Of a stretch of DNA of 64,000 bases, positions 1 to 64,000 are shown piece after piece (position 1 is the first letter of the stretch; every line of letters begins with the position of its first letter). The position numbers and the translations under genes were made by a program. Under the pieces are notes generated by a model. That model was not told the origin of the DNA, ran no database searches, and worked only from the letters and a program-made list of their open reading frames with translations. The DNA is from Flavobacteriia bacterium. GTDB lineage: Bacteria > Bacteroidota > Bacteroidia > Flavobacteriales_D > Crocinitomicaceae. Location: contig CANFUT010000026.1 of NCBI GenBank assembly GCA_947450325.1, forward strand, positions 1-64,000. The letters are read 5' to 3'.

Positions 1-110
1 ACGCTTCGGCGGAATCATTTAATGCAAAAATAAAAGCTTTCAGAGCTCAATTTAGAGGAGTCAGAAATGTTGGATTCTTTTTATTTAGATTAACCCAAAT
101 TTATGCTTGA
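1..110 (+). CDS. Transposase, C-terminal fragment (DDE, ISL3/ISAon1-like), truncated by window start
   Basis: Reading from base 3, the frame gives 35 residues ending at TGA 108-110. They include SAESFNAKIKAFRAQFRG and end RNVGFFLFRLTQIYA. This basic tail, with its ESFNAKIK and FR.QFRG.R elements, is what I recognise as the end of DDE transposases of the ISL3/ISAon1 group common in Bacteroidota. The catalytic core is off the window, so whether the enzyme is intact cannot be judged. The frame is too short and too close to the edge to be found by a start-to-stop search. Confidence 0.7.
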   Translation, partial: ASAESFNAKIKAFRAQFRGVRNVGFFLFRLTQIYA

Positions 111-143
111 TTTTCTGTGAAGTCCACAGAATTTTGACATGAT
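1..143 (+). mobile_element. Right end of an insertion sequence (ISL3/ISAon1-like), cut by the window edge
   Basis: The first 110 bases encode the C-terminus of a transposase. They are followed by a short inverted repeat, TCTGTG (114-119) and CACAGA (125-130), and a tail reading GACATGATCC near 136-145 that could be the terminal repeat. The other end and any target duplication lie outside the window, so the exact boundary at about 143 is a guess. The element sits only a few bases past the stop of the convergent membrane protein at 150-551. Confidence 0.55.
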
Positions 144-149
144 CCGTTA

Positions 150-551
150 CTATTTTGATTTTTCAAGTGCAATTCTCAAACAAAGAAATGCAGAAATGAA
201 AGTTAATGGCGTAAAAATATAAGTTTCTAAAGTCATTTTTGCAAAAAGGTTTCCAATGGTATTCAGTGCGAAAATCACTACAAAAATGTATAGAATTACT
301 TGAATGATTTTTGGATTGACGTGCCATCGAACGATTTTACATTTGATTAAAATGGCAGAAAACAAAATGACATTTATCAAAACTGATACACTTTCAAACT
401 GATACATTTGAGTGTCATTCTCTATTTTCCCAGCCCAAACAATCGTGTAAGGAATGATTTTCAACATCACTAAAAAGTGAAAAATAAAAACGGTTGAAAG
501 CAAGGTCAACAAAAAAGATAGCGCAAATTTATAGGGGATTTTTTGGATCAT
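150..551 (-). CDS. Small integral membrane protein, unknown function
   Basis: This is a 133-residue protein with about four hydrophobic helices (near residues 8-32, 50-68, 82-102 and 108-126) joined by short basic loops, so it sits in the inner membrane. I recognise no family motif. It starts with ATG 12 bases after the stop of the glycosyltransferase on the same strand, and so is probably the last gene of a three-gene unit with the flippase-like protein and glycosyltransferase. Its stop lies next to the insertion sequence end at the window edge, so the original downstream context may have been altered by that insertion. Confidence 0.75.
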   Translation of the reverse strand: MIQKIPYKFALSFLLTLLSTVFIFHFLVMLKIIPYTIVWAGKIENDTQMYQFESVSVLINVILFSAILIKCKIVRWHVNPKIIQVILYIFVVIFALNTIGNLFAKMTLETYIFTPLTFISAFLCLRIALEKSK

Positions 552-563
552 CTTATTCTAATT

Positions 564-1646
564 TTAAATACTTCTTCCTTTCCATTCAGGTTCATAAAAT
601 AAAGTCATCACCAAAATCATCAACATGTAAATGGGATAAATCATGGAGAATATTGGAATAAATAATCCCAACCAAGCGCGTTTTAAAATGCGTAAATAGG
701 GAAAAATCAACAAGCCATCGAGTAAAATTTTCCAATAAAATAGAATCGTTAATTGATTCCATGTGGCATCTGTTAAAAACATCAACCAAAATCCAAGGTG
801 GTAAATCAATCCAAAAATCGCTAAATAATTGGCAAATCGATCTCCCACTTTTTTGGATTTTCCAATCCATCTCAAACGCTGATTAATGATTCCTTCCCAG
901 GTTGTTGGAATGGGCGTTTTTACTTGTAAATCAGGATTCAAAGCCAATTCAATCGATTTTTTATGATTTTTGAAATCGAGCAATAAAAAGGAATCATCGC
1001 CACTAGCGACATCTGCATGGTCGTCGAAAGAATCAATTTCTTCAAAAATCTCCTTGTTGAACAGCAAATTGGCACCATTGGCAGCGATAGGTTTTGTATG
1101 GCCAGAAATTGCGGTATTCAAAGCATTTAAATATTGGAAATCCATTTCAAAAAAGAATTGTTTCAAATTTTTTCCGGGCATCGAAACGGGCAAAATCAAT
1201 AAATCTGAAAGTGGAGTTTTCGCCAATTGTCGAAAGAAATTTGGATTGACCACAATATCAGCATCCCAAGTCAAAATGAATTCGCCCATGGCATCTGAAA
1301 TCCCAGCTCTTAATGCGGTTTTCTTGCCTTCATCACCTGGCGCTAAATTGATCAGGGAAGTTTTAAACGGAACATTCAATTCGTTGAAACATGGTTTGAA
1401 ATCGTCCTCAGAATGATCGTTGACAAAAATAATTTCTCTCGGAAAAACGACCAATTTATTGAGAGATTGAATCAAGTTCGGCAAGTTAGTCACTTCATTT
1501 CTAAATGGAATAACGACTGAAATGTCCTCGATTTTAAAAAACTTGCGCTTTTCTTGGTAATTTTTGTTCCATTGCCAGCGAATCCAAAAACCGAAAAGGC
1601 AGAAAATTGAAAATGCACTAAAAATGATCATGTATAACCAAATCAT
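564..1646 (-). CDS. Glycosyltransferase family 2, membrane-associated
   Basis: The protein has 360 residues. A short N-terminal membrane helix (residues 3-22) is followed by a GT-A domain that opens with VVIPFRNEVTNLPNLI. It continues with the nucleotide-binding VNDHSEDD, the acidic WDADIVV (DxD-type metal site) and a QRLRWIGK motif, the Q/RxxRW box typical of processive or membrane GT2 enzymes. Two to three hydrophobic helices close the C-terminus. It transfers a sugar from a nucleotide-sugar to a lipid or polysaccharide acceptor at the inner membrane; the acceptor is unknown. It overlaps the upstream flippase-like gene by 4 bases (ATGA), so the two are translationally coupled and probably act on one lipid-linked product. 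Confidence 0.88.
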   Translation of the reverse strand: MIWLYMIIFSAFSIFCLFGFWIRWQWNKNYQEKRKFFKIEDISVVIPFRNEVTNLPNLIQSLNKLVVFPREIIFVNDHSEDDFKPCFNELNVPFKTSLINLAPGDEGKKTALRAGISDAMGEFILTWDADIVVNPNFFRQLAKTPLSDLLILPVSMPGKNLKQFFFEMDFQYLNALNTAISGHTKPIAANGANLLFNKEIFEEIDSFDDHADVASGDDSFLLLDFKNHKKSIELALNPDLQVKTPIPTTWEGIINQRLRWIGKSKKVGDRFANYLAIFGLIYHLGFWLMFLTDATWNQLTILFYWKILLDGLLIFPYLRILKRAWLGLFIPIFSMIYPIYMLMILVMTLFYEPEWKGRSI

Positions 1647-2584
1647 AGTCTTTTCGAATTATTCGTTTTTAAAAATGGAATTCCAACTGCTGCTGGAACA
1701 GCTTGATTGATGACCCAAAGTGCGACTGATGCAAATAAAATCAATGCCGGATTTGAGGTTAATGGCGCTAAAATCCACAGTGCCATCGATTCGCGAATAA
1801 TTAATTTTCCGAACCAAAGCGATGGAATCAATGTTGCCCAAAAGAAAATTTGCCAAATCCAACCCAACCAATTTATTTGTATTTCAATTCCAAATGCATC
1901 TAGCAACAACCAATATTGTAGCGCAAAGACGAAGTGTCTAAAACAGCTCAAAATTAACAGTTTCAATCTGAAAAAGCTATTTTTTTGCATCAAAGGTGCG
2001 ATTCGTTTGATGTGTTTGTTCTCTTTTATAAACTGAAATGGTACTTTTTCAAATTTGAAATAAAGCAAAGTCAAAATCGAAAATCCAATAATTGATGCCA
2101 ATAAAAATGAATCTTCAGACCAACTGAAATCTTTACTAGGGATTCCTAACCAAATGATTCCCAGTATTCCAAAAAGTATACTTGCCAGAAATTGTGCTGC
2201 ATTTGAAAAAAGTGTCAGCAAAATAATCGAAGGTCGTTCTCTGCGTTGAAAATAAAACATTCGCCCTAAAAAGTTGCCAACCATGTTCGGCGTCAACAAT
2301 CCTGTTATGATTCCAGCCAGAAATGCTTTTAATTTGATTTCTCGATTGGTATTGGTCGCAGTAAAATCCAAAACCACATTCCATTTCAGAAATTCGATTC
2401 CCCAATTGAGGAAAACAAGTACAACGACAAGTGCGAATTCCAGCGGATTTTCAATCGAAATTTCATTCCATTTTGACCAATCAATTCGTTTGATTTGATT
2501 AGAAAATAACCAAATTAATGCAAAAAATAATAAGATTTTAAGCAAAAATGTAAAAATTCGTATATTTTTCTTAGTTTTGAACAC
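1643..2584 (-). CDS. Flippase-like membrane protein (lysylphosphatidylglycerol synthase TM domain family, UPF0104)
   Basis: This polytopic inner-membrane protein of about 313 residues has roughly eight helices. It carries features of the LPG_synthase_TM/UPF0104 family: the [12 protein letters not shown] segment (family pattern PG..GE..R) and an ending [12 protein letters not shown]. Such proteins accompany glycosyltransferases and are thought to move or modify lipid-linked intermediates; the substrate here is unknown. The frame is open back to 2674, but that would overlap ruvC by about 75 bases, so I place the start at GTG 2582-2584 (a TTG at about codon 12 is another option). It is head-to-head with ruvC with almost no spacer, and is followed by a GT2 gene overlapping by 4 bases. 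Confidence 0.78.
2572..2579 (+). promoter_or_regulatory. Bacteroidota -7 box (TAGTTTTG) for ruvC
   Basis: This is an exact TAnnTTTG match ending 20 bases before the ruvC ATG at 2600. With the usual spacing, transcription would begin near 2583 and leave a leader of about 17 bases. No clear -33 TTTG is visible. Confidence 0.55.
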
Positions 2585-2599
2585 TTGAAGAATGAAATA

Positions 2600-3154
2600 A
2601 TGGTTGAAGATAAAATAATTCTTGGAATTGACCCCGGAACTTCTGTCATGGGATATGGAATAATTCATATTCAAGGCAAAAAATTGGTTTTATTGAACTT
2701 TGGAATCATTCAATTATCCAAAATCGCTGGTCATCCTGATAAGTTGAAACGCATTTTTGATCGTTTAGACGGATTGATAGGCGAGTACAAACCTGACGAA
2801 ATGGCGATTGAAGCGCCGTTCTTCGGGAAAAATGTGCAATCGATGATGAAATTAGGCCGCGCTCAAGGTGTTGCCATCGCAGCTGCTTTGAAAAACAATG
2901 TGCCTTTTGAAGAATACACACCGCGAAGAATCAAGCAAGCCATCACAGGAAACGGAAATTCTTCCAAGGAACAAGTCGCCGCAATGCTTCAATCTTTGCT
3001 GAATTTTGAGGAAATGCCCAAATACCTCGATGCTACCGATGGATTAGGAGTTGCAGTTTGTCACCATTTCTCCAAAGGAATCGGAGAGCACAACAAAGCC
3101 GGAGGAAATTCCTGGGCTTCTTTCGTGAAGAATAATCCAGGGAGGAAGATATAG
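2600..3154 (+). CDS. ruvC: Holliday junction endonuclease RuvC
   Basis: RuvC is the nuclease that resolves Holliday junctions with RuvAB during recombinational repair. The 184-residue protein has the RNase H-like fold signatures: [12 protein letters not shown] (Asp11), AIEAPFF (Glu71) and [11 protein letters not shown] (Asp144, Asp147). These four acidic residues form the two-metal site. The middle has the expected KLGRAQGV and YTPRRIKQ segments. Length is normal for the family. The frame is open from a TTG at 2585, but ATG 2600 fits both the family N-terminus and the promoter box. ruvA and ruvB are not in the window. The C-terminal tail after residue 160 is basic and probably disordered. Confidence 0.96.
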
Positions 3155-3172
3155 TTTTGTGGAGACTCAAGA

Positions 3173-3259
3173 CGATAGACCGAAGATAAAAGACTTTTAA
3201 ATTTGCGTAACAATAGATCTAAAGTCTTCAGTCTAATGTCTAATATCTAATGTCTAATA
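3173..3259. repeat. GTCT/AGAC-rich repeat between convergent genes, containing an exact 14-bp tandem pair
   Basis: TCTAATGTCTAATA occurs twice in tandem (3232-3245 and 3246-3259). Upstream, the same motif runs in the opposite sense (TAGAC at 3176-3180, AAGACTTT at 3190-3197) and can pair with AAAGTCTT at 3221-3228 and GTCTA at 3231-3235, giving an imperfect hairpin. It lies between the stops of ruvC and the DUF4296 gene, so it could serve as a two-way terminator. A similar GTCT-rich tract lies at 45355-45383. Confidence 0.6.
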
Positions 3260-3272
3260 GCGAAGCGGGTCT

Positions 3273-3617
3273 TCACTGCAGGTGATTCAATTTCCAATTC
3301 AACGAATCCTGCACTTCAGTGTAAATCGATTGCATTTCGTCTTGGCGTGAACCGTAATAGCTGACAGATTCATCAAATCTTTTGAAGCTGATGTGGTATT
3401 TTTTCAAAATGGCGTCGCCAGATTTGCGCATGACTTTTTCGTTGACATGCAACAACGGATATTTTGTGGTGATGTATGATTCCAAAACTGTCAATTCTTC
3501 GATCACCAAAACCATCGAATCTCTGGGAATTAAATTTTCTGGCTCGTCAAACCGTTTTACTTCAGTTTTACATGAAGCAAAAAATAAAATCAATGAAATG
3601 AATGCTATAATTTTCAT
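3273..3617 (-). CDS. DUF4296 lipoprotein
   Basis: The protein has 114 residues. A lipoprotein signal (MKIIAFISLILFFASC, lipid Cys at 16) is followed by the DUF4296 domain, recognisable from EPENLIPRDSMVLVIEEL, where the domain typically starts P..LI....M..IL.D. Bacteroidota genomes often hold this small periplasm-facing lipoprotein beside pyrC and a polyprenol-phosphate glycosyltransferase, as here; its biochemical role is unknown. Its ATG overlaps the pyrC stop (4 bases), so it is the last gene of that unit. Six predicted helices and no enzymatic motif suggest a structural or chaperone-like role, but that is inference only. Confidence 0.85.
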   Translation of the reverse strand: MKIIAFISLILFFASCKTEVKRFDEPENLIPRDSMVLVIEELTVLESYITTKYPLLHVNEKVMRKSGDAILKKYHISFKRFDESVSYYGSRQDEMQSIYTEVQDSLNWKLNHLQ

Positions 3618-4951
3618 TTATTGAATGTTAGTCTTTTTCCAAAAAGATCGGTTCTTACTTTTTCGCCATCATAGACCAAATTTCCATTGACAAAAGTACC
3701 TGCGATTTTATGTGAAAAATTCGTCCCTTCAAATGGCGACCAACCGCAGTGATATAGGATATTTGATTTTGAAACCGTTATATTTTCATTTGGGTCGACA
3801 ACTACTAAATCTGCGTAATAACCTTCTCTAATGAAACCGCGTTCTTCCAATTGAAAGCAAATCGCTGGTGCATGAGCCATTTTTTCTACCACTTTTTCAA
3901 CTGAGATTATACCATCTTTGGCTTTTTCGAGCATCGCCAACAAAGCGTGTTGAACCAATGGGCCACCAGATGGAGCGTTGAAATAAGTTCCGTTTTTTTC
4001 ATCAATTGTGTGTGGAGCATGGTCAGTTGCAACAATATCAATTTTATTGTTTAATAAACCTTGCCATATCGCCAAGCGGTCTTCTTCAGTTTTCACTGCA
4101 GGATTCCATTTGATCAAAGCGCCTTTGGTTTTGTAGTCTTGATCGTTGAACCACAAATGGTGCACGCAAGCTTCTGAAGTGATTCTTTTTTGCTCCAATG
4201 GGATTGAATTGTCGAATAAATCAACTTCAATTCCTGTTGAAATATGCAAAATATGTAAACGTGTGTTGTATTTTTTTGCCAAATTTGACGCAAAAGACGA
4301 GGAAATGTAGCAAGCTTCCGCTGAGCGAATCAAAGGATGCATTTGCATTGGAACATTTTCTCCGTATTTCTCCCTGTAAATTTCAGTGTTTCTTCTAATT
4401 GTCGCTTCATCTTCACAATGTGTTGCAATCAATAAAGGAACTTGAGAAAATAATCTTTCTAAAGTTTCAGAGCGATCGACTAACATATTTCCAGTAGAAG
4501 AACCCATGAAAATTTTCACACCGCAAACATTTTTACCATCTGTTCTCAATACTTCTTCCAAATTATCGTTGGAAGCGCCCATGAAAAATGAATAATTTGC
4601 AGGAGAATTTTGGCTTGCGATATCGTATTTATCTTGTAATAATTTCTGAGTCAATGCATTAGGGACGGTGTTTGGCATTTCCATGAAAGAAGTGATTCCA
4701 CCAGCAACAGCCGCACGCGATTCAGATTGGATATTTCCTTTGTGTGTCAAGCCTGGTTCGCGGAAATGCACTTGGTCGTCGATGCAACCTGGTAACAACC
4801 ATTTTCCTTCTAAATCAATTACTTCCATGTTTTCAGAAGCAGCAATATTTGAATCGATGCGTGCAATTCTTTCGTTTTCAATCAAAACATCTGCGAAAAA
4901 TGATTTCCCTTCGTTGAAAACTTTGGCACCTTTCAGTAATTTTGATTTCAT
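3614..4951 (-). CDS. pyrC: Dihydroorotase
   Basis: Dihydroorotase is the third step of de novo pyrimidine synthesis, closing carbamoyl-aspartate to dihydroorotate in the cytoplasm. The 445-residue amidohydrolase has PGCIDDQVHFREPGLTHKG near residues 54-72, VKIFMG with the Lys that is carbamylated in this fold, THCEDE, HILHIS and the late IVATDHAPHT containing the catalytic Asp. The first metal motif reads DDQVH where most amidohydrolases have DxHxH, so one histidine is Gln; I have the impression that this is normal in the Bacteroidota class I enzymes. It follows the glycosyltransferase gene by 28 bases and overlaps the DUF4296 gene by 4. Confidence 0.92.
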   Translation of the reverse strand: MKSKLLKGAKVFNEGKSFFADVLIENERIARIDSNIAASENMEVIDLEGKWLLPGCIDDQVHFREPGLTHKGNIQSESRAAVAGGITSFMEMPNTVPNALTQKLLQDKYDIASQNSPANYSFFMGASNDNLEEVLRTDGKNVCGVKIFMGSSTGNMLVDRSETLERLFSQVPLLIATHCEDEATIRRNTEIYREKYGENVPMQMHPLIRSAEACYISSSFASNLAKKYNTRLHILHISTGIEVDLFDNSIPLEQKRITSEACVHHLWFNDQDYKTKGALIKWNPAVKTEEDRLAIWQGLLNNKIDIVATDHAPHTIDEKNGTYFNAPSGGPLVQHALLAMLEKAKDGIISVEKVVEKMAHAPAICFQLEERGFIREGYYADLVVVDPNENITVSKSNILYHCGWSPFEGTNFSHKIAGTFVNGNLVYDGEKVRTDLFGKRLTFNK

Positions 4952-4979
4952 AAATTATTGATTTAGATAGATTTGATTC

Positions 4980-5693
4980 TTATAACTTCATACGCAACAT
5001 CAACCAAACACCAAAAAAAGCTTCTTTGAAAATCCCAGAGCTCATTTTGGATTCTCCATAAAGTCTATCTACAAAAGTGATTGGCACTTCGATGATCTTG
5101 AATCCATGTTTTTTTGCAGCATATTTCATACAAATTTGAAAAGCGTAGCCTTTAAAAGGAATGTTGTCTAGTTGCACTTTTTCAAGGACGCTTCTATGGT
5201 AGCAAATAAAACCTGCAGTAGTATCTTTGATGCCAATCCACAAAATCATTCGCACATAAATCGATGCGAAATACGACATGAGAATCCTATCAAATGGCCA
5301 ATTCGAAACTTTTCCACCTTTACAATACCTTGATCCAATGCTCAATTGCCCTTTTCCACCGTCGATGGCGTTCAAAAGTCTGGCTAAATCGTCAGGATTG
5401 TGCGAAAAGTCGCAATCCATCTCAAAAACATATTCATAGCCGTTTCTCAATGACCATTTGAAACCATGAATGTAAGCGGTTCCTAGTCCTTGTTTTCCAG
5501 CGCGTTTTTCTATGTGTAATCGATCTTTGTAAGTTTCTTGAAGTCGCTCAACAATGGAAGCAGTTCCATCAGGAGAACCATCGTCGACAATCAAAATGTG
5601 AAATTGCTCAGGATAGTTCATCACTTGATGAATCATCTTTTCTACATTTTCACTTTCATTGTAAGTGGGAATTATTACAACACTTTTCGGCAC
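4980..5693 (-). CDS. Polyprenol-phosphate mannosyl/glycosyltransferase (Dpm1-like, GT2)
   Basis: The enzyme transfers a hexose from a nucleotide-sugar to polyprenyl phosphate at the cytoplasmic membrane face. Motifs are VVIIPTYNESENV, ILIVDDGSPDGT, the acidic MDCDFSHNPDD and SRYCKGG, followed by the DTTAGFICY block typical of Dpm1. It has no transmembrane tail, like the soluble class. The longest frame starts at TTG 5738 and would add a strange MILILILIL leader, but that TTG is part of a TAnnTTTG promoter box (5736-5743). I therefore start at GTG 5691-5693, just before the conserved VVIIPTYNE, giving 237 residues. It probably heads a unit with pyrC and the DUF4296 gene. Confidence 0.85.
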   Translation of the reverse strand: MPKSVVIIPTYNESENVEKMIHQVMNYPEQFHILIVDDGSPDGTASIVERLQETYKDRLHIEKRAGKQGLGTAYIHGFKWSLRNGYEYVFEMDCDFSHNPDDLARLLNAIDGGKGQLSIGSRYCKGGKVSNWPFDRILMSYFASIYVRMILWIGIKDTTAGFICYHRSVLEKVQLDNIPFKGYAFQICMKYAAKKHGFKIIEVPITFVDRLYGESKMSSGIFKEAFFGVWLMLRMKL

Positions 5694-5735
5694 TTTTCTA
5701 GTTTTGGGTACTAAAATAAGGATTAATATTAAAAT

Positions 5736-5743
5736 CAAATATA
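5736..5743 (-). promoter_or_regulatory. Bacteroidota -7 box (TATATTTG) for the Dpm1-like gene
   Basis: This is an exact TAnnTTTG on the minus strand. It predicts a start near 5732 and a leader of about 39 bases to the GTG at 5693. It overlaps the upstream TTG codon, which argues against that codon being the translation start. Confidence 0.5.
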
Positions 5744-5750
5744 TGATTGA

Positions 5751-5766
5751 GTGAGATAAATCTCAC
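5751..5766. promoter_or_regulatory. Perfect short inverted repeat GTGAGAT-AA-ATCTCAC, possible operator
   Basis: Two perfect 7-base arms are separated by AA, 8 bases upstream of the -7 box of the Dpm1-like, pyrC and DUF4296 unit. The symmetry and the position, where a -33 element should be, suit a dimeric regulator site. The spacer is too short for a good RNA hairpin. No regulator is identified. Confidence 0.35.
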
Positions 5767-5842
5767 ATAACAAATATTAACGCATTTTTAAGCGAATAGT
5801 TGTTTGAACGGAGTCAATTATTTATTCTAAAGAAACTGAATT

Positions 5843-6325
5843 TTATTTTTCAATTTCCTTCATTGCATCCAAAATCAAATCAAATTCATAGCCTTTCGAA
5901 GCCAAATATCGTTGCGTTCTGGTTTGAATTTGCCAATTTTCTTCCTTGGCTTTTTTTTCTTTCATTTTGCGCTCAGCCAATCTTTTCAACGTATTCCAAT
6001 ATTCATCGGGATCAATTTCTTGCATTCCTTTTTTGATAGAATAATCTGAAATTCGCTTTTGCTTCAAATGCTGCTTGATTTTATTTCTACCCCAATTTTT
6101 GATTCTAAATTTTCCAGAAACAAATGCTCGTGCAAAACGCTCCTCGTCGATGAATCTGTTCGAAATTAAATCCGCAATGATTTGACTTCGTTCAGTTTCG
6201 GTGAATTTCCAAGTAATTAGTTTTTGTTCAACTTCAAACTGACAACGCTCTTGATACGCACACCAAGCTTCCATTTTGGCTTTGGCCTCTAAAAACGAAG
6301 GAATGTAAGGTGTTTGCGGTTTCAT
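5843..6325 (-). CDS. recX: Regulatory protein RecX
   Basis: RecX binds RecA filaments and modulates recombination. The 160-residue, all-helical, basic protein shows the family's three-helix repeats: the W..TETERSQIIADLISNRFIDEERFARAFVSGKFRIKNWGRNKI block, which matches the RecX core L...GFIDD.RFA..F...K....G...I, followed by LKQKRISDYSIKKGM. It starts one base after the stop of the EamA gene, so it belongs to the ribD-eamA-recX unit. Nothing in the sequence suggests SOS control; no LexA box was looked for beyond simple inspection. Confidence 0.88.
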   Translation of the reverse strand: MKPQTPYIPSFLEAKAKMEAWCAYQERCQFEVEQKLITWKFTETERSQIIADLISNRFIDEERFARAFVSGKFRIKNWGRNKIKQHLKQKRISDYSIKKGMQEIDPDEYWNTLKRLAERKMKEKKAKEENWQIQTRTQRYLASKGYEFDLILDAMKEIEK

Positions 6326-7204
6326 TTATTTCAAAGATGCTAAATAAAGTAAAACAATAGCGGCGATTGAAGCAGTTAAACCAATGATTTTTAATTTATT
6401 GAAATTCTCTTTGAATCCCAAAAAACCAATGATTGCTGCGAGCAAAACCACTGAAACATTGCAAATCGCCAAAACGGTTGAATCATTCCAACCGGTCGTT
6501 GAATAGGAGAGAAGCAACAAATAAATCGAAAAGTAATTCGGAATTCCCAAGCAAATTCCTGCTACTATATTTTTAAATGCGAAAGTGCGTTTTTTGCGAA
6601 TCAAATCGATAATCAAAACCGACAAACCAAAAAGTCCAGCGATTCCGAAAGAAACGGCGCTAAATAGGGAGGAAGGAATGAATTTTTGGTGATAATTTTG
6701 CACGTAATTCAGTAAGAAATCTAAAATTCCACTGCCAAGAAATAAAACGATTAGTAGCCATAAAACCGTTTTTTCTTTCGTTTCATTTCCTACTTTACTT
6801 GGCCAAGACATGGCTAAGACGCCCACAATGGCGAAAATAATTCCAAGGATTTTGAAGAGTGAAAGTGATTCATTGTAGGCAAAAATCATCAGACACATCG
6901 TCATCGCCATGCTCATTTTGACAGAAACAGAGGTGATGGCCATGCCGTTTTTTTGTGAACTGATTCCAATCGCGAGAAATAAAGCGATTAACAAAAATCC
7001 ACTTAAAATTGCGAAAGGAAACCACGAAGGATTGTCGATTGCTTCTTGTTTGAAATCTTTGCCATAAAGCAAAAATCCACAAGTTAATGCAGTGAAATAA
7101 TTAAAAACAATGGCTTGAAAAGTATCAATCCCATATTTCGGGAAAAGTCTGAACAAGATAAATATAAATGCAGAGGATAAAATCCCGATAATCAATGGAA
7201 TCAT
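6326..7204 (-). CDS. EamA-family (DMT) transporter
   Basis: The inner-membrane protein has 292 residues and about ten hydrophobic helices arranged as two five-helix repeats (EamA domains at roughly 4-140 and 150-288). The gene starts inside the stop codon of ribD (TAATG) and recX begins immediately after it, so it is co-transcribed with both. Drug/metabolite transporters of this type export or import small metabolites. Next to ribD a flavin or riboflavin-related substrate is imaginable, but nothing in the sequence proves that. The length and helix number are those of a complete protein. Confidence 0.85.
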   Translation of the reverse strand: MIPLIIGILSSAFIFILFRLFPKYGIDTFQAIVFNYFTALTCGFLLYGKDFKQEAIDNPSWFPFAILSGFLLIALFLAIGISSQKNGMAITSVSVKMSMAMTMCLMIFAYNESLSLFKILGIIFAIVGVLAMSWPSKVGNETKEKTVLWLLIVLFLGSGILDFLLNYVQNYHQKFIPSSLFSAVSFGIAGLFGLSVLIIDLIRKKRTFAFKNIVAGICLGIPNYFSIYLLLLSYSTTGWNDSTVLAICNVSVVLLAAIIGFLGFKENFNKLKIIGLTASIAAIVLLYLASLK

Positions 7205-8229
7205 TAACGATAATATTGGTAAATTTTGTCAGTCGAAAAACTGAAAGAATGGGTTGGAATGGCTGTGATTCTTGGTGCTTTAATGCCTTCTTTGAAAGTT
7301 GATTTACCAACGATTACGCGTGCTTCATCCCAAACATTGTCAACCAAAAAATGCTGAATGGTGCGACTTCCACCTTCTACAAAGACAGAAAGAATATTTC
7401 GTTCATACAATGCTTTAAGGATGTTTTCAGTGTCTAAATTTGTCAATTTGACAAATTCAACATTGTCAACAATTTCACTTTTGATGCGATTTAACACCAA
7501 GGTTTTACCATTGTCACTGTAAATTTTAGATTCTTTCGGCATGCGTAATTGACTGTCAATAATCACGCGCAAAGGATTTTGTCCTGTCACTTCACGAACT
7601 GTTAAGCTTGGATTGTCAAATTCAACTGTTTTCCATCCAACTAAAATCGCTTGTTCTTCACTGCGCCATTGATGGACTAGCGATTGCGTTTCTGGAGCTG
7701 AAATCCAATTGATTTTTCGAGTTGTTTCATTCCTTACAGAATCGACAAATCCATCAGAAGTTTGTGCCCATTTTAAAATGATATAAGGTCGTGCTTTTTG
7801 GTGAAATGTGAAAAATCTTTTGTTGAGTTTCAAACATTGTGACTCCAACACACCAACTGTGACGTCGATATTTGCTTTTTTGATTTTTTTGATTCCTTTT
7901 CCAGTCACATCAGGAAATGGATCTTGGCAACCAATGACAACACGTTTGAAATTTGAACGCACTAATAAATCAGCACAAGGAGGCGTTTTTCCTGTGTGAG
8001 CACAAGGTTCTAAACTGACGTAAATAGTTGAATTAGCTAGCAATGATTGATCTTCCACAGAATTGATTGCATTAACTTCAGCGTGTGCTTCGCCATATTT
8101 TTGATGGTAACCTTCACCGATTATTTTCCCATCGCATACAATAACTGCACCCACCATTGGATTTGGTGCTACTTCCACACCGCCCAATAATGCCAAATCA
8201 ATACATCTTTGCATAAAGATTTCGTCCAT
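7204..8229 (-). CDS. ribD: Bifunctional riboflavin biosynthesis deaminase/reductase RibD
   Basis: The enzyme deaminates and then reduces the GTP-derived pyrimidine in riboflavin synthesis. Residues 1-140 form the cytidine-deaminase-like domain with PNPMVGAVIV, the zinc site HAEVNAI (His49, Glu51) and PCAHTGKTPPC (Cys76, Cys85). Residues 145-341 form the DHFR-like reductase with KWAQTSDGF, NPLRVIIDS and FVEGGSRTI. At 341 residues it is complete. Upstream, TATATTCG (one mismatch to TAnnTTTG) ends only four bases before the ATG, so the leader may be nearly absent; Met6 would be the alternative start. It heads the ribD-eamA-recX unit. Confidence 0.94.
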   Translation of the reverse strand: MDEIFMQRCIDLALLGGVEVAPNPMVGAVIVCDGKIIGEGYHQKYGEAHAEVNAINSVEDQSLLANSTIYVSLEPCAHTGKTPPCADLLVRSNFKRVVIGCQDPFPDVTGKGIKKIKKANIDVTVGVLESQCLKLNKRFFTFHQKARPYIILKWAQTSDGFVDSVRNETTRKINWISAPETQSLVHQWRSEEQAILVGWKTVEFDNPSLTVREVTGQNPLRVIIDSQLRMPKESKIYSDNGKTLVLNRIKSEIVDNVEFVKLTNLDTENILKALYERNILSVFVEGGSRTIQHFLVDNVWDEARVIVGKSTFKEGIKAPRITAIPTHSFSFSTDKIYQYYR

Positions 8230-8233
8230 GTCG

Positions 8234-8241
8234 CGAATATA
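8234..8241 (-). promoter_or_regulatory. Near-consensus -7 box (TATATTCG) just before ribD
   Basis: One mismatch to TAnnTTTG. The sequence TATATTCG-CGAC-ATG predicts transcription starting about one base before the ribD start codon. If real, the ribD message is almost leaderless, or translation begins at Met6. Confidence 0.3.
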
Positions 8242-8426
8242 GGGAAATTAATTAAGCACTATTTTTTCCAAAATATTTTTCAATTTATTTTTAAAGGTTT
8301 TGATGTTGAAAATTAAAAGATTTTCTCAAAATGCCGCTGTAACAAAAGCAGTAATTTAACGCTATGAAATATTTGGGTACGACTTTTGAATAAATCTGCC
8401 CAATTACAAGGAATAAAAAACTGATC

Positions 8427-10484
8427 ATGATAAAAAATTACTTTTCATTCGTATTAATTACATTAACAATGACCCCACTTTTTGCACAAGTGGAAGATGA
8501 ATCTTGTTTGCCACCAGCCAAAAAGGTTTTGAAATTGATTGAAACAGCCAAAAATACTGCTGACGCTAAAACTGCGGTTGTTAATTTCAATGAAGCGATA
8601 GCAGCAGCTCCAGACAATGCAATGGCTTATTATGAGTACGGAATGTTTGCTTACAAACAAGGAATGAAATTTTACGATCAAAATCCTAATCCTGCAGTTG
8701 GCGACAAGAGCATGGCGAAAGCGGATGAAATGTTTAAACAAGCATTAACCTATTGCTCCGATTACCATGCAAATTGCTCGTATTATATCGGAGTGATTCA
8801 ATATTCTAAAGGAAATAAAACTGAAGCAATTGAATATTTCAAGAAATTTGCAGCTTTTAAAAGTGACAATCAAGAAAGATATCCTGAAGATTTTTCTAAG
8901 AAATTGGCTGATGTTCAAAGTGTTTTGAAAGAATTGGAAGGAGAACAAGAATTATTGACGAAAGCTGTTCCATTTAATCCAATTATGGTTGCTAATGTGA
9001 GTACACCAAGTTGGGATGAATATTTTCCAATGATTTCACCTGACAATGAGTTGATGTTTTACACACGTAAAATTGATCGAAAAAATATTGGCGATGTGAT
9101 TTCAAACATTGTGGAAGAATTCACTTATTCCGCAAGAACTAAAAATGAAGGACCAAATTTCGACGGTGGAAAACCTTTTGAAAATCCTTTCAACGATGGA
9201 ACCTATCCAAGTTATGGCGCTGCAACCATGTCAGTCGACAACAAAGAGATGATTTTATGTGCTTGTAAAGACGAAATGGTTGATGCGCAGAAATACAGAA
9301 ATTGCGACTTATATATTACCAGATTTGAAAGAAGTGGAGAGGGTGGAAATGATTTCAAATGGACTCCTTTAGAAAATATGGGACCAGGCATCAATTCTGC
9401 ACGTGGATGGGATGCGCAACCAACACTTTCCGCAGATGGAAACACTTTGTATTATACAACTTTAAGAAGCGGCGCAGATGCCACTCAAGACAATGATATT
9501 TGGGTTGCCGAGCGAGATTCAAAAGGTAAATGGGGCGCAGGAAGACCTTTTGCTGAAATCAACACACCTGGAAAAGACAAAAGCCCATTTTTGCACCAAG
9601 ACAGTGAAACCTTGTATTTCGTTTCTTCATCCACTGAAACTAGAAAAGGTGTTGGAGGTTTAGATATTTTTTACATCAGAAAAGAAGATGGAAAATGGTC
9701 GAAACCAAAAAATATCGGTTACCCAATTAATACTGCAGAAGATGAAATCGGAATTTTCGTTTCAACAGATGGTAATTTAGCTTATTATTCTTCTCGCTAC
9801 GGAGGAAACTGGAATATTTACGCTTTTGAATTATACAAAGAAGCACGTCCACAGGCAGTTGCGATTGTGAAAGGAAGTTTGAAAGATGAAAATGGTGAAC
9901 CTGTAAAAAATGCAACCATTGAAATCGCCTACGGAAATTCAGACAAAGTTGAAACAGTTAAAGTGAACGGCGATGATGGAAAATATGCTGCAGTTGTAAA
10001 AACCAATGTGGCTCAAGACGTCATGGTAACTGTGAAAAAAGAAGGTCACGCTTTTGATTCTAAATTGATTACCAAAGAAGAAATCAAAAAAACAACAACT
10101 ATCAAAGGAAATGATTTGGCTGTTAGAGAATTGAAAGAAGGCGCTGCTTATACTATCAACGACATTTTATTTGCTACAAATTCTTATGCGTTGACTCCTA
10201 AATCAGAATTTATTTTGAAGCAATTTGCTAGATTCTTAAAAGAAAATCCAACGATTACCATTATGGTTCAAGGATATACGGATGATATTGGCGACGATAC
10301 GCAAAATATGAATTTATCAAAAGAACGTGCCAACGAAGTGAAGAAGTTCCTAGAAAAACAAGGAATCCAAGGAACAAGAATGACTTCGCAAGGATTTGGG
10401 GAAACAAAACCAAAAGTGCCAAACACAAATGAGTCAAACAGATCAGTCAATCGTAGAACTGATTTTATGATTATGAAGCTTTGA
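8427..10484 (+). CDS. OmpA-family protein with TPR, beta-propeller and CRD domains (PorE-like)
   Basis: The protein has 685 residues. A signal peptide (residues 1-20, ending FAQ) is followed by TPR-type helices (about 30-165), a PD40/WD40 propeller (about 185-465; blades with LYYTTLRSG, DNDIWVAER and LDIFYIRKEDG), a carboxypeptidase-regulatory-like fold (about 475-555) and an OmpA peptidoglycan-binding domain (about 575-685; GYTDDIG, LSKERA, NRRTDF). This domain order is that of PorE of the type IX secretion system, which anchors the outer-membrane ring to peptidoglycan. PorE of Porphyromonas is a lipoprotein; here the cleavage site has no lipobox Cys. Many Bacteroidota have several such paralogues, so the T9SS role is likely but not proven. 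A strong terminator follows. Confidence 0.85.
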   Translation: MIKNYFSFVLITLTMTPLFAQVEDESCLPPAKKVLKLIETAKNTADAKTAVVNFNEAIAAAPDNAMAYYEYGMFAYKQGMKFYDQNPNPAVGDKSMAKADEMFKQALTYCSDYHANCSYYIGVIQYSKGNKTEAIEYFKKFAAFKSDNQERYPEDFSKKLADVQSVLKELEGEQELLTKAVPFNPIMVANVSTPSWDEYFPMISPDNELMFYTRKIDRKNIGDVISNIVEEFTYSARTKNEGPNFDGGKPFENPFNDGTYPSYGAATMSVDNKEMILCACKDEMVDAQKYRNCDLYITRFERSGEGGNDFKWTPLENMGPGINSARGWDAQPTLSADGNTLYYTTLRSGADATQDNDIWVAERDSKGKWGAGRPFAEINTPGKDKSPFLHQDSETLYFVSSSTETRKGVGGLDIFYIRKEDGKWSKPKNIGYPINTAEDEIGIFVSTDGNLAYYSSRYGGNWNIYAFELYKEARPQAVAIVKGSLKDENGEPVKNATIEIAYGNSDKVETVKVNGDDGKYAAVVKTNVAQDVMVTVKKEGHAFDSKLITKEEIKKTTTIKGNDLAVRELKEGAAYTINDILFATNSYALTPKSEFILKQFARFLKENPTITIMVQGYTDDIGDDTQNMNLSKERANEVKKFLEKQGIQGTRMTSQGFGETKPKVPNTNESNRSVNRRTDFMIMKL

Positions 10485-10503
10485 TTCGAAACGAAATAAA
10501 ATG

Positions 10504-10536
10504 AAAAACCCCGAGATTGAAAGTCTCGGGGTTTTT
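10504..10536. terminator. Strong bidirectional intrinsic terminator
   Basis: AAAAACCCCGAGA pairs perfectly with TCTCGGGGTTTTT around a TTGAAAG loop, with an A-run before and a T-run after. It separates the convergent PorE-like gene and the FAD-linked oxidase gene. Confidence 0.95.
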
Positions 10537-10554
10537 CTTTGTAATGATATTTTT

Positions 10555-11949
10555 TTAAAAAATCTTCCCTGGATTCAAAATCAATTTTGGATCAAAAACC
10601 AATTTTATATTGCGCATCAAGTTCAATTGAATTTCATTGAACGCCAGTGGCATGTATTGTTTTTGAACGAGTCCGATTCCGTGCTCGCCAGAGATTGTTC
10701 CGCCCATAGCGATTACTTCCTTGAAAAGTTCGGAGATTGCTCCTGAAAGTTCATTGTCCCAAAAATGATCTGATAAATCGCCTTTGATAATATTGATATG
10801 CAAGTTTCCATCGCCTGCGTGACCATAGCAAACCGATTTAAAACCGTATTGATTTCCAATTCGTTTAACTGCTGATAACAAATTGGGAAGCTCAAACCTC
10901 GGAACAACCGTATCTTCTTCCTTATAAATAGAATGAGATTTAACCGCTTCACCTACTTTTCTGCGCAATTTCCAAAGTTGTTCTTTTTGCGCTTGACTGT
11001 CGGCGAATAATACCTCGTCAGTTTCGAAATTTTCCAATACGCTTAAAATTTTCTCACAATCTTGCATCAGTTGATCTGCGTCAAAACCATCAACTTCAAT
11101 CAACAAATGTGCTGCATGATTGTCTTTCACCTCGATAATTGTATCTGGTTCATAAGGCAAAGTCCACAATAGTGCGTCGCGCTCCATGAATTCCAATCCG
11201 CTTGGTGTAATCCCTGCCTGAAAAATGGCAGCAACGGCTTCACAAGCTTTTTGAGCATCGAAAAATGGAACGAGCATCAACAAATCCGTCGTTGGATGTG
11301 GAATTAATCGCATCACAATTTTCGTTATGACACCTAGAGTTCCTTCGCTTCCAACGATTAATTGTGTTAAATTATATCCTGTTGCATTTTTCAAAACATT
11401 GGCGCCAGTCCAAATAATTTCACCATTTGGCAAAACGACTTCCAGATTCAAAACATAATCTTTCGTCACACCGTATTTGACTGCTTTCGGTCCACCAGAA
11501 TTTTCGGAAACATTTCCACCGATAAAACAACTTCCTTTACTTGCTGGATCAGGAGGATAAAATAAACCTTTCTCTTTCACAGCATTTTGCAAAACTTGCG
11601 TAATAACACCAGGTTCAGTTGTTACTTGATGGTTTTTCTCATCAATTTCGATGATTTTGTTGAATTTTTCCATCGAAAGCGCGATGCCTTTTTCAACGGG
11701 TAATGCACCTCCGCTTAAGCCAGTTCTTGCGCCAGAAGGAGTTACCACGATCGTATTTTCAAAACAGTATTTTAGAATTGCGGAAACTTCTTCCACAGAA
11801 CTAGGTTTGACCACTAAATCGGGAAAGAATTGTAAGTCTTCTGTTTCATCATGACCATATTCCAGTCTAATTTCATCTTCTGTAAAACATCTATTTCCCA
11901 ATAGATTTTTAAAAAAAGCAATGTCTGAACTATCAATTGTTTTGTACAT
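10555..11949 (-). CDS. FAD-linked oxidase, GlcD/D-lactate dehydrogenase type
   Basis: This flavoprotein of about 464 residues is of the vanillyl-alcohol-oxidase fold. The FAD-binding PCMH domain (about 30-210) contains VVTPSGARTGLSGGA, DPASKGSCFIGGNVSENSGG and VGSEGTLGVIT. The FAD-oxidase C-terminal domain (about 230-464) contains YGHAGDGNLHINI and the final SGEHGIG with NPGKIF. These are the hallmarks of glycolate oxidase GlcD and D-lactate or D-2-hydroxyacid dehydrogenases; the exact substrate cannot be read from sequence. The frame is open from TTG 11970, but that TTG is part of a TAnnTTTG box, so ATG 11949 is chosen. Confidence 0.9.
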   Translation of the reverse strand: MYKTIDSSDIAFFKNLLGNRCFTEDEIRLEYGHDETEDLQFFPDLVVKPSSVEEVSAILKYCFENTIVVTPSGARTGLSGGALPVEKGIALSMEKFNKIIEIDEKNHQVTTEPGVITQVLQNAVKEKGLFYPPDPASKGSCFIGGNVSENSGGPKAVKYGVTKDYVLNLEVVLPNGEIIWTGANVLKNATGYNLTQLIVGSEGTLGVITKIVMRLIPHPTTDLLMLVPFFDAQKACEAVAAIFQAGITPSGLEFMERDALLWTLPYEPDTIIEVKDNHAAHLLIEVDGFDADQLMQDCEKILSVLENFETDEVLFADSQAQKEQLWKLRRKVGEAVKSHSIYKEEDTVVPRFELPNLLSAVKRIGNQYGFKSVCYGHAGDGNLHINIIKGDLSDHFWDNELSGAISELFKEVIAMGGTISGEHGIGLVQKQYMPLAFNEIQLNLMRNIKLVFDPKLILNPGKIF

Positions 11950-11967
11950 CGAATGGTAATTTGGTTT

Positions 11968-11975
11968 CAAAAATA
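11968..11975 (-). promoter_or_regulatory. Bacteroidota -7 box (TATTTTTG) for the FAD-linked oxidase
   Basis: Exact TAnnTTTG on the minus strand. It predicts a start near 11964 and a 15-base leader to ATG 11949, and it covers the in-frame TTG at 11970. Confidence 0.5.
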
Positions 11976-12053
11976 GGGAATAAGGTTAATAAATTAATTT
12001 AAAACTTAATGTATGATTGATATTTGGTTAAAACTACCTTGATTTGTATTGAA

Positions 12054-12061
12054 GACCTTTG
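12054..12061 (+). promoter_or_regulatory. Variant -7 box (GACCTTTG) for the SpoIIE phosphatase gene
   Basis: One base from TAnnTTTG and placed so that transcription would start near 12065, leaving a 15-base leader. The ten bases AAGACCTTTG recur at the same distance before the gene at 25315. Confidence 0.35.
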
Positions 12062-12079
12062 CGGCAGGACTTATAGCTC

Positions 12080-13939
12080 ATGAGGAAATTGTTTTTGTCA
12101 ATATTTGGTGTTTTTTGCGGTGTCTTGGTCATCATAGGTGCATTCAATAATTATCAATTTCAACGCATTTCAGCATACCAAATCCATTTGCAGCAAGTTG
12201 ATCAGCTGACTCAAGAATTAAATGATCACTATGAAAAAATCAATTTTTGGATTGCTAATCCGAGTTCGTGGGATTATCTGGCGAGCAATAAAGAAATAAC
12301 CTTAAGAAATTCAGCGCTATTCTGGACGCGCCATAGATTAAAATCAACGCATGTTTTGCAAAATGAAATTGTCAAAAATGGACTGAGGAATGAATTCATT
12401 GATAAACAATATTTGAAAAATTTGAATGTCATTTCTAAAACTGAAGGTCAATTGTTGATTTTACTTTCTAAGGCAGGTTTTAAAGATCTTGGAGCTATTG
12501 GTTCCATGCGGAAAATAGTGCATAAACTCGAACGAAAACCTGGGGTTGATTTAGAGAAATTATTGAGTATTAGAAGAGATGAAAAAGATTTTTTGTTGCG
12601 CAAAAAGGAACTATACGCTTGGAAAATTCACCATGCAATTCAAAAGTGGCGTTTAAGTCCAGATTTCCCAAGAGAAATGAATCAATATGATTCTGAGTTC
12701 ACAATTTATTCAACTTCTATCCAGAGAATTTTCACGAACGAACCGAATATTTATCAAGTCTGGAAAAAGGACCATCGCAAAAAGTTAAAAATATTACATG
12801 AAACTAGAATTAATTTATTGAATTACAATCTATTTCATTCTAAAAATATCCAACAATTTAATATCGTTATCTATGTTTCGATCTTAGTAATTGCAATCAT
12901 TCTTTCCATTTATTTTTCTAAAATTTTGAGTCATTCAGTGACACAACTTCAAAAAACAATGGAAAAGTACATTAAAAGTAACTATTCAGAGGTGGAAGTT
13001 CTTAAGTTGAACATTCCAAAAAATGAATTTGGAAAATTGATGCTTCACTTTTTGCAATTAAGCAATAAAATAAACAGCGATTTTCGATTACTTGAAGAAC
13101 GAGTTGAAAGGCGAACAAAAACGTTGAAGGAGAAAAACGAAGAACTTCTATTGAAGCACGATGAAATATATCAAGGAATGAGATATGCAAAAGACATTCA
13201 ACAAAGTTTGATGTCTAATACCAAAGAATTGAATGCTTTTTTTGAAAAATGCAGACTTTTTTTTCAATCGAAAGATTTGGTTGGTGGCGATTTTTATTGG
13301 TCAAAAAGTATTTCAACTGAAGAAGTAGATTTGCGATTTTTTGCCTTGGCAGATTGCACAGGACACGGCGTTTCTGGGGCAATGTTGAGTATTTTTGGAA
13401 TGCAGTCATTGGATGAAATAATTGGAAAAGGTGTTTATGATTCAGGCGAAATTTTGAATCAACTCAGGTGGAATGTATCGCATAGACTTAATCGCAACAA
13501 TGATCGAAGATATGATGGAATGGATATTGCCCTTTTTTCCATTGATTACCGAAATAAAGTAATGAGTTTTTCTGGCGCAAATCTTTCTGTTTGGATTATC
13601 GATTCTGGTGAAATTGTTGAGTTAAAAGGACAAAGAATGCCAATTGGTTGGACCGATACGCACCACGACTCTTTTAAATCATTTTCGATACAATTATTTC
13701 AAACGGATAGAATTCTAGTTTTTTCAGATGGAATCTCAGATCAATTTGGTGGAGAAAAAGATAAAAAGTGGGGGAGAAAAGAGATAAAATCCATCGTCAA
13801 TTCTAATTTGGAAAAAGGAATTGATTTTCTGTTTGACAAAATCATGTTTGAATTTGAAAATTGGAAAGCTGAAAATGAACAAACAGACGATTGCACATTG
13901 GTGATGATAGAACCGTTTTATTTTTCACAATCGAATTAA
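12080..13939 (+). CDS. Membrane-bound SpoIIE/PP2C-type serine phosphatase
   Basis: The protein has 619 residues. An N-terminal helix (5-27), an extracytoplasmic helical region (about 28-265) and a second helix (about 266-288) precede a coiled-coil linker (about 295-375, with RLLEERVERRTKTLKEKNEE). A C-terminal SpoIIE/PP2C domain follows, with DLVGGDFYW, ALADCTGHGVSGAM, FSGANLSVWI, VFSDGISDQFGG and DDCTLVMIE; the Asp residues are the Mn/Mg ligands. It probably senses an outside signal and dephosphorylates an anti-sigma-antagonist-type protein or acts on a phosphoprotein, but no partner gene is adjacent. It stands alone with its own promoter. Confidence 0.88.
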   Translation: MRKLFLSIFGVFCGVLVIIGAFNNYQFQRISAYQIHLQQVDQLTQELNDHYEKINFWIANPSSWDYLASNKEITLRNSALFWTRHRLKSTHVLQNEIVKNGLRNEFIDKQYLKNLNVISKTEGQLLILLSKAGFKDLGAIGSMRKIVHKLERKPGVDLEKLLSIRRDEKDFLLRKKELYAWKIHHAIQKWRLSPDFPREMNQYDSEFTIYSTSIQRIFTNEPNIYQVWKKDHRKKLKILHETRINLLNYNLFHSKNIQQFNIVIYVSILVIAIILSIYFSKILSHSVTQLQKTMEKYIKSNYSEVEVLKLNIPKNEFGKLMLHFLQLSNKINSDFRLLEERVERRTKTLKEKNEELLLKHDEIYQGMRYAKDIQQSLMSNTKELNAFFEKCRLFFQSKDLVGGDFYWSKSISTEEVDLRFFALADCTGHGVSGAMLSIFGMQSLDEIIGKGVYDSGEILNQLRWNVSHRLNRNNDRRYDGMDIALFSIDYRNKVMSFSGANLSVWIIDSGEIVELKGQRMPIGWTDTHHDSFKSFSIQLFQTDRILVFSDGISDQFGGEKDKKWGRKEIKSIVNSNLEKGIDFLFDKIMFEFENWKAENEQTDDCTLVMIEPFYFSQSN

Positions 13940-13982
13940 AAGTGAGTTTGAATCAAATGCGCTTTTTACCAACTGAAAATTC

Positions 13983-13990
13983 TACATTTG
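13983..13990 (+). promoter_or_regulatory. Bacteroidota -7 box (TACATTTG) for the nif3-like gene
   Basis: Exact TAnnTTTG. It predicts a start near 13994 and a 21-base leader to ATG 14015. Confidence 0.5.
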
Positions 13991-14014
13991 CAAGTGAATT
14001 CAATTGAATAAATT

Positions 14015-15109
14015 ATGCAAATCAAAGAAGTTACTTCCTTTTTGGAAAGCATCGCGCCATTATCAAGTCAAGCAAGTTATGACAATTGTGGATTGATTGT
14101 AGGCGATGCAGCGCAAGAAATTACTGGCGTTTTGGTTTGTTTGGATTGCACAGAAGAAGTTTTAGAAGAAGCAATTGAATTGGGAGCGAATTTAATTATT
14201 GCACACCATCCGATTGTTTTCAAAGGTTTGAAGAAGTTCAATGGCAAAAATTATGTTGAACGAACAGTTATCAAAGCCATCAAAAACGATTTGGCAATTT
14301 ATGCCATTCATACCAATTTAGATCATTCAATTCACGGAGTCAATGCAGAAATTGCACGCAGACTAGAGATTGAAAATCCGCGAATTTTGCATCCAAACGA
14401 AGGCGTTTTGAGTAAGTTGGTTGTTTTTTGTCCAAACGATTATGTTTCAGTTATTGAAAAAGCGCTTTTTGACGCTGGCGCAGGAAAGATTGGCAATTAT
14501 GCAGATTGTGATTTTGTGCAAAACGGAATTGGCGCTTTTAAGCCAACGGAAGGTGCAAATCCATTTGAAGGAAAAATTGGCATGCGTTCGTTGAGCGAAG
14601 AATCGAAAATTGAAGTGTTGGTTTCCAATCATATTTTATCAAAAGTGGTTTCAGCGATGAAAGAAGCGCATCCTTATGAGGAAGTTGCTTACGATGTAAT
14701 TCCTTTGAGTAATGTAAATCAAACGGAAGGAAGCGGAATGATTGGAGAATTGAAAAATCCGATGGATGCATTGACATTTTTGGCGAAATTGAAGCAGACT
14801 TTTCATTGCGGTTGCATTCGACATACAGACCTTTTAGATCGAAAAATTAGACGTGTTGCATTTTGCGGTGGATCGGGAAGTTTTCTCTTGCCACAAGCTA
14901 TTCAGCAAAAAGCGGATATTTTTATTACAGGAGATTATAAATATCATGATTTTTTTGATTCTGAAAATCAATTGATTATAGCGGATATTGGACATTATGA
15001 AAGCGAACAATTCACAACAAATTTAATTGTCGAGGTTTTTACCAAAAATTTTGCTAAATTTGCGGTTCATAATACAAGGGTAAATACAAATCCTATTAAT
15101 TATTTTTAG
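14015..15109 (+). CDS. Nif3-like dinuclear metal-centre protein
   Basis: The 364-residue member of the NIF3/YbgI family forms hexameric toroids with a di-metal site. Visible signs are the N-terminal PLSSQASYDNCGLIVGD, IIAHHPIVFKGLK with the metal-binding histidines, IYAIHTNLDHSIHGVN, and the late GDYKYHDFFD and DIGHYESEQF with the remaining His and Glu ligands. The middle third (about 130-240) is the PII-like insert found in longer members. The molecular function remains unsettled in the literature I know. It is followed 3 bases later by the C4 zinc-ribbon gene, a pairing common across bacteria. Confidence 0.92.
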   Translation: MQIKEVTSFLESIAPLSSQASYDNCGLIVGDAAQEITGVLVCLDCTEEVLEEAIELGANLIIAHHPIVFKGLKKFNGKNYVERTVIKAIKNDLAIYAIHTNLDHSIHGVNAEIARRLEIENPRILHPNEGVLSKLVVFCPNDYVSVIEKALFDAGAGKIGNYADCDFVQNGIGAFKPTEGANPFEGKIGMRSLSEESKIEVLVSNHILSKVVSAMKEAHPYEEVAYDVIPLSNVNQTEGSGMIGELKNPMDALTFLAKLKQTFHCGCIRHTDLLDRKIRRVAFCGGSGSFLLPQAIQQKADIFITGDYKYHDFFDSENQLIIADIGHYESEQFTTNLIVEVFTKNFAKFAVHNTRVNTNPINYF

Positions 15110-15112
15110 CAC

Positions 15113-15859
15113 ATGGCTGGAGCAGCGACTAAAAAAGAAGTATCAGTGGCGGAGAGATTAGACGCCCTTTTTGAATTACAGAAAATTGATTCTGAAATTG
15201 ATAGAATCCGAACTATCCGAGGTGAATTGCCTTTGGAAGTGCAAGATTTGGAAGACGAATTGATTGGATTGGAGACTCGTTTGAAGAAATTACAAGACGA
15301 AATCAAAGATTTAGATCAAGAGGCTGCAGATCGTAAGAATGCAATGAAAGATGCAGAAGCAGCGATTTTGAAATATAAAGAACAACAAAATAACGTTAGA
15401 AATAACCGTGAATTTGAATCTTTAGACAAAGAAATCGAGTTTCAAACTTTGGAAATCAAATTGCATGAAAAACGTATCAAAGAATCAAAATTTGGTATGG
15501 CAGGCAAGAAAGAAGTGATGGAAGAAGCAAAAACACGTTTGGATTTACGCAAAGGTGATTTGGCTGCTAAAAAAGCGGAATTGGACGAAATCGTGAGTGA
15601 AACTCAAAAAGAAGAAGATGCATTGACAGCGAAATCTGACAAAGCTAAATCTTTGATCGATGAGCGTTTGGTAATTGCTTACAACCGTTTGAGAGAAAAT
15701 GCAAAAAATGGTTTAGCAGTTGTTCCAGTTGATCGTGATTCTTGCGGTGGATGTTTCAACAAAATCCCACCACAACGTCAGTTAGACATTCAAACAAAAA
15801 GAAAAGTGATCGTGTGCGAGCACTGTGGAAGAATTTTAGTTCCGACACAAGAAGCTTAA
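15113..15859 (+). CDS. Coiled-coil C4-type zinc-ribbon protein (CdsZ/zf-RING_7 family)
   Basis: The protein has 248 residues. The N-terminal two thirds (about 10-185) is a long charged coiled coil. The C-terminus carries four cysteines in CGGCFNKIPPQ and CEHCGRIL, a zinc ribbon. Proteins of this build interact with nucleic acid or with the translation or cell-envelope machinery; the precise role is not established. The tight spacing after nif3 (3 bases) implies co-transcription, and a perfect terminator follows, closing the two-gene unit. Confidence 0.9.
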   Translation: MAGAATKKEVSVAERLDALFELQKIDSEIDRIRTIRGELPLEVQDLEDELIGLETRLKKLQDEIKDLDQEAADRKNAMKDAEAAILKYKEQQNNVRNNREFESLDKEIEFQTLEIKLHEKRIKESKFGMAGKKEVMEEAKTRLDLRKGDLAAKKAELDEIVSETQKEEDALTAKSDKAKSLIDERLVIAYNRLRENAKNGLAVVPVDRDSCGGCFNKIPPQRQLDIQTKRKVIVCEHCGRILVPTQEA

Positions 15860-15880
15860 TCTTTTTGTTCAAAATAATTT

Positions 15881-15908
15881 AAAGTCACTTTCGAGTGACT
15901 TTTTTTTT
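15881..15908 (+). terminator. Intrinsic terminator with TTCG tetraloop
   Basis: AAAGTCACT and AGTGACTTT form a perfect 9-base-pair stem closed by TTCG, followed by a T-run. It lies 22 bases after the zinc-ribbon gene stop. Confidence 0.93.
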
Positions 15909-15962
15909 GCGGAATAATTTTCTCTAACTTAGTTGAAAATTCTACAAATTAATTTCAAAATT

Positions 15963-16322
15963 ATGAAACCAACATTAGTCATCGGAGCAAGCAATCGTCC
16001 TGAAAAATACGCTTACAAAGCAGTCAAAAGTTTATTAAATCACGGTCATTCGGTTTTTGCTTTTGGAAGAATGAAATCTCAAATTGATGGGATTGAAATC
16101 GAAACTGAATGGAATCCAAATTGGAAAGTGGATACGGTTACTTTGTATCTAAATCCACAAAATCAAGTTGAATACTACCAAAAAATCATTGATTTGAAAC
16201 CAAAACGCGTCATTTTTAACCCAGGAACGGAAAATGAAACTTTTCAAGATTTACTTGAATCCAATGGTATTTCAATAGAAATTGCATGCACTTTGGTGTT
16301 ATTGTCAATTAATGAATATTGA
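15963..16322 (+). CDS. CoA-binding (YccU-like) Rossmann protein
   Basis: This single-domain protein of 119 residues is of the CoA_binding_2 family. It shows the Rossmann opening TLVIGASNRPEKYAYKAV and the later FNPGTENETFQDLLESNGI, which matches the family's Q.G......A..AG. It may bind CoA or a nucleotide; no catalytic role is known. The frame is open from a TTG at 15933, but ATG 15963 gives the normal N-terminus (MKPTLVIGAS). It stands between the nif3 unit terminator and the cytochrome c synthetase promoter. Confidence 0.8.
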   Translation: MKPTLVIGASNRPEKYAYKAVKSLLNHGHSVFAFGRMKSQIDGIEIETEWNPNWKVDTVTLYLNPQNQVEYYQKIIDLKPKRVIFNPGTENETFQDLLESNGISIEIACTLVLLSINEY

Positions 16323-16390
16323 GGATTATTTTTAACAAAAAACAAGCTAAATAATTTTATTTTTTAGTCGCTAAACCGCCGATGAATGCG

Positions 16391-16398
16391 TAATTTTG
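16391..16398 (+). promoter_or_regulatory. Bacteroidota -7 box (TAATTTTG) for the cytochrome c synthetase gene
   Basis: Exact TAnnTTTG. It predicts a start near 16402 and a 23-base leader to ATG 16425. Confidence 0.5.
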
Positions 16399-16424
16399 CA
16401 TCCACGAAGAAAATAATTTTTTAT

Positions 16425-19400
16425 ATGGAAAAATTTTCAAAAGCGCTTTTCTCCATGCGCATGATGGCTTTAGCAATGTTGGTCTTTTTGTTGGCAATCG
16501 GAGCAGCCACAATGATTGAATCAATTTACGATATTCAAACGGCCAAATTGATGATTTACAATGCTTTTTGGTTTGAGTGTTTGTTGATTTATTTGACAAT
16601 CAATTTGATTGCGAATATTTTCAGATACCGCATGTTTCAGAGAGAGAAAGTCGCAATGTTGACTTTTCACTTATCTTTCATCATCATCATTATCGGAGCG
16701 GGAATTACCCGTTTTTTTAGTTTTGAAGGAATGATGATTATCCGCGAGGGCGAATCTTCAAATATTATTCTGGCAGCAGATCCTCATTTGTGGTTTAGAA
16801 TTGACGACAACAATAAAATGCAAGCTTCTCATTCTGAAAAAATGTTCATGAGCGAGCAAACCAACAATTATTTCAGTTTAGAAAAAGAAATTCCAAGTCG
16901 AAAATCAACCGTTACAATTGAATATGTAGATTTCAAAAAGAAACAAGTTGATTCATTGTTGATTAGTGATACAATTAAATCTGGGGTTTTAGACATTGTA
17001 ACTGGAGGAATGAATTCAACTTTTGTTGGTCCGAGCGGATTTGTGATGGTTGGAGATGTCGCACTTTCGTACGACAAAAAAGATGCGATGCCTGGAATTT
17101 CGATTACAAGAAATAAAGGTCAATTGATGATTGAAACCAAAGTTCCTGTGCGTTATTTGCCGATGTCACAAATGAAAGCTTTTCGCCAATCGGGTTTGAC
17201 ACCGCCAGATTCGTTGTACACTGAAATTCCAACAGATTCAATGGTTCCATTTTTATCCACAACACTTTACCAAGTAAATGGCGAACAATTTGTTTTCAAA
17301 AGAGAAATTCCACATGCGAAAATGGTAAAAATGAGTTCTGGTAAGAAAAAAGTCGGAATTGATATTTTGACATTGAAAATCACCGACGGAAATAAATCCA
17401 AAGTGGTTGAATTGGAAGGTGGTTATGGACAAATGCCGACCAAACACATGTTCACTTTCAACGGTTTGACTTATCAAATGCAATATGGCTCAACGATGTT
17501 TGAATTACCATTTTTCATTTTATGCAGAAATTTCACCTTGGATCAATATCCTGGTTCTGATGTTGCTTCCTCTTTTTCCAGCGATGTGACGATTCAGGAT
17601 GAAAAAAATCATTACACAAGAGATCAACGCATTTTTATGAATAATGTAATGGATTACAATGGATTTAGATTTTTCCAATCTGCTTATGATTTGGATGATC
17701 CAAATACACCTGAAAATGAAGAAGGAACGCGTTTGAGTGTCAATCAAGATTGGTTGGGAACAAATGTAACTTACTTAGGTTATTTACTAATGGCGATTGG
17801 AATGGTACTTTCCATTTTTGCTAGAAATGGAAGATTCAAAGAATTGCAAGAAAAAATCAAAAAATCAAGGTTGAGAAGAGAATCTTTGTTGACATTGTTG
17901 TTGCTCGTTTCTTTGTCTTTTTTCAATGCAAGTTACGCCCAAGAAGCACACAATCATGAAGATCACGCGACACACAATCATGCGCATGAAAAGCAAATGG
18001 TTCCGCAAAAACCAATTTTTAGAATTGCTTCTGAAGAACAATCAAAGGAATTGGCTTCCTTGTTGGTGCAAGATTTTAAAGGAAGAATCATTCCTTTTCA
18101 GACTATGTGTAATGAATTGCTTTCTAAGGTTTATGGAAACAAATCTTACAATGGAAAAAATGCGGTTCAAACCGTGATGAGCATGCACATGTATCCAGAT
18201 CATTGGTTGTCGGAAAAAATCATTTCGGTTCCAAGTGCGGTGAGAGAAGAATTGAAATTGTCTAATTACGCAAGTTTCAAGGATTTGATTGATGCGAATG
18301 GTCAATTGAAATTCATTGACAAATACAATGCAGCGCACAAAAAGTTGGAGTCAAAACGAAATGAATTCGAAAAGAAAATCATCAAATTGGTTGAAAGACA
18401 TCAAGTTTTGAATTCGATTTTCAGCTGGCAATACATGAAATTGATTCCGTTGAAAAATGATGCTAAGAACAATTGGTATGTGCCGTTGAGCATGGATTTA
18501 ATGCAAAAGGACTCCATTTCTTCGTCTTTTGCACTTCAATATTTGTCTGCATTGGATGAAGGTTGTAAAACGAATTCTTACGGAGATGCGACTGACAAGT
18601 TAAACGCTTTAAAGAAATTTCAACGAATCGTCGGAGGTGAGTTTGCTCCAAGTGAAACCCACGTAAAATGGGAAATTCGCTATAATAATATGAATATTTT
18701 CAAAAATTCTATGTACAGCTATTTGCTCATTGGAATGGTTTTATTAATTATATTCTTTATTCGAATTTTTGTGCATCCAACACCTGTGTCAGAACGCAAA
18801 TTCAAGCGCATTTCAATACCTTTCGTGGTTTTAATTTCAATCATTTTTATTTATCACGGCGCTGGTTTAGCAATGCGTTGGTATATTTCAGGTCATGCTC
18901 CTTGGAGTAATGGATATGAAGCTGTTGTCTTCATTGGTTGGGTCACAATGATTGCTGGGTTTATCTTTTCAAAAAAGAATCCAGTGGTTTTAGCAGGAAC
19001 TGCAATTCTTGCATTCTTCATGATTTTTGTGAGTGAAATGAGTTTGCTAGATCCAGAAATTACGCCGCTACAACCTGTTTTGAAATCTTATTGGTTGATG
19101 ATTCACGTGGCGATAATTACAGGAAGTTACGGTTTCCTTGGTTTGGGTGCGATTTTAGGATTTTTCAATCAGATTTTATATGTTTTCAGAAATAAAATCA
19201 ATGGAAAACGAATAACAGCGCATATTGGGGAAATCACATACATTTCAGAATTGACAATGACCATCGGTTTGTTTATGCTAACGATCGGAACATTTTTAGG
19301 CGGAATTTGGGCCAATGAATCTTGGGGAAGATATTGGGGCTGGGATCCAAAAGAAACTTGGGCCTTGGTTTCAGTGTTGGTTTATGCTGTGATTTTACAC

Positions 19401-19850
19401 TTGAGATACATTCCGCAACTTTCCAATAAATTTACATTTAACGTAGTAAGTTTTTGGGGTTATACTTCGATTTTGTTTACGTTTTTTGGTGTAAATTTCT
19501 ATTTGACAGGATTGCATTCATACGCAAGTGAGGAAGGTTTAGCAGAAGTTCCAAAATGGATTTTTTGGACCATTTTTGGATTTTATGTTTTCACAGAATT
19601 TGCAGCATTTCGCTACCAAATTTACAAATCTCAAACTGGAAAATTACCGCTTCAACATTTCATCAAAAAACTAGTCGTTTCATTGGGTATTTTGTGGGTT
19701 GTTTGTATCTTGCAATTATTTTTTATCAAGCAAAGTTTTGATTTAGAGGTTATTTACACTTACTTTGAACTGACAGCTTGGTTTGTTTTAATTATTGGAA
19801 CAATGGCCATATTGAATGCTGTAAGAAAAAAATCAACCGTTGAACTATAG
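16425..19850 (+). CDS. Fused cytochrome c synthetase CcsBA (ResB-ResC fusion)
   Basis: The 1141-residue inner-membrane system II synthetase exports haem and attaches it to CxxCH apocytochromes outside the membrane. The N-terminal ResB part (helices near 15-35, 45-65 and 75-95, then a large periplasmic domain) ends in a helix near 450. A second hydrophobic stretch (about 485-505) is followed by an unusual His-rich segment (507-521) and a roughly 200-residue hydrophilic region. The C-terminal ResC/CcsA part (about 760-1141) has eight or more helices and the haem-handling tryptophan-rich WWD motif, WGRYWGWDPKETW, near 965-977. The start is ATG 16425; an upstream in-frame codon at 16386 overlaps the promoter. 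A peroxidase gene follows 4 bases later. Confidence 0.92.
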   Translation: MEKFSKALFSMRMMALAMLVFLLAIGAATMIESIYDIQTAKLMIYNAFWFECLLIYLTINLIANIFRYRMFQREKVAMLTFHLSFIIIIIGAGITRFFSFEGMMIIREGESSNIILAADPHLWFRIDDNNKMQASHSEKMFMSEQTNNYFSLEKEIPSRKSTVTIEYVDFKKKQVDSLLISDTIKSGVLDIVTGGMNSTFVGPSGFVMVGDVALSYDKKDAMPGISITRNKGQLMIETKVPVRYLPMSQMKAFRQSGLTPPDSLYTEIPTDSMVPFLSTTLYQVNGEQFVFKREIPHAKMVKMSSGKKKVGIDILTLKITDGNKSKVVELEGGYGQMPTKHMFTFNGLTYQMQYGSTMFELPFFILCRNFTLDQYPGSDVASSFSSDVTIQDEKNHYTRDQRIFMNNVMDYNGFRFFQSAYDLDDPNTPENEEGTRLSVNQDWLGTNVTYLGYLLMAIGMVLSIFARNGRFKELQEKIKKSRLRRESLLTLLLLVSLSFFNASYAQEAHNHEDHATHNHAHEKQMVPQKPIFRIASEEQSKELASLLVQDFKGRIIPFQTMCNELLSKVYGNKSYNGKNAVQTVMSMHMYPDHWLSEKIISVPSAVREELKLSNYASFKDLIDANGQLKFIDKYNAAHKKLESKRNEFEKKIIKLVERHQVLNSIFSWQYMKLIPLKNDAKNNWYVPLSMDLMQKDSISSSFALQYLSALDEGCKTNSYGDATDKLNALKKFQRIVGGEFAPSETHVKWEIRYNNMNIFKNSMYSYLLIGMVLLIIFFIRIFVHPTPVSERKFKRISIPFVVLISIIFIYHGAGLAMRWYISGHAPWSNGYEAVVFIGWVTMIAGFIFSKKNPVVLAGTAILAFFMIFVSEMSLLDPEITPLQPVLKSYWLMIHVAIITGSYGFLGLGAILGFFNQILYVFRNKINGKRITAHIGEITYISELTMTIGLFMLTIGTFLGGIWANESWGRYWGWDPKETWALVSVLVYAVILHLRYIPQLSNKFTFNVVSFWGYTSILFTFFGVNFYLTGLHSYASEEGLAEVPKWIFWTIFGFYVFTEFAAFRYQIYKSQTGKLPLQHFIKKLVVSLGILWVVCILQLFFIKQSFDLEVIYTYFELTAWFVLIIGTMAILNAVRKKSTVEL

Positions 19851-19854
19851 GAAA

Positions 19855-20325
19855 ATGAATATATACAGTTTTGAAATTCTAGATATTTCTGGTAAATCTT
19901 TCGATTGGGAAACAGTTAAAGGAAAGAAAATCATGGTGGTGAATGTTGCTTCAAAATGTGGTTTGACTCCTCAGTATGTGCAGTTAGAAGAATTGTATCA
20001 AAAATACAAAAATCAAGGATTTACGATTTTAGGTTTTCCTGCGAATAATTTTGGCGCACAAGAGCCTGGCTCAAACGATGAAATTTCAGCATTTTGCGAA
20101 TTAAATTATGGTGTTAGTTTTCCGATGATGTCTAAGATTTCGGTTTTAGGAAATGATCAACATCCATTATATAAATGGTTAACGGAGGAAACGAGCGAAT
20201 CAGTTTCGTGGAATTTTCAGAAATTTTTGGTAGATGAAAATGGCGACATTGTAGAGAGTATTCCGCCAACAGTTTTGCCAAATGATGAATCGATTGTTCG
20301 CTGGATTGAAACCAAACACCAATAA
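19855..20325 (+). CDS. Glutathione peroxidase-family thiol peroxidase
   Basis: The thioredoxin-fold peroxidase has 156 residues. The catalytic tetrad is visible: Cys35 in NVASKCGLT, Gln69 in FPANNFGAQEPG, and Trp119-Asn120 in WNFQKFLVD. Cys81 in AFCELNYGV corresponds to the resolving cysteine of thioredoxin-dependent members, so despite the family name it probably uses thioredoxin or another thiol. No signal peptide is seen, so it is cytoplasmic. ATG 19855 is chosen over a start inside the preceding gene; 4 bases separate it from that stop, so it is co-transcribed with the synthetase. Confidence 0.92.
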   Translation: MNIYSFEILDISGKSFDWETVKGKKIMVVNVASKCGLTPQYVQLEELYQKYKNQGFTILGFPANNFGAQEPGSNDEISAFCELNYGVSFPMMSKISVLGNDQHPLYKWLTEETSESVSWNFQKFLVDENGDIVESIPPTVLPNDESIVRWIETKHQ

Positions 20326-20337
20326 TAAATTAGAGTT

Positions 20338-21054
20338 ATGAAGGTAGATATTCTTGCTTTTGGCGCGCACCCTGATGATGTTGAATTGTCAGCTTCAGCA
20401 ACCTTATTGAAACATATTCAACAAGGAAAAAAAGTAGCTTTAGTCGATCTCACTCAAGGTGAATTAGGTTCACGTGGTACGATTGAAACGCGCTATGAAG
20501 AAGCAAGTGCGGCTTCCAAAATACTAGGAATTGAAGACCGAGTAAATCTAAAAATGGCGGATGGATTTTTCGGACATTCACAAGAGAATCTATTGAAAAT
20601 TGTTGAACAAATCAGACATTTCAAACCTGAAATTGTATTGGCAAATGCTGTCGAAGATCGCCATCCAGACCATGGAAAAGGAAGTAAATTGGTTTCCGAT
20701 GCTTGTTTTCTCGCAGGTTTGGTAAAAATTAAGACAAATTTGAATGGTGAAGATCAGTTGCCACACAGACCAAAGGTGGTTTATCATTACATTCAAGATC
20801 GCTACATCAAGCCTGATTTTGTGGTAGATGTAACGGGATTTGAAGAACAAAAATTCGAGTCTATTCGCGCATATAAAACGCAGTTTTTCGACCCTAATTC
20901 AACTGAACCTCAGACGCCGATTTCTGGTAAAGAATTTTTTGAGTTTTTAAGAGGAAGAATGTCAGAATTTGGACGCGCGATTGGCGTGCAATACGCTGAA
21001 GGATTTACTGTTGAACGATTAATTAGCGTTGACAATTTTTTTGATTTGAAATAG
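20338..21054 (+). CDS. bshB1: Bacillithiol biosynthesis deacetylase BshB1
   Basis: The 238-residue zinc deacetylase is of the LmbE/PIG-L family. The zinc site is AHPDDVE (His11, Asp14) plus the late histidine in DRHPDHGKG. GELGSRGT follows the pattern typical of BshB1. It removes the acetyl group from GlcNAc-malate in bacillithiol synthesis, the low-molecular-weight thiol of many Bacteroidota. It comes 12 bases after the peroxidase gene, a thiol-redox context that fits. bshA and bshC are not in the window. Confidence 0.9.
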   Translation: MKVDILAFGAHPDDVELSASATLLKHIQQGKKVALVDLTQGELGSRGTIETRYEEASAASKILGIEDRVNLKMADGFFGHSQENLLKIVEQIRHFKPEIVLANAVEDRHPDHGKGSKLVSDACFLAGLVKIKTNLNGEDQLPHRPKVVYHYIQDRYIKPDFVVDVTGFEEQKFESIRAYKTQFFDPNSTEPQTPISGKEFFEFLRGRMSEFGRAIGVQYAEGFTVERLISVDNFFDLK

Positions 21055-21061
21055 GAATGAT

Positions 21062-21892
21062 CTATTTTTCTGTTTTCAAAAAAGGCAAATAGTCAATAAA
21101 TTTTTCAATAGAACTCGACTTAAAAAAATCATGTCCGTTTTCTATTTCTATGATTTCTTCTGGTAATCCTGCATTCTTTAAAAAGATTTCGGCTTGAATT
21201 GGCCTAATTACTTGATCGTATTTTCCCATGATGATATTGAATTCAATTGGAAAAGATCGAATAATCTCACCTGTTTTGGTCGGATTTGGTTGTAATTTTC
21301 TAAAAGCCATCCATGTATTTGCTGCCCTTTTCATTGTTTCTGGATTAGAGGAAAAATGGTGAACAAAATCTCTCACTTTGGGACGCATCAATTTTAATTT
21401 CACTGCTGTATTTGCCAAATTTTGCAACTTTTCAGGTTTTTTCTGCCAACGGTGAAACAAGGATCTGAAAAACCACCTTCTAGATGACCAATTGTAAAAG
21501 CTGCTATTGTTCAGTCCGTCAGGAGCTAAAAGCGTAAAACTTTTGATTTTTTGTGGCAAATGTTCCAGTAAAAGCAAGGCAAATCTTCCTCCTTGACTAA
21601 ATGCCAACACGTGGAATTGATTGATTTTCTCAACTTTAAATAGTTTTTCAAAAATAGGTTGAATTTCATCCCATTTCAATGGGTTTTTGTCAATTCTTTC
21701 AGTAGGAGATGTGGATTCTCCATGAAAAAACAAGTCGATCGAAATTACCCGTACTTTTTTATTTGCTAGAAATTGAAAATCATTGGCGCTTCTTCCATGA
21801 CCATGCAAACAAATAACCGTTTCGTTTCCTTCACCAAATTCTTGATATGAAAGCTTGAAATCTGAATAAGTAATGGTTTTGTTTTGAAACAT
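21062..21892 (-). CDS. Alpha/beta hydrolase
   Basis: The protein has 276 residues and an alpha/beta hydrolase fold. The oxyanion loop is CLHGHGRS, the nucleophile elbow AFSQGGRFA (Ser), the acid probably Asp in MGKYDQVIRP, and the catalytic His in ENGHDFFK. No signal peptide is seen. The substrate cannot be inferred. It converges on bshB1 with only seven bases between the stops and has its own promoter box on the other side. Confidence 0.88.
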   Translation of the reverse strand: MFQNKTITYSDFKLSYQEFGEGNETVICLHGHGRSANDFQFLANKKVRVISIDLFFHGESTSPTERIDKNPLKWDEIQPIFEKLFKVEKINQFHVLAFSQGGRFALLLLEHLPQKIKSFTLLAPDGLNNSSFYNWSSRRWFFRSLFHRWQKKPEKLQNLANTAVKLKLMRPKVRDFVHHFSSNPETMKRAANTWMAFRKLQPNPTKTGEIIRSFPIEFNIIMGKYDQVIRPIQAEIFLKNAGLPEEIIEIENGHDFFKSSSIEKFIDYLPFLKTEK

Positions 21893-21908
21893 CGCTAATA
21901 ATGAGTTA

Positions 21909-21916
21909 CAAATTTA
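21909..21916 (-). promoter_or_regulatory. Bacteroidota -7 box (TAAATTTG) for the alpha/beta hydrolase
   Basis: Exact TAnnTTTG on the minus strand. It predicts a start near 21905 and a 13-base leader. Confidence 0.5.
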
Positions 21917-22033
21917 GTTAATATGTGAGTTAAAATTGAAATTTAATTCAACATTGAAATCTTTTGAATAATGATGATTATTGGTTTAGATTTACTTCCA
22001 TAGAGCATGCATCAAGCAACGTTAAATTTTATG

Positions 22034-22041
22034 TAACTTTG
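22034..22041 (+). promoter_or_regulatory. Bacteroidota -7 box (TAACTTTG) for the 22056 unit
   Basis: Exact TAnnTTTG. It predicts a start near 22045 and an 11-base leader to ATG 22056, serving the hypothetical, ABC ATPase and YihY unit. Confidence 0.5.
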
Positions 22042-22055
22042 CACAAATTAATTAC

Positions 22056-22484
22056 ATGAAATTAACGGCTCACTTTTTTTTGTTGAATGATCATTTTTCG
22101 CCGGAATATGCAGAGGCCAATCACGGAGGAAAGGAAAGTGAAAACAACCCTTTGTACGAATGGGAAGATGAAATGGAAGTTTCTCAAGGATTGAAAGGAA
22201 TTGAAGTTTTGCGAGACGGAACATTCAATTTAGCAGGTGAAATGCCTGATGGAGAACCATTTGATTGTCCTGTTGAAAAAATGTTTTTGTTAGCTCTAAA
22301 TATGGAAAACGGTCAAGTTGGCTATTTTGGGGTGTCTGAAAGTATCTTAGATTCTTTTACGCTTGAAGGCGATGAAAAACATCAAGTTATAAAAGTGTAC
22401 ATCAAAGATTATGAACCATTGGCGAATCCTATGCCGGGTGTTTTTATCGCATCGAAGGAATTCCCTAAAGCTTTGATATTTTAA
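22056..22484 (+). CDS. Conserved-looking small cytoplasmic protein, unknown function
   Basis: The 142-residue protein is acidic, with no signal peptide or membrane helix. It has regular alternation of short hydrophobic stretches (about 60-75, 80-95, 105-115, 125-142) suggesting a compact beta-rich fold. I do not recognise a family. Its stop overlaps the ATG of the ABC ATPase by one base (TAATG), so the two are translationally coupled and it is the promoter-proximal gene of a three-gene unit with the ATPase and the YihY protein. Confidence 0.78.
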   Translation: MKLTAHFFLLNDHFSPEYAEANHGGKESENNPLYEWEDEMEVSQGLKGIEVLRDGTFNLAGEMPDGEPFDCPVEKMFLLALNMENGQVGYFGVSESILDSFTLEGDEKHQVIKVYIKDYEPLANPMPGVFIASKEFPKALIF

Positions 22485-23419
22485 TGCTAAAGGTTAGAAA
22501 TATACATTTTGCTAGACATAAATCAATCCTTTCTGGAATTGATTTTGACTTGAAACCTGGACAAATTTTAGGATTAGTTGGTCCAAGTGGCGCTGGAAAA
22601 TCTACATTGTTAAAAATTATCGCTGGTTTACTTGATGCTGATTCAGGCACAGTTAAATTGGGTAAGGAGCAAATCGTTGGACCAAAAAACTTATTAATTC
22701 CTGGTCATCCAGAAGTTCAATTGGTAAATCAAGATTTTGAATTGGATTTGTTTCATACCGTGCGTGAAAATATCGTTTTAAAAGCCAATTACTTGCCCAA
22801 GATTGAATGCAATGAATTGGTGGATGAATTACTTGATATTTTTGAATTAAATCACCTGACACAACAAATTGCCAAAACTTTATCTGGCGGTGAGCAACAA
22901 CGTTTGGCATTGGCTCGAGCGTTAGCAATGGAACCAAAAGTAATTTTGTTGGACGAACCTTTTGCACATGTTGACGCTCATTTAAAATCCAGAATTTCAA
23001 ACTATTTGATGGCTTTGAAAAAAGTACGCAAAACGATTTTTATTTTGGTAACCCACGACGGGCAAGAAGTTTTGAGTTTAGCAGATCAAATCGCTTTTTT
23101 CTCAGATGGAAAAATACAACGAACTGATTCGCCAGAAGCATTTTATTTTGCGCCGTCAGATGCATATGAAGGTTTGTTTTTTGGAGATTTGAATCTTTTC
23201 AAACGAAACAAAAAACAAATACTTTTTCGTCCGACGGAATTTACATTAGACTTGAATGAAGAAGGTGACGAGGTTGATTTAAAATTCATTAGAAAATCTT
23301 TTTGCGGACCTTATTACCAGAATTTTTTCAAAGTTGGAAGCAGAGAAACGATTGTTTTATATCACAAAGAATCATTAGAAAATGTCCGAAAAATCAAAAT
23401 TGACAAAAGGATTTCGTAA
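22484..23419 (+). CDS. ABC transporter ATP-binding protein without adjacent permease
   Basis: The 311-residue ATPase shows every nucleotide-binding motif: Walker A GPSGAGKST, Q-loop VNQDFELD, signature LSGGEQQRLALARAL, Walker B VILLDEPF with DAH D-loop, and the switch histidine in VTHDGQE. The 60-70 residues after the ATPase core (ILFRPTEFTL onward) resemble the C-terminal extension of importer ATPases of the spermidine/iron/molybdate type. No permease or binding-protein gene is adjacent. The gene overlaps the YihY gene by 38 bases. Confidence 0.88.
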   Translation: MLKVRNIHFARHKSILSGIDFDLKPGQILGLVGPSGAGKSTLLKIIAGLLDADSGTVKLGKEQIVGPKNLLIPGHPEVQLVNQDFELDLFHTVRENIVLKANYLPKIECNELVDELLDIFELNHLTQQIAKTLSGGEQQRLALARALAMEPKVILLDEPFAHVDAHLKSRISNYLMALKKVRKTIFILVTHDGQEVLSLADQIAFFSDGKIQRTDSPEAFYFAPSDAYEGLFFGDLNLFKRNKKQILFRPTEFTLDLNEEGDEVDLKFIRKSFCGPYYQNFFKVGSRETIVLYHKESLENVRKIKIDKRIS

Positions 23420-24287
23420 GCTCAATTGGAGCCAAAGAATTCAAGTTTTGAAAGAAACTTTTTCTGGATTTATTTTCGAAAAGGGATTGTTTCATGGCGC
23501 AGCACTTTCGTATTACACCATTTTTGCGATGGTTCCAATTATTTATTTGAGCATCATGACATTTGGAAGCGTCATTGGTCAAAAAACGATGATTGAGATT
23601 ATTACGAAAATCCTAAAGGAACAAGTTGGTATTCAGGATGTTTCTGGAATTATTTCCTTTTTAGAGACGATTGATTTCGAAAAGGGAAGTTTTATTCTTC
23701 AAGTTACTGGAATTATTGCCTTGTTACTGTCAAGTACTGCCATACTCAATTCATTGCGAAGTAGCATCAATACTTTTTTTGAAATAGAAAGAAAGTTTGA
23801 TTCTAAAAGAAAACAATTGGTTTCTAGTTTATTAGCAAAATTAGTTTCAATCGGGCTGTTGGGGTTAATTGGTGCAATTGTGATTATTACCTATTTTTCT
23901 CAAATAGTCTTATTTTCTTTCAGCCAAAAGCTTTTTGGAAATTTACAGGGATTTGAAGCGTTTATGTTGGTCTTTTTGAAATTCTCTATCGCTATTTTAT
24001 CAAATATGTTCATTTTTGTCTTTGTATTTAAGTTTTTGCACGATGGTAAAGTACAATGGAATCAGGCGTGGATGGGAAGTTTTTTTACCGCGATTTTACT
24101 CTATTTTGGCCAAGTGTTGATTCAATATTATTTGACGCATTTTTTCTTCGCGAAAGACGGAGGAATTGCGGGGGTATTTTTAGTGATTTTGGCATATGTT
24201 TACTACTCTTCCCAAATGATTTTCATCGGAGCAAAATTCACTTCTGTATATGCACACATAAGTGGAAATCCAATCAAAGTGAAGTGA
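23382..24287 (+). CDS. YihY/BrkB-family membrane protein
   Basis: This inner-membrane protein of 301 residues has about six helices. It shows the YihY/UPF0761 hallmarks, GAALSYYTIFAMVPIIYL near the first helix and the late ILAYVYYSSQMIFIGAKFT. The start ATG lies inside the end of the ABC ATPase gene (38-base overlap). Older names (ribonuclease BN) are wrong for this family; the function is not established. The coupling to an orphan ABC ATPase may mean they work together, but YihY proteins do not resemble ABC permeases. Confidence 0.9.
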   Translation: MSEKSKLTKGFRKLNWSQRIQVLKETFSGFIFEKGLFHGAALSYYTIFAMVPIIYLSIMTFGSVIGQKTMIEIITKILKEQVGIQDVSGIISFLETIDFEKGSFILQVTGIIALLLSSTAILNSLRSSINTFFEIERKFDSKRKQLVSSLLAKLVSIGLLGLIGAIVIITYFSQIVLFSFSQKLFGNLQGFEAFMLVFLKFSIAILSNMFIFVFVFKFLHDGKVQWNQAWMGSFFTAILLYFGQVLIQYYLTHFFFAKDGGIAGVFLVILAYVYYSSQMIFIGAKFTSVYAHISGNPIKVK

Positions 24288-24402
24288 TAATTTAGATTTC
24301 AAAAGTCACTTTTCGTCTTAGCGTTTATTTTTTTTGAGTAAATGAATTGTAATTCAAAAATTATGATTAATTTTCCGTCATTAAAATGTTTATATATTAA
24401 TC

Positions 24403-25209
24403 ATGAAGATTGGACAAAATATCAAATTGCTTCGCAAAAGGTTAGGGAAATCGCAAGAAGAAGTCGCAACTGTTTTTGGTTTAACGAGGTCAAGTTACAG
24501 CGGTTATGAAAATGGCGTTGCAGACCCTGGAATTGATACTTTGATTCAAGTAAGTGATTATTTTAAAATTCCTTTGGACACGTTAATGCGTAAGGATTTC
24601 AATGATTTTACAATTTCAGAGTGGGAAGCTATTGACAAAGGTTTGTATGCAGATATTCAAGGGAAAAATATTCGCATTTTGACACAAATGGTCAATAACG
24701 ACGACGAAGATTTGATCGAAATGATTCCTGCAAAAGCGCGCGCTGGATATGCAACAGGTTATGCGGATCCAGAATATTTGAAAATTTTGCCCACTTTTTC
24801 GTTGCCTTTTTTGTCTAAAAATCGAAAATATCGCTCTTTTCCAATTATCGGAGATAGTATGCCACCCGTGGTTGAAGGTTCGTTTGTGGTTGCCGAGTTT
24901 ATTCAAAATTGGATGACAGTTAAAAATGGTTCTCCTTGTATCGTTGTTACAAAAGATGATGGTATTGTTTTTAAGATTGTTTATAACAACCTAATGGAAT
25001 CTCAATCTCTGCAACTTTGTTCGACCAATCCAATGTATCAACCTTATACAGTTCACGCGAATGATGTATATGAAATGTGGAAATTTGTGAATTATATTTC
25101 GCCAGAGTTGCCTGATGTAAGAATGGATGATACTCAGTTGGGAAAATCAATCAGCGAATTGCAAAAAGAAGTACATGAATTGAAAAATTTACTTTTGAAA
25201 GAAAAGTAA
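24403..25209 (+). CDS. XRE-family regulator with LexA/CI-type S24 domain
   Basis: The protein has 268 residues. A helix-turn-helix of the XRE type (about 3-60; IGQNIKLLRKRLGKSQEEVA and SSYSGYENG) is joined to a C-terminal S24 domain (about 125-225). FPIIGDSMPPVVEG contains the nucleophile Ser in GDSM, and IVFKIVYNN the candidate Lys of the Ser/Lys dyad. A predicted C-terminal coiled coil (KSISELQKEVHELKNLLLK) may aid oligomerisation. No phage genes are nearby. It lies directly upstream of the exported protein and dab locus, which it might regulate, though this is only positional. Confidence 0.88.
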   Translation: MKIGQNIKLLRKRLGKSQEEVATVFGLTRSSYSGYENGVADPGIDTLIQVSDYFKIPLDTLMRKDFNDFTISEWEAIDKGLYADIQGKNIRILTQMVNNDDEDLIEMIPAKARAGYATGYADPEYLKILPTFSLPFLSKNRKYRSFPIIGDSMPPVVEGSFVVAEFIQNWMTVKNGSPCIVVTKDDGIVFKIVYNNLMESQSLQLCSTNPMYQPYTVHANDVYEMWKFVNYISPELPDVRMDDTQLGKSISELQKEVHELKNLLLKEK

Positions 25210-25285
25210 TCTTTGATTATTAGTGTTTTAAATTGTGAAGTTGTTAATTTTTACCTAATATTTTCAGCAAGCAAAAAAAAATCAA

Positions 25286-25293
25286 GACCTTTG
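25286..25293 (+). promoter_or_regulatory. Variant -7 box (GACCTTTG) for the 25315 gene
   Basis: One base from TAnnTTTG. It predicts a start near 25297 and an 18-base leader. AAGACCTTTG is identical to the box before the SpoIIE phosphatase gene at 12080. Confidence 0.35.
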
Positions 25294-25314
25294 AACAAAT
25301 AATTTAGGCTATTA

Positions 25315-25659
25315 ATGTTTAAACAATCCATTGCTAGAATCTTTTGTGTCTTAACAGTATTTTTACTGACTAGCAATGTTGTATTATCTGCCGTACCTTT
25401 TCAGAAGTCTAAAGGGAAAATTACTGAGCGTAAAACTCAAACATTTTCACCTTACATAGACTTAGATCAAGATTCAGCTTATATTTTAGAAAAAGATCCA
25501 TTTGAAGATTTGGATTTCGTTGCTACTATACCTTTTTATCAAAATTATTTGTTCAGTGAAAATGCTTATACTGAAGAAGTAAAACATTTTTATAAAGTAA
25601 ATGGTCCTCATTACAAAACCACTCCAATCTGGTTGTTGGTAAGGCATATCCTAATATAA
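25315..25659 (+). CDS. Small exported protein, unknown function
   Basis: The protein has 114 residues with an N-terminal signal peptide (about residues 1-26, cleavage near VLSA). The remainder is acidic and aromatic-rich (DLDQDSAYILEKDPFEDLDF, then several Tyr/Phe). There are no cysteines in the mature part and no recognised domain. It is probably periplasmic or surface exposed. It lies 164 bases upstream of dabA on the same strand; whether it shares function with the dab locus is unknown. Confidence 0.65.
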   Translation: MFKQSIARIFCVLTVFLLTSNVVLSAVPFQKSKGKITERKTQTFSPYIDLDQDSAYILEKDPFEDLDFVATIPFYQNYLFSENAYTEEVKHFYKVNGPHYKTTPIWLLVRHILI

Positions 25660-25823
25660 AATTTATTTATCATTTGTTTTTGGGCAATTTTTAAATTGTC
25701 TTGATTCGTTTTGTCATTTTTGTTGATAAAACTAAACAAACAAGTCTTTTAGCTGAAGAATTTAATATTCTAAAGTTGAAAAAATTAGTCGTGAAGATTA
25801 ATTAAATAATTAAATTTTGAATT

Positions 25824-28325
25824 ATGAAAATGGAAAATTCAGTTTTCGATATGCACAAAATGATGCATGATTTAAAACATTTTTTGCCTGCTCAGGCGCC
25901 ATTGAAAGATTTCATTCATCACAATACCTTACATGCTTTTCAAGATATTCAATTTTTTGATGCCTTGAACAATGCCAGTATCATGTTTGGTTATATAACT
26001 TCGCTTTCGCTAATAGAATATAGAGCATTATATGATCAAGGGAAAATTGATAAAAAGATTGTAGATAAAATAATTTTAGAAAAGAAGGGGACAGTTCAAT
26101 CACTTCTTTGGTCAAATAAAGTTTATCATGCTCAATACAGTGAAGAAACAATTCAAAGAGTTGGTGCTTTGCGTGCAAATTGGAAAAGCCAATATAAAAT
26201 CGATTTAGATTCAATGGTTCATCCTAATATGTTTAGGATACTTTGCAGTTATTTAGACCAAGGAATTTCGATTTGGAATTTTCCAGGTGAAAAAAGATCT
26301 TTTCTTTCTTCTTTGAGAGAATTGGAAAAAAATAGTTTTGTAAGTTTCTTTAAAAGCAAACGTGCAAAATCTCTTTTGCTAGATGAAAATTGCAACATTG
26401 AACAATTGTTGAAAATTCTAATCGGAGATGAAAAGTTGTTTGAACATTACGTATTTGATCAGCAATTTGCGCATCCAGGTTGGTCTGGTTTGGTTTCAAC
26501 TATCGAAAGCATGCCGGGCACTTTGTTAGACAAAAGAAATATCAGTTTAGCAGATTTAATCATGTTCGAATCTTTATTGGAGATTGATGTGCTGGATTCT
26601 CATTTTGGAGAAATTTGGGCGCCACTTGCAGAAAAAGTAAGTGAAATTCCTACTCCGCTATTTGATCCAATTGAAAAAAGTGAACTAAGTGAAGTGCTTC
26701 AAATTTGGCAAGAGTCTTATGAGTGGACTTATTACGACCAAGTTTTAGCAGGAATTAAATTGCAAAAAAGCGAAGTCAAATCCAATCAAAAATCTTTTCA
26801 AGCATTTTTCTGTATCGACGATAGAGAATGTTCAATCAGAAGACATGTTGAAAGTTTAGATTCCGAAGCAGAAACTTTTGGTACTCCAGGGCATTTTAAT
26901 TTAGACTTTTATTACAAGCCAGAGAATGGGAACTTTTTCACAAAAGTTTGTCCAGCTCCTTTAACTCCTAAATATTTGATTAAAGAAATTGAAAATAATT
27001 CTAAACAAAAGAAAGATTTCCACTTTAACACAAATACACACGGACTGTTTATCGGTTGGGTTTTAACTCATACTCTTGGTTTTTGGTCAGGTTTCAGATT
27101 ATTTTGGAGTATTTTTAGACCGGGTGATAGTCCTTCAGCAGTTTCGTCTTTTCGCCACATGGATATCAATTCAACTTTGACCATTGAAAACACTTCAATT
27201 GAAGACAGAGAAGATGATTTACAGATTGGATTCACCATTCCTGAAATGACAGATAGGCTCGAAGGATTATTGAAAAGTACAGGTGCTGTGCAAGATTTTG
27301 CGGATCTTGTTTATCTCATAGGTCATGGTGCAAGTAGCGTAAATAATACCCATTATGCTGGATACGATTGTGGGGCTTGTTCGGGTAGACCAGGTTCCGT
27401 GAACGCTAAAGTGATGAGTGCAATTGCAAATAATCCAAAAGTGCGTGTATTGTTGGCCGAACGAGGAATTGAAATTCCTGCGTCCACTCAGTTTTTAGGG
27501 GCTTTGCATGACACGACAAAGGATGATATCGCCTATTTTGATGAGCATCTTTTGAATGAGTCTAATCGAAAAATGCACGAAGAAAATAAGCAAATATTTA
27601 TTCATGCTCTAGATTTAAACGCCAAAGAACGTTCAAGAAAATTCATGTCAATCAATTCGCACAATACAGCGGAAAAAGTACATACAAAAGTTAGATTGAG
27701 AACAGTTTCTTTGTTTGAACCACGTCCAGAGCTTAACCATGCTACAAATACACTTTGTTTGATTGGAAGAAGATCAATGTCAAAAGGAATCATGTTGGAC
27801 AGAAGAGCATTTTTGAACTCTTACAACTACAAGGTTGATTTAGATGGGAAATATTTGTTGAATATTTTAAATGCTGCAGCGCCAGTTTGTGGTGGAATTA
27901 ATTTGGAATATTACTTTTCGAGAGTAGACAATCAAAAGTTAGGAGCAGGAACAAAATTACCACACAATGTGATGGGGTTAATTGGGGTTGCAAATGGAAT
28001 TGATGGAGATTTGAGACCAGGTTTACCTAGTCAAATGATCGAAGTGCATGATCCTTTAAGATTAATGATGGTTGTTGAACACTTTCCTGAAGTCGTATTG
28101 GATACGATTCAACGAAATCCAGTGACTTTTGAATGGTTCAAAAATGATTGGGTCAAATTAGCGGTTTGTCATCCTGAGACGAAAGAAATTTCTATTTACG
28201 CTGACGGACAAATGGCCGCTTATAATCCTATGAAATCTAAATTAGATAATGTTAAAAACATGGATCAATTGGTTGAGTCAGGTCAAGATACATTTCCAGT
28301 TTTATTAATCAATAATCATAATTAA
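25824..28325 (+). CDS. dabA: DabA, inorganic-carbon transporter catalytic subunit (UPF0753/DUF2309)
   Basis: The protein has 833 residues. DabA is the soluble, beta-carbonic-anhydrase-like half of the DAB system, thought to hydrate CO2 to bicarbonate in one direction using the ion gradient of DabB. The zinc and catalytic residues are visible: Cys330 and Asp332 in FFCIDDRECS, and His501 and Cys516 in IGHGASSV...YDCGACSG. The spacing (C+2 to D; H+15 to C) equals that known for the Halothiobacillus protein. The N-terminus is typical (APLKDFIHHNTLHAFQ). The start could be ATG 25824 or 25830. Only 3 bases separate it from dabB. Confidence 0.95.
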   Translation: MKMENSVFDMHKMMHDLKHFLPAQAPLKDFIHHNTLHAFQDIQFFDALNNASIMFGYITSLSLIEYRALYDQGKIDKKIVDKIILEKKGTVQSLLWSNKVYHAQYSEETIQRVGALRANWKSQYKIDLDSMVHPNMFRILCSYLDQGISIWNFPGEKRSFLSSLRELEKNSFVSFFKSKRAKSLLLDENCNIEQLLKILIGDEKLFEHYVFDQQFAHPGWSGLVSTIESMPGTLLDKRNISLADLIMFESLLEIDVLDSHFGEIWAPLAEKVSEIPTPLFDPIEKSELSEVLQIWQESYEWTYYDQVLAGIKLQKSEVKSNQKSFQAFFCIDDRECSIRRHVESLDSEAETFGTPGHFNLDFYYKPENGNFFTKVCPAPLTPKYLIKEIENNSKQKKDFHFNTNTHGLFIGWVLTHTLGFWSGFRLFWSIFRPGDSPSAVSSFRHMDINSTLTIENTSIEDREDDLQIGFTIPEMTDRLEGLLKSTGAVQDFADLVYLIGHGASSVNNTHYAGYDCGACSGRPGSVNAKVMSAIANNPKVRVLLAERGIEIPASTQFLGALHDTTKDDIAYFDEHLLNESNRKMHEENKQIFIHALDLNAKERSRKFMSINSHNTAEKVHTKVRLRTVSLFEPRPELNHATNTLCLIGRRSMSKGIMLDRRAFLNSYNYKVDLDGKYLLNILNAAAPVCGGINLEYYFSRVDNQKLGAGTKLPHNVMGLIGVANGIDGDLRPGLPSQMIEVHDPLRLMMVVEHFPEVVLDTIQRNPVTFEWFKNDWVKLAVCHPETKEISIYADGQMAAYNPMKSKLDNVKNMDQLVESGQDTFPVLLINNHN

Positions 28326-28328
28326 ATC

Positions 28329-30197
28329 ATGGAAAAATACATTCAAATTTTTGTTCTGATTCCCATAGTAGGATTTTTGTTAAGTCTTTGTATTCCAAAG
28401 AAAAATGAAAACACCATTTCATGGATTTCATTTTCAACTGTTGGTTTACAATTGGTTTTGGCGATTGTTTTCTCTATTTATTGGTTGTTTAATCATCACG
28501 CAGTAATTGATTTACGTGGATTTACCGTTTTTGAAACAACTGGTTATAGCTTCTACTTAGATTTCTATTTTGATAAAATTACGGTTGTTTTCCTCTTGAT
28601 TGGTGCATTATTAACTTTCATGATTACCGTTTATAGCCGATATTATCTGCATAGAGAAGAAGGATATAAAAGATTTTTTAACGTTATTTTGTTCTTTTTT
28701 AGTGGATTTAACATTGTGATTTTTTCAGGAAACTTAGAAACAATGTTCATCGGTTGGGAGATTTTAGGAATTTCATCCTTTCTATTAATCGCATTTTATA
28801 GAGATAGATATCTGCCAGTTAAGAATGCGGTGAAAGTCTTTTCGATCTATCGAATAGGGGATGTTGGCTTGATTTTAGCCATGTGGTTGAGTCACCATTT
28901 GTGGCATTCAAACATTTCATTTTCTGCTTTAAATAACTATGAACTTGTGCACGAACATTTGTCAAGTCACACTTTTATTGGTGCATTGATTTCACTGATG
29001 ATTTTTGTTTCTGCAGCTGCCAAGTCTGCTCAATTGCCATTTTCGTCATGGTTGCCTCGTGCTATGGAAGGACCAACCCCTTCAAGTGCCATTTTTTACG
29101 GTTCATTGTCAGTTCACATTGGTGCATTTATCATGTTGAGAACTTTTCACTTTTGGGAACATCAGTTTTCAATTCGAATTTTCATTGCATTCGTAGGTTT
29201 GACAACAAGTATTGTTGCAACATTAACTGCGAGAGTTCAATCGTCAGTTAAAAGTCAGATTGCTTATTCGTCTATCGCACAAATTGGTTTGATTTTCATT
29301 GAAATTGCTGCTGGACTAGAAGTTTTTGCATTGATTCACATCGCAGGAAATGCTTTTTTAAGAACTTATCAATTGTTGGTTTCGCCATCTGTTGTTAGTT
29401 ATAAAATCCGAGAGCAATTTTACAATTTCATTCCGCGTCATAAAACGATTGAAGATTCTCTTCCAAGGAAAATTGAAAATTCATTGTATTTGTTGAGTTT
29501 GAAGGAATGGAATTTGGATTCATTCATGTATAAATACCTTTGGAATCCTTTGAAAAGATTCGGAAATAAATTGAATTTTTTAACTTTCAAAACTTTATTC
29601 TGGATTTTTGTACCCATGTACGTTGTAGGATTTATTTTGATGTTATATAGAAATTCTTTAGATCCAATTCTAGTAAAATACCTACCTGGAGTTTTTGCTT
29701 TTGTAGGTTTAGTTTTGGTAATTAAGGCTTTCACCGAAAGAAAAAGTGTCAGAATGAGTTGGGTTTTAGTGATTTTAAATCACTTTTGGATTGCGATGGC
29801 GATTTCGTTCAATGAGCATTTTGATTTTATTCATATTGTTTTGTATTTGAGCGGTGTAATTGCTGCGGGATCAATAGGATATATTGCAATTTTAAGATTG
29901 AAACGACTTGAAGGAAAATTGGATATGAATCAATTTCAAGGTCACGTTTATGAGCATCCAAAAATTGCTTTAGTCTTTCTGATTTCATGTTTGGGATTAG
30001 CGGGATTTCCCATAACTCCTACTTTTGTAGGTGAAGATTTAATTTTCTCTCATATTCACGAAGATCAAATTTTCTTAGCGTTTTTTGTTGCTTTGAGTTT
30101 CATTATCGACGGACTGGCATTAATCAGAATCTACGCAAGAGTCTTTCTTGGACCACACAGCAAAACCTATCACCAAATTGCCAAAAGATCTTCTTGA
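28329..30197 (+). CDS. dabB: DabB, NuoL-like cation-conducting membrane subunit
   Basis: The 622-residue inner-membrane protein has about 14 helices and is related to the antiporter-like subunits of complex I (proton_antipo_M domain about 125-350; MFIGWEILGISSFLLIAFY, SAAKSAQLPFSSWLPRAMEGPTPSS). The Glu and Lys in these blocks are the ion-channel residues of the family. It drives DabA with an H+ or Na+ gradient. The C-terminal half is more divergent, with extra loops. Translation is probably coupled to dabA (3-base gap); sulP follows 46 bases later. Confidence 0.93.
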   Translation: MEKYIQIFVLIPIVGFLLSLCIPKKNENTISWISFSTVGLQLVLAIVFSIYWLFNHHAVIDLRGFTVFETTGYSFYLDFYFDKITVVFLLIGALLTFMITVYSRYYLHREEGYKRFFNVILFFFSGFNIVIFSGNLETMFIGWEILGISSFLLIAFYRDRYLPVKNAVKVFSIYRIGDVGLILAMWLSHHLWHSNISFSALNNYELVHEHLSSHTFIGALISLMIFVSAAAKSAQLPFSSWLPRAMEGPTPSSAIFYGSLSVHIGAFIMLRTFHFWEHQFSIRIFIAFVGLTTSIVATLTARVQSSVKSQIAYSSIAQIGLIFIEIAAGLEVFALIHIAGNAFLRTYQLLVSPSVVSYKIREQFYNFIPRHKTIEDSLPRKIENSLYLLSLKEWNLDSFMYKYLWNPLKRFGNKLNFLTFKTLFWIFVPMYVVGFILMLYRNSLDPILVKYLPGVFAFVGLVLVIKAFTERKSVRMSWVLVILNHFWIAMAISFNEHFDFIHIVLYLSGVIAAGSIGYIAILRLKRLEGKLDMNQFQGHVYEHPKIALVFLISCLGLAGFPITPTFVGEDLIFSHIHEDQIFLAFFVALSFIIDGLALIRIYARVFLGPHSKTYHQIAKRSS

Positions 30198-30243
30198 TCA
30201 AATTAATTAACTTTTTTTCTAATAAATAAAAAATTATAGTAAA

Positions 30244-31890
30244 ATGTCAAAATCAAATAAAAGATTTATTCCAGCTGATGGATTAGCAGGTTTAAAACAA
30301 AATTTTTCTTCTGATGCATTGTCAGGATTTCTTGTATTCTTATTAGCACTTCCATTGAGTTTAGGAATTGCGGGCGCTAGTGATTTCCCTCCAATTTATG
30401 GGTTAATCACTGCAATGATTGGAGGTATTGTAGTCAGCTTTTTTGCAGGATCTTTACTTACGATTAAAGGTCCAGCTGCTGGTTTGATTGTAATTGTTGC
30501 AGGTGCGGTCGCAGAATTGGGTCACGGAAATTCAGAACTTGGATGGAAATTGGCCCTCGGTGCTGTTGTGGTTGCCGGTGCTCTTCAAGTAATTTTTGGA
30601 TTATTAAAATTGGGTTCTTTAAGTGATTTTTTCCCTCTTTCTGCTGTACACGGTATGCTTGCTGCGATCGGAATTATCATTATCAGTAAACAACTCCACG
30701 TATTAGTTGGTATGAATCCGATGACACCCGAAGGTAAACCAATGGTTGAACCTGTTGAATTATTAGTTGAACTGAAAAATACATTTGCAAATTTCTTCCT
30801 GCACAAAGATGTTGCAATTGTTGGACTTGTAAGTTTAGGAATCGTTTTCGGATGGCCAATGCTTCCAGTAAAAGCGTTGAAAAAAATTCCTGCTGCTCTG
30901 ATTGTATTAGTCGTTTCTATTCCTTTAGCGATGTATATGGGAATTCACAATGTTGCAGATGTTAAAAATGCTGCAGGTGAAGTTGTTACAAAAGGTTTTT
31001 CTCCATTATTAGAATTCAAAAAAGGGTTGGTTGATATTATTGGTGTAAATGTAAGTTTTGATGGATTTTCTCAAACTGGAACTTTTATCAAATTTGTAAT
31101 CATGTTTGCTTTGGTTGGAAGCTTGGAAGCTTTATTGACTGTAAAAGCAATCGATATGTTGGATCCTTTTAAAAGAAAATCAAATGCAAATAAAGATTTA
31201 ATTGCTGTTGGAGTTGGAAATATTTTTGCAGGTGTCTTAGGTGGTTTACCAATGATTAGTGAGGTTGCTCGTTCTTCTGCAAATGTTAATAATGGTGGTA
31301 AAACGCGTTGGGCCAATTTCTTTCACGGTGTCTTTATTTTGTTGTTTTTATTCTTTGCAGTTACATTCAGTGATTTGATACCAAGAGCTGCATTAGCTGC
31401 TATGTTGATTGGAGTGGGCTGGAAATTGGCACACCCAAAGGAATTTGGTCACATGGCTAAAATTGGTTGGGACCAAGTTGCAGTTTTTGTTACAACAATT
31501 ATTTTCACTTTGGCAACAGATTTATTAGTTGGAATCGGAGCAGGGATTTTATTGAAAATGATTTTACACATTGCTAGAGGTGTTTCTGTAGGAAGTCTTT
31601 TCAGCGCCAAAACTAAAGTGGAAGGTCATACTGTAACAGTTCAAGGTGCAGCTGTATTTAGTAATTTCATTCCTGTTAAAAAACAATTATTAAAATTCCC
31701 GTTGACAGATCATGTGGTTTTTGATGTTAGACAATGCTTTTTTGTAGATCACTCGGTCATTGAAACACTTCACCATATGAAAGATGATTTTGCTTCTGAA
31801 GGTGGTAATCTAGAAATTCTAGGTATTGAAGAATTCAAATCAGTTGGAAAATCTAAACACAAATTAGCTGCAGTTAGAAAGCGTAAATAA
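30244..31890 (+). CDS. SulP-family anion transporter with STAS domain
   Basis: The protein has 548 residues. A SulP transmembrane domain of 10-14 helices (about 20-430; ALPLSLGIAGASDFPPIYGL, IKGPAAGLIVIVAG, GGLPMISEVARSSANVNNG) is followed by a C-terminal STAS domain (about 450-535; VVFDVRQCFFVDHSVIETLHHM). SulP proteins carry sulfate, bicarbonate or other anions. Its place directly after dabAB strongly suggests bicarbonate or related exchange rather than sulfate. It is not fused to a carbonic anhydrase, unlike some SulP proteins. Confidence 0.92.
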   Translation: MSKSNKRFIPADGLAGLKQNFSSDALSGFLVFLLALPLSLGIAGASDFPPIYGLITAMIGGIVVSFFAGSLLTIKGPAAGLIVIVAGAVAELGHGNSELGWKLALGAVVVAGALQVIFGLLKLGSLSDFFPLSAVHGMLAAIGIIIISKQLHVLVGMNPMTPEGKPMVEPVELLVELKNTFANFFLHKDVAIVGLVSLGIVFGWPMLPVKALKKIPAALIVLVVSIPLAMYMGIHNVADVKNAAGEVVTKGFSPLLEFKKGLVDIIGVNVSFDGFSQTGTFIKFVIMFALVGSLEALLTVKAIDMLDPFKRKSNANKDLIAVGVGNIFAGVLGGLPMISEVARSSANVNNGGKTRWANFFHGVFILLFLFFAVTFSDLIPRAALAAMLIGVGWKLAHPKEFGHMAKIGWDQVAVFVTTIIFTLATDLLVGIGAGILLKMILHIARGVSVGSLFSAKTKVEGHTVTVQGAAVFSNFIPVKKQLLKFPLTDHVVFDVRQCFFVDHSVIETLHHMKDDFASEGGNLEILGIEEFKSVGKSKHKLAAVRKRK

Positions 31891-31919
31891 TCTTTAAATT
31901 TTTAAACGATTAATTTATC

Positions 31920-32003
31920 AAAAGAGTCTTGAAATAGATTTGTTCCTAAGTACAAATTCTTTGTAATAGTCTGTTGGTTTATTACAAATTCAAGGCTCTT
32001 TTT
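31920..32003 (+). ncRNA. Predicted three-stem structured RNA element between sulP and the porin gene
   Basis: Outer stem: AAAAGAGTCTTGAA (31920-31933) pairs with TTCAAGGCTCTTTT (31989-32002), 14 pairs with one G-U. Inside are ATTTGT/ACAAAT (31938-31943 with 31952-31957, 8-base loop) and TTTGTAATA/TATTACAAA (31960-31968 with 31980-31988, 11-base loop). The third stem stacks directly on the outer stem, giving a classic three-way junction. The outer stem ends in a T-run, so it may be an attenuator or terminator controlling the porin gene, whose ATG is 14 bases beyond. An exact -7 box lies inside it (31935-31942). It matches no riboswitch class I know. Confidence 0.6.
31935..31942 (+). promoter_or_regulatory. 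-7 box (TAGATTTG) inside the structured element
   Basis: Exact TAnnTTTG. It predicts a start near 31946 and a leader of about 71 bases for the porin gene; the third stem would then lie in the 5' UTR, while the outer stem would lack its left arm. Confidence 0.35.
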
Positions 32004-32016
32004 AAAACCTTTTAAT

Positions 32017-33372
32017 ATGAAATTAAAAATAAAAGTCGGAGCAACGATACTAGTTGCAATTGCTGTTAGCACAACAAAAATTCAAGCTCAATCTTTGGAT
32101 AAAAAATACAAAGAAGGATTGAAGATTTATCTAAGTGACGACAGTACAAAATACATAAAAGCAACTGGTTTGGCTCAAATTTGGATGCGTTATAATGACA
32201 ATAATCCAGGTTCAACAATCTATGGAACTCCTAAAAAAGAAACATTTGATGTTGGGTTAAGACGTGTTCGTTATCAAATTATGTCTCAGGTTTCAAAGAA
32301 AGTATTTTTCTACACTCAAATTGGAATTAACAGTGTGAATAGTCTTTCGGCTAGAAAAACCGGAATATTTTTTCATGATGTAACCGGGGAATATAACGTT
32401 TATAAAAATTATCTGACTTTAGGAGCTGGATTGAGCGGATGGAACGGAACTTCTAGATTTTCATCTTCTGGGGTGTCTTCTATTTTAGGGATGGATTTAC
32501 CAGTAGTTCAGGAAGCTACAAATGATGTAACGGATCAATTTGTTAGGAAATTAGGAGTTTATGCGAAAGGTAAAATCAGTGGTTTTGACTACCGTTTTTC
32601 TGTTTCAAATCCTTTTCCAGTTCAAAATTCAATTTCACTTGTAGCTGCATTGCCAGCAACTGGAACGAATACAGCTTATTATTCTACAAATGCTCCAAAA
32701 TTGCAATATCAAAGTTATGCGATGTGGCAATTTTTTGACAAAGAAAGCAACCAATTGCCTTACATGACAGGATCTTATTTAGGTAAGAAAAAAGTGTTAA
32801 ATGTAGGTGCTGGATTTGCATACCAAAAAGATGCTATGTGGTACAGAAATTCTAATTTGGATACTGTTTCAAAACCCTTGCAGCAAGTTGGAATTGATGT
32901 ATTCTATGATAGCTATTTAGATAAAACAAAACAAAATGCGATTACGGCTTATGTTTCGTTTTTGAATTACAATTTCGGTCCAAATTATATCAGAAATGCA
33001 GGTGCAATGAACACAGCGAATGGTGTGAATAGCAAAGGAAGTTTTAATGGCGCAGGTAATGCGTTGCCATTAATAGGAACTGGTCAAGTGTTTTATGGTC
33101 AATTTGGATATTTATTCAGAAAAGATTTATTGAAAAGCTGCGGAACATTGCAACCATATGTTTCTGGTATTTATGCAAACTATGAAAAGCTTAAAGATCC
33201 AGTGATGGTCTATGATTTGGGTGTAAATTGGATCATGGGAGGAAGTAATTCTAAAATTTCCTTGGATTATCAAAGCCGACCAATTTTTAACACAGATGCG
33301 AACGGAAATATTTCTGAATCTAAATCTGCGAGAAGAGGACAATTGGTTTTACAATATCAGTTAGCATTTTAA
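32017..33372 (+). CDS. Outer-membrane porin-like beta-barrel protein
   Basis: The protein has 451 residues with a signal peptide (1-24, ending IQAQ) and many amphipathic strands ending in an aromatic residue (LVLQYQLAF at the C-terminus). The opening YLSDDSTKYIKATGLAQIWMRYNDNNPG resembles OprP/OprO-type porins of Bacteroidota. It probably lets small anions cross the outer membrane, and its place as last gene of the dabAB-sulP locus points to bicarbonate or another anion. Expression may be set separately by the RNA structure just upstream. Confidence 0.82.
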   Translation: MKLKIKVGATILVAIAVSTTKIQAQSLDKKYKEGLKIYLSDDSTKYIKATGLAQIWMRYNDNNPGSTIYGTPKKETFDVGLRRVRYQIMSQVSKKVFFYTQIGINSVNSLSARKTGIFFHDVTGEYNVYKNYLTLGAGLSGWNGTSRFSSSGVSSILGMDLPVVQEATNDVTDQFVRKLGVYAKGKISGFDYRFSVSNPFPVQNSISLVAALPATGTNTAYYSTNAPKLQYQSYAMWQFFDKESNQLPYMTGSYLGKKKVLNVGAGFAYQKDAMWYRNSNLDTVSKPLQQVGIDVFYDSYLDKTKQNAITAYVSFLNYNFGPNYIRNAGAMNTANGVNSKGSFNGAGNALPLIGTGQVFYGQFGYLFRKDLLKSCGTLQPYVSGIYANYEKLKDPVMVYDLGVNWIMGGSNSKISLDYQSRPIFNTDANGNISESKSARRGQLVLQYQLAF

Positions 33373-33403
33373 AAGGTTTTTGGTTTAAATTATAGTTTAT
33401 CGT

Positions 33404-33478
33404 AAGCTCTTGGTTTTTTGTTAGTTTCAAATTTTCGATCGGTTTGAAATGAATCAAATGCCAAGAGTTTTATTTTTT
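33404..33478. terminator. Long two-part hairpin terminator between porin and histidine kinase
   Basis: AAGCTCTTGG (33404-33413) pairs with CCAAGAGTTT (33461-33470; one G-U), and TTTCAAA (33425-33431) with TTTGAAA (33443-33449) inside. A T-run follows on the plus strand, so it should stop porin transcription; the right arm overlaps the stop of the convergent kinase gene. Confidence 0.75.
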
Positions 33479-34675
33479 AAATAAGGCTTCACTTTCTAAA
33501 AAAGGCGAAGAAATATTATCTTGAATTTCAATATTAAAATCTTCAGAACTTACTTCCTTGGCAATTGCGTCGATTTGTTCTATCAAAGCATGGATAAGAA
33601 TTTCTTTTTTAGGGTCTAATTTTGTTAAATTCAAAATGGTAGAATGTACATTTATTTGAATTTTATCTTTTCTTTTTACAACGTTGATGATTAATTCTCT
33701 ATCTAAATCATTCATAATACTTTGAATCCAAAAAATAGAAATTATTTCATGAATGATTAATCCAATAGGGATTGCTTGTTTTACATTTAAGAAAAAGGTT
33801 TCACTATTGATGTTTATTTTCCCGGTTATTGGAAGGTCTTCGAAAAGTTGAAACCAATAAAGCTTAACTTCTTTTAGGTATTTTTCTGTTGGAATTATTA
33901 ATTTTCCTTCTTCAAATTTTTGTAAATGATTTGCTTGCGCTACCGTATGAATAGCGTGTATACTTTCTTTGTATGCAAAAGAATAATTATCGTCAGTTAC
34001 ATTTTCTAATTTTAATTTTAGAAGCGAGCTCATTAAACTTAAATTATTTTTCAATCGGTGTTGCAACTCAGCCAATAAAATTTCCTTTTCTCTATTTTTT
34101 TCAACTTCTAAATTTCTAAGTTTTGATTCCTCATTGACAATGTTTTCTAGAAGCAACAATTTTTGCACGTTTGCAGATACAATAAGGAAGATAAAATATA
34201 CTAGACAAATAACTGAAATGAGCATATTTATATTAAACATTTCATTTTTCTGATCAATTGTTAGGTTTTCGTTTTCGAAAATTTTGTGATCTGTTATTAT
34301 GTTAGTGAAAATCAAAATTCCTATCAAAATCAATTGTGAAATCAAGATAATTCGATCATTTTTTGTTTTAAAATCAAACATATTAGCGACAGCTAATGAA
34401 AGCGGAAAATAATATAAATACGAACCTGAATCAATGCCAGAATAAGAATCAAAAAAGAAAACTCCTGCAGTGATTATTGTAAATAAATATAGAAAGGCAG
34501 TTTTTGGCTTGAAGTAAAAATTTACAGCCAATGTCAAAAGACTCAGCATCGCTAATAATTCAAGAAAAATAGCTGATTGTGGATCGCCTAAAAAGTAATT
34601 GTTGATGCCAGTTGTTAAGAATACTGCACAAGATATTAGACCAAAGATATTTGCTAACTTAACTTTGGATTTCAT
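33470..34675 (-). CDS. Membrane histidine kinase-like protein with degenerate ATP-binding domain
   Basis: The protein is about 401 residues from ATG 34675 (the frame is open to a TTG at 34720). Six hydrophobic helices (residues 8-170) and a short coiled coil lead into a HisKA_2-type dimerisation motif, LAELQHRLKNNLSLMSSLL, with the phosphoacceptor His206. The following region should be the HATPase. It keeps KQAIPIGLIIHEI, but the N-box Asn and Lys are gone (HEIISIFWIQS), the DNGxG G1 box is absent, and the final GLxLI box reads ILIHALIEQID. It may be a pseudokinase or phosphotransfer protein. It converges on the dab porin gene; no response regulator is adjacent. Confidence 0.72.
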   Translation of the reverse strand: MKSKVKLANIFGLISCAVFLTTGINNYFLGDPQSAIFLELLAMLSLLTLAVNFYFKPKTAFLYLFTIITAGVFFFDSYSGIDSGSYLYYFPLSLAVANMFDFKTKNDRIILISQLILIGILIFTNIITDHKIFENENLTIDQKNEMFNINMLISVICLVYFIFLIVSANVQKLLLLENIVNEESKLRNLEVEKNREKEILLAELQHRLKNNLSLMSSLLKLKLENVTDDNYSFAYKESIHAIHTVAQANHLQKFEEGKLIIPTEKYLKEVKLYWFQLFEDLPITGKININSETFFLNVKQAIPIGLIIHEIISIFWIQSIMNDLDRELIINVVKRKDKIQINVHSTILNLTKLDPKKEILIHALIEQIDAIAKEVSSEDFNIEIQDNISSPFLESEALFKK

Positions 34676-34853
34676 CTTATCAGTAATAGACAACTCTTCT
34701 ACAATATCAGTAACCTTCAACTTATTCTAACCTTGTTTATTCTCTAAATGTAAGAAAATGCTTTACAATAATTGAGTGCGACTGTTATTTTTATTGTATT
34801 TATTAGCCGAATGACATTTAAAAACCGACAAAGTGTTAAATATTACATTCAAG

Positions 34854-35642
34854 TTAATAATTTAACTTAGAAACATTCAAGTCAACTAATTCATCAATTC
34901 CTGGTAACGTTCCTGATTCAGAATATTGCCAATGAATAATTCTTTTGTCATTGATGCACTGAGGTTTACGAGAATAAGCTGCAATCCAAAATTGGTAATC
35001 TAAAAAATCATTTTGGAATTTGGTTTCATAAAAATGTAGAGAAGTATAAATGATTGGTTTTATTCCGGTTTTTAATTCAACTTCTGTCAACCAAATTTTC
35101 ATTTTGGCTATCAAATCTTTGTCTGAAAAACCTTCCGTTTCAACATCTAAAACAGGTGCTAAATCGATGTCTCTTTTTTTCCAAGTTTTCAAAAAATGTG
35201 CAGCTTGGGGGCGAGGTGGATCTGTAGGAATGAAGAAGTGATAAGCGCCATTTGGAATTCCCAAATCATTTAATGCTTTACGATTTTGCTCCCATTGGGT
35301 GTCCAAATGTGTATTTCCTTCTGTAGCTTTACAATATACAAAATGAATGATACTGTCAAATCCTGATTTAATCATCAACTTGTCCCAATCAATGTCTCCT
35401 TGGTGATGCGAAACATCTAATCCTATTGTTGCAAAACCTTCAGGAACAGATTTTCGAAATGTATCAACTGTCATCACTTTCTTTTCCGAAAAAGTATAGT
35501 AAATGATGATGCAAGATGTTAAAATCAGTACAATCAAAGAAATCCATTTCCAATTTTTTGAGGTAGACTTTGCCTTCTTCCTTTTAATTGGTTTTCGAGC
35601 TGGTTTTTTCCTTACAACTTTGATTGGATTTTTCTTCGCCAT
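34854..35642 (-). CDS. Glycoside hydrolase family 25 lysozyme, membrane anchored
   Basis: The protein has 262 residues. A very basic N-terminus (about 1-35) precedes a single membrane helix (about 37-57; WISLIVLILTSCIIIYYT) and a GH25 domain (about 75-262). The catalytic acidic pattern is visible in GLDVSHHQGDIDWDKL, APVLDVETEG and the late HWQYSESG. It cleaves the glycan of peptidoglycan from the periplasmic side. The frame is open to 35750, but that would cross the terminator at 35655-35688, so ATG 35642 is taken. It is likely an independent gene. Confidence 0.87.
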   Translation of the reverse strand: MAKKNPIKVVRKKPARKPIKRKKAKSTSKNWKWISLIVLILTSCIIIYYTFSEKKVMTVDTFRKSVPEGFATIGLDVSHHQGDIDWDKLMIKSGFDSIIHFVYCKATEGNTHLDTQWEQNRKALNDLGIPNGAYHFFIPTDPPRPQAAHFLKTWKKRDIDLAPVLDVETEGFSDKDLIAKMKIWLTEVELKTGIKPIIYTSLHFYETKFQNDFLDYQFWIAAYSRKPQCINDKRIIHWQYSESGTLPGIDELVDLNVSKLNY

Positions 35643-35654
35643 TTTATTGTGCAT

Positions 35655-35688
35655 AAAAAAAGCGCTATTCCATCGAAATAGCGCTTTT
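35655..35688 (-). terminator. Intrinsic terminator for the 3-hydroxybutyryl-CoA dehydrogenase gene
   Basis: AAAAGCGCTATT (35658-35669) and AATAGCGCTTTT (35677-35688) form a perfect 12-base-pair stem, with a T-run on the minus strand. It lies between the dehydrogenase stop and the lysozyme start. Confidence 0.93.
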
Positions 35689-35698
35689 GATATTAATT

Positions 35699-36589
35699 TT
35701 ATTTCTTGAAATTTGGTGCTACAATTAAATCTTTCGTTCCGTGATTCCAACTATAGAAACCCTCGCCAGTTTTGATTCCTTTTTTGCCAGCAGTTACCAT
35801 ATTGACAAGTAATGGACATGGAGCATATTTTGGATTTCCAAACCCATTGTGAAGCACTTCTAAAATTGCCAAACAAACGTCTAATCCAATAAAATCAGCC
35901 AATTGCAATGGTCCCATCGGATGCGCCATTCCTAATTTCATAACAGTGTCAATTTCCTCAACACCAGCAACTCCTTCATACAAAGTGTAAATTGCTTCGT
36001 TGATCATTGGCATTAAAATTCTATTGGCAACAAAACCCGGATAATCATTTACTTCAACTGGAATTTTATTTAATTTTTTAGAAGTTTCCATGATCAAATT
36101 TGTCACTTCATCTGTAGTTGAATAACCGCGAATTATTTCAACCAATTTCATCACTGGAACTGGATTCATGAAATGCATTCCAATCACTTTCTCTGGTCTG
36201 TTGGTGACTGAAGCAATTTTCGTTATTGAAATGGAAGATGTATTTGAAGCTAAAATCACCGATTCAGGAGTTACATCGCTCAATTCTTTGAAAATTTTCA
36301 ATTTTAAGTCGATATTTTCAGTTGCTGCTTCAACGACTAATTCAACGTTTTTTACTCCTTCAACAATTGAAGTGTAAGTTGTAATATTATTCAGTGTTTC
36401 AGCTTTTTGAGCTTCAGAAATTGATTCTTTTGCAACCTGACGATCTAAATTTTTTGTGATTGTTGCAATTCCTTTGTCCAAGGAAGTTTGCGCAACATCT
36501 ATCAAAGAAACTTTATATCCAAATTGGGCGAATGTATGTGCAATACCATTTCCCATTGTTCCTGCTCCAATTACAGCTACGTTTTTCAT
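35699..36589 (-). CDS. 3-hydroxybutyryl-CoA dehydrogenase
   Basis: The 296-residue NAD(P)-dependent dehydrogenase interconverts acetoacetyl-CoA and 3-hydroxybutyryl-CoA. The Rossmann start is VIGAGTMGNGIAHTFAQFG. The catalytic pair is seen in MHFMNPVPVMKLVEII (His) and Ser/Asn around ASNTSSISITKIA and NDYPGFVANRI. The C-terminal helical domain (about 185-285) is complete. A TATCTTTA (one mismatch to the -7 box, 36609-36616) precedes the ATG at the usual distance, and a strong terminator follows, so it appears to be transcribed alone. Confidence 0.94.
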   Translation of the reverse strand: MKNVAVIGAGTMGNGIAHTFAQFGYKVSLIDVAQTSLDKGIATITKNLDRQVAKESISEAQKAETLNNITTYTSIVEGVKNVELVVEAATENIDLKLKIFKELSDVTPESVILASNTSSISITKIASVTNRPEKVIGMHFMNPVPVMKLVEIIRGYSTTDEVTNLIMETSKKLNKIPVEVNDYPGFVANRILMPMINEAIYTLYEGVAGVEEIDTVMKLGMAHPMGPLQLADFIGLDVCLAILEVLHNGFGNPKYAPCPLLVNMVTAGKKGIKTGEGFYSWNHGTKDLIVAPNFKK

Positions 36590-36655
36590 TGTTTTATTTT
36601 TAAGAGACGTAAAGATAGTTATTTTAAAATTTTATTTTTTGTTCTGCACGCAATT

Positions 36656-37180
36656 TTAGATAAACGATGCAATTTCTTGCTCAAATTGTTTCACGATATG
36701 TTGCGTCTGCATACCTTTTGGAATCAAAATGGGCGTTTTAGAATAGAAGTAAAATTGAATGTAATTTTCTTCAATGATGACATTTTTGCATTCCACCCAT
36801 TGAATTATTTCTTTTTTGGTATCGTATGCAAATATTAGATTAGTTCTACTTACTGTGATTTCAACCCCATTTTTGATATAATCATAGTAGGTTCTAATTT
36901 GTTTCAAGGTAATCATCAATTCTTGACATTTCTTGAGAGTATTTGCTAAAAAAATCAAGGCAACTAAAAATGTAACTACACAAATTACCAAATGATTGAA
37001 ATTGTTTCCTTTACCGTAAACGAAAGCAAATAATGAACTTATTACTAAAAATAAAAAGGTAATTATCATCCATGGAAAGGTGCTAATATGAGTGAAAATA
37101 TTGGATTTTTTAGTGAATTTGGACTCATATAAAGACCAATATTCATCCTCCGTGTATCTCAGTTTAAACGTTTTTTCCAT
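36656..37180 (-). CDS. YcxB-like membrane protein
   Basis: The protein has 174 residues: an N-terminal soluble stretch (KLRYTEDEYWSLYESKF), two hydrophobic helices (about 35-55 and 62-82) and a C-terminal beta-rich part (about 105-174; VEITVSRTNLIF, IQWVECKNVIIEENYIQFYF, PILIPKGM). This matches the YcxB-like C-terminal domain of small membrane proteins of unknown role. It begins 11 bases after the M1 peptidase stop, so it is probably co-transcribed with it. Confidence 0.75.
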   Translation of the reverse strand: MEKTFKLRYTEDEYWSLYESKFTKKSNIFTHISTFPWMIITFLFLVISSLFAFVYGKGNNFNHLVICVVTFLVALIFLANTLKKCQELMITLKQIRTYYDYIKNGVEITVSRTNLIFAYDTKKEIIQWVECKNVIIEENYIQFYFYSKTPILIPKGMQTQHIVKQFEQEIASFI

Positions 37181-37191
37181 GTGAAATTCAA

Positions 37192-39156
37192 TTAATTTTT
37201 CACAATTTTTCTAATTGTTTGTCTTCCTTCATCGTTGGAAATTTGGATTAAATACATTCCTTTGAGTTCTTTAGTTAAATCAATCTGGATATTTTTGTCA
37301 AAGTTCTTTTGAGAGATTAATCTTCCTTTTGTATCCAAAACATCAATGGTATATTTTCCTACCTTTTTCAAAGAAATATTGATAACACCATTACTTGGAT
37401 TTGGGAAAATATCAATGATTTCATCGTTTGTCAATTTGTCATTTGAAGCCACAAATTGGTTGTCGTAAACGATTGAACCAGTTCGATTTATTATCCAATT
37501 GTTTGGGTCTATACTTGAAATATTCGAAACTGAACCCATATTTTGAATAACAAAACTCTCATCGTTAGATTGAATGTCGAATCTAATTGTTGTATCTGGC
37601 AAGGCCGTTCTAGTAAATTTAATTTCAATTGGATTAGTAAAAGTTGGCGTAAAAGCTGGAACAGAAGCAGTATGCGTAATTTTCAATTGTAAATTAGCAC
37701 CAATTTTATTCCAAACGGCAGAATACGTAGGAAATCCTTCGCCAAAGTACCACTCTTCAAAATTTGCAGTGTAATCAACACCTGTAGCATTCTCCAAGGC
37801 TGCTTTTACATCCAGTCCAACAGAAACGCTGTCTGAAAAATCTGTTAAATAATTTCTTAATCCTTGAAAAAACAAAGCATCATTGTTGGCTAGAAATCTC
37901 ATCGTGTGAATGATAGCTGCTCCTTTGTCGTAAACCAATCTACTTGAAAAAATAGCTCCTTCATTCAAACTATCGAGTACCCAAACACTTCCACCTGGTT
38001 GTTGCATAATGTTATTGTGTCTTGTGTTCATGTCAGTAATTTCTTCTGAAGGATATAAATTTTCCAACATCAAATATTCTGCATAAGAGGCAAAACCCTC
38101 ATTTACCCATATATCAGACCAAGAAGCACAGGTAACTTTGTCACCAAACCACTGGTGCGCCAATTCATGTGAAGTCAATGTTTTTTCAAAAAAGCCTTGT
38201 GTTGTCATTGTTTGATGTTCCATTCCACCGCTCAAAGGTGCCATACAATGTCCATATTTTTCGTCTGCAAAAGGGTAGAGGCCAAACATATCTGAATAAA
38301 GTTCTATGAAATTAACTGTTTCATCAATATCCGCTTGAAAATTAGGCAACGTTTGTGGATTATTATAGATGAAATTTTGAACTAATATTGGACTTGTTGC
38401 TCCAACAGGATTTGCATAAACATTGTATTCAACATATTCGGCAACTGCAACAGAAATTAAATAATAATCAATAGGATGGCGATGTTTCCATTCATATCTT
38501 GATTTTCCATTACCCAAATCAATTACATTTTCTAAAATACCATTTGAACCCGCTTTGCAAGTACTTGGAACAGTGATTTTAACTGAAACGCTATCCGCCT
38601 TATCTCGCAAAGATTGTTTACATGGCCACCATTCATAAGCCGAGTAAGGTTCACTTAAAGACCAAGTTACTTGATTTCCCCAAGATGGTGAGCTGTCGTT
38701 TGTCATTCCTGATCCACCTAATGGATTGCTGACTGCCGTTGGTGGTGTGCCTTGATAATCTGTTGCAATAACAAAACTTTCACCTGCTAAAATGTTTACT
38801 GGAACTTTGATGGCAGAGCCTTGTCTTGCATAGGGCGTAGTTATTCCATTTAAGCGAATGTCATTGATTGTAAATGAATTAAATAATTCAAACCAAACTG
38901 TATCTAAATTTTCATTGGCAGTACCATAAATTTCACTTGTTCCTGCAATGTCTGTAGATAGATTTGTCATTTCGACATCTAAAGTGTAATAATGCACATC
39001 ATATCTTTCTGTTTGTGCGATTTGCGCAACTGTTAAACTTGCGCTTTTGGAAAGATTAATTTTAGATTTTACACTTGAGCAACTGTGTTCTTTTTTTTGA
39101 GAAAATACAATCAATGAGCAAGTTGCAAAAATAGAGAGGAGAATTTGTTTTTTCAT
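37192..39156 (-). CDS. M1-family metallopeptidase with T9SS sorting domain
   Basis: The protein has 654 residues. A signal peptide (about 1-19) precedes an M1 aminopeptidase core with the exopeptidase motif GGMEH (310-314), the zinc site HELAH (330-334) and Glu353 in NEGFASYAEY. The C-terminal 80 residues (DIFPNPSNGVINISL onward, ending IRKIVKN) form a type A sorting domain that directs export through the type IX secretion system to the surface. It probably trims peptides from extracellular protein. The frame extends to 39204, but ATG 39156 begins the signal peptide and suits the promoter box. Confidence 0.94.
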   Translation of the reverse strand: MKKQILLSIFATCSLIVFSQKKEHSCSSVKSKINLSKSASLTVAQIAQTERYDVHYYTLDVEMTNLSTDIAGTSEIYGTANENLDTVWFELFNSFTINDIRLNGITTPYARQGSAIKVPVNILAGESFVIATDYQGTPPTAVSNPLGGSGMTNDSSPSWGNQVTWSLSEPYSAYEWWPCKQSLRDKADSVSVKITVPSTCKAGSNGILENVIDLGNGKSRYEWKHRHPIDYYLISVAVAEYVEYNVYANPVGATSPILVQNFIYNNPQTLPNFQADIDETVNFIELYSDMFGLYPFADEKYGHCMAPLSGGMEHQTMTTQGFFEKTLTSHELAHQWFGDKVTCASWSDIWVNEGFASYAEYLMLENLYPSEEITDMNTRHNNIMQQPGGSVWVLDSLNEGAIFSSRLVYDKGAAIIHTMRFLANNDALFFQGLRNYLTDFSDSVSVGLDVKAALENATGVDYTANFEEWYFGEGFPTYSAVWNKIGANLQLKITHTASVPAFTPTFTNPIEIKFTRTALPDTTIRFDIQSNDESFVIQNMGSVSNISSIDPNNWIINRTGSIVYDNQFVASNDKLTNDEIIDIFPNPSNGVINISLKKVGKYTIDVLDTKGRLISQKNFDKNIQIDLTKELKGMYLIQISNDEGRQTIRKIVKN

Positions 39157-39173
39157 TTGAGCTTGTTTGATTT

Positions 39174-39181
39174 CAAAAATA
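39174..39181 (-). promoter_or_regulatory. Bacteroidota -7 box (TATTTTTG) for the M1 peptidase
   Basis: Exact TAnnTTTG on the minus strand. It predicts a start near 39170 and a 14-base leader. Confidence 0.5.
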
Positions 39182-39254
39182 CAGCTATTGCTTTTGAAAT
39201 GCAATCAAATTCTGTTAAATGTAGGATTTGTTAAAAACTTCTCAAACTTTTAAT

Positions 39255-39262
39255 TATTTTTG
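39255..39262 (+). promoter_or_regulatory. Bacteroidota -7 box (TATTTTTG) for the DUF4328 gene
   Basis: Exact TAnnTTTG. It predicts a start near 39266 and a 19-base leader. Confidence 0.5.
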
Positions 39263-39284
39263 AAAAACTAAAAAAAATAAATTT

Positions 39285-39980
39285 ATGAGACCTAATGCAA
39301 ATCGTGCAAAACTAGCAACTACCTTTATTTGGATCGTGATGGGATTTCAAATAATTTCAACCATCTCAAGTTTTTTTCAATATCTATTATTAAAAAGTGT
39401 GGCTGAAGGAAATACCATCACGCCAGAAGCAGCGAATTCAAATGATTTGAGACAATCAATTATTGTGATCTTATTTGCAATTCTATATATATTTTCAGTG
39501 ATATTTTTTATTCAATGGTTCCGAAGAGCCTATTTTAATCAAGAAGTAAAATTTAAAACGATGGCTTCATCGAATGGTTGGGCATCAGGTGCTTGGTTTG
39601 TTCCTATTTTGAATTTATTTAAGCCTTTTCAACTGATGCAAGAAATGTATGAAAATGCAGAAAACTATTTACTTGGTAAAAAACTAATTGATGAAAAAAA
39701 ATCTCGCAAACTTATCATCGGTTGGTGGTGGGGTCTATGGATTGCAACTGGGGTTATAAGCAGGGCTTCCAATTCTTTTGAAAATTCATCTAATAGTTTA
39801 GACGAATTAATAGATTCTACAGTTTTTTCGATGTTCATCATTTTAATATTTGTTCCATTATCTATACTCACAGTCAAAACAATCCAAAATTACAACGAAA
39901 TGGAGTTGATTTTGGAACAAGAAAGTGACGAAGCATTGCATAATAAATCCAATGGCGATTTACTTGACGCAGGTATCTAA
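39285..39980 (+). CDS. DUF4328 membrane protein
   Basis: This inner-membrane protein of 231 residues has four to five helices (about 10-35, 55-78, 100-120, 140-165, 180-202). The DUF4328 signature is clear: QWFRRAYFNQ, then GWASGAWFVPILNLFKPFQLMQEMYE and the later GWWWGLWI. The family has no assigned function. It is divergent from the M1 peptidase and convergent with trxB, with a terminator between. Confidence 0.85.
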   Translation: MRPNANRAKLATTFIWIVMGFQIISTISSFFQYLLLKSVAEGNTITPEAANSNDLRQSIIVILFAILYIFSVIFFIQWFRRAYFNQEVKFKTMASSNGWASGAWFVPILNLFKPFQLMQEMYENAENYLLGKKLIDEKKSRKLIIGWWWGLWIATGVISRASNSFENSSNSLDELIDSTVFSMFIILIFVPLSILTVKTIQNYNEMELILEQESDEALHNKSNGDLLDAGI

Positions 39981-40001
39981 TTGATAAATGTTTAGAACAA
40001 A

Positions 40002-40037
40002 AAAAATCCTTTCACATTTAATTGCGAAAGGATTTTT
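40002..40037. terminator. Bidirectional terminator between DUF4328 and trxB
   Basis: AAAAATCCTTTC (40002-40013) and GAAAGGATTTTT (40026-40037) form a perfect 12-base-pair stem with a 12-base loop, A-run before and T-run after. Confidence 0.9.
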
Positions 40038-40054
40038 CTATTAGTTTCAAATTT

Positions 40055-41005
40055 CTAATGACCTTTTGCAGCCAAATATCTTTCAGCATCTATAGCTGCC
40101 ATACATCCCGTACCAGCTGCAGTAATCGCTTGTCTATAACGTTTGTCAGCTGCATCTCCTGCTACAAAAACTCCAGCAACATTTGTCAAAGAAGTTCCAG
40201 CTTGCTCATATTTAATATATCCAGTTTCATCCAAATTGATGTAATCAGCAAAAATGTCTGTATTTGGTTTATGTCCAATTGCAACAAAAAATCCAGTACA
40301 AGGAATGGTTTTTTCTTCACCAGTAACGCTATTTTTTACCAACGCACCAGTTACGCCATTTCCGTCTCCTAAAACTTCAACCGTATCTGTATTAAATAGA
40401 ATTTCAATATTTGGCGTGTTTTTTACTCTTTCAGCCATAATTTTGGAAGCTCTAAATTCTTCTTTACGGACCAACATCGTAACTTTTGTGCAAAGTTTTG
40501 ATAAATAGTGAGCCTCTTCACAAGCAGAATCTCCTGCTCCTACAATTACAGTTTCCTGTCCTCTGTAGAAAAATCCATCACAAACGGCACAAGCAGAAAC
40601 GCCACCACCTAATTCTAAATATTTTTGTTCAGAAGGTAATCCTAAATATTTTGCACTTGCACCAGTTGAAATAATGACAGTTTCAGCATGAATTTCTTTG
40701 CCATCATCGGCCCAACATTTATGTATTTCTCCAGAGAAATCAACTTTTGTAATAAAACCAAATCTGATGTCTGTTTCAAATCTTTTGGCCTGCGCCTCTA
40801 ATTCAACCATCATTTCTGGTCCTGAAATTCCATTTGGATATCCTGGGAAGTTTTCTACTTCGTTTGTTGTTGTTAATTGTCCTCCAGGTTGCATACCTTG
40901 ATACATCACTGGATGCATATCAGCTCTTGCAGCATAAATAGCAGCTGTGTATCCTGCTGGACCAGAACCGATAATAAGACATTTTACTTTCTCGATATTG
41001 CTCAT
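40055..41005 (-). CDS. trxB: Thioredoxin reductase
   Basis: The 316-residue FAD/NADPH disulfide reductase keeps thioredoxin reduced. The FAD site is IIGSGPAGYTAA, the redox pair Cys139-Cys142 is in CAVCDGFF, the NADPH motif is IVGAGDSACEEA, and the C-terminal FAD motif is VFVAGDAADKRYRQ. The frame is open to a TTG at 41026 that is part of the promoter box, so ATG 41005 is taken. It would serve the peroxidase at 19855 if that enzyme uses thioredoxin. Confidence 0.97.
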   Translation of the reverse strand: MSNIEKVKCLIIGSGPAGYTAAIYAARADMHPVMYQGMQPGGQLTTTNEVENFPGYPNGISGPEMMVELEAQAKRFETDIRFGFITKVDFSGEIHKCWADDGKEIHAETVIISTGASAKYLGLPSEQKYLELGGGVSACAVCDGFFYRGQETVIVGAGDSACEEAHYLSKLCTKVTMLVRKEEFRASKIMAERVKNTPNIEILFNTDTVEVLGDGNGVTGALVKNSVTGEEKTIPCTGFFVAIGHKPNTDIFADYINLDETGYIKYEQAGTSLTNVAGVFVAGDAADKRYRQAITAAGTGCMAAIDAERYLAAKGH

Positions 41006-41023
41006 TTTGTATTTGTTTGTCAA

Positions 41024-41031
41024 CAAAAATA
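41024..41031 (-). promoter_or_regulatory. Bacteroidota -7 box (TATTTTTG) for trxB
   Basis: Exact TAnnTTTG on the minus strand. It predicts a start near 41020 and a 15-base leader; it covers the in-frame TTG at 41026. Confidence 0.55.
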
Positions 41032-41180
41032 AGGTTTTTTTGACGATTTAGAACTGATTTTCATCAAACAAATATTCTTTAGGATTAGAATAATTGCCTT
41101 TTTTAGCGCTTAAAAATCAGCGCTTAAAAAATAAAAAATCTTATTTCTTATTTTAGGTTTGATATTCCATAAAAGAAGCG

Positions 41181-41188
41181 TAATTTTG
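41181..41188 (+). promoter_or_regulatory. Bacteroidota -7 box (TAATTTTG) for the SF2 helicase
   Basis: Exact TAnnTTTG. It predicts a start near 41192 and a 19-base leader to ATG 41211. Confidence 0.5.
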
Positions 41189-41210
41189 TAGCCCAATTTT
41201 GACACAGACA

Positions 41211-42722
41211 ATGATAGATACTGAACTTTATGAAGCGAAAAAATTATATCCATTCCAAGAAAAGACAGTTAAAAATATATTGTCAGAATTAGAAGAAAAT
41301 GGATCTAATTTCAATCTATTATTTCAATTACCGACTGGAGGTGGAAAAACAGTAATTTTCTCAGAAATAGCCAAAAGTTATATTGAGAAATGGGGTAAAA
41401 AAGTCTTGATTCTAACGCATCGAATCGAATTATCTGTTCAAACTTCCAAGCAATTAAGCGCAATCGGTGTAGACAATAAGGTCATCAATAGCGACGTGAA
41501 AAAATTGGAAGAGAATGAAGAGTTTTCTTGCTACATCGCCATGGTGGAAACACTGAATAATCGCCTACACGAAAATGAAAATTTCATTGAAGGGGTAGGG
41601 CTGGTTATTGTCGATGAAGCGCACTACAACAGTTTTAGAAAAATATTTCAATATTATCAATCAGCGAACATTTTAGGAGTTACTGCAACGCCTTTGAGTT
41701 CTAATAAAGCGTTGCCATTAAACGATAATTACAATAAATTATTAGTTGGAGAATGTATTTCATCTTTGATTGAAAGTGGTTATTTATCTGACGCAGAAAC
41801 ATTTACTTACGATGTGAATTTACATGGTTTGAAAATTGGTTCAAATGGTGATTTTACCGTGAGTAGTTCTGAAATGGTTTACGGAAACTTTTTCATGCAA
41901 GAAAAATTACTTTTTGCTTATGAAGAAGTCGCTATTGGTAACAAAACCTTGATTTTTAATTCAGGAATCGAAACTTCAATCAGAGTTGAAGAAACGTTCA
42001 AGAAAAGAGGTTACAAAATCCGCCATTTAGATTCAACTTTCAGTGAAAAAGATAGAAAAGATGTGTTGGAATGGTTCAAGGTTACTCCAGACGCGATTTT
42101 AAGTTCGGTAGGAATTTTGACAACTGGTTTTGATGAGCCTACTGTAGAAACAATTATATTAAATCGCGCAACTCGTTCTTTGACTTTGTATCACCAAATG
42201 ATTGGAAGAGGTTCAAGAAAATTACCTAATAAAAGTCAATTTAAATTAATCGACCTTGGAAACAATGTGCGTAGATTTGGTCTTTGGCAAGATTTTATCA
42301 ATTGGCAAGATGCATTTCGTTTTCCTGATAGATTCTTAGAATCAAGACTTTCTGAAGGCGATGATCTGGAATTTGAAGTAGTCTATGAATTCAACAGAAT
42401 GGCGCGAGAACGTTTTGATGTTGAGTTGTTAGACAGTTTCAATATGAAAGATGTTTACTACGAATACTTAGACAAAAGCGAAAAAGGTAAATTGGCAGTT
42501 GATGATTCGTTAGAAAATCATTTTCAGGTAATTGTGAAAGCTGCCACGGATTTTTATGATGGTTTGGATTTGCTTGAAATGTTGGGTGAACACATCGAAT
42601 ACCGCCTAAAGCAATATACCAAATGCATTGCGAAAAGTACTCCCAACTATTTCAAATATTTGATGGAAACGTACATCAGACAATTGCGTCAAAAATTAAG
42701 AGAAAATTTGGAAGACGAATAA
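41211..42722 (+). CDS. Superfamily 2 DEAD/DEAH-box helicase
   Basis: The protein has 503 residues. Motif I is LPTGGGKTVIF (GGGKT 43-47), motif Ia VLILTHRIEL, motif II VIVDEAHYN, motif III GVTATPL, motif V ILTTGFDEP and motif VI HQMIGRGSRKL. The layout is that of SSL2/RadD-type ResIII helicases. The C-terminal 120 residues are helical and unassigned. It probably acts on nucleic acid in repair or RNA metabolism. No restriction or defence gene is adjacent, so it is not obviously part of an immunity system. ATG 41211 is preferred to the TTG at 41199. Confidence 0.9.
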   Translation: MIDTELYEAKKLYPFQEKTVKNILSELEENGSNFNLLFQLPTGGGKTVIFSEIAKSYIEKWGKKVLILTHRIELSVQTSKQLSAIGVDNKVINSDVKKLEENEEFSCYIAMVETLNNRLHENENFIEGVGLVIVDEAHYNSFRKIFQYYQSANILGVTATPLSSNKALPLNDNYNKLLVGECISSLIESGYLSDAETFTYDVNLHGLKIGSNGDFTVSSSEMVYGNFFMQEKLLFAYEEVAIGNKTLIFNSGIETSIRVEETFKKRGYKIRHLDSTFSEKDRKDVLEWFKVTPDAILSSVGILTTGFDEPTVETIILNRATRSLTLYHQMIGRGSRKLPNKSQFKLIDLGNNVRRFGLWQDFINWQDAFRFPDRFLESRLSEGDDLEFEVVYEFNRMARERFDVELLDSFNMKDVYYEYLDKSEKGKLAVDDSLENHFQVIVKAATDFYDGLDLLEMLGEHIEYRLKQYTKCIAKSTPNYFKYLMETYIRQLRQKLRENLEDE

Positions 42723-42744
42723 AGTTCGAAATCTAAAGTTAAAA

Positions 42745-43371
42745 TCAATACGTTTTTGTAATCGTTACAGTATCAAAAGGCACTGTTGTGATTGACTCAA
42801 TTCCTTGGATCGCAGTGTTAACTACATTGAAAAAATAGGAATAAGTTGTGTTTGCATCATTTACACAAATAAAGGTTGTATCAACTATTCCAACTAAAGT
42901 GTGTGTTTCTTGCGGACAACATTCGCTACAACCAACTTTTCCTTCTTGTTTGTTGAAAGTCAATCCATCTCCAATTGTTGCTGGTGCAACATTTGTGAAA
43001 ACCAATTTCACCCACGATTTAGCGGTTGTCGAATAACTTCTTTCTAAAGCACTTTCAGTTGAAAAATCTGAAAAACTGATATCTTGATTAATAGAGAAAT
43101 AATTGGTTTTTTCAACTGTGATGACATATTTTTCGACTTTTTCTCTAGGGAATGTGAAACTGTAATTTCCATCACTTCCTAAAGTTGATGAACCAATAAC
43201 TTTTGGAGTACTTCCGCCGATTGGGACTTGAGTTAGCGTAACCGTCGCACCAGTTAAGCCTCCACTAAACGTGGCATCAGTAATTGTTCCTTTCAAAGTG
43301 AAATCAATGTCATTTTTTTTACACGCAAAAAACATCGAAACCAATAAAGTCAAAAGTGCAATTTTTCTCAT
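42745..43371 (-). CDS. Lipoprotein with carboxypeptidase-regulatory-like domain
   Basis: The protein has 208 residues. A lipoprotein signal (MRKIALLTLLVSMFFAC, followed by KKN) leads into a beta-sandwich of the CarboxypepD_reg type (about 22-110; LKGTITDATFSGGLTGATVTLTQV and YSFTFPREKVEKYVITVEK). The second half contains an unusual cysteine cluster (VGCSECCPQ near residue 152). It is probably surface or periplasm exposed. The frame is open to 43440, which would overlap the divergent gene at 43435; ATG 43371 starts the signal sequence. Confidence 0.75.
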   Translation of the reverse strand: MRKIALLTLLVSMFFACKKNDIDFTLKGTITDATFSGGLTGATVTLTQVPIGGSTPKVIGSSTLGSDGNYSFTFPREKVEKYVITVEKTNYFSINQDISFSDFSTESALERSYSTTAKSWVKLVFTNVAPATIGDGLTFNKQEGKVGCSECCPQETHTLVGIVDTTFICVNDANTTYSYFFNVVNTAIQGIESITTVPFDTVTITKTY

Positions 43372-43434
43372 TCTGCTAATTTTTAAACAAAGTAACGAAA
43401 TAAATCGGCTGGAAGTATGTATTTTCGCTAAAGT

Positions 43435-45255
43435 ATGCAAACGCCAAAATCAATAGCCACTCATAATCTTCGAATTTCAAGCGTTGCGATTATTGTAATT
43501 ATTACAGTAATTGGCTATTTTACATTCAATAAAGGAATACCATTTATTTTAAATTGGGATTTATTTGGCCACCACGCTTATTTAGCAAATTTGTTTCATA
43601 ATGGAACACTTGATATTCAAGATTTGAGTTTTTTTGAAGGAATTCAAAAGCAATACCAAAATACCAACACTTTGTACCAGTTTGTGCCATTAGAAAATGG
43701 TCATTTTATGATCAAATATACTTCTGGTTGGGCGATTTTGATGACACCATTTTATACAGTTGCTGAAGTTTGGGCGAGTATTGGGAATTACCCAAAAGAT
43801 GGATTTTCATACCCTTACCAGACAATGATTGCCATTGGCGCATTTTTTTATTTCATCGCTGGGATTTTTGTGTTGCGAAAAGTTTTGACTTATTTTTTTG
43901 AAGATAAATTAATCGCTTTGTTGCTGATTTTAGTGGTTTTTGGAACCAATTTTTTCTTCATGCAATTTGCATCATTGGGAATTTCCCACAATTTGGAGTT
44001 TTTCTTGGTATCGCTTTTATTGCTTTTCACGATCCAATTTCACCAAGAAATAAATCTTAAAAATGGAATTATTCTGGGTGTGATTGTTGGTTTCATCGGA
44101 TTAGTTCGCCCTCCAGATTTAATTTTAACATTGATTCCAATAGCTTGGAATGTAAATGATTTTGGTGGGTTTTTTGGTAAAATTCGCCATTTCATTAAAT
44201 TTAGAAAGTGGGTGCTTTTTGCGACAATTTTCGCTTTTGTAGTCACCTTTTCACCGCAATTTATTTACTGGAAATTGGTTTCAGGTTCATTCGTTGTCAA
44301 TAGTTATGCAAATAATTTAGGTGAAGGTTTTGATTGGTTTATACCGTACATTTTGGAAGTACTTTTCAGCTTTAAAAAAGGTTGGTTGCTCTATACTTCA
44401 TTGATGTTTTTTGCGATTTGTGGCTTTTATTTTTGGATCAAAAAAGCACTAAATGGATTCACTTCCTTGATTGTATTTTTAATTTTCTTATACGTCGTAA
44501 GTTGTTGGACAACTTGGTGGTACGCTGAAAGTTTCAGTCAGCGCGCTTTGTTGGACATTTATCCACTGTTGACAATCGCTTTGGGGTTTTTCATTTTAAG
44601 AATCAAAGAATCTAAATTTAATTGGTTTTTCGCTGGTTTAATTTCATTGTCATTTTTGTTCAATTTGTTTCAAACCTACCAAATGACACTTGGAATCCTG
44701 CATGGTTCGAGAATCACCAAAGACTATTATTTTTCTACTTTCGGTCAGATTGGCGGAGTGACAGATTACCAAAAATCCTTGTTATCGATTGATCGTGGGA
44801 CAATGAATGAATTTGATTTTAAAGATCATAAATTCAAAAAATGTTATCAAAAGTACTTTCACTTTAAATCGGATTTTCAATTGGATAGTTTGAATCAATA
44901 TACACCAACGATTGATTTACCACCATCTAAGATTTCATCGAAGTCTTATTTTTGGGTCGTTGCACGATGGAAATATGAAGGAAAAACAGAAGATCTAAAA
45001 GGTAAATTTTTCACAATGGCAATGAAGCACGGAAATGGCTTTTACGCTTGGAGGGGCATTTCAATGGAAGAAACCATTTTCCATCTTGATACCTTAAAAA
45101 AGGAAGTATTAGTATCTTACATAACACCAAATTTCAGGAGTAAAGAGGATCTAATTCGCATCGATGTTTTCAATCAAAATGGCAAGAAATTAAAAATTTT
45201 AGGGGTGAAATTAGAAGCATACGAACCGTTGGTTGATCGAGAAAAAGATTTTTGA
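43435..45255 (+). CDS. Polytopic membrane protein, GT-C glycosyltransferase-like
   Basis: The protein has 606 residues with about ten to twelve helices in the first 430 and a soluble C-terminal part (about 435-606). After the first helix comes WDLFGHHAYLANLFHNG, reminiscent of the acidic first loop of dolichyl-phosphate-mannose-type GT39/GT83 transferases, with a later VRPPDLILTL and the QRALLDIYPLL segment. It may glycosylate lipid or protein at the outer face of the inner membrane; the assignment rests on topology and the loop only. A TATTTTCG (43420-43427) ends seven bases before the ATG. Confidence 0.7.
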   Translation: MQTPKSIATHNLRISSVAIIVIITVIGYFTFNKGIPFILNWDLFGHHAYLANLFHNGTLDIQDLSFFEGIQKQYQNTNTLYQFVPLENGHFMIKYTSGWAILMTPFYTVAEVWASIGNYPKDGFSYPYQTMIAIGAFFYFIAGIFVLRKVLTYFFEDKLIALLLILVVFGTNFFFMQFASLGISHNLEFFLVSLLLLFTIQFHQEINLKNGIILGVIVGFIGLVRPPDLILTLIPIAWNVNDFGGFFGKIRHFIKFRKWVLFATIFAFVVTFSPQFIYWKLVSGSFVVNSYANNLGEGFDWFIPYILEVLFSFKKGWLLYTSLMFFAICGFYFWIKKALNGFTSLIVFLIFLYVVSCWTTWWYAESFSQRALLDIYPLLTIALGFFILRIKESKFNWFFAGLISLSFLFNLFQTYQMTLGILHGSRITKDYYFSTFGQIGGVTDYQKSLLSIDRGTMNEFDFKDHKFKKCYQKYFHFKSDFQLDSLNQYTPTIDLPPSKISSKSYFWVVARWKYEGKTEDLKGKFFTMAMKHGNGFYAWRGISMEETIFHLDTLKKEVLVSYITPNFRSKEDLIRIDVFNQNGKKLKILGVKLEAYEPLVDREKDF

Positions 45256-45354
45256 ATGCTAAATTCACTTGCGTATCAGTCTAAAGCAGTGTTAGAAAGT
45301 ATTAATATTCCTTTCGATATACATTGATTTTCAATTTTGTAGAGTGTTTAAATC

Positions 45355-45383
45355 GTCTAAAGTCTAGAGTCTTGGGTCTAAAA
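45355..45383. repeat. GTCT-rich repeat tract between convergent genes
   Basis: Four GTCTA/GTCTT units in 29 bases (GTCTAAAGTCTAGAGTCTTG, then GGTCTAAAA). It resembles the tract at 3221-3259 and, like it, lies between two convergent genes. No strong hairpin is seen here. Confidence 0.45.
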
Positions 45384-45384
45384 A

Positions 45385-46632
45385 TCATTTCGCCGTTGGT
45401 CTAAAAATCCCTTTTTCACTTAGCAACAAGATACAAGCTTCATTGTAGTGATTGCAGCCCAAAATTTTAGATTCTTCAGGGAATTCCGGATAAGTAACTC
45501 TTCCGCCCAAAGCGATTCTTCCATCAGACAATTGAATCCCACAGTGAAATTCTGAACTTGTTGGTTTTGCAGTCATCGCCAATGGAGTTAAGTCAGCATC
45601 TGGTGAATCTTTGGCATTCATTTCATCTGCTACAATAACTTTTAGAGAATCATCTAAAATCACCCAATTTCCTTTGCTAATGATGAATCTTCGGTCGTAG
45701 ACTTGAAAGTGCGTACCATACAAGATGGTATTTCCATTTTTCAATAAAAATTGACCATTCGATTTGATATTCTCAATTTTTGCCTCACTTATCAAATTTC
45801 CTTTGTTGTCGAATTTCCAAATTTGTGTCCAACAAGTTCCCATTTTATTGTTGCGATAAGCTGCTGAAAAAAGTACATTGTTGTGTTTGTCTAAACTAAT
45901 TTTAAGATTTTCAAATGTTTTGTCGATTTTTGGGAAATTTGTCCAACGTTCATTGCCTAATGAGTCAAATGCATAAACAAAAGGTGTTATTGAATCATCA
46001 ATTACTTTAATTCCTGTAATGAAGAAATTTTTATTTTTATCCAACACAGCATTCATACACATTTCTGTGTATTTCGATTCATGCACACCAAATGGAGTAG
46101 AAGAATAAGTTTCATTTGGTGTTTTAATGAAGTTTAAATTGAAAATTTTACTGCCAGTTTTTCTAACAGACTGAATGATAAAAGTGTGTGTCTTAGAATA
46201 GGGAAGTACTTCGCCGTAAACTACAGAATTCTCAGTTTCGATTGATTCAAACGTTGCTTTCGTATCTTTTCCAATGGTTTGGGCATACATTTTAGAAATC
46301 CCTCCAACAGTACTATTCATGCCGTAAAGTCTGTTGGTGGTTGCATTGACAGGAATAATTCGTTTTACATTGTTGGCATCTTTATTAAAATGTATTTTTC
46401 GGATTAATAGTCCTTTACTGTTCGTTTCCATTAAAAATGGAGCCGTTTTCGACAACTTTTCATCTTTTGATTCGCCGAATAACATCAATTTTTTTCCTGC
46501 AGTTTCTTGTATGTCTTTGATTTGTTTGTGCACCATTCCAGGCACGGTGTCTTTCAAAAGAAAAAAGCCTAATTGACTGAAAGAAAAGTTACTTGAAAGT
46601 AAAATGATGAAGAAAATACAAAAACGTTTCAT
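45385..46632 (-). CDS. Exported protein with propeller-like repeats, unknown function
   Basis: The protein has 415 residues with a signal peptide (1-19, ending SFSQ). The mature part has repeated beta-rich segments of the form seen in WD40/PQQ-like propellers (FVYAFDSLGNERW, WKFDNKGNLISEAKI, FQVYDRRFIISKGNWVILDDSL). It has no sorting domain at the C-terminus and no lipobox. It is probably periplasmic and does binding rather than catalysis. It lies downstream of valS on the same strand but beyond the valS terminator. Confidence 0.7.
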   Translation of the reverse strand: MKRFCIFFIILLSSNFSFSQLGFFLLKDTVPGMVHKQIKDIQETAGKKLMLFGESKDEKLSKTAPFLMETNSKGLLIRKIHFNKDANNVKRIIPVNATTNRLYGMNSTVGGISKMYAQTIGKDTKATFESIETENSVVYGEVLPYSKTHTFIIQSVRKTGSKIFNLNFIKTPNETYSSTPFGVHESKYTEMCMNAVLDKNKNFFITGIKVIDDSITPFVYAFDSLGNERWTNFPKIDKTFENLKISLDKHNNVLFSAAYRNNKMGTCWTQIWKFDNKGNLISEAKIENIKSNGQFLLKNGNTILYGTHFQVYDRRFIISKGNWVILDDSLKVIVADEMNAKDSPDADLTPLAMTAKPTSSEFHCGIQLSDGRIALGGRVTYPEFPEESKILGCNHYNEACILLLSEKGIFRPTAK

Positions 46633-46699
46633 GGTATTAATTTATAGGGTAAAAGTAATTGATTCTTTGAAATGATTATTTTTTTAAATTCCTTTTAAC

Positions 46700-46732
46700 A
46701 AAAAAAACGCAGTACCATGAGTAACTGCGTTT
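46700..46732 (-). terminator. Intrinsic terminator of valS
   Basis: AAACGCAGT (46705-46713) pairs with ACTGCGTTT (46724-46732), 9 base pairs with a 10-base loop, followed on the minus strand by a T-run. Confidence 0.88.
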
Positions 46733-46751
46733 CATACTAATTAACTTAAAA

Positions 46752-49379
46752 TTATTGTAAACCAGCTAATTTCTCTTCCAAAATGGCAATTTTTTGGCGA
46801 GCATCAGCTTCTTTTTTGCGTTCATTTTCCAAAACTTGCTCCGGCGCACCAGATACGAATTTCTCATTTTTCAATTTTTTCAAAACTGAAGTTAAAAATC
46901 CTTGCGTATACGTCAATTCTTCTTCCAATTTCGCGCGTTCTGCATCTAAATCAATATTGTCACCAAATGGAATGAAATATTCATTTGAATTTACCAAGAA
47001 TGAATATGCATTGTTGATTTTTTCAGAAACATATTCCAATTGACTTAAATTTCCCATTTTGACGATCACTGAATCAAAACTTGCATCGGATTCTTGGTTC
47101 TTTTTCACAAACAAATCCATTTTGATTTTCGTCGCGATGTTGTTTTGTTTGCGAATATTTCGAATGTTGGTGATGATTTCTTCCGCTTTCGTGAATTCCG
47201 TCAACACTTTTTCATCCTTCTTTTCAATCGTCGGCCATGAAGCGATGATGATGTCTTCGCCCGTTTTGCGTTCACGAATCAAATGCCAAATTTCTTCAGC
47301 AATAAATGGCGTAAATGGTTGAATAATTTTCAAAATTTTCTCAAAAAATCCTTTCGTTGCTTCCAATGTCAATGCATCAATTGGTTGTTCATAACCAGGT
47401 TTGATCATTTCTAGGTACCAAGAACAGAAATCGTCCCAAACCAATTTGTACGTGGACATCAACGCTTCAGAAATTCTGAATTTATCGAATGAATCGTTGA
47501 TTTCAGCCAATTGTTGATTGAATTTCGTGTCAAACCATTCAATTGCTTTAATCGAAGCTTTTGGTTGTTCGATGTCGCGAACTTCCCAATTGCTCACCAA
47601 ACGGAATGCATTCCAAATCTTATTGGTGAAATTTCTTCCTTGCTCACATTGACTCGTATCAAAAGGCAAATCGTTTCCAGCTGGTGAAGAAATCAAAATT
47701 CCCATTCTCACGCCATCTGCACCAAATTTTTCAACCAATTCAATTGGATCTGGAGAATTTCCAAGCGATTTAGACATTTTACGGCCTAATTTATCACGCA
47801 CAATTCCTGTGTAATACACATTTTTGAAAGGAATATCTCCCAAATATTCATATCCAGCAATAATCATTCTCGCCACCCAGAAAAACATAATTTCTGGCGC
47901 AGTTACTAAGTCATTGGTCGGATAATAATATTTAATCTCTTCATTTCCTGGACGAGTCAAGCCGTTGAAAACCGAAATTGGCCACAACCAACTTGAAAAC
48001 CAAGTATCCAATACATCTTCGTCTTGTTTCAATTCAGATGCAGTAATCGATCTTCCAGTTTTTTCTGAAGCAATAATAATCGCTTCTTCAATTGTTTTGG
48101 CAACTACATAATCATTCGGACCGGCACCAAAATACCATGCAGGAATTTGATGTCCCCACCAAAGTTGGCGAGAAATACACCAATCCTTCACATTTTCCAT
48201 CCAGTGGCGATACGTATTTTTGAACTTTTCAGGATGAAAATTGATATTTCCATTCATTACATTGTCCAAAGCAGGCTGTGCCAATTCTTTCATGCTCACA
48301 AACCATTGCAATGACAATTTCGGTTCAATTACCGCGTCTGTTCTTTCAGAAAAGCCAATCTTATTGATATGGTCTTCGGTTTTCACCAAATAACCTTTGT
48401 CATACAATTCTTTTTCAATTGCTTTACGTACATCAAAACGATCTTGACCTGCATAATGCAGACCTAATTCGTTCAATGTACCATTGTCGTTGAAAATATC
48501 AAGCGTTTCTAAATTGTGTTTTTTGCCAAGTTCGTAATCGTTTGTGTCGTGCGCAGGTGTAACTTTCAAACAACCAGTTCCAAACTCCATATCCACGTAT
48601 TCATCTTGGATAATTGGAATCACTCGATTCGAAATTGGAACGATGGCGCTTTTACCATGTAAATGTTTGAAACGATCGTCGTTCGGATTGATACAAATTG
48701 CAGTATCACCCAAAATAGTTTCTGGACGCGTTGTTGCAATTGTCAACCATTCATCTTCGCTACCAGAAATTTTATATCGAACGTAAAATAATTTCGAATT
48801 AACTTCTTTGTGAATTACTTCTTCATCAGAAAGTGCAGTCAAAGCTTCAGGGTCCCAATTGACCATTCGAACGCTTCGGTAAATTTTACCTTTTTTATAT
48901 AGGTCGATAAAAACATCCAAAACAGATTGCGAATATTCAGGATCCATCGTGAAGCTAGTTCGCTCCCAATCACAAGAACAACCTAACTTTTTCAATTGCT
49001 CTAAAATGATTCCACCATGTTTGTCTTTCCATTCGAAAGCGTGCTTCAGAAATTCGTCACGTGTGAGATCAGATTTTTTGATTCCTTCTTTGCGTAATTT
49101 TTGAACAACTTTTGCTTCCGTTGCAATGGATGCATGATCTGTCCCTGGAACCCAACATGCATTTTTGCCAAGCATTCTTGCACGACGAACCAATACATCT
49201 TGAATTGTATTGTTCAACATGTGACCCATGTGCAGAATTCCTGTTACGTTTGGCGGAGGAATGACGACGGTATATGCTTCGCGACCATCTGGTTCAGAAT
49301 GAAAATAACCTTTTTCCATCCAGTAAGCATACCATTTTTCCTCTGCCTTAACAGGCTCATACATTTTTGGGATTTCCAT
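46752..49379 (-). CDS. valS: Valine-tRNA ligase
   Basis: The class I aminoacyl-tRNA synthetase has 875 residues. The HIGH motif appears as [14 protein letters not shown], the KMSKS motif as [12 protein letters not shown], and the CP1 editing domain is marked by [16 protein letters not shown] and [13 protein letters not shown]. The C-terminal anticodon domain and the Val-specific coiled-coil arm (about 810-875) are complete. A TATCTTTA (49402-49409, one mismatch to the -7 box) fits a 19-base leader. A short direct repeat, TTTGCGAAAG (49418-49427, 49432-49441), lies upstream. Confidence 0.97.
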
Positions 49380-49548
49380 GATTTTTGTAAATTTTTGAGT
49401 GTAAAGATAAGGAGAATTTTGCGAAAGTGTGTTTGCGAAAGATTGGAAGTTATCAGATAGGAATTAGCGTGCACTTAAAAAGTCAATCTCGTATTTATAG
49501 AAATTGATTTGGAGAATTTAGACAAGTAATTTTGATTCAAAAAATCCG

Positions 49549-51678
49549 TCATTCTTCTTCAATAATTTTTGCACTCAATTTTTTTATTTCAGAAGCGATT
49601 TGAACCAAGTTGTTACAAAGTTCAATTTGATTGTTTTGAAGCGTTGATTTTGTGTCAATATTTAATGATAATTCCACTTCAACTAAAGCTTTATTAAAAT
49701 AAGCATAACTCTCTTTCATTAAGTTAAATGACTTTCTTATTTCTCTAATCTCTTTGTCGCTAAACTGAGGTTTATCATCTTTCATTATATAGGAGATAGA
49801 AGCGACATTTGATGCGAACAAATTGTTTAATAGAATGAATTTATTAGCTTCATTTACATGTTGTTGCTTTCTTTTTGGTTCATTTAACATTCGCTGGAAA
49901 GCAGAGCTTAAATTTGAGGTGCTCACATACATTTCTTTACGTGAAAGTCTATATTTAAGTTGAGTATTCAAATCATCTGTTTTATAATTGATTACACTTT
50001 GAAGATAGTTCATATTTTTTTGAATCATTTCAGACATCATTTTCTTAATTTGAAAAGATTCCCAGCTTGGAAGGATAAAATAACTTGCCAAAGAAGCGAT
50101 TCCAGCGCCAATAAATGTATCTAAAATTCGTTCTTTTACCAATAAAATTTCATTGTTTTGACCGATAAAATCAAACATTAAAAGGATGAATGGAGTCATG
50201 AAAAAGACACTAACAACATATTTTATTCGAGCAAAACTGTAGGTTAAAATCATAAAAATTAGCAATAACCAAAACTTAAAATTGAGATCTTTTACGAAAA
50301 ATAAAATCAAAATCCCGAGTAATCCGCCGGCAACAGTTCCGACAATTCTTTCATAATTTCGCTTTTTTGTTTGACTAAAAGCAGGTTTTAAAATGACCAA
50401 AATCGTTAACAAAATCCAATAGCTAAATTGTCCAGTGTAAAAATTTCTGGCAAAAATAAATGCGATTAAACACACAATTGCAACGCGAAATGAATGTCTA
50501 AAAATGGAAGATTTGAAGGTTAAATTTTCTCCAAAAAGTTTCCAATCGAGTTGTTGATGTGTTGCCAAAGTGTGAATTTCATTTTTTCGCGCGTCTGGAA
50601 CATTTGTTTTTGATTGGTGATAAGCGTACATTTTTTCCACCCGTTGCGTCATGTTTCTTAAGTTCACGAGGATCTTTTTTAAGCTCACAGTTTGGATACC
50701 TTTTTGGTCTAAAGCGTCAATTTGAGATTTAATCCCAACCAATAAATCAGCAGTCAAAGGGATTTTTTTTGGCGTTTCATGATTGTGAATACAAAGTCCG
50801 ATGTACTTTAATTCTTCACTCAGGTTAAAAATTGTCTTTTGAAAATTGGTTAATATTTTGGTTGAATCATATTCATTGTGCAGTACATCGTAATTCTGAT
50901 GGCTTTCCATCGCATGCTCATATAAATCAACGACATCGATAAATGACATGATTAATAAATTGCCTTGCGGACTAGAATCTTTGAGTAATTTTCTTGTTTT
51001 AAATAGTATTTCTCTTACGTTCTCTTGCGCTTGATTTACTAAAATTTGCTGATCGATAAGCGCTCGTTGATTGATTTCTTTGTTGTTTTTCGAATCGTAA
51101 AAGTCGCTCTTAATCTTGATGTATTTCGCAATTTCGAAGATACATTCACCTAGCATTTGTTCTGCAGGACGATAAGGTAAAACCTGGGTAAGTGTCATGC
51201 TAAACAGCAAATACCAAACACCTCCAGAAACCAAAAGTAAGGCATGAATGAGCGTTTGAGTTGGATTTAAATGTTGGTCAATTCCAACAATCATTACCAA
51301 AAGCGCTGCGATTCCAACAGATGAAGCGCGTGCACCATAAATAGTAAACATCGAGAATACAAAGCAAAATACTGGGATTTCAATCGCGAGAAGAATGCCA
51401 AATCTATTCGTAAACCCAATAATTATTGCCATAATGAAAATGAAAACATTGGCGGTAATCATTGCATTTCTTTTGTGAGAAATAGCTCCCGGATTATCTG
51501 TGATGCTTACAAATAAAGCTCCCAAGGAAATGGTGATTCCAATTTGAAGTTGATCGAGTTGGTAACATATAATAGAAGGAAGAATTACCCCCAAAGTTAT
51601 TTTGAGTCCGTCGTAAAAGTATTGACTGAGAAGAAATTGCTTGAAGCTTGAGACAGATTTTGAAATCGGTAATTGCAT
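49549..51678 (-). CDS. FUSC-family (YccS/YhfK-like) membrane protein
   Basis: The protein is about 709 residues. Two blocks of hydrophobic helices (about 20-175 and 395-530) are separated and followed by soluble helical regions, the layout of YccS/YhfK and aromatic-acid exporter proteins with FUSC domains. The second block contains RNYERIVGTVAGGLLGILIL, the conserved FUSC segment R...R..GT..G...G. It probably exports aromatic or other organic acids; the substrate is unknown. ATG 51678 comes three bases after an exact -7 box, so the message may be leaderless; no other start is available until residue 70 or so. Confidence 0.85.
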   Translation of the reverse strand: MQLPISKSVSSFKQFLLSQYFYDGLKITLGVILPSIICYQLDQLQIGITISLGALFVSITDNPGAISHKRNAMITANVFIFIMAIIIGFTNRFGILLAIEIPVFCFVFSMFTIYGARASSVGIAALLVMIVGIDQHLNPTQTLIHALLLVSGGVWYLLFSMTLTQVLPYRPAEQMLGECIFEIAKYIKIKSDFYDSKNNKEINQRALIDQQILVNQAQENVREILFKTRKLLKDSSPQGNLLIMSFIDVVDLYEHAMESHQNYDVLHNEYDSTKILTNFQKTIFNLSEELKYIGLCIHNHETPKKIPLTADLLVGIKSQIDALDQKGIQTVSLKKILVNLRNMTQRVEKMYAYHQSKTNVPDARKNEIHTLATHQQLDWKLFGENLTFKSSIFRHSFRVAIVCLIAFIFARNFYTGQFSYWILLTILVILKPAFSQTKKRNYERIVGTVAGGLLGILILFFVKDLNFKFWLLLIFMILTYSFARIKYVVSVFFMTPFILLMFDFIGQNNEILLVKERILDTFIGAGIASLASYFILPSWESFQIKKMMSEMIQKNMNYLQSVINYKTDDLNTQLKYRLSRKEMYVSTSNLSSAFQRMLNEPKRKQQHVNEANKFILLNNLFASNVASISYIMKDDKPQFSDKEIREIRKSFNLMKESYAYFNKALVEVELSLNIDTKSTLQNNQIELCNNLVQIASEIKKLSAKIIEEE

Positions 51679-51681
51679 GTG

Positions 51682-51689
51682 CAAAGATA
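51682..51689 (-). promoter_or_regulatory. -7 box (TATCTTTG) directly abutting the FUSC start codon
   Basis: The minus-strand sequence is TATCTTTG-CAC-ATG. With the usual four-base step from the G of the box to the first transcribed base, transcription starts on the A of the ATG (51678). Confidence 0.5.
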
Positions 51690-51804
51690 GGAATGAAGTT
51701 CTGATTTTACAGGTGATTGTGGCGATTTTTAAGTTTTGTTAACTTCAAAATCAAAATAAATTAAACAATTTTATTTAGAATGATTCTTTGTAAGAGAAAA
51801 GTTA

Positions 51805-51812
51805 TATCTTTG
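51805..51812 (+). promoter_or_regulatory. Bacteroidota -7 box (TATCTTTG) for the Cys-rich miniprotein
   Basis: Exact TAnnTTTG. It predicts a start near 51816 and an 18-base leader to ATG 51834. Confidence 0.55.
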
Positions 51813-51833
51813 TGATGTCCAAAAATAGAACAG

Positions 51834-51977
51834 ATGCAACAACAAGTTTTACCGATTTCTCAGGATGTTTATAGTCAATCAATGACTTGTAGTAATTGTA
51901 GTTGCGGTAAGAAAAAGGATTGTTGCAAAAAATACAAGAAAAAGGGCGTTCATTGTAAAAAATGTCCAAAATTGTAA
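51834..51977 (+). CDS. 47-residue cysteine- and lysine-rich miniprotein
   Basis: An ATG to TAA frame of 47 codons. Seven of the last 29 residues are cysteines, arranged CSNCSC (19, 22, 24), CC (30, 31) and CKKC (41, 44), with eleven or so lysines between them. This would suit binding of zinc, copper or iron-sulfur, or nucleic acid, much like a small zinc ribbon or metallothionein; no named family is recognised. There is no signal peptide. An exact -7 box precedes it at the ideal distance, and a second box separates it from the beta-barrel gene 42 bases downstream. It is too short for a default gene search and is easily missed. Confidence 0.72.
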   Translation: MQQQVLPISQDVYSQSMTCSNCSCGKKKDCCKKYKKKGVHCKKCPKL

Positions 51978-51993
51978 TCACTCAAAAATGCCT

Positions 51994-52001
51994 TATATTT
52001 G
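51994..52001 (+). promoter_or_regulatory. Bacteroidota -7 box (TATATTTG) for the 52020 unit
   Basis: Exact TAnnTTTG. It predicts a start near 52005 and a 15-base leader to ATG 52020. The TTG at 51999, which opens the longest frame, lies within it. Confidence 0.5.
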
Positions 52002-52019
52002 AAAGGAAATTCTCTTTCA

Positions 52020-52523
52020 ATGCGTTTATTGTTCGTCTTTTTATTCCTTTCATTTTTTCAAATTTCAGCCCAAACTGAAAAGAAATCGTTAGTTGGCGCA
52101 ACATTTCAGTATAATTCAATGGACTTTTTTTTAACAGGAAATTACTTTCGTCAGTTACAAAAATTAGAGTATACTGCTGGATTTGGAATTGGAATTAACA
52201 GAACTTTTTTTCAAAAGCGATTTTTCCCAATGATTGGAATTTCAGGAAGTTATTATTTTTTGAATCGTTCAAAATTTCAACTCGGACCAACAATCTTGTT
52301 TCAGGGTAGTGTGTTGAAAGTGAATAGACAGACGAAATATTTAAACTATTACAATCAATTATTTGCAGGCTACACATTTGCGTTTGGGAATAGGTTGAAG
52401 GTTTATCAATCAACATTTTATGGTGTTAATTTTGAAAATTATTACAGTTTGTTTTGGGATCGCTACAAGATGAAAAACAGTTTCAATTTTTCAGTTCAAA
52501 TTGGTTTGAAGTATGCGTTATAA
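52020..52523 (+). CDS. Small outer-membrane beta-barrel-like protein
   Basis: The protein has 167 residues with a signal peptide (1-18, ending SAQ). The mature part is rich in alternating aromatic/polar strands with glycine turns (TAGFGIGINRTFF, PMIGISGSYYF, LFAGYTFAFGNRL) and ends in a strand (VQIGLKYAL). This is the pattern of an eight-stranded barrel in the outer membrane. The function is unknown. It overlaps the next gene by 11 bases, forming a unit with the GDPD-like lipoprotein and SUI1. Confidence 0.75.
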   Translation: MRLLFVFLFLSFFQISAQTEKKSLVGATFQYNSMDFFLTGNYFRQLQKLEYTAGFGIGINRTFFQKRFFPMIGISGSYYFLNRSKFQLGPTILFQGSVLKVNRQTKYLNYYNQLFAGYTFAFGNRLKVYQSTFYGVNFENYYSLFWDRYKMKNSFNFSVQIGLKYAL

Positions 52524-53307
52524 CATTTTGATTTTCTTGTTGTTAATATTTTCGTGTCAGAAAAAAGAAGATTTTTCAGATGTTAAAATCATTGCGCACG
52601 CGGCTAGTGGTTTAGAAAATCAAAACGCAATTTTTCACGATAATTCCAAAGAAGCGGTACAATTGTCATTAGAAACGGTTGGTTGTGATGGCGTTGAGTT
52701 GGATGTACAATTATCAGCTTCGAATCGTTTGTGGTTTTTTCACGATCAAACAATGGACAATGAAACCAATTCAAAGGGTTGTATAGCTTCTAAAAATGAT
52801 TCAGATTTAGAGGCTGTTACCTATAAGTCATTGAAGAAAGAAAAGCTTTTGTCTATGCAAAATTTACCAGTAAATTATTTTGACAAACAAGTTTTGATGT
52901 TAGACGTACGTCATTACGATTTATGTAGTGGGCAAAACGTAGATGAAATACTATTTATCAAAGAGATAGCTGATTTTACAAGCTTTTACAATGGACAAAT
53001 CGAAGTGATAGTGTTGTTGAGCAATCCTGAATGGCTAGAAAAATTTAAAGAATTGCCTTTCAAAGTGTACTATTCCGGAGGAGATTTTGCTGATGCTGAC
53101 CAAAAGTTGAACGCTTATAATTTTGATGGTGTGGTAATTAAAAATGAATATATTTCCAAAGACCAAGTCGGTGCATTGCAAGAAGCAGGAAAAAAAGTGA
53201 TTATCTTTGAAGTCAGATCACCTAAAGGAATTAAAAGTGCATTGAAAAAGCATCCGAATTATTTGGTGACTGATGATTTAAGAGCAACAATTATAGAGAA
53301 ATATTGA
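52513..53307 (+). CDS. Glycerophosphodiester phosphodiesterase-like lipoprotein
   Basis: The protein has 264 residues. A lipoprotein signal (MRYNILIFLLLIFSC) is followed by a TIM-barrel GDPD domain: IIAHAASG, DGVELDVQLSA (metal-binding Glu and Asp) and WFFHDQTMD (catalytic His). The usual HRG at the first catalytic strand reads HAASG, so the Arg that contacts phosphate is missing, and PEN reads HDN. Either this is a variant subfamily with another phosphodiester substrate or it is less active. It would face the periplasm or surface. SUI1 starts in its stop codon (TGATG). Confidence 0.78.
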   Translation: MRYNILIFLLLIFSCQKKEDFSDVKIIAHAASGLENQNAIFHDNSKEAVQLSLETVGCDGVELDVQLSASNRLWFFHDQTMDNETNSKGCIASKNDSDLEAVTYKSLKKEKLLSMQNLPVNYFDKQVLMLDVRHYDLCSGQNVDEILFIKEIADFTSFYNGQIEVIVLLSNPEWLEKFKELPFKVYYSGGDFADADQKLNAYNFDGVVIKNEYISKDQVGALQEAGKKVIIFEVRSPKGIKSALKKHPNYLVTDDLRATIIEKY

Positions 53308-53645
53308 TGGCAAAAAAGAAATTTACCAATGTAGTTTATTCTACCAATCCTAATTTTCAATTTGAAACGGAGGAAGAGGAAACGGTTGATACACTTCCAA
53401 AAAATCAACAAAAATTGTATGTTTCGATAGATAAGAAACAGCGAGCTGGAAAAGAAGTGACTTTAATTGAAGGATTTATTGGTTCCGAGGAAGATTTGAA
53501 AGACTTAGGGAAAACGCTAAAAAGTAAATGTGGTGTTGGCGGAACGGTAAAAGATGGGGAAATTATTATTCAAGGAAATTTCCGCGATAAGGTAATGGAA
53601 TTGTTAGTAAAAGAAGGATATCAAGTTAAAAGAAAGGGTGGATAA
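53307..53645 (+). CDS. SUI1/YciH-family translation factor
   Basis: The 112-residue protein has an eIF1/SUI1 domain (about 35-112): VTLIEGFIG, LKDLGKTLKSKCGVGGTVKDGEIIIQG and the final VMELLVKEGYQVKRKGG, with the basic loop that contacts the ribosome. Bacterial YciH proteins influence start-codon fidelity. It overlaps the GDPD-like gene by one base and is probably translated by coupling. Confidence 0.92.
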   Translation: MAKKKFTNVVYSTNPNFQFETEEEETVDTLPKNQQKLYVSIDKKQRAGKEVTLIEGFIGSEEDLKDLGKTLKSKCGVGGTVKDGEIIIQGNFRDKVMELLVKEGYQVKRKGG

Positions 53646-53648
53646 AAA

Positions 53649-53718
53649 TCCTGATTCCGAAAATAAAACCAAAGGGAAAACCACTAACCCAGGAAATTAT
53701 TTTTTTTCGGAATCAGGA
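53649..53718. repeat. Perfect 15-base inverted repeat with 40-base spacer
   Basis: TCCTGATTCCGAAAA (53649-53663) is exactly complementary to TTTTCGGAATCAGGA (53704-53718). The 40-base spacer contains GGG (53674-53676) and CCC (53688-53690), which could form a small inner stem. The T-run is on the loop side of the right arm, so it is not a normal intrinsic terminator for either strand. It sits 4 bases after SUI1. Confidence 0.75.
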
Positions 53719-53936
53719 AATACTATTTAACAAAACAAAATAATACCGAAAAATCTATAATTCAAAAATAGATTATTTCTCATTTCAACAATTAAATAAT
53801 ATCTTAACTGTTGAATTAATTGATTGACTTGTGTTGTTTTTTAATTAAAAAGAAATAGCGTGTTTAAAAAGAGCAAATTCTGAGATAAAATTTCTTGGTT
53901 TACGCCTCTATTACTATCCATTTCCACTTAAATCTT

Positions 53937-53944
53937 TATATTTG
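53937..53944 (+). promoter_or_regulatory. -7 box (TATATTTG) directly abutting the epimerase start codon
   Basis: TATATTTG-TAT-ATG: the same three-base gap as before the FUSC gene. The predicted first transcribed base is the A of ATG 53948. Confidence 0.5.
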
Positions 53945-53947
53945 TAT

Positions 53948-55822
53948 ATGATTCTTTCAAAATCCAATACACCAAGATGGGTCATAAGCTTATTAGATTT
54001 ATTTATTAGCTTATTTTCGTTGGCATTTGCTTATTTGATTCGATTTGATTTAAAAGCAGATGAAAATTTAATTGCAAATGAATGGGAGATTTTATCCAAA
54101 TCTTTGCCTGTTTATATTATAGTTAAATGGATAGTTTTCAATCTTTTTCAAGTTCACAAAGGTTTAGTTAGACATACTTCTACTGAAGATTTGAAGCGTA
54201 TTTTTTATGCTATTTCAACTTCATCTATTTTGTTTCTGATTTTTGGATTGATTCGTTGGAAATATTTGGACGGATATTTTTTATTTCCGAGTTCAGTGTT
54301 GGTCATGGAGTTTTTGGTTAGTTTTTTCTTGATTATCTCCATGCGGTTTTCTGTAAAACTGATTTATTTAGAATCTATCAAGAACAAGGAAAATAAACAA
54401 CGTGTTTTAATATATGGTGCAGGTGTTTCTGGTTTAATTACTAAACGAACCATTGAAAAAGACAGTCACATCAGTTATGAAATTGTTGGATTTGTAGATG
54501 ATAATCCAAAGTTAAAAGGAACTAGATTGGAGGGAGTCAAGATTTTTCAAGCTTCTCAAATTCGAAAATTGATTAAATCAGAAGGAGTTACAGAATTGAT
54601 TATTGCTATTCAACATCCTAACGAGAACAACAGAAAGGAGGTTGTAGAAATTTGTTTGGAAGAAAAAGTGAAAGTGCAACAAGTTCCGAGTGCAAAAAGC
54701 TGGATCAATGGCGAATTTTCAACCAAACAGATCAATACCATTAGAATTGAAGATTTATTGGGTCGTAAGCCAATTGTATTGAATGCTGATAAGATTGCTG
54801 CTGAATTGAAAGATAAGGTTATTTTGGTAACAGGCGCAGCTGGTTCAATCGGTGTTGGGATTGTAAAGCAAATAGCTGATTACAAACCAAAAACGATTAT
54901 TTTATTGGATCAAGCAGAGTCTCCAATGTATGATTTTCAGAATGAATTAAGGTATCAATTTCCATATTTACATTTCGAAGTAGTTATAGGCGATATTCGC
55001 AATAAAGAACGCATGAATCATTTGTTTGCAACCTATAAACCTGCATTTGTCTATCATGCGGCTGCATACAAACATGTGCCTTTGATGGAAGACAATCCTT
55101 CTGAGGCGGTAATCACCAACATTGGAGGTACGAAAAATTTGGTCGATTTGGCAATTGAATATCAAGTTGAAAAATTTGTGATGATTTCAACCGATAAAGC
55201 GGTGAATCCAACCAATGTAATGGGCGCGTCAAAACGCATTGCAGAAATGTATGCGCAAACTAAGAATGGCGGATTTACCAAGTTTATCACCACAAGATTT
55301 GGTAATGTTTTGGGTTCCAATGGTTCTGTAATTCCATTGTTTAAAAGGCAAATTGAACAAGGAGGACCGATTACAGTCACAGATGTAAATGTCACGCGAT
55401 TTTTCATGACGATTCCTGAAGCATGTCAATTGGTTTTAGAAGCAGGGAACATGGGGAACGGTGGAGAAATTTTTGTTTTTGACATGGGTGAATCTGTGAA
55501 AATCATCGATTTGGCTAAGAAAATGATTCAGTTGAGCGGTTTTGAGGAAGGAAAAGACATCGAAATAAAAGTTACTGGATTGCGACCTGGTGAAAAGCTC
55601 TATGAAGAACTATTAGCATCAGAAGAAAATACCATGTCGACTTATCATCCACAGATTTTGATAGCAAAAGTTCGTTCGATAAGTGACGATGTGGTGACAG
55701 AAATTGAAAATTTGATTCAACTATTTCAGCAGCAGGACAATGAAGTGATTGTTTCAAAAATGAAATCACTCGTTCCTGAGTTCATTAGCAACAATTCAGA
55801 ATATTCTAAATTAGACAAATGA
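53948..55822 (+). CDS. Nucleotide-sugar 4,6-dehydratase/epimerase (PglF/CapD/WbpM-like)
   Basis: The protein has 624 residues. Four N-terminal membrane helices (about 10-130), a first Rossmann-like domain (about 148-260; VLIYGAGVSGLITKR) and a C-terminal SDR domain (about 285-590). In the SDR domain are VTGAAGSIGVGIV, DIRNKERM, the catalytic STDKAVNPTNVMGASKR, and FGNVLGSNGSVIP. These enzymes convert UDP-GlcNAc to the 4-keto-6-deoxy sugar used in surface polysaccharide and glycoprotein glycans. The family N-terminus NTPRWVISLLDL confirms ATG 53948, which lies at the expected transcription start of its promoter box. The thioesterase gene overlaps it by 4 bases. Confidence 0.94.
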   Translation: MILSKSNTPRWVISLLDLFISLFSLAFAYLIRFDLKADENLIANEWEILSKSLPVYIIVKWIVFNLFQVHKGLVRHTSTEDLKRIFYAISTSSILFLIFGLIRWKYLDGYFLFPSSVLVMEFLVSFFLIISMRFSVKLIYLESIKNKENKQRVLIYGAGVSGLITKRTIEKDSHISYEIVGFVDDNPKLKGTRLEGVKIFQASQIRKLIKSEGVTELIIAIQHPNENNRKEVVEICLEEKVKVQQVPSAKSWINGEFSTKQINTIRIEDLLGRKPIVLNADKIAAELKDKVILVTGAAGSIGVGIVKQIADYKPKTIILLDQAESPMYDFQNELRYQFPYLHFEVVIGDIRNKERMNHLFATYKPAFVYHAAAYKHVPLMEDNPSEAVITNIGGTKNLVDLAIEYQVEKFVMISTDKAVNPTNVMGASKRIAEMYAQTKNGGFTKFITTRFGNVLGSNGSVIPLFKRQIEQGGPITVTDVNVTRFFMTIPEACQLVLEAGNMGNGGEIFVFDMGESVKIIDLAKKMIQLSGFEEGKDIEIKVTGLRPGEKLYEELLASEENTMSTYHPQILIAKVRSISDDVVTEIENLIQLFQQQDNEVIVSKMKSLVPEFISNNSEYSKLDK

Positions 55823-56217
55823 AAATTGAACCAGCAAAAATTCAAGTAAGATTCAGTGATTGCGACATGATGGGACATGTTAACAATGCCGTTTATTTGA
55901 GTTATTTTGAAATGGCTAGGATTTATTATTTTGGAATACTTTTAGCTAAGGATAGAGATTGGAAAAAAGAGGGAGTTTTACTTAGAAAAAATGAAGTTGA
56001 ATATTTGAAACCAGTTTTGTTGCATGATGTACCTGAAATTTCTGTTTTTTTAGATCACATCGGAAATAAAAGTTTTTCAGTAGCGTATGAGTTGAAAGTG
56101 AATGGTGAATTGAGAACCATTGGTAAATCTGTTTTGGTTTGTTACAATTCGATTGAAAATAAAACGTTTGAAGTCTCAGATGAATTGCGTTATGCTTTAG
56201 AGAAAATTAGAAAATAA
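55819..56217 (+). CDS. Acyl-CoA thioesterase, hotdog fold (YbgC/4HBT-like)
   Basis: The protein has 132 residues. The active-site motif FSDCDMMGHVNNAVYLSYFEMAR matches the YbgC/4-hydroxybenzoyl-CoA thioesterase pattern DxDxxGHVNN, with the Asp as catalytic acid. It hydrolyses a short- or medium-chain acyl-CoA; the natural substrate is unknown. It overlaps the epimerase gene by 4 bases (ATGA), so it is translated from that message. No sign of a membrane segment. Confidence 0.9.
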   Translation: MKIEPAKIQVRFSDCDMMGHVNNAVYLSYFEMARIYYFGILLAKDRDWKKEGVLLRKNEVEYLKPVLLHDVPEISVFLDHIGNKSFSVAYELKVNGELRTIGKSVLVCYNSIENKTFEVSDELRYALEKIRK

Positions 56218-56233
56218 TATTAAAATTCAAGTT

Positions 56234-57289
56234 ATGAATATTTGTAAATTTTTTATTGTAATTGTTTTAGGGTTTTGTTCAACTTTAGTATTTGCTCAGC
56301 CAGAAGTTAATGGGGTAATAACCAAAAAGGCGAAGTGTTACGAAAAAGCAGATGCTCAAAAAAACAAGAAATTTGTGGATTGGGAATGCGGTAAAATTGC
56401 TGGAATTGTAGATTGTAATGAAAAATTGGAATTTGACGAAGGTAGCAACACCATTTTCTCAGCTTCATCAGGATCTCCATTTACTGGAAGATGTGAAACT
56501 TGCCACCAAAATGGGATTCTAGAGCGACGAATAACTTTTATGAATGGTAAGGAAGATGGAGCAGATACGACGTACTATGAAACTGGTTGCCTGATGGTGA
56601 TGAGAAATCATATTCTTGGGAAAGAAAATGGTAAATGGACATTTTTCTACGACAGTACAAATTACGTTGCTTGGGAAATGAACTATCAGTTAGGTCAAAA
56701 GCACGGGAGACAGTTGTTTTTTGGTCCTAAAGGAGATACTACTCTAGAAGAGAATTATAACAATGGAGTTTTGAACGGTGTGAAAAAAACATATTTCAAA
56801 AATGGTCAATTGGAAAAGGAAGTACATTATCGACAAGGAATTTTAGATGGTCCTTTTATCATATACAACAAGGAAGGAAAATTGATTCAGAATAGCAATT
56901 ACAAACAAGGCAAAAGAAATGGCGTTTTTACTTACTATTATGACGATGGAACTTTGTTGAGAACTGAAAATTGGATTTACGATGTCAAAAGTGGGGAATT
57001 TAAAACACTTTATTATCAGGGAGATATCCAAAAAATAGAGAATTACAAAAAAGGGTTGAAAGAAGGTTGGTTTGAAGAGCGAGATTCAGATAAAGTTGTT
57101 AGGCGCAGAACTTTATACAAGAAAGATGTTGTAATTGAAGAGCATATTTTTGACTACGAAGGGAAAGAAATCAGCACTTTTGGAGGCGAAGCTAAAAAAG
57201 GAGCAGAGGACGATGCAATGCCAGCTGAATCAAAGAAAAAGAAACCGAAAAAAGAGAACAAAAAAGAGAATAAAGAGAAAAAACAATAA
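56234..57289 (+). CDS. Exported MORN-repeat (YwqK-like) protein
   Basis: The protein has 351 residues with a signal peptide (1-21, ending FAQ). Residues 75-305 form a row of MORN/YwqK-type repeats of about 23 residues (GKENGKWTFFYD, GQKHGRQLFFG, GVLNGVKKTYFKNGQLE, GKRNGVFTYYYDDGTL, GLKEGWFEE). The N-terminal part has six cysteines, including CETCHQNG. The last 25 residues are almost only Lys, Glu and Asn. It is probably periplasmic or surface located and protein binding. The name antitoxin often given to YwqK repeats has no support here. Confidence 0.82.
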   Translation: MNICKFFIVIVLGFCSTLVFAQPEVNGVITKKAKCYEKADAQKNKKFVDWECGKIAGIVDCNEKLEFDEGSNTIFSASSGSPFTGRCETCHQNGILERRITFMNGKEDGADTTYYETGCLMVMRNHILGKENGKWTFFYDSTNYVAWEMNYQLGQKHGRQLFFGPKGDTTLEENYNNGVLNGVKKTYFKNGQLEKEVHYRQGILDGPFIIYNKEGKLIQNSNYKQGKRNGVFTYYYDDGTLLRTENWIYDVKSGEFKTLYYQGDIQKIENYKKGLKEGWFEERDSDKVVRRRTLYKKDVVIEEHIFDYEGKEISTFGGEAKKGAEDDAMPAESKKKKPKKENKKENKEKKQ

Positions 57290-57290
57290 T

Positions 57291-58271
57291 CTATAAATTT
57301 CTCATCACGTTTAAAAGTGTTTGACTTTTATTTTCCGTTTCTTCCCATTCCATTTCTGGAATTGATTGTGCCGTGAATCCGCCTCCGATGTACAGGTAGG
57401 TGTTCTTTTCTTGAATTTGAGCACATCTCAAATTCACAAATAATCGGGTCGTATTTTCAGAAATCAAACCAATCATTCCGGTATAAAGTCCACGGTTGTG
57501 GGTTTCTAATGTTTTGATTAGAGCTATTGCTTCCGTTCTCGGTAAACCACTTACTGCTGGAGTTGGATGTAATTTATAGGCAATATCTAAGGGTGAAATA
57601 TTTGAAATTTGTGCACAGATATCCGTTCTCAAATGTTCAATTGGACCTGCTTCAAAATCATAAGGTCCGATTATTTCAAGACTATCGACTTGCATTTTTT
57701 TGAGTTCATCTGCAATGAAATCTGTAACTAATTCTTGTTCAATTATTTCTTTTTCAGTCCATTCGATGTTTGCATTCACTTTTTTTGTTCCTGCAAGTGA
57801 CATCGTGAAAAGGTATTCGTCATGGGCCTCTAGAAGTACTTCTGGACTCGCGCCAACCCAAGTTCCGATAAGATTTCCTGAAATCAAATAGACCAAAGCG
57901 TTTGGATATTTTTCGCACAATTCATTGAAAAGTTGCAATGTTTTGCTGGTGTCAAAAAGTATAGTTTTAATTCTTGAGAATACAGCTTTTCCCAATTGCA
58001 ATTGTTGGATACAATTTAGAAATGAAGTTGCTTGGTTGAGGTATTCATTTTTGGTGAAAACGTATGGTTTATTTGTATCGAAATGAATTTCAAAGTCTTT
58101 AGTTTCTGAACTTTCCCTGAAAATATAGCAGTTTTCTTTTAAGAAATCAGTAAAAATGAAACCATCTTTCAAATTATCAAAAGCTGATTTTTCTAAAATA
58201 CCTTCAAGTTGAACGATTTCACTTCCAGGATATCTATAAAATAAATAATCTTTTGAGATTGGATTTTCCAT
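57291..58271 (-). CDS. menF: Isochorismate synthase
   Basis: The 326-residue chorismate-utilising enzyme commits chorismate to menaquinone. Motifs of the ADC/MenF fold are SLAGTKKVNANIEWT, EIIEQELVTDFI, HLRTDICAQI, LHPTPAVSGLPRTEAI, RGLYTGMIGL and the final YIGGGFTAQS, with the Glu and Lys of the active site. It is on the short side, as usual in Bacteroidota. It follows menI by one base on the same strand. The best alternative, anthranilate or aminodeoxychorismate synthase, is less likely because of HPTPAVSG and the menI partner. Confidence 0.92.
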   Translation of the reverse strand: MENPISKDYLFYRYPGSEIVQLEGILEKSAFDNLKDGFIFTDFLKENCYIFRESSETKDFEIHFDTNKPYVFTKNEYLNQATSFLNCIQQLQLGKAVFSRIKTILFDTSKTLQLFNELCEKYPNALVYLISGNLIGTWVGASPEVLLEAHDEYLFTMSLAGTKKVNANIEWTEKEIIEQELVTDFIADELKKMQVDSLEIIGPYDFEAGPIEHLRTDICAQISNISPLDIAYKLHPTPAVSGLPRTEAIALIKTLETHNRGLYTGMIGLISENTTRLFVNLRCAQIQEKNTYLYIGGGFTAQSIPEMEWEETENKSQTLLNVMRNL

Positions 58272-58272
58272 C

Positions 58273-58692
58273 TTATTTCTGAACGATCATTACAGTTAAT
58301 CTTCCTGTACAAATTAATTTTTCCGTTTCAACACTGAAAATATCAACTTGCCAAACGTGCGTTCTTTTTCCTGTGTGAACAATTTTTCCAATCGCTTTTA
58401 CAAGACCAGATTTTACGCCACCAATGTGGTTCGCGTTTATTTCCAATCCAACGGGGAATTCATTTTGAAGGTCACAAAGTAGGGCAGAACCAATAGAACC
58501 GATGCTTTCAATCAAAACAGCACTCGCTCCACCATGAAGTAAACCCATAGGTTGATGTGTTCGGTGATCAACAGGCATTGTCGCAACGACATAATCTTCG
58601 CCAACTTCAACGCATTGAATGTCTAGCAATTCCATCATCGTATTGCGATTCATCGCGTTGATTTTTGTCAAATCGGTTGTATTCCATTTCAT
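58273..58692 (-). CDS. menI: 1,4-dihydroxy-2-naphthoyl-CoA hydrolase (hotdog thioesterase)
   Basis: The hotdog-fold thioesterase has 139 residues. The segment ATMPVDHRTHQPMGLLHGGASAVLIESIGS closely follows the E. coli YdiI/MenI sequence pattern, including the HGG and Glu of the active site. It cleaves DHNA-CoA in menaquinone synthesis, and its position directly upstream of menF supports that. PaaI-like thioesterase is the general alternative. Confidence 0.88.
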   Translation of the reverse strand: MKWNTTDLTKINAMNRNTMMELLDIQCVEVGEDYVVATMPVDHRTHQPMGLLHGGASAVLIESIGSIGSALLCDLQNEFPVGLEINANHIGGVKSGLVKAIGKIVHTGKRTHVWQVDIFSVETEKLICTGRLTVMIVQK

Positions 58693-58800
58693 GGTGTAAA
58701 ATTAAGGAAATGTTTGTAAGGAATTGTAATGTTTTGAAAATGAATTTCTATGGAATACTGTAAAATAAGGTATTTAAGTGATTCTAACGGATAAAAATAC

Positions 58801-59703
58801 TTATTCTCTTGGTTTCCCTCCAAAACGATAAACTATATTTACAGCAGCTTGAAATCCTATTTGTTTACCTACATATCTTTCCAGTTTTCCGTTGGAATAA
58901 AGTGAATAGTATGTATTTAAACTATTGAAATTTAGTCCTGCTTCAGTATTTATTTGTACATATCTAGAAAAATTGAATTGGAATCCTCCATTAAGAGCTA
59001 CTCTAAAATAGGTTCTAGCTGGGGCTGGAAAATAAAATGTTGTTGATGTCACATAATTACCGTAATCAATGACACCTTTATTACGGCCAAAATAAACTCC
59101 AGGTAAAAGATATGGGGTAATTCTTTGGTTGTCACCTTGCATGATTGAAACTTCTGCTCCACTTTCAAAAATGAGTTCTCTATTATAGTGCCAAGAATAG
59201 CCATTGTTATAATTAAAATTTGTATCCTTTAATTGTCCAAAACCTATTCTCACCGGCAAGCGAATACCTATTTTATCATTCAAATTGTATTGAAAAAATA
59301 AACTTTGGTTATAATTGGATGAAATAGTCCGTCGAAATCGATAACCAGCTCCAGATAGTGGGGAAAGCAAATTTACTCCTAAAGAAAATTTGCTGTATTC
59401 ATAGGTGCTTGGATCTTGAAATGTGCTTTTTGATTTGGATTTTTTTTTGTTTTCTGGTTCAGGCGAACCAATTTGATTTATTGGATTACCATTTTCAATA
59501 TTAGAGTGATTTGAATAAGATTTTAGGGAGCTTATATTTCTTATTTCTTCTTTTTCACCAATTTTATAGTGTAAAATACCGGATTGCATATCAACATTAA
59601 GTAACTGAATTACTTTAAAATCTCCGCTAAAAAAAAACAAAGTATCTTGTGCTTCAACTGATTTGATAATAAATAAGGATAAAAAAAGAAAAATAGTTTT
59701 CAT
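58801..59703 (-). CDS. Outer-membrane beta-barrel protein, paralogue of the upstream gene
   Basis: The protein has 300 residues with a signal peptide (1-19, ending EAQ). Residues 20-65 form a small beta domain (DTLFFFSGDFKVIQLLNVD, ILHYKIGEKEEIRNISSLKSY). The rest (about 100-300) is a barrel-like series of strands (YGKFSLGVNLLSPLSG-type, NLNDKIGIRLPVRIGFGQ, PYLLPGVYFGRN, GFQFNFSRYVQIN) and ends YRFGGKPRE. It shares this order and many identities with the 285-residue product of 59726-60583, so the two arose by tandem duplication. The function is unknown. Confidence 0.8.
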   Translation of the reverse strand: MKTIFLFLSLFIIKSVEAQDTLFFFSGDFKVIQLLNVDMQSGILHYKIGEKEEIRNISSLKSYSNHSNIENGNPINQIGSPEPENKKKSKSKSTFQDPSTYEYSKFSLGVNLLSPLSGAGYRFRRTISSNYNQSLFFQYNLNDKIGIRLPVRIGFGQLKDTNFNYNNGYSWHYNRELIFESGAEVSIMQGDNQRITPYLLPGVYFGRNKGVIDYGNYVTSTTFYFPAPARTYFRVALNGGFQFNFSRYVQINTEAGLNFNSLNTYYSLYSNGKLERYVGKQIGFQAAVNIVYRFGGKPRE

Positions 59704-59725
59704 TGAAATATTTTTTAGTTTGGTA

Positions 59726-60583
59726 TCATTCTCTCTTTTTACCGTTAAATCGGTAAACAAGATTAATTGCTGCTTGAAAAGTAATTCTGTTTTCAACTGC
59801 ATAAGGTTTATAGTACCATGTATAAATGTTGTTATAGTTTATTCCGCCTTCAAAACTCATTTGAATAGTTTTGTTAAGATTAATTTGGATTCCTGAATTT
59901 ATTGCTAATCTAAAATAACTGCGTTTTGGACCTAAATAAGCTGTGCTAAAATTAAAATTTGTATCGTTGTAAATAGTTCTAATATTTTCAACTTGACCAA
60001 AATAAAAGCCCGGACTTACATAAAAACTACTGTAGGAATCGTCATTTTGAATAAAAATTGGTTCAATTCCTGTTTCAAAAGCGAGTGATTTGAAAATTTC
60101 CGTATTGTTTTTGATTTTAGATTTGGTGAATTGATCAAATCCTATTCTTACAGGAACTCTAATACCAAGTTTTTTTGTGAAAATATATTGACAGAATAAA
60201 TGTTGATTGTAATTGGTTGCAATATTTATTTGACTTGGTATCTTTAACGCAGTTAAAGGAGATAAAAGATTAATTCCAATTGAAAATTTACCATAGTCAT
60301 ATTCACTCAAGTTGATTTCTTCCATCATTTTTTCCTTTTCTTTGTTATCATTTTGAATGATAAATTTTGTTTGAAAATCATTTGAATGGTTTGTATAAGA
60401 TATTAAAGAACTAATTGCTCGCACTTCAGTTTTTCCTTCAATTTTATAATGAATTAATCCAGCTAATTTATCAATTGAAATAATCTCAACAGCTCTAATT
60501 TCTCCTGAAGGAAAGAACAAAGTGTCTTGAGTAAATGCAGGAAACGCACTGAAAAATAAAATGATAGAAAGAAATGATTTCAT
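59726..60583 (-). CDS. Outer-membrane beta-barrel protein, first copy of the tandem pair
   Basis: The protein has 285 residues with a signal peptide (1-18, ending FTQ). The same short N-terminal domain (DTLFFPSGEIRAVEIISID, LIHYKIEGKTEVRAISSLISY) and barrel (KFSIGINLLSPLTA, KKLGIRVPVRIGFDQ, FYVSPGFYFGQ) as its neighbour; it ends YRFNGKKRE. The start is ATG 60583 rather than the TTG nine bases upstream. It lies 30 bases after the lipoprotein gene and 22 before its paralogue, so all are one unit. Confidence 0.8.
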   Translation of the reverse strand: MKSFLSIILFFSAFPAFTQDTLFFPSGEIRAVEIISIDKLAGLIHYKIEGKTEVRAISSLISYTNHSNDFQTKFIIQNDNKEKEKMMEEINLSEYDYGKFSIGINLLSPLTALKIPSQINIATNYNQHLFCQYIFTKKLGIRVPVRIGFDQFTKSKIKNNTEIFKSLAFETGIEPIFIQNDDSYSSFYVSPGFYFGQVENIRTIYNDTNFNFSTAYLGPKRSYFRLAINSGIQINLNKTIQMSFEGGINYNNIYTWYYKPYAVENRITFQAAINLVYRFNGKKRE

Positions 60584-60613
60584 CGAGTTCAAGATTTTAA
60601 ATTTCTTTAAAAA

Positions 60614-62227
60614 TTATTTATTTTCTAATTCAAATAATGTCATGTTTTTGTAAGCCTCATACAATTCTTTAGAGAACAATGAAAATCCACCCTTCTGTTT
60701 GAGAGCAAACATTGCTTGCCAGTTAGTAGGTCCTTCATATTGCTTTTTGGAAATATAATAACCTTTACTATGTAAAAACAAACTGCGAGATTCAAATGAT
60801 ATTGGTAAATTTTCAAAACTGATTAATGCTGAATCACCTGTGTTTATGTGTTGCATGTAATTTTTATCATCTAATAAAAGTGAATTAGTGAAATCTTCAT
60901 TTCCGATCGCGCTCGTCGGTTTTAATTTTTGAATTTCAACTTGTTGTGGAGAAGAAAAATCCATATGAACTGCATCTAATTCCCAGAATTTGTATCCAGA
61001 TGTAATTCTAAATTCAACCGTTGAATCTCCCAAATTTTCTTTCGGTATAGAAATCGCTACTTCATTATAATTGATTTCACTGATCAAATTGATGGCTTCA
61101 AGTGGCATCCAATTTCCATTTTTCTTTATTTCAACAATCAAGGGAATACCAGCCTTGATAATATCTTCTTGCGCTTCTTTTGGCGTTCTTTTTAGATTGT
61201 TTTTTACCCATTTAGAATGGTTTTTTCCCATCATTTCTGCAAATGAGTGGTAAACCAATCCTCCCCACGTACTGTTTTTTGAACGAATAATAACTTTTGC
61301 ATTTTCTTTCGCTTCACTTACATTAAAAGTAGCATAAACATGGCTAAAATCATCCTTTCCGATTTGATCAAAAGCATATGAATAATCGTCAGCATCGTTG
61401 ATTTTATTTGAAAGATTATTTCCTAAATCGTCATTTACTTTGATGGCCTTTTCGCGCTTGAGTATTGTATGTATATTACCTTGTTGATCCAAGACGACTT
61501 CAATATTTTTTTGATGATTTACGACAATCATTTCCAATACGTTTGTAAATTGACTTTCGTCTTCTTCATTCTTTATTAGCATCTTATATGCTGAATTTTC
61601 AGGATCATAATCTGGAAGAGATTTGTAATCGTTACGTTCAAGATTTGGAGCGGTTGCGCCAGTAAAAAGCGTATTGTTATAATGGTATTTTTCACCGTCA
61701 TAAGTATAATTATGCGGACAACCGCAGACGATTAATAGAAAAATATAAAAACCACCTACAATCGATGCACTTGTTATTCCAATATTGAGCAGGTTTGTTA
61801 GTCCTTTATTTTCATCTAAAATTTTGATTTCTTTGATGTCATTCAAGTTTACTATCGCTTTTTTATCATTTAATTCAAAGGCATCAACATATAAGTGCAG
61901 CTGATTTGCATAAAATTTATCTACTGCTGAAATTTGAAAATTACCTTTTGTTAAAGCTTTGCGATATAAGAAATCAACTTTTTCATTTACAGAAGTTAGT
62001 TCTCCAGAAAGCAAGTTGTCTTTGAATACAGGATTTTTTATCTGCCAGTAGGTATCCCCACTATGCAAGAGGATTTGAGGATATACTTTTTTCTTTACAA
62101 TTGTTTCTGCGTTTTTATGAAGTACACTTCTAGATTTTATATGGTATAATCTGCAGCTCGAGAAAAGCATAGCAATCATTAAAAATGTTGATATAATGCG
62201 TGTTGAATTTTGATTAAACATTTTCAT
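60614..62227 (-). CDS. Large lipoprotein of unknown function, partner of a radical SAM enzyme
   Basis: The protein is about 537 residues. A lipoprotein signal (ending MLFSSC, Cys near residue 26) precedes a basic N-terminal domain, a hydrophobic stretch near residues 152-172 (ITSASIVGGFYIFLLIVCGC), and then a distinctive block: CPHNYTYDGEKYHYNN, LERNDYKSLPDYDP, YKMLIKNEEDESQFTN and MIVVNHQKNIEVV. I recognise this as a recurring unnamed domain, with a YDGE...LER.DY...L...Y...I.NE..E.Q.T pattern, but know no function. It overlaps the radical SAM stop. ATG 62227 and 62221 are both possible. Confidence 0.75.
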   Translation of the reverse strand: MKMFNQNSTRIISTFLMIAMLFSSCRLYHIKSRSVLHKNAETIVKKKVYPQILLHSGDTYWQIKNPVFKDNLLSGELTSVNEKVDFLYRKALTKGNFQISAVDKFYANQLHLYVDAFELNDKKAIVNLNDIKEIKILDENKGLTNLLNIGITSASIVGGFYIFLLIVCGCPHNYTYDGEKYHYNNTLFTGATAPNLERNDYKSLPDYDPENSAYKMLIKNEEDESQFTNVLEMIVVNHQKNIEVVLDQQGNIHTILKREKAIKVNDDLGNNLSNKINDADDYSYAFDQIGKDDFSHVYATFNVSEAKENAKVIIRSKNSTWGGLVYHSFAEMMGKNHSKWVKNNLKRTPKEAQEDIIKAGIPLIVEIKKNGNWMPLEAINLISEINYNEVAISIPKENLGDSTVEFRITSGYKFWELDAVHMDFSSPQQVEIQKLKPTSAIGNEDFTNSLLLDDKNYMQHINTGDSALISFENLPISFESRSLFLHSKGYYISKKQYEGPTNWQAMFALKQKGGFSLFSKELYEAYKNMTLFELENK

Positions 62228-63401
62228 AAATTTCAATTTTTGATTTTGGTAAAGCACATCCCTCTGATTTCATAGCTTTAATAGATGCTTCATGCGATTC
62301 GTCCAAAATGTGTGTTTTAATATTTCTACAAAATGGACATGAACTCATATATCCATCTGTATCGATGTATAGATAATTTTCTCCAGCACCTAAACAGCCT
62401 TTTTTGCGCTGATGATAACCAGTATACAATACAATTGGATGCTGTTTGTATTTTGGTGAAGAATTCGCTTCCAAGAAAAAAACTTCCAATATTTTTAGTT
62501 GATCTTGAGAAAGATAAACATCTTGGAATTCATAATTTCCAGCGGCGCGTGGTTCTAAAACTTGAACGAAATCTGCTTTGTTTTCTTTGGCAAATTCTAA
62601 ATATTTCCATAAATTATCTTCTGAACAAAATTCTTTTGTGGCGCAAATGGTGAATGTTACAACTAATTTTTGTGCTGAGGCATTTTTTGCAGCTTCCAAA
62701 GCCCACTGAAATGCTTTCTTATTTCTACGAAAAGTATTGTGTCTGTCTGCAATATAATGATCAATGCCGATTGAAATACCAGTCAATCCAGCAGTTTTTA
62801 GTTTTAGAAGGTTCTTTTCAGTGCAATTGAATCCTGAAGTGTACACATAAAAATCACTTTGGTCAGTAGCAGTGTTTAAAATTTCGATTAGATCATCGAC
62901 GTGCGTCATTGGTTCACCGCCGCCATATTGAATTACTGAAATTTCGGCATTTTGAAGTTTCTCGACGATTCTTTTGTGGTCGTTTAAGGTCAAAGTATCT
63001 TTCTTATTCAATTCATGTCCTTCATAACAATGCTCACAATTCAATGGACATTTTTTCGTCAAGGCGATTTGAACCATTTTCAAATTTTCAAGATTGGATA
63101 CAGCCTGTGCAAAACCTTTTTTTACTTCAACGTCCAATGGTCGATAAAAAAGGGGAGAAGGCCAACCATTCATGTTTGAATTGAAATAGTATTTCCCATC
63201 TACAAAAGCCATTTTAGTAATTCCAAATTCAGCAGTATAAATTTGCTTGAGCGATAATACCTGCTTGCGAATGCGATTGATCAACAGTGGATTCTTGTAT
63301 TTCTTCAAAAAATGAAAACCAATACTCAACCAAATACGCAAAAGAACCAATTGTCTTTTGGAACCAAAAATGAGGTTGTTAGAATGTGTGGTATTCGGCA
63401 T
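62214..63401 (-). CDS. Radical SAM protein with C-terminal Cys-rich (SPASM-like) tail
   Basis: The protein has 395 residues. A roughly 95-residue N-terminal extension precedes the radical SAM core with the cluster motif CPLNCEHCYEG (CxxxCxxC), YGGGEPMTHVDD and SIGIDHYI. The C-terminal part has CLGAGENYLYIDTDGYMSSCPFCRN and one more late Cys, suggesting an auxiliary Fe-S cluster. It resembles enzymes that modify ribosomally made peptides, but no short precursor peptide is evident next to it. It shares a message with the lipoprotein and two barrels, which may be its targets or partners. Confidence 0.85.
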   Translation of the reverse strand: MPNTTHSNNLIFGSKRQLVLLRIWLSIGFHFLKKYKNPLLINRIRKQVLSLKQIYTAEFGITKMAFVDGKYYFNSNMNGWPSPLFYRPLDVEVKKGFAQAVSNLENLKMVQIALTKKCPLNCEHCYEGHELNKKDTLTLNDHKRIVEKLQNAEISVIQYGGGEPMTHVDDLIEILNTATDQSDFYVYTSGFNCTEKNLLKLKTAGLTGISIGIDHYIADRHNTFRRNKKAFQWALEAAKNASAQKLVVTFTICATKEFCSEDNLWKYLEFAKENKADFVQVLEPRAAGNYEFQDVYLSQDQLKILEVFFLEANSSPKYKQHPIVLYTGYHQRKKGCLGAGENYLYIDTDGYMSSCPFCRNIKTHILDESHEASIKAMKSEGCALPKSKIEIYENV

Positions 63402-63466
63402 TAACTATTTGTCTTGTAGTTTTTTACTTGAAGCTACTATGTAAAAATTCAATTTGATTTACAAAC

Positions 63467-63474
63467 CAAAGATA
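63467..63474 (-). promoter_or_regulatory. -7 box (TATCTTTG) upstream of the radical SAM unit
   Basis: Exact TAnnTTTG on the minus strand. It predicts a start near 63463 and a leader of about 62 bases, longer than the others in this window. Confidence 0.4.
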
Positions 63475-63584
63475 AAATTTTTAATAGAAAAGTTAATGTT
63501 TTGGACTAAATATTTAATTTGAATTTATATTCAAAGTTATTTTGACGTAACTTAAATAAGTTTATTTTTTATCTCAAACTCCAT

Positions 63585-64000
63585 TCACGAATACAACCCC
63601 CCATTCAAATTCACCGTCTGCCCAGTCACAAAACCCGCTTCATCCGAAATCAAAAATTCAATCGTTTTGGCAAGTGTTTCAGGATTTCCTAACTTATTCA
63701 TCGGAACTTGTTTCAACAATTCAGCTTGCACTTCGGCTGGCACGTCCTCGATCATACCGGTGTTAAAATAGCCGAGCGCGATGGCGTTGACGGAAATTTG
63801 AAATTTCGCCAATTCTTTCGATAGGGTTTTGGTCAATCCGATCAATCCTGCCTTGGATGCGGCATAGGCGGAAGTGCCCACAAATCCTGTTTGTGCAACG
63901 ACTGACGTAATGTTGATGATTCGACCAAAAGCGTTAGAACGCATGCTTGGAATCACGGCTTGCGACAAGAAAAACGGCGCGTTCAAATTGATTGCCATGG
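63585..64000 (-). CDS. Short-chain dehydrogenase/reductase (FabG-like), 3' part
   Basis: The gene is cut by the window end; about 138 C-terminal residues are visible. The catalytic Ser is in INITSVVAQTG, the Tyr and Lys in AYAASKAGL, and the substrate loop and FVTGQTVNLNGG ending are those of 3-oxoacyl-ACP reductases. NAG is replaced by the expected VNAIALGYFNT. The NAD(P)-binding N-terminus lies beyond the window. The base composition is visibly richer in G and C than the neighbouring genes. Confidence 0.9.
   Translation of the reverse strand, partial: MAINLNAPFFLSQAVIPSMRSNAFGRIINITSVVAQTGFVGTSAYAASKAGLIGLTKTLSKELAKFQISVNAIALGYFNTGMIEDVPAEVQAELLKQVPMNKLGNPETLAKTIEFLISDEAGFVTGQTVNLNGGLYS

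Follow-up and report, generated by a model that had tools for sequence, protein, structure and literature searches.

A predicted three-way-junction leader RNA keeps its shape on two unlike alleles upstream of a Crocinitomicaceae porin gene

Does the folded stretch between the last two genes of a dab operon set the expression of the final gene apart from that of the genes before it? The question arises in a 64,000-nt stretch of a Flavobacteriia bacterium of the family Crocinitomicaceae (assembly GCA_947450325.1, contig CANFUT010000026.1), which we refer to as the window. In gene order, the probable operon encodes a small secreted-type protein, DabA (Pfam DabA), DabB (Proton_antipo_M), a SulP-type transporter (Sulfate_transp, 3e-62; 30244..31890, + strand) and a 451-aa outer-membrane protein (32017..33372, + strand). 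Bacteroidota work without Shine-Dalgarno sequences and, to our knowledge, little is known of how they set protein ratios within an operon.

The nearest named relatives of SulP come from Flavobacteriales and Crocinitomicaceae metagenome-assembled genomes. The 451-aa protein had no Pfam match, and its match to the porin ExtI in NCBIfam was below threshold. Its AlphaFold2 model is a beta-barrel (mean pLDDT 78, pTM 0.77) whose top PDB match is the phosphate porin OprP (2o4v, E = 2.7e-16). Therefore, "porin" is a fair name for this predicted OprP/OprO-like barrel. Its gene is under strong purifying selection, with a dN/dS of about 0.03–0.06.

A preliminary description of the locus had noted a three-way junction between sulP and the porin gene, built from a 14-pair outer stem, a 6-pair hairpin and a perfect 9-pair hairpin. 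Our predictions agree with this outline. The junction occupies 83 nt (31920–32002, + strand) just before the porin ATG. The outer stem pairs 31920–31933 with 31989–32002 in 14 pairs, one of them G-U (5' arm, mean pair probability 0.93), and its 3' arm is followed by one more U. Hairpin 1 (31937..31958; mean pair probability 0.93) has seven pairs, six Watson-Crick and one terminal G-U, joining 31937–31943 with 31952–31958 around the 8-nt loop UCCUAAGU. Hairpin 2 (31960..31988; mean pair probability 0.84) joins 31960–31968 with 31980–31988 in nine perfect pairs plus one possible G-U. The unpaired nucleotides at the junction number 3, 1 and 0, such that the 3' arm of hairpin 2 is flush with the outer stem. 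A 14-nt spacer (32003..32016) then leads to the porin ATG at 32017.

The minimum free energy of the element is -25.4 kcal/mol, compared with -10.9 ± 3.0 kcal/mol for shuffled sequences (z = -4.9), and none of 200 shuffles folded as well. The minus strand of the region also folds well (z = -4.4), because long inverted repeats are expected to fold on both strands. Among all 90-nt stretches of the window, both strands included, the element ranks second for its GC content. The strongest fold in the window (10466–10555) is a 16-bp hairpin with a T-run, an evident terminator, and a long near-perfect inverted repeat at 53641–53736 (TCCTGATTCCGAAAA...TTTTCGGAATCAGGA) folds well on both strands. Three-way topology alone is common, occurring in about 11% of 90-nt stretches. 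We therefore dropped topology as evidence in itself and relied on the strength and position of the fold. A descriptor that combined shape and size with the distance to the ATG, and that was defined once the three sequences discussed below had been seen, matched 23 of 12,000 shuffles (0.2%), and none at E ≤ -20. The predicted fold is statistically real.

The collection includes five genomes of the genus, and the porin occurs in three of them: that of the window (G000), G001 (89% identity) and G004 (83% identity). This conservation sample of three genomes amounts to effectively two independent sequences. At the orthologous loci, G001 (z = -5.3) and G004 (z = -6.0) both have a predicted three-way junction in the gap that separates sulP from the porin gene, with no shuffle out of 200 as good in either case. 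The junctions span 83, 81 and 79 nt and end 14, 14 and 15 nt before the ATG in the window, G001 and G004, respectively. In the sisters, as in the window, no nucleotide separates the 3' arm of hairpin 2 from the outer stem, and UGGUU occurs in the hairpin 2 loop of all three elements. Mean helix probabilities over the three junctions range from 0.77 to 0.97; when the G001 element is folded within a longer sequence, alternative folds compete with its outer stem and hairpin 1. We compared these leaders with other 110-nt regions upstream of porin-homologue and window-gene starts (76 regions, with that of the window entered twice). The three genus leaders folded most strongly given their composition (z = -4.9, -4.8 and -3.8), and the leaders of 27 other porin homologues (41–56% identity) gave z values from -3.5 to +1.3.

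Compensatory change had been proposed as a further check. Between G001 and G004, a single pair shows a double change (A-U to G-C), four retain pairing after a change on one side, and three are broken. The double change speaks for a conserved structure, but the covariation is thin: with two alignable sequences, half of the shuffles equal the observed measures. In the G001/G004 alignment, 93.8% of cells are paired, compared with 39–54% when the pairing is slid along the sequences. This control uses a structure derived from the same sequences, and we consider it better evidence than covariation. An alignment of the window arms with the sister arms was dropped as a basis for claiming compensatory changes, as identity there is at the level of shuffled sequence. 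Sequence conservation was also rejected as proof of function. The G001 and G004 elements are 74% identical over their alignment, which is striking next to 4-fold sites (41%), but neighbouring intergenic stretches are just as similar (62–82%).

The unlike letters of the window element have an apparent source. In blastn comparisons with G004, the window aligns at 80% identity up to position 30683 and at 79% from position 32097. Between these points, only 31077–31573 (about 500 nt of sulP) aligns, at 70%. The SulP proteins of the two genomes are 53% identical and the DabB proteins 94%. The mosaic segment (~30684..32096, + strand) covers most of sulP, the element and the porin signal peptide, and it apparently reflects a recombinational exchange inside the dab operon in one lineage. 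Such a replacement would explain why the identity between the window element and its sisters is at shuffled level. The leader nevertheless has the same shape on both alleles despite their unrelated letters, and plain sequence inheritance therefore does not explain that shape. Either old homology has been blurred by drift or selection has favoured one shape on both alleles. Chance is the least probable source, with n effectively two. For covariance searches, this means that a model seeded with a single allele can fail to find the structure where a different allele carries it.

We then asked with which genes the element travels. The preliminary description had tied it to the dab system, a link that our comparisons do not support. 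G001 lacks all that lies between the end of xre and roughly codon 284 of sulP, yet it retains the element and the porin. Therefore, the element follows the porin rather than the dab genes. No such junction occurs in other dab-sulP-porin loci of the family; the gap between sulP and porin contains single terminator-like hairpins in L050 and L100 and a hairpin in L057 and L098. The genes lost from G001 are those for the small secreted protein, DabA and DabB, together with the first half of sulP. What is left of sulP at this locus (L116, 6628–7497) is a remnant with an internal stop, and it stands before an intact porin gene under selection.

The window had no Rfam match at the gathering threshold, and a relaxed search of the element region returned only chance-level matches. 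Accordingly, a known Rfam family was rejected for the window element, in keeping with the earlier remark that no described class is known to have this form here. A covariance search had also been proposed with the first description. Across 99 genomes, a model built from the G001 and G004 elements recovered only those two, and it scored the window element at chance level (13 bits, E = 3) because the letters are unrelated. The other matches to this model (best 35 bits, in G094) look like chance, and the loci of named relatives gave one chance-level match. A DNA search of 240 family genomes with the window element found only short AT-rich matches that lack the junction. Thus, nothing like the element was found outside the genus in the genomes searched. 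Second porin paralogues in the window's own genome (C10) and in G002 are without such a leader. The element is not a dispersed repeat or mobile element, with one full copy only in its own genome (3.44 Mb in 42 contigs). A leader peptide or N-terminal extension of the porin was also discarded. The in-frame upstream stretch has an ATG in G004 only and a GTG in G001, and, judged by eye, the window version of the peptide is unrelated and third positions are not enriched among the differences that separate G001 from G004.

These observations indicate that the fold probably controls the amount of porin and is less likely to be a product of chance or a simple terminator, and that the element is a real and probably functional leader RNA, limited to the genus and outside the known classes. 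We favour a cis-acting leader RNA that uncouples the porin from the upstream genes, probably by serving as a processing boundary and 5' stabiliser, and we put the probability of this reading at roughly 0.45. RNA polymerase reading from upstream would copy the 79- to 83-nt junction just before the porin, and the transcript would fold in the cell at a fixed 14–15 nt from the AUG. The sulP side may then be cut at the element and decay, leaving the junction as a structured 5' end that could shield the porin message from ribonucleases. Porin expression would thereby be set apart from that of dabA, dabB and sulP. Genes for both RNase E/G and RNase Y are present in the genome. The element is well placed between sulP and the porin gene for the differential expression that the preliminary description had envisaged. 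The sister elements have no U-run, the leaders share no conserved -7 box, and the stretch next to the ATG lies outside the junction; a bounding and protecting leader is therefore favoured.

Leaders of this general kind are known. In the papBA transcript of Escherichia coli, an intercistronic RNA structure protects the 5' end of the downstream message (PMC5927463). The porin element is likewise a stable fold at a cistron junction, placed to protect the downstream message, and two of the three elements, those of the sisters, are like papBA in having no U-run, the structure being present in all three. It differs in branching into a three-way junction where papBA has one hairpin and in belonging to another phylum, and its cleavage and decay steps are putative. 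The 5' UTR stem-loops of ompA, recA and vacA are stabilisers with measured half-lives (PMC7509114). They too are structured leaders close to the start codon, and ompA, like the porin gene, encodes an outer-membrane protein; the present leader differs from them in lying within a probable operon, where its stabilising role is putative. Within the same phylum, a Flavobacterium psychrophilum study lists 64 structured 5' regions without an Rfam match (PMC9723704), which are also leaders outside known classes. The leader is ordinary in kind and unusual in a shape that has been kept through allelic exchange. A bolder reading, which we regard as quite improbable, is that it represents a new class of cis-regulatory RNA, recognised by an RNA-binding protein or nuclease through its three-dimensional shape and not its letters, and retained upstream of a Bacteroidota porin even where the allele was replaced or the remaining operon genes were lost. 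If the leader reading is true, an RNA with kept shape and spacing and exchanged letters would offer a compact test of how shape can govern the synthesis of outer-membrane proteins, and its having outlived the upstream carbon-transport genes would be part of its value.

Several other explanations compete with a protective leader. A terminator requires a U-run, and the preliminary description had proposed that the outer stem can terminate because it ends in a T-run. The element might then be a partial intrinsic terminator or attenuator that stops some transcripts after sulP and lets the rest read into the porin. At the window's own locus, one side of the stem is rich in A and its end reads GGCUCUUUUU, a U-run at which termination may occur. 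Evident terminators are found among the other strong folds of the window, and the hairpins between sulP and porin in related loci point the same way. The window element, with its short U-run, also resembles the partial-termination class (3'-PT) recorded in F. psychrophilum (PMC9723704). However, the outer stem is followed by TAAATTT or TTAAATCT in the sisters, and neither G001 nor G004 has a T-run there. We therefore rejected an intrinsic (Rho-independent) terminator with a U-run kept in orthologues, as the run occurs in the window only. A simple terminator scan made no call at the element, and the 55 nt within the outer stem set it apart from ordinary terminator hairpins; the branched 83-nt structure also differs from intrinsic and 3'-PT terminators. 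Moreover, only 14 nt separate the outer stem from the ATG, so that any porin promoter must lie before or inside the element. We regard partial termination as rather unlikely.

A regulated switch, in which a protein, small RNA or ligand binds the junction or the UGGUU loop of hairpin 2 and alters porin translation or mRNA stability, appears unlikely. Riboswitch aptamers have a conserved core, and the two alleles share none apart from UGGUU, their letters being otherwise unrelated; a riboswitch was rejected on these grounds. The occurrence of UGGUU in all three loops favours a binding site, but five common letters that rest on three sequences may be chance. In F. psychrophilum, the small RNA Rfp18 is predicted to pair within a 107-bp intergenic stretch and uncouple fpp2 from fpp1 (PMC9723704). 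No second copy of the element was found in its own genome or the other genomes searched, and no evidence was found for the ligand or bicarbonate sensing suggested earlier. A functionless fold whose likeness among the three leaders is coincidental seems very unlikely. Three-way topology is common, the descriptor was set after the data had been seen, and n is small. Yet none of the 12,000 shuffles combines the shape, place and energy, and each of the three orthologous leaders has a strong fold that exceeds those of the 27 others. Less probable still is that the site acts as DNA, as a promoter or operator with inverted repeats, with the RNA fold a by-product. TAGATTTG at 31935–31942 is a perfect Bacteroidota -7 promoter box (TAnnTTTG), which lies at -82 and overlaps the 5' arm of hairpin 1. 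This box is absent at that place in G001 and G004, and no conserved -7 box was found in the three leaders. Such a box turns up about once per kb by chance, and this one lacks a suitably spaced TTG. A shared pairing pattern on dissimilar letters also fits an RNA better than a DNA site that is read by sequence.

The ends of the dab operon differ among relatives. In many of them (L039–L042, L053–L056, L076 and L081), sulP is directly followed by a gene for a protein of ~250–260 aa that is not the porin; the one tested, from L039, is a DUF2490 protein. The last gene of the operon thus appears exchangeable. At the other end, the 114-aa small secreted-protein-like ORF before dabA (25315–25659), which has no Pfam or NCBIfam match, evolves quickly (60% identity in G004 and 38% in G002) yet stays in place.
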